Origin: Polyrhizophydium stewartii
Taxonomy: Eukaryota > Chytridiomycota > Chytridiomycetes > Rhizophydiales
NCBI GenBank assembly: GCA_027604665.1
Contig: JADGIZ010000613.1
Span: 1 to 11,118, forward strand
Reading direction: 5' to 3'
DNA length: 11,118 nt
Numbering within the stretch: the first letter of the stretch is position 1; each line of letters starts with the position of its first letter. A program made the position numbers and the translations under genes. Below are positions 1-11,118 of this stretch, in pieces. Under the pieces are notes generated by a model, which saw only the letters and a list, made by a program, of their open reading frames with translations, was not told the origin of the DNA and searched no databases.

Positions 1-84
1 CCCCAAGCCCCCCACCAAACGTCAAGCCAGCTCGCCCCGTCAGCAAACCGAGCATGCCACACCAGCAACCGCCTGGCCAGCCGA

Positions 85-617
85 TCAGAGAGACGCACTC
101 GGGTAGTCGAATGCAACGTGCTTGAACGTCTCGTCGCCCGCCAGCGTGATGTTTGTGCGGAACCCAGAGTCCGTGCGGTTGAGCAGCGCGAAGCTGTTGG
201 GCGTCGTCACAAGCAGCATGTTCGCGTCCTCGAGGCGGCCCACAAACTCGAGCGTCCGCGGAGCGCCGACCGGCAGGTACCTGCGCGCCGCCGCATGCAC
301 CACACGACCCCACAGCGTCAGCAGCCTGCCTGCGTTTCTGGGCGTGTGTCCGTGTGCTCGAGGCAGGGGGCGGGAATGCGGCGCAGCAGCTCGCACCATG
401 ACTGAGTGACGCCAGTGCTGTAGTACGAGCTGATGCTCTCGGCCTCGGCGGCGGCGGCGGCGGCGGCCTCGGACGGGACCGGCTCAGCCTCGGGCGGGGC
501 ATCCGAGGCGTCCGTGGCGCCTGCTGCGGCAGCGAGCAGCGGCTGCGCCAGCAGGACGACCGCCAGGCCGAGCAGATGCCTCGGCGACAGCCAGCGACGG
601 ATCGGGGCGTCGGTCAT
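85..617 (-). CDS. Secretory/ER-lumenal protein, tentatively TRAP-alpha (SSR1)/IRC22-like; two exons seen, probably 3'-partial
   Basis: Exons are 617..397 and 280..85, with a 116-bp phase-2 intron at 396..281 (donor GTGCGA, a CTGAC branch-like site, acceptor GCGCAG). The start at 617 is chosen because it opens on a typical signal peptide: a basic stretch (RRWLSPRH) followed by hydrophobic residues 15-32. Residues 33-62 are Ala/Glu-rich and acidic. The spliced join gives a short beta-rich segment (75-134) with two N-glycosylation sequons (NRT at 108, NIT at 117) and a terminal FDYP. A signal peptide, an acidic spacer and a VG...SF...NxT...F(D/E)Y pattern recall the lumenal domain of translocon-associated protein alpha and fungal IRC22, which assist ER translocation. 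The likeness is weak. The frame stops at 85-87 (138 aa), but a good donor (GTGCGT at 98..93) lies just before it. No membrane segment is present, so the gene probably continues beyond the left edge. Confidence 0.5.
446..467. repeat. GGC/GCC trinucleotide run coding polyalanine
   Basis: About seven GGC triplets (GCC on the coding strand) encode the Ala tract at residues 51-57 of the signal-peptide protein. It is a simple microsatellite inside the acidic, disordered spacer and is likely to vary in length. Confidence 0.7.
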
Positions 618-782
618 CTTTGGACAGAGAAGGGCAGCGCCGCCACGATAGCACCCCATACCCAGATGGATGCTCCTGACGACACACATCGCTTCACTCG
701 CTTCAATGCCATTACACACGCCATCGCTCACACGCGCGCCAGCGCGACCGCAGCCGCACAAGCGCAGGATCGGCCACATTCA
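618..782. other. 165-bp spacer between YME2 stop and the downstream same-strand gene
   Basis: This spacer must hold the YME2 3' UTR and poly(A) site and the promoter and 5' UTR of the downstream gene. The minus-strand frame stays open upstream of the chosen start at 617, but that extension resembles nothing and would bury the signal peptide. No RNA gene or clear AATAAA signal was seen. Confidence 0.5.
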
Positions 783-3700
783 TCACTCGGCCAGCTTGAG
801 CATCTTCTTGAACTTGGTCTCCTCGTCGCTCCACGCCACAACCTTGCGCGACGACTCGCCGAGCTTCTCGGCCAAGAAGTCGATCCGCGAGCGCACGTTG
901 GTCCCCGGGCCCCACCAGGCCGCGCCGGAACTCGAGTGGTTGAGCGACGCGAGCGTCTGCATCTCGTCCTCGTAGCTCTTGAGCCGCTTCTCCTCGTCGG
1001 CCATCAGCTGCTTGGCCGTGCGGATGCCCATCGTCGCCACAAGCTTCTCGTCTTCGTTCATCTGCTTGAAGGCTGTGCGGTAGATCGGCTTGCCCGGACG
1101 CAGCGAGTACGGCCGCCCGTTGGCGTGGTCCAGGATGATGAGCCCGTCGCGCTCCATCTGGATCAGCGGCGACGGGTCTCCCTTGAAGATCGGGTGGATG
1201 CACAAGTTGTCAAAGGGCACCTGTCGGCAAGTACCCGATCCAGACACAACAGCCGAGACAGTGTCAGCAATAGCCACCGCACTGCTTCCCAAGACGCTCG
1301 GCGCCAACTACGCGATGCATCGCACCTCCTCAAACTTGCTCAGCATCTGCGCAACCTTCCAGAACTGCACGTCCGTCCACTGGCGCTTGCTCGAGTCCAT
1401 GTCCTCGCCCATACCAATCTTGCGCAGCTCCGTGATGGCGCGGTGCACCATATCGTCAAACGCGTCCGCGGGCGTCTGGCCCGCATTGACCTTCTGGATC
1501 AGCAGGTCAAGGTCGTGCAGACGGCCGCCGAGCGAGTCGAGGGCTGGCTTGAGAGCCTCGGTCGTGACGCGCGGCAGGCGCCGCTGCACATAAGCAAGCG
1601 CCGACTCGGGCGTCGCGTCCTTGAGAATGTAGCCCTCAACCGACTTGGTCGGGATCACTGGCGCGGCCAAGGCGTCGGTATCGGTATCAGCAGCGGCAGC
1701 GACAATTGACACACACGGCCCGCCGAGCGCCGCAAGCAAGAAACGCACCCTTGCCGAGCTCGCGAACGGCAGCCGGGTTGTCGCTCACAAACACAACGTG
1801 CGCCACGCGGTACTGCGCCGTGATGATGGCGGCCCACTGCAGACAGCAAGAGCAATGTCAGCCGCGCTCACACGACCCTCAAAAACGCCTCGCGTGAACT
1901 GTCGCACCTCGGTCAGCATGCTGTATAGGAACTCTCCGCGCGAGTTCTCCTTGCCCAAGTAGTCCTCGATGACAATGACGGGGTACTCGACCTCGGGCAC
2001 ATCAAGACTGTCCGCGTCGCGGCGGGAGAGCTCATCGAGCGCCTTGAGACGCGCCTGGCGCTGCTTGACGGTGAGATCGGTGACAGCCTTGGTGACGCAG
2101 TCAAGGATCTTGCGGATCTCGTTCTCCTTGGTCGTGCTGAGCCCGGCCTTGGCGCCGGTCGTCGCGGTGATGATGGCGTCCATGAACGTCGTGATCTGCG
2201 ACATGAAGCCAAACGACGGCGAAAAGTTGACCTGCGACGCCAAGCGCGAAATTAGGATGTGCTCGGGCTGGCCAACGAGATCCTCGCAGTGGATGACAAG
2301 CTTGTTCCTGCACGCGCAAGTTAGCAGCCCGCCCGGCCGCTTCAGCGCGACAGTCGGCCAGAACAGGCGATGAGCTGCCTACTTGTGATGCTCGAGCGCC
2401 TTGCGCACAAGGTCGGACTTGCCAGAGCCCTTGGGGCCGGACACGAGCACAAGCGTCTCGGGCGACTGCTTAAAGTGCTGCTCAAGACGCTTCTCCTCCT
2501 TCTCGCGCTCGGCCCATCCGAGCGAGCTGCGCAGCGTGCGCTTGGGCTTGACCGCGCCAGAGCCAAAGATGAAGCTTAGGATGGACGATTGTGCGCCAGA
2601 GAGAAGCTCCTCGGCGGTCTCAGCGTACTTGACAAAGCTGAAGCGGCCCGTGAGCTTGTTGGTGATGAAAAAGACGCGCAGGGGATCAAAGACGAGATAT
2701 GAGATCACGGCTGCGATGGCGAGCAGGATCGGCACCGAGATGCGCAGGTTGGCCATCATCCAGTTCCACAGCGAGAACGAGTTTGATTTCTGGGTTCGGC
2801 GAGTCGCATTGCGTCAGATAGCACCACGATACGGCCGCGGCGGCAAGACAACCATACGCACCTTCTCGTATCCAATGTGCACGCGGGTGCCGTCAATGGA
2901 CTCGCCGTGGATGCAGTTCCTGGCGCTGGTGGCCGAGCGCTTGTTGACAAACTCGACCGAGGCGAAGCGCGGCACGTCCTTGGACGACGACGGCTGCAGC
3001 GTCACATCCATGATGCGGCCGTAGTTGCGGAACTCGCGGTAGAGTTGCTCCTGCAGCGCATGTCAGAGGCACGAGCGATGTCCGCCGATGCGCCGCGCTC
3101 CAGCACCCACGCACCACGGTGAGATCCGGGCCGTGGAACTCGACGTGCAGGCGCGAGGTGGGAACGCGCGAGACCATGTCCTCGACCCACGGGCGGCCCT
3201 GGGCGGCGCAGCGCAAGCGCGCCGGTCAGCCAGCGGGTTCCTCCAGGCACGCGGCGCCATGGCACGCCACGGCACGCCACGGCACGCGGATCACCTTGAC
3301 CTCAAAGGCCTTGATCTTGCGCAGATTGAAGCTCGAGCGGACGCCCGTGTCGCGCACATGCGCCTGGATGGCCTCGACGGCCTCCTCGACCGTGCCGCCC
3401 CTGTATCTGAACTTGAGGTACAGGCCGCCCTCCTTGATGTTGGGCTCGGCCGAGCGGAACTGGAACTCGGCGCCTTCGGGGAAGTGCTCGGGAACGAGAC
3501 TGCGCCAGCGCTCCTCCTCGACGAACTTGGAGGCGTACTGGTTGATAAAGTACGTGCGCGGGTCGATCACGCCGAGCTTGAACGGGAAGATGTTCTCGAA
3601 CCACACCGTGCCCTTGTGGAAGTCGGGGTTCTCCATCGGGCCCTCGACAGGCGCCGACTCGGTCGGCACCTCGAGCTCGTGCTCGGTCACCTCGTTGGGG

Positions 3701-4062
3701 GCGGCGCCCGTGCGCACATGCTTGACGGGTTCGCTCTCTGCCGCCGTGGACTGGCAGGCAGGCGCAGCAGGAGTGCGTGAGGCGGCGCCAGTGAGCGACG
3801 GCGCGCGGGCAAGGGTGTCAGCAGCTTGCACGACAGTCTGGCTGACCGGCTGGTGGCTGTCGCTGACCTGGAAGCAGGCGGGCAGCGGGCGGCTGAGCGG
3901 CGGCAGCGGGCGCATGGGCAGCCGCAGGCGTGCGTCGGCGAGGCGGGCCGTGATGTGCAGCGGCGCCACGCGGGCCAGCAGCCGCGGCTGCGCAGCGCGG
4001 GCGAGCAGCAGCGGCCGCAGCGAGAGTGGCTGACGGGCCCTCGCGGCCGCAATCGGGAGCAT
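783..4062 (-). CDS. YME2: Mitochondrial escape protein 2 (Yme2), RRM plus AAA+ inner-membrane protein
   Basis: Exons: 4062..3295, 3198..3115, 3050..2862, 2789..2383, 2307..1908, 1836..1749, 1657..1326, 1220..783 (901 aa plus TGA); introns are 64-105 bp. From the N-terminus there is an Arg/Leu/Ala-rich mitochondrial presequence (about 1-60). The family's WFENIFPF block follows, then an RRM-like domain (about 268-347, containing RFASVEF), one membrane segment (about 365-381, FDPLRVFF just after), Walker A GPKGSGKS (465-472), Walker B VIVIED (about 593-598) and a C-terminal region with NGRPYSLRPGKP. Length and order fit yeast Yme2 (850 aa). The family lies in the mitochondrial inner membrane, affects nucleoid structure and mtDNA escape, and has the RRM-like and AAA+ parts on opposite sides of the membrane. 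Family alignment chose the donor at 1907, joining LYSMLTE to WAAIITAQ, over a 35-nt alternative. The exon 2 end could shift by one codon. The gene is head to head with the PPR gene. Confidence 0.93.
3261..3288. repeat. 10-bp tandem repeat inside YME2 intron 1
   Basis: The unit GGCACGCCAC occurs twice in full and is followed by a partial third copy. It lies inside the 96-bp first intron of YME2 (3294..3199) and is frame-neutral there. No function is apparent. Confidence 0.7.
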
Positions 4063-4087
4063 CTTCTCGAGTCAACTTCTCCAGACG
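4063..4087. promoter_or_regulatory. 25-bp divergent spacer between the YME2 and PPR start codons
   Basis: Only 25 bp separate the two divergent start codons. Both proteins open with plausible mitochondrial presequences at exactly these methionines, so the starts look right. The transcription starts must either lie inside this spacer or, more likely, overlap so that each 5' UTR runs antisense into the other gene. No TATA-like element is visible. Confidence 0.5.
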
Positions 4088-7000
4088 ATGCTGAAGCAGG
4101 CGACACGGCTGCTGGCGCTGGCGAGCCGGCCGGCCGCCGGCGTGCGGTGCATCCGCCCGGCAGGCATGCCACGGCGCACATCAGCCACTGCTCACGGGGG
4201 GCCCCGGGGCGACGCCCCGACACCGCCGCCGGTGTCGCACGGCGACGAGGACAGCGACAGCGACGAGCTCAGCGCAGCGCCGTCGAGGTCCGCGTCTGCG
4301 TTGGAGCTCAACGCCGACGCCTTCGGCAGGCCTGCAGACCCGAGCGCCGAAAGGGACGCCCAGCAAAAGTGGAACGACTTCAAAAACACGAGCATCTGGA
4401 AGCTCAAGACCTTCAACCGGCAGCGGTTCGAGGACGTGATTCAGGCCATCTTCGCCAACCCAGTGTCGGCCAAGGTCCGCCTTCATCACCTGGAGGAGAC
4501 AATGGCGCGCATGCAGCGGGTCGGGATCACTCCGAATGGGTATCTCGAGCTGCGCGTGCAAGTCATCCTCGCGGCGCGCTCCAAATCGTACGTGCTTGCG
4601 TCCAAGGCGGTCGCCGAGTTTGAGGCCGCGGGACACCGGGCCGACGAGATCATGCTGTCCGAGATGATCAAGTGCGCTGCACTCAGCCTCGGCCCGGAAA
4701 GGGCACACTCGGAGGCGCAAGCGTGGTTCCGCCGGATCGCCGGGATGCGGTTGCCCGTGTCGCAGTTATCGTGGCGCATCTACTACCACATGATCTTGGC
4801 GTGCCTTACCTCGCGCAATCTGCCCCGCGCGGAGCGCTGGTACAAGGCCCTCGAGGACCACGGGAAGCTCGCGCAGGCGCACAATGCCCTGATTGAATGG
4901 ATTATAGTGTATTGCTGCGAGATTCGTTACATCGAAGGAGCCATGATGTGGTTCGGCAAGGTTGGTTGGACTGTCTGCGTTCTGCCGTCTGTGTGAGTAT
5001 GGCCCGCTGACCGAGTGCGCATCGACACATCAAACGCAGCTTGCGGCAAGCGGGATCCGACCAAGGACTTCGGTGTTTGTGTCGCTGATGCGCATGTATC
5101 TCGAGCTCGGCCAGACGGCCGAGGTGTTCAAGATCGACCAGAGCATGCAGGTTCTGGGCGTGAGCCGCAGCCAGGAATCGTACGAGCTGCTCGTGAGCGC
5201 GCATTGCAAGGCGCGCCAGTTCCGGGAAGCGCGGCTCCTGTACGAGCAAATGTTCAGCAAAAACGTGCGGTGCTCGGTGCAATTGTACAAGACCTTTATC
5301 CGCGCGCACACCGAAGAAGGCAACTGGCGCCAGGTTATCAAGTGGTACGGCACCATGAGCCGCGAGCGGCTCAGAAGCCAGAGCGCGCAGTACTTGCACG
5401 CATATGCGCTGTACATGAGTCAAGGCCCGGACGCATTCGTGCGCTCGACTCTCCGCAACGTCATCCAGTGGCCCGTGAAGGGCTCCGAGAACACGCAACG
5501 CAAGGCTCAAGTCTTGCTGGACATGTGCGAGGTTGCCTCCAATGTCGAGGCGTGCCTGAACAGCTCTGACTTGGCTGCATTGCATCGCGTGCTGGAAGGG
5601 CTCGTGGCATCCACCCCCGCAAACGACACGGAGCCGCATAGCACGCTGCTTGACACAAGCAGCCGCACGCCGCCAAGGCTGCTGCTTCCGCCGCACTTGC
5701 TCCTCAGTGCGCTGCAAGCGCTTTTGAAAAGCGGAACTTTTGCGATCGTGCATCTGGCTGTATCTCTCTTTGAGCAAGCGCTGCCGTTGCCGCATTACGC
5801 GCAGATCGCAGGCATGGCCGATTCGCTCTTGCAGCACGTTGTGTCGATTGGCGATGCATCGACTGCAGAGCGCATCTATGATAAGGCCAGAAGCATTTCG
5901 TCGGCGAAACTGTCGAACAGCACCATCGATTCGTATGCAAGGCTTCTGTCTCGCAGTTCAGCCACGATCCACGCGGTCGACAACGTTTTTGCAGATATAG
6001 TTGACTTTGACATCACGCTCTCGGTCGAGTGCATGCAGGAGATTGTCTTTGCGTACTTGGCGCTCGGCGACCCAGGTCACGCCGCACAGTGGGCTGCTCG
6101 CATCATTCGGACACATCGCGCTGTTCCGCGCTCTGTTCTTGTTCAGCTCGCTGCCGAAAAGATCAGAAGCGGCACAGTCCGTGCGCAGGTGCTGAAATGG
6201 ATATTCAGGCTGCTCAGCGACACGCCAAGCCGACCCGCATCCTCTGTTACCAGCGGGAACAACGTGCATGACCTCCTGAGGATCGGTGGATTGGAGCGCG
6301 CAGACGTCCCGAGCGCCGCGCCACCCGCCTCGATCCTCGACCAGATGATCGACTCGGCCGTGCTCGGAAAAGACCTGGATCTGGTGTATCTGCAGGCGAA
6401 GCATATGGCGCTGGGCACGCGCGAGGCGATCCAAGATCTCCAGCTCATGAGTGCGGCGCGGGCATTGGATCTCGACGGATACCTCCAGATGGCCGAGTTC
6501 TGCCGCAGTGTGGGACATCCTGCATCGGGTATTACGTGGCTCAAGACTAGCGAATGCATTGGACTTGTCTCACAGCTCGACAAGGAAGCCGACAGAGCGA
6601 GCAGGTCGTCGCACGAGCTCGCGCGGTATGTCAGGGCATTGGCCGAGTGCCACTACAGCAGCGATCTCGATCCAAGCGAGGCGCTGCGGACAGGCAAAGT
6701 TTCGCGCGAGTGGCTCGAGCAGCACGCAGGCACGTGCGAGCACCGAGCCCGCACTCTTGAGCTGATTCATGCATTCGTGCAATCGGAGGCCCTAATCCGC
6801 GAATGTCAGGCCGGGGCTGCTGCCAAGGCCCGCCTTCTCTACATGGCGCTCCGCCAGCTTGGTGCTCAGCCGACCCGTGCAGCGGCGGAGGAGCTTGTCA
6901 AACTTTGCGCCACCAGCCGGCCGCTTCTCGGCCTCGCTGTGATTGTGGTGCGCGACATCACGCGAGATCCAGGCGGCCGCCCACCCCACATGCATGTCTA

Positions 7001-7526
7001 CAACACGCTTCTGGGCATGCTCCTGCAACACAAGTACCTGACGGCCGCGCACCGCCTGTTCGCGGCCATCGTAGATCAGAGCAAGCGCCGGACGTGGCGC
7101 TCGTTGCCGCTGCTGCCCGCGCGGCCATCGACGGGCAATCTGGTCAAGCTTCTTCTTGCCAACACCAAGCCACATCTCGATCCCGGAGCAGCAGGCGCGG
7201 GGGACGATCCTGGCCGTCAGGTCGGCCGACGGGTGCGCGTGCCGCGGCATGTGTGGGTGCCGCGCGTGCAAGCCTACACAGCGGCTCTGGCGACCACGGA
7301 CGCTATGCACCATCTGTCTCCGTGGGTGTGCGGCGAAATGGCCGCTCGACTCCGCAACGCGGATATGCTGGCCGATGCGCGCATCTGGCAGGATCTACAG
7401 GCCAGTGGCATCAAGAGGCGCGAGCGGGCCGAGGCGTCAGTCGTGGCGGCTGGTGGCCGTGTCGGCGAGGTAGATGAGGACGATCGACACCAACGGACTG
7501 GTGGCGGGGCAGCAGCTCAACTTTGA
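4088..7526 (+). CDS. Large pentatricopeptide-repeat (PPR) protein, probably mitochondrial
   Basis: Exons are 4088..4960 and 5040..7526, with a 79-bp phase-0 intron (donor GTTGGT, CTGAC branch-like site, acceptor CGCAG); 1119 aa. The N-terminus (Leu/Arg/Ala-rich, about 1-30) looks like a mitochondrial presequence and is followed by an acidic, Ser-rich linker (50-70). Paired-helix PPR-type repeats are clear at about 225-260, 280-297 (restored across the intron as WFGK/LAASGIRP), 298-332, 334-367, 369-401 and again at 940-975. The middle is helical and more degenerate. PPR proteins bind organellar RNA and control its processing, stability or translation. Size and layout recall the Pet309/CYA-5 class of cox1-specific factors, but orthology cannot be asserted. 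The tail (about 1085-1119) is Gly/Ala/Arg-rich and looks non-conserved. The frame closes with three consecutive in-frame stops (TGA TAA TGA, 7524-7532). Confidence 0.85.
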
Positions 7527-7706
7527 TAATGAACTGTATTCATCGCTGCGCTCGCAAGAGAGCCTCTCGTTTCTGTGTTTTGGTTCGTCGGTCTGCGTGG
7601 CCACCGCCAAGGCGTTGTGTGGTTTGCGCTTTCCACGGCAGTCGAGTCATGCAGCGAGTGGGCTGAGCAAGCGAGTGCAGGATGGCGGATCGTGCCAGCG
7701 CGAGTC
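7527..7706. other. 180-bp tail-to-tail region between the PPR and selenoprotein H genes
   Basis: The region holds the 3' ends of both convergent genes. The plus strand shows no further gene. The minus strand contains the SECIS-like hairpin described separately. No AATAAA signal was recognised on either strand. Confidence 0.6.
7566..7658 (-). promoter_or_regulatory. Candidate SECIS element in the selenoprotein H 3' UTR
   Basis: Read on the minus strand, the hairpin begins 57 nt after the TAA stop. The expected parts are present in order: ATGA (7650-7647) followed by C, an unpaired AAA (7632-7630) and GA in a CGAA context (7587-7584), which allows tandem G.A/A.G pairs at the quartet. Helix II pairs 7645-7633 with 7600-7588 by hand folding: 11 Watson-Crick pairs, one A/A mismatch and two single-base bulges (7637, 7590). 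After AAA a further mini-stem (7622-7619 with 7604-7601, then 7614-7612 with 7607-7605 around CTTG) would make it a Form-2-like SECIS. Helix I is weaker (7658-7655 with 7569-7566). An alternative 7-bp pairing, 7657-7651 with 7548-7542, is perfect but far away. No folding energy was computed. Confidence 0.5.
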
Positions 7707-8489
7707 TTACGACGACGACGAGGCCGCCGCGGCGCGAGTGATCTGATCAGCGACCAGATCAACGGCAACGGCGTGATCCACAAACTTTTCCTTGCGGGGC
7801 GGACCCTTCTTGAGGCCGTTCCAGACCGTCACCGCATCTGCGCGCACGGCGGCAAGGTCAGCCGACGCTCGAGCGGGGCAGCATGAGGTGTGAGACGCAC
7901 CGTCCGAGCCGGGTGCCTTGACATGGATGTCAAACGACTTGGATCGGGGCTTGGTCGGGTTGATCAGGACCGTCGCAGCGGGATAAGCATCCTTGAGCGC
8001 TTTGCTCAGGCGCTGCCCCTGCGACTTGTACGTCGATCAGCTGGTGCAGTGCTCGACGGTGATGACCACGCCGTCGCCGCTGGGCCGCGGTCCGTTTGGT
8101 CCGCCTTGGTCGCGGGCCGCGGCAGCAGCAGGTGCGGCAGCAGCAGCAGGTATGGCAGATGCGGCAGACGCGACGGCGGGGACCGGCTTGGCGTCGCCGC
8201 CGCGGGACGGGGCCGCCGGCGCGGCAGCGGCATCAACAGCGGCCTTGGATCGGGCGGCACCAGCGCGGGGACGCTTGGCAGGCGCGTCAGCGGCGGCGGC
8301 GGCAGCGGACTCGCCGAGGTCGTGGTCCGCGGCAGAGGGCGCCGCGCGCTTGGACGCGGCGCGGGCAGAGCGGCGCGAGGCAGAGGCGGCCGCGGGGTCG
8401 CCCTGGTCGGCGGCAGGCGGGCCGCCGGCGCCGGGGTCGTCTGGCGCGGCAGGCCCGGCGGCCGCCGCGGGCTTGCGGCGCGGCGGCAT
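7707..8489 (-). CDS. SELENOH: Selenoprotein H (SELENOH/Rdx family) with in-frame UGA for selenocysteine
   Basis: Exons are 8489..7901 and 7837..7707, with a 63-bp phase-1 intron (donor GTGCGT, CTGAC branch-like site, acceptor GCGCAG); 239 aa including Sec151, stop TAA. Residues 1-140 form an Ala/Pro-rich, basic, disordered N-terminus (PPRRKP, AKRPRAG) that may act as a nuclear or AT-hook-like region, much longer than in the roughly 120-aa animal proteins. The thioredoxin-like domain starts at VVITVEHC. The redox motif is C148-T-S-U151, with UGA at 8039..8037. It is followed by QRLSKALKDAYP, INPTKPRSKSFDI and, across the intron, VWNGLKKGPPRK. These match animal SELENOH blocks (VEHCTSU, NPTKPR, W.GIKKGPPRK) at the same spacing. 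Family members are nucleolar or nuclear redox regulators. The start was chosen because the frame upstream only overlaps the divergent UBA gene, and because animal SELENOH also opens Met-x-Pro-Arg with basic residues. Neighbouring genes end in TGA, so the code is standard. Confidence 0.9.
8037..8039 (-). other. UGA codon recoded as selenocysteine (Sec151)
   Basis: The minus-strand codon TGA follows codons for His-Cys-Thr-Ser and precedes Ser-Thr-Tyr-Lys. It falls exactly where SELENOH carries Sec in its CxxU motif. The frame stays open after it, and homology continues directly for 45 codons to the splice site and on into exon 2. Confidence 0.88.
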
Positions 8490-8576
8490 GGCGATGGGCA
8501 AACCCCGATCGAGCGCCACGGAACCGAGTTTGTCAGTCCCCCGAGCACACACCCGCCGGCCGGCCAGCGAGACAGC
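8490..8576. promoter_or_regulatory. 87-bp divergent promoter region, selenoprotein H / UBA protein
   Basis: This GC-rich spacer separates the two divergent start codons and should hold both 5' UTRs or a shared core promoter. A run of GCCGGCCGGC is visible in it. No TATA box or recognised factor site was seen. Confidence 0.5.
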
Positions 8577-9503
8577 ATGTCGGGCAGCATCAACCCCAAC
8601 GAGGACTTTGCTGGGCAGCTCAAGGTGCTGGCGTCGATGGGCTTCACGGACATGCCGCTGAACCGCCGCGCGCTGCGGCAGTCCATGGGCCGTGTGAACC
8701 AGGCCATCGACCTGATTGTTGCCGGGGAGGTCGTGGACGACACGCCGGCGGCCGGCGCTGGCGGGCACGGCGCCGAGGACCGCCCGCTTGCCGAGATGTA
8801 CGTGCGCACGTCGCACCCCGGCGGCTCGGTCTTCCGCCCTGTTGCGCCCGGCGCCGCGCACCAGCAGCCGCCGCAGGACAGCAGCCTGCCGATGTTCATC
8901 TTCCCGGTGCTCGACCCGCTGCAGCAGGACAAGGTGCTGCAGCTCGCCGGCCTGGGCTTCAACGACGAGGGTCGCATCCGCCATGCGCTGCACAAGAGCA
9001 AGTGGAACGTCGAGGTCGCTGCGGGTCTTCTGCTCGAGGACTATGGCAGCCTCGACTCGGGCTTTTCGGGAACCCCCCTGCCTTCCGCTGGCGGCCAGGT
9101 GCAGTTCCAGTATCGGCCGCAGCAGCACCAGGGCCAGTCGCACTTCCAGCAGCCGCATCAGCCGCATCAGCCGCATCAGCAGCAGCAGCAGCCATACCAC
9201 CATCCGCAGACCCAGCACCGCAGCGCCGATCCGTACTCGGCGCTGCGGTCCGTTCAGCCGACCGAGCGCTTCTCATACACATCGGGCCCTGGCGCAAGTG
9301 GTGCGGCTGTGCAAGCCGCTCCCGCCAGTCACAGCAGCGCACACAACCCGTTTGGCGGCAGCCCATCGGCCGCGCGCTCGCCGCCGCAGCCGTCGCTGCC
9401 TGCCCGCCCGGCAGCAGCGATCTCGTCCTCGAACCGGTACACCTCGACTCAGAAGCAGGTGCTCACCGAGTTTGATCCCTTCTCGGACGACAACAGGATC
9501 TGA
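8577..9503 (+). CDS. Two-UBA-domain protein with NPF and DPF motifs, possible endocytic ubiquitin adaptor
   Basis: Intronless, 308 aa, stop TGA. The ATG at 8577 is chosen because it opens just before the first UBA domain; the frame runs further upstream but only across the divergent spacer and opposite the selenoprotein gene. UBA-like domain 1 spans about 11-50, with the MGF loop at 21-23. UBA-like domain 2 spans about 114-155, with LGF at 126-128 and a W143 helix. Residues 170-290 are disordered and Gln/His/Pro/Ser-rich, including (QPH)3Q5. NPF (257-259) is the EH-domain ligand motif, SLPARPAA is a possible SH3 ligand and DPF (300-302) is an AP-2/clathrin-adaptor-type motif near the C-terminus. 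UBA domains bind ubiquitin, so the combination suggests an adaptor that links ubiquitinated cargo to endocytic scaffolds. This is inferred from motifs, and no named family was recognised. Confidence 0.8.
   Translation: MSGSINPNEDFAGQLKVLASMGFTDMPLNRRALRQSMGRVNQAIDLIVAGEVVDDTPAAGAGGHGAEDRPLAEMYVRTSHPGGSVFRPVAPGAAHQQPPQDSSLPMFIFPVLDPLQQDKVLQLAGLGFNDEGRIRHALHKSKWNVEVAAGLLLEDYGSLDSGFSGTPLPSAGGQVQFQYRPQQHQGQSHFQQPHQPHQPHQQQQQPYHHPQTQHRSADPYSALRSVQPTERFSYTSGPGASGAAVQAAPASHSSAHNPFGGSPSAARSPPQPSLPARPAAAISSSNRYTSTQKQVLTEFDPFSDDNRI
9150..9191 (+). repeat. Tandem CAGCCGCAT x3 followed by CAG x5
   Basis: A 9-bp unit (CAG CCG CAT) repeats three times at 9150-9176 and runs into five CAG triplets at 9177-9191. 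It encodes QPHQPHQPH and QQQQQ in the disordered part of the UBA protein. This is a likely site of length variation. Confidence 0.9.
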
Positions 9504-9735
9504 GCGGGCGTCCGCGACCGCCAGAGGCCTGCTTGGCAAGCACCGCAAAGACAGCAGATGGCCGCTGCGCCGTGCACGCTTACATGCGAGGCCACCCCGA
9601 AAATACACGAATTGCACAGTTGCCCGACTGGCGAGCGAACCATGATTGGATCTTTATCGGCGCACAAAGCTGGGATGGAGAGGGCCGAGCCACTGGCGGT
9701 GTGCACGGCCCCCCGCCCGCGCGGCGCTGGTGCGC
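9504..9735. other. 232-bp convergent intergenic region
   Basis: Tail-to-tail spacer between the UBA gene stop and the adenosine kinase stop, holding both 3' UTRs. It is less GC-rich around 9595-9670. No tRNA, other RNA gene or conserved frame was recognised. Confidence 0.6.
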
Positions 9736-10924
9736 TTAGGCCTTGAAGGAGAAGGTGTGCGGCTCCGACGGGTACGACGGGCCCGAGCGCTGGATAACGA
9801 CGTGGGCGACGTAGTGGCCCGCGGCGACCGACTGCTCGACCGAGTGGCCCTGGACGTACTGCGACAGGAAGCCACCGACAAAGGCGTCGCCGGCGCCGTT
9901 GGTGTCGACAATGTCCTTGACGTCAATGGGGATGATGGGGAAGGTCTTGGTGGTGCCGTTGTAGGCGATGACGGTGGGCTGGGCGCCGTGAGTGAAGACG
10001 ACGAGGCGCGGGCGCAGGGTGTTGGCCTTGGGGAGGGCGGCGACCTTGAGCGCGATCTCGCCGAGGTCCGTGGTGCCAAAGTTGTTGGCGGTCGAGAAGG
10101 CCTCGGCCTCGGCCTCGTTGCCTGGATGTGCTTTGTCAGCAGCTCGAACAAAAAGGCGGCGTGAGGCGCGGGACGACCCGGCGGCCGACGCCGCGTCGCG
10201 GCGGCCGCGGGGCGGACGGCATGCGGGCACGCGGGCGGGCGGACGGCATGCGGGCAGCGTGGCGGCGGGACGCACCGAAAACAACGTCGGCGTACTGCAG
10301 CAGCTCGCCGAGCTGCTGGCCAAAGAACTGCGGGATGAACGGCGCCGACAGGTTGATCGAGACAACCTTGTTGGCCTCGGCGGCGTGCTTGGCGATCTTG
10401 AGCGCCGACGGCGGCGAGACGGTCAGGAAGTAGCCGCCAATGTAGAAGTAGCGGGCGTGCTCGACGAGTGCCCAGATATCCGGGCGCTCGAGGTGGTCGA
10501 TCGAGAAGCAGTTGGCGGCCTGCAGGTCCGTGACGAGGCAGCGCTGGATGCCCGTGATCAAGACGGCGCACTTGCCCGTCGGCGTGCCCTCGAGCACCTG
10601 GTACTCGGTGCGGAGGCCGTCCTTGGCGGCGACCTGCGACAGCGTCTCGGCCTCCTTGTCCTTGCCGACGGCGCCGAGGTAGACGGTCGACTTGGGGGGC
10701 AGCAGCCACTGCGCGCCGCGCAGCGTGTTCTGGGCGGCGCCGCCGGCAATGTATTGCACCTGGTAGTCGCGCGTGAGCTCGCCGTAGAGCGGCTTGTGCT
10801 TGTCCTCGGCGAGGATGGCGTCGTTGCCCTTGAGGCCGTACTTGGCGAGCAGCTCGGGCTTGACGACGGCCGAGATGTCGAGCAGCGGGTTCTCAATGCC
10901 CAGGAGGATGTACTCGTTCGACAT
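9736..10924 (-). CDS. ADO1: Adenosine kinase (PfkB/ribokinase family)
   Basis: Exons are 10924..10276 and 10121..9736, with a 154-bp phase-1 intron (donor GTGCGT, GCTGAC branch-like site, acceptor ATCCAG); 344 aa, the usual length. The enzyme phosphorylates adenosine to AMP with ATP in the cytosol or nucleus. It salvages purine and removes the adenosine released by S-adenosylhomocysteine hydrolysis, keeping methylation running. Visible motifs are ENPLLDIS (11-18), containing the substrate-binding Asp16, and AGGAAQNT (60-67), the first PfkB signature. Others are FLTVSPPS, SINLSAPFI, FGNEAEAEAF (join restored exactly across the intron) and DTNGAGDAF (289-297), which carries the anion hole and the catalytic Asp295. 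No key residue is missing. The start lies immediately before the conserved N-terminus. The symbol follows the yeast gene (ADK in animals). Confidence 0.95.
10210..10256. repeat. 27-bp-period direct repeat inside the adenosine kinase intron
   Basis: Two identical 20-bp copies (10210-10229 and 10237-10256) beginning GGGCGGACGG are separated by 7 bp. They lie inside the 154-bp intron (10275..10122). Each copy contains GCATGC. The duplication probably explains why this intron is the longest in the window. Confidence 0.85.
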
Positions 10925-11101
10925 GGCGGGGGTGGCTGGCAGTTGGGCTGGGAAGACGTCTCAGAAGAAAATCCTTATTAGAGTGCAGAAACCGGCGCAA
11001 GGACTGTGGGCGCTGCTGGATCTGAACATCGCCAGCGATCTCTGTTAAAGCACATGAAATGCACAATGAAATTTCCTTCACCCCGTTTCCGATAAGAGGT
11101 C
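10925..11101. promoter_or_regulatory. Upstream region of adenosine kinase, perhaps a divergent promoter
   Basis: This is the most AT-rich stretch of the window. It includes a TTATTAGA run (10975-10982) about 50 bp upstream of the kinase ATG and a GACGTC palindrome core (10955-10960) resembling a CRE half-pair. Either could be promoter elements; neither is proven. Confidence 0.35.
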
Positions 11102-11118
11102 ATGAGCGCCAGTGGGCC
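11102..11118 (+). CDS. Possible start of a divergent gene, cut by the right edge
   Basis: An ATG at 11102 opens a frame reading M-S-A-S-G to the window end, 177 bp from the divergent adenosine kinase start. Only five full codons are visible, so no identity can be given, and the ATG may be chance. Confidence 0.15.

Follow-up and report, generated by a model that had tools for sequence, protein, structure and literature searches.

The window, i.e., the whole stretch of 11,118 bases (65% GC) analysed here, comes from Polyrhizophydium stewartii, which NCBI places in the Rhizophydiales (Chytridiomycota), the same order as Batrachochytrium, and its minus strand carries a predicted selenoprotein H (SelenoH) gene at 7707..8489, intron included, recognised from its frame and its matches to family profiles. 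Around it lie the main open reading frame for a PPR protein (4962..7526, plus strand; Pfam PPR_2, 44.6 bits), with an upstream frame from 4088, a gene for a UBA-domain protein (8577..9503, plus strand; Pfam UBA, 32.3 bits), and a two-exon, adenosine-kinase-like gene of the pfkB family (9736..10924, minus strand; Pfam PfkB, 120.1 bits with the frame of the first exon). The SelenoH and UBA-domain genes are divergent, with start codons less than 90 bases apart (8489 to 8577), and, given this arrangement, they may have a common promoter.

The SelenoH frame (8489..7707, minus strand) opens with an ATG at 8489 and comprises 261 codons, its TAA end counted. Apart from the intron, it is interrupted by a single internal stop, a TGA at 8039..8037, which is preceded by VVITVEHCTS and followed by STYKSQGQRLSKALKDAYPAATVLINPTKPRSKSFDIHVKAPGSD, and which is the putative selenocysteine (Sec) codon of the CxxU redox motif, here C-T-S-TGA within E-H-C-T-S-U. 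The intron of 63 nt (7900..7838), predicted from its splice-site letters and from the continuity of the family across it, reads GTGCGT...GGCTGACC...GCGCAG, with GT..AG ends, a CTGAC branch-point-like site, and no in-frame stops, and the exons join as ...GSD|DAVTVWNGLKKGPPRKEKF... after splicing. An N-terminal extension rich in Ala and basic residues (about 8489..8090) precedes the Rdx domain.

The spliced domain, in which Cys was substituted at the Sec site for the profile searches only, scores 43.2 bits with NCBIfam TIGR02174 (SelT/SelW/SelH; curated cut-off 34.2) and 24.3 bits with Pfam Rdx PF10262 (cut-off 22.6), and it has both the NPTKPR and the WxGxKKGPPRK blocks, which we take to be markers of SelenoH. 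A search of 5.8 billion proteins yielded 12 candidates, one of which, P0001, was significant (E <= 0.001). This protein of 65 residues bears the EukProt source code Pgem, perhaps the ichthyosporean Pirum gemmata, and it starts downstream of the Sec position; it has both blocks and aligns with the part of SelenoH downstream of the TGA at 50% identity over 58 residues (INPTKPRSK and GLKKGPPRK being common to the two). Such an identity to an independent eukaryotic protein suggests that the part past the TGA is truly coding, and so short a list of relatives would be expected if the UGA makes SelenoH genes seldom annotated. A search of the PDB gave no significant match (best C17orf37, or Rdx12, E 0.49), and the AlphaFold model, made from the single sequence without an alignment, has a mean pLDDT of 40.9, too poor for judging a thioredoxin-like fold. 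The first-pass annotation had read VEHC-T-S-UGA on the minus strand at 8039..8037, which the frame confirms, and had continued the frame past the UGA through a clean 63-bp intron, which stands as first written; its assignment to SelenoH of the Rdx family is upheld by the two profiles over their cut-offs and by the two blocks.

Three neighbouring frames have UGA as their normal stop, at 785..783 (minus strand), 7524..7526 (plus strand, PPR), and 9501..9503 (plus strand, UBA-domain), as had also been claimed, and UGA terminates the SPS and SecS frames of the same genome as well. The standard code is thus upheld, and a reassigned code was rejected, given the stops of at least three neighbouring frames.

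Parts for Sec synthesis and delivery sought in the same genome

The assembly searched consists of 690 contigs with a total of 12,858,570 bases, which amounts to some 41% of the 31 Mb published (291 scaffolds, BUSCO 81.4%, according to a passage of PMC12204190). Four exon matches to SecS were found on contig C673 by a profile search of the genome, the best of which, with 230.2 bits, exceeds the cut-off of 224.85, and the spliced sequence scores 456.1 bits with the human SecS of the PDB. The SecS frame is intact, and the spliced protein equals P. stewartii HK105_208641 (P0002) except for five residues at one splice junction. This match, together with the NCBI placement, bears out the fungal host that had been proposed and specifies it as P. 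stewartii.

SPS was also found (TIGR00476, 165.6 bits against a cut-off of 125), again with an intact frame. Its active site reads FRLTAWAQLKG-TGA-G|intron|GCKVPRDELL, where the TGA (2458..2456 of locus L007, or C175:14074..14072) falls exactly at the U of LKG-U-GCKV, which makes this an SPS of the Sec type. Another TGA, inside the region matched by the profile, is intronic and was rejected as the Sec codon, which lies just upstream. After the correction of one junction, this SPS is HK105_206114 (P0122) along the length of the latter; the first residue of the public model, a Met, lies past the U site, as would be expected if the independent assembly carries a TGA there too. The SPS intron starts one base past the Sec codon (TGA G|GTGCGT), so that an exon junction adjoins the recoded codon, which would also help gene finders to miss the first exon.

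The first-pass annotation had held that the organism should keep the whole Sec machinery. This was borne out for two of six parts, SecS and SPS, whereas tRNA-Sec, eEFSec, PSTK, and SBP2 were not found in the 12.86 Mb searched of about 31 Mb. The contigs inspected were all of at least 10,063 bases, and small contigs probably lie outside the 12.86 Mb; since 12.86 of 31 Mb were searched, these four absences do not count against the Sec trait. For tRNA-Sec, there was no Rfam match over the cut-off, and two candidates below it (29.6 and 29.5 bits), both on AT-rich contigs, were rejected, as ARAGORN identified them as tRNAs whose anticodons are CTA and GTA. Three pattern searches of the same sequence gave, respectively, 0 matches, 35 matches (13 in the reversed control), nine of them with TTCAAA but, by eye, with no fully paired anticodon stem in any of the nine, and 0 matches (6 in the control). 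The tRNA with the CTA anticodon lies right behind a tRNA-Pro (L005 1500-1575, contig C31, 38% GC), on an AT-rich contig that is probably mitochondrial; presumably, it would fit a UAG read as Leu in chytrid mitochondria. For eEFSec, PF21208 had no match in the 12.86 Mb, none of the 19 matches to PF00009 was eEFSec by eye (they were read as eIF2-gamma, eRF3, Hbs1, etc.), and the human eEFSec as a query found other GTPases only. For PSTK, TIGR03575 was without a match in the 12.86 Mb, and, for SBP2, the seven L7Ae matches there (five genes) were by eye ribosomal or snoRNP proteins, namely eS12, eL8, NHP2, SNU13, and eL30.

SECIS-like hairpins behind both TGA genes

Mariotti et al., in 2019, reportedly found that most fungal selenoproteins are without consensus SECIS elements. 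Behind the SelenoH gene, a descriptor match predicts a SECIS-like hairpin in the 3' region (7566..7658, minus strand), some 324 nt past the Sec TGA when counted along the spliced mRNA. Its helix I pairs CTCGCTG (7658..7652) with CAG..CGAG (down to 7566), and it has an ATGA at 7650..7647, then 14 nt, an apical AAA from 7632, and a GA at 7586..7585, with a helix II of 11 bp. The hairpin behind the SPS gene reads ATGA-13 nt-AAA...GA from L007 1242 downwards (minus strand) and is closed by the helix GTCCAG/CTGGAT. The two are alike in their ATGA, 11-bp helix, apical AAA, and GA, and in their position shortly after the stop codons. The UGA that ends the SPS frame, at about 1275 (L007/C175, minus strand), is only 33 nt upstream of the ATGA at 1242, and presumably it is because of this closeness to the SECIS that it still terminates.

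The spacing step of SECISearch, as given in a passage of PMC2375036, is NTGA, 10-13 nt, AA, 15-39 nt, GA. By this step alone, the SPS hairpin is within the spacings, whereas the SelenoH hairpin gives 0 strict hits, its distances being 14 nt (instead of 10-13) and 44 nt (instead of 15-39). Neither hairpin had a match in the Rfam search; the single Rfam match on the window was a sub-threshold ybhL, not a SECIS.

The descriptor was composed after the inspection of both hairpin regions, so the figures that it gives for scan and shuffles flatter it. It matches four sites in the 180,719 bases of window and loci (counting both strands and keeping overlaps between loci), two of the four directly behind the two UGA genes. 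Among 5000 dinucleotide shuffles of each 250-nt region, it finds any site in 11 for SelenoH and 25 for SPS, and a site no less stable than the real one in 2 and 0, respectively. In a looser scan of 185,314 letters of loci, both strands counted, 52 sites folded at -8 kcal/mol or below, and such loose criteria do not discriminate. When folded freely, the 3' region of 207 nt was no more stable than its shuffles (z -0.97).

Readings of the in-frame TGA

Very probably, this chytrid gene codes for a genuine selenoprotein H of P. stewartii, a reading to which, from sequence comparison, we give a probability of roughly 0.93. That it is a genuine selenoprotein had already been proposed, and the proposal is supported by SecS, by an SPS with a TGA in its active site, and by SECIS-like hairpins behind both TGA genes. 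Sec-tRNA(Sec) would be made through SPS and SecS, and the eukaryotic Sec machinery would bring it to the UGA at 8039..8037, the decoding of which would be directed by the SECIS-type hairpin in the 3' UTR (7658..7566). The product would be a thioredoxin-like redox protein of the Rdx family, with C-T-S-U at its active site and an N-terminal extension that is basic and possibly nuclear.

Alternatively, the UGA could be a plain stop, in a gene that is left over from a lost Sec trait or that gives only a truncated product of 149 residues; four of the six parts of the machinery were indeed not found in the 12.86 Mb searched, and the SelenoH hairpin is outside the strict SECIS spacing. However, a relic should decay, and here the frame, the intron, and the family blocks past the TGA are intact, as are SecS and SPS, the latter using a TGA itself; we consider a plain stop highly improbable.

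Another possibility is the insertion of an ordinary amino acid, by read-through or reassignment and without Sec. Nothing specific speaks for it beyond the parts for Sec delivery not having been located in the 12.86 Mb, whereas UGA terminates at least three neighbouring frames as well as SPS and SecS, both internal UGAs are exactly at known Sec positions, and the enzymes of Sec synthesis, SecS and SPS, are present, which leaves this explanation extremely improbable. In a fragmented assembly (690 contigs) such as the one from which the TGA was read, the TGA might also be suspected of being a sequencing error, or the contig of being a contaminant from an animal or protist, but the probability is minute: the canonical Sec site has a TGA in two genes on two contigs; SecS and SPS, except at our own splice junctions, do not differ from named proteins of P. 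stewartii; in another assembly, the HK105 genes for these proteins are on longer contigs (98,391 and 296,633 bases versus 10,142 and 21,415 here); and the GC content of the window, 65%, fits most of the nuclear-type loci examined.

The Sec trait in fungi and known systems

Fungi were long thought to be devoid of selenoproteins, and Amses et al. (PNAS 2022, 69 zoosporic genomes) are said to have mapped the use of selenocysteine across zoosporic fungi. A paper of 2021 still has a passage stating that fungi are without selenoproteins (PMC8559351). Passages of other reports describe Sec in nine early-branching species of Chytridiomycota, Zoopagomycota, and Mucoromycota (PMC12611240, PMC10386755, PMC10778597, PMC11378755), in agreement with the statement of the first-pass annotation that reports of Sec in fungi are confined to a few early lineages, and SelenoH with the Sec machinery is described as common to Harpellales and expressed in Zancudomyces culisetae (PMC12611240). 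Amses et al. 2022 is cited for P. stewartii in PMC12204190, where the string 'selen' has no occurrence, and the Sec trait of the species may already be in one of the figures of Amses et al. No report of the P. stewartii SelenoH gene was found among the papers searched on selenoproteins or Sec of chytrids, Rhizophydiales, or zoosporic fungi, or among those on Polyrhizophydium. Since Sec and SelenoH of early fungi are already in print, this gene adds a branch and not a new kind.

The protein search with SecS scored 8000 candidates, 2465 of which were under the threshold; the best 120 of these 2465 were listed, many of them unnamed. The named fungal SecS among the matches listed are those of P. 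stewartii, Entophlyctis helioformis (59%), Polychytrium aggregatum (51%), and Hyaloraphidium curvatum (50%). In a tree of 20 chosen rows, these four group together (93/88), with P. stewartii and Entophlyctis joined at 100/100, a grouping that speaks for vertical descent. Among the SPS matches listed (best 120 of 3579) there are at least eight names that we take to be fungal: P. stewartii, Entophlyctis, Polychytrium, Paraphysoderma, Jimgerdemannia, Endogone, Gonapodya, and Synchytrium. Seven of the eight protein models (P0122, P0123, P0125, P0127, P0139, P0157, and P0211) are without the Sec site and start downstream of it, and that of Gonapodya reads WGCKVPQ there, with foreign sequence before; the hosts of the shortened models presumably include Blastocladiomycota and Endogonales. 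These models fit a UGA at the Sec site in each of these genes, though they do not prove it, and they hint that fungal Sec use is wider than nine species; public fungal SPS proteins cut at the UGA would mean that annotation hides the Sec trait.

Batrachochytrium was absent from both the best 120 of 2465 SecS matches and the best 120 of 3579 SPS matches. An orthologue should rank near the top of these matches, so we take its absence from those listed as a sign of a loss of the Sec trait in Batrachochytrium. The water-living P. stewartii is described, in a passage of PMC12204190, as a closer saprophytic relative of the frog pathogen Batrachochytrium dendrobatidis than Homolaphlyctis, and it is the host's position beside Batrachochytrium, along with the pair of hairpins, that gives its SelenoH gene its value. 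Tentatively, and with somewhat less than even confidence, we suggest that Sec decoding was kept in Rhizophydiales until the split between Polyrhizophydium and Batrachochytrium and was then lost towards the amphibian pathogens, while the SECIS of the keeper would range from consensus (SPS) to stretched (SelenoH, whose 5' arm has 14 nt and whose AA and GA lie 44 nt apart), an intermediate between animal SECIS elements and the altered signals that other fungi are reported to have. P. stewartii and B. dendrobatidis make a close pair for dating and testing a loss of the trait, and the two 3' hairpins of P. stewartii, of which one is consensus and the other stretched, are a test case for whether fungal SECIS elements differ from the animal consensus.

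Of the closest known systems, the SelenoH of Harpellales (Zancudomyces culisetae and relatives) is, by the published passages used for the comparison, alike in being fungal and in having Sec, predicted here, with Sec machinery, of which SecS and SPS were found here; P. stewartii differs in its phylum, Chytridiomycota, and in its GC-rich genome. Animal SELENOH (human, Drosophila BthD), with its CxxU, NPTKPR, and W-G-KKGPPRK motifs, is matched in all three and in a Sec predicted to be coded by UGA, whereas the P. stewartii protein has a much longer Ala/basic-rich N-terminal extension, and its gene has one intron of 63 nt and a slightly long SECIS spacing. Finally, the P. stewartii SPS resembles the eukaryotic Sec-containing enzymes (SEPHS2/SelD) in its LKG-U-GCK site and in a SECIS within the published spacings, and it differs from them in an intron right after the Sec codon and in a terminal UGA that lies 33 nt before the SECIS core.
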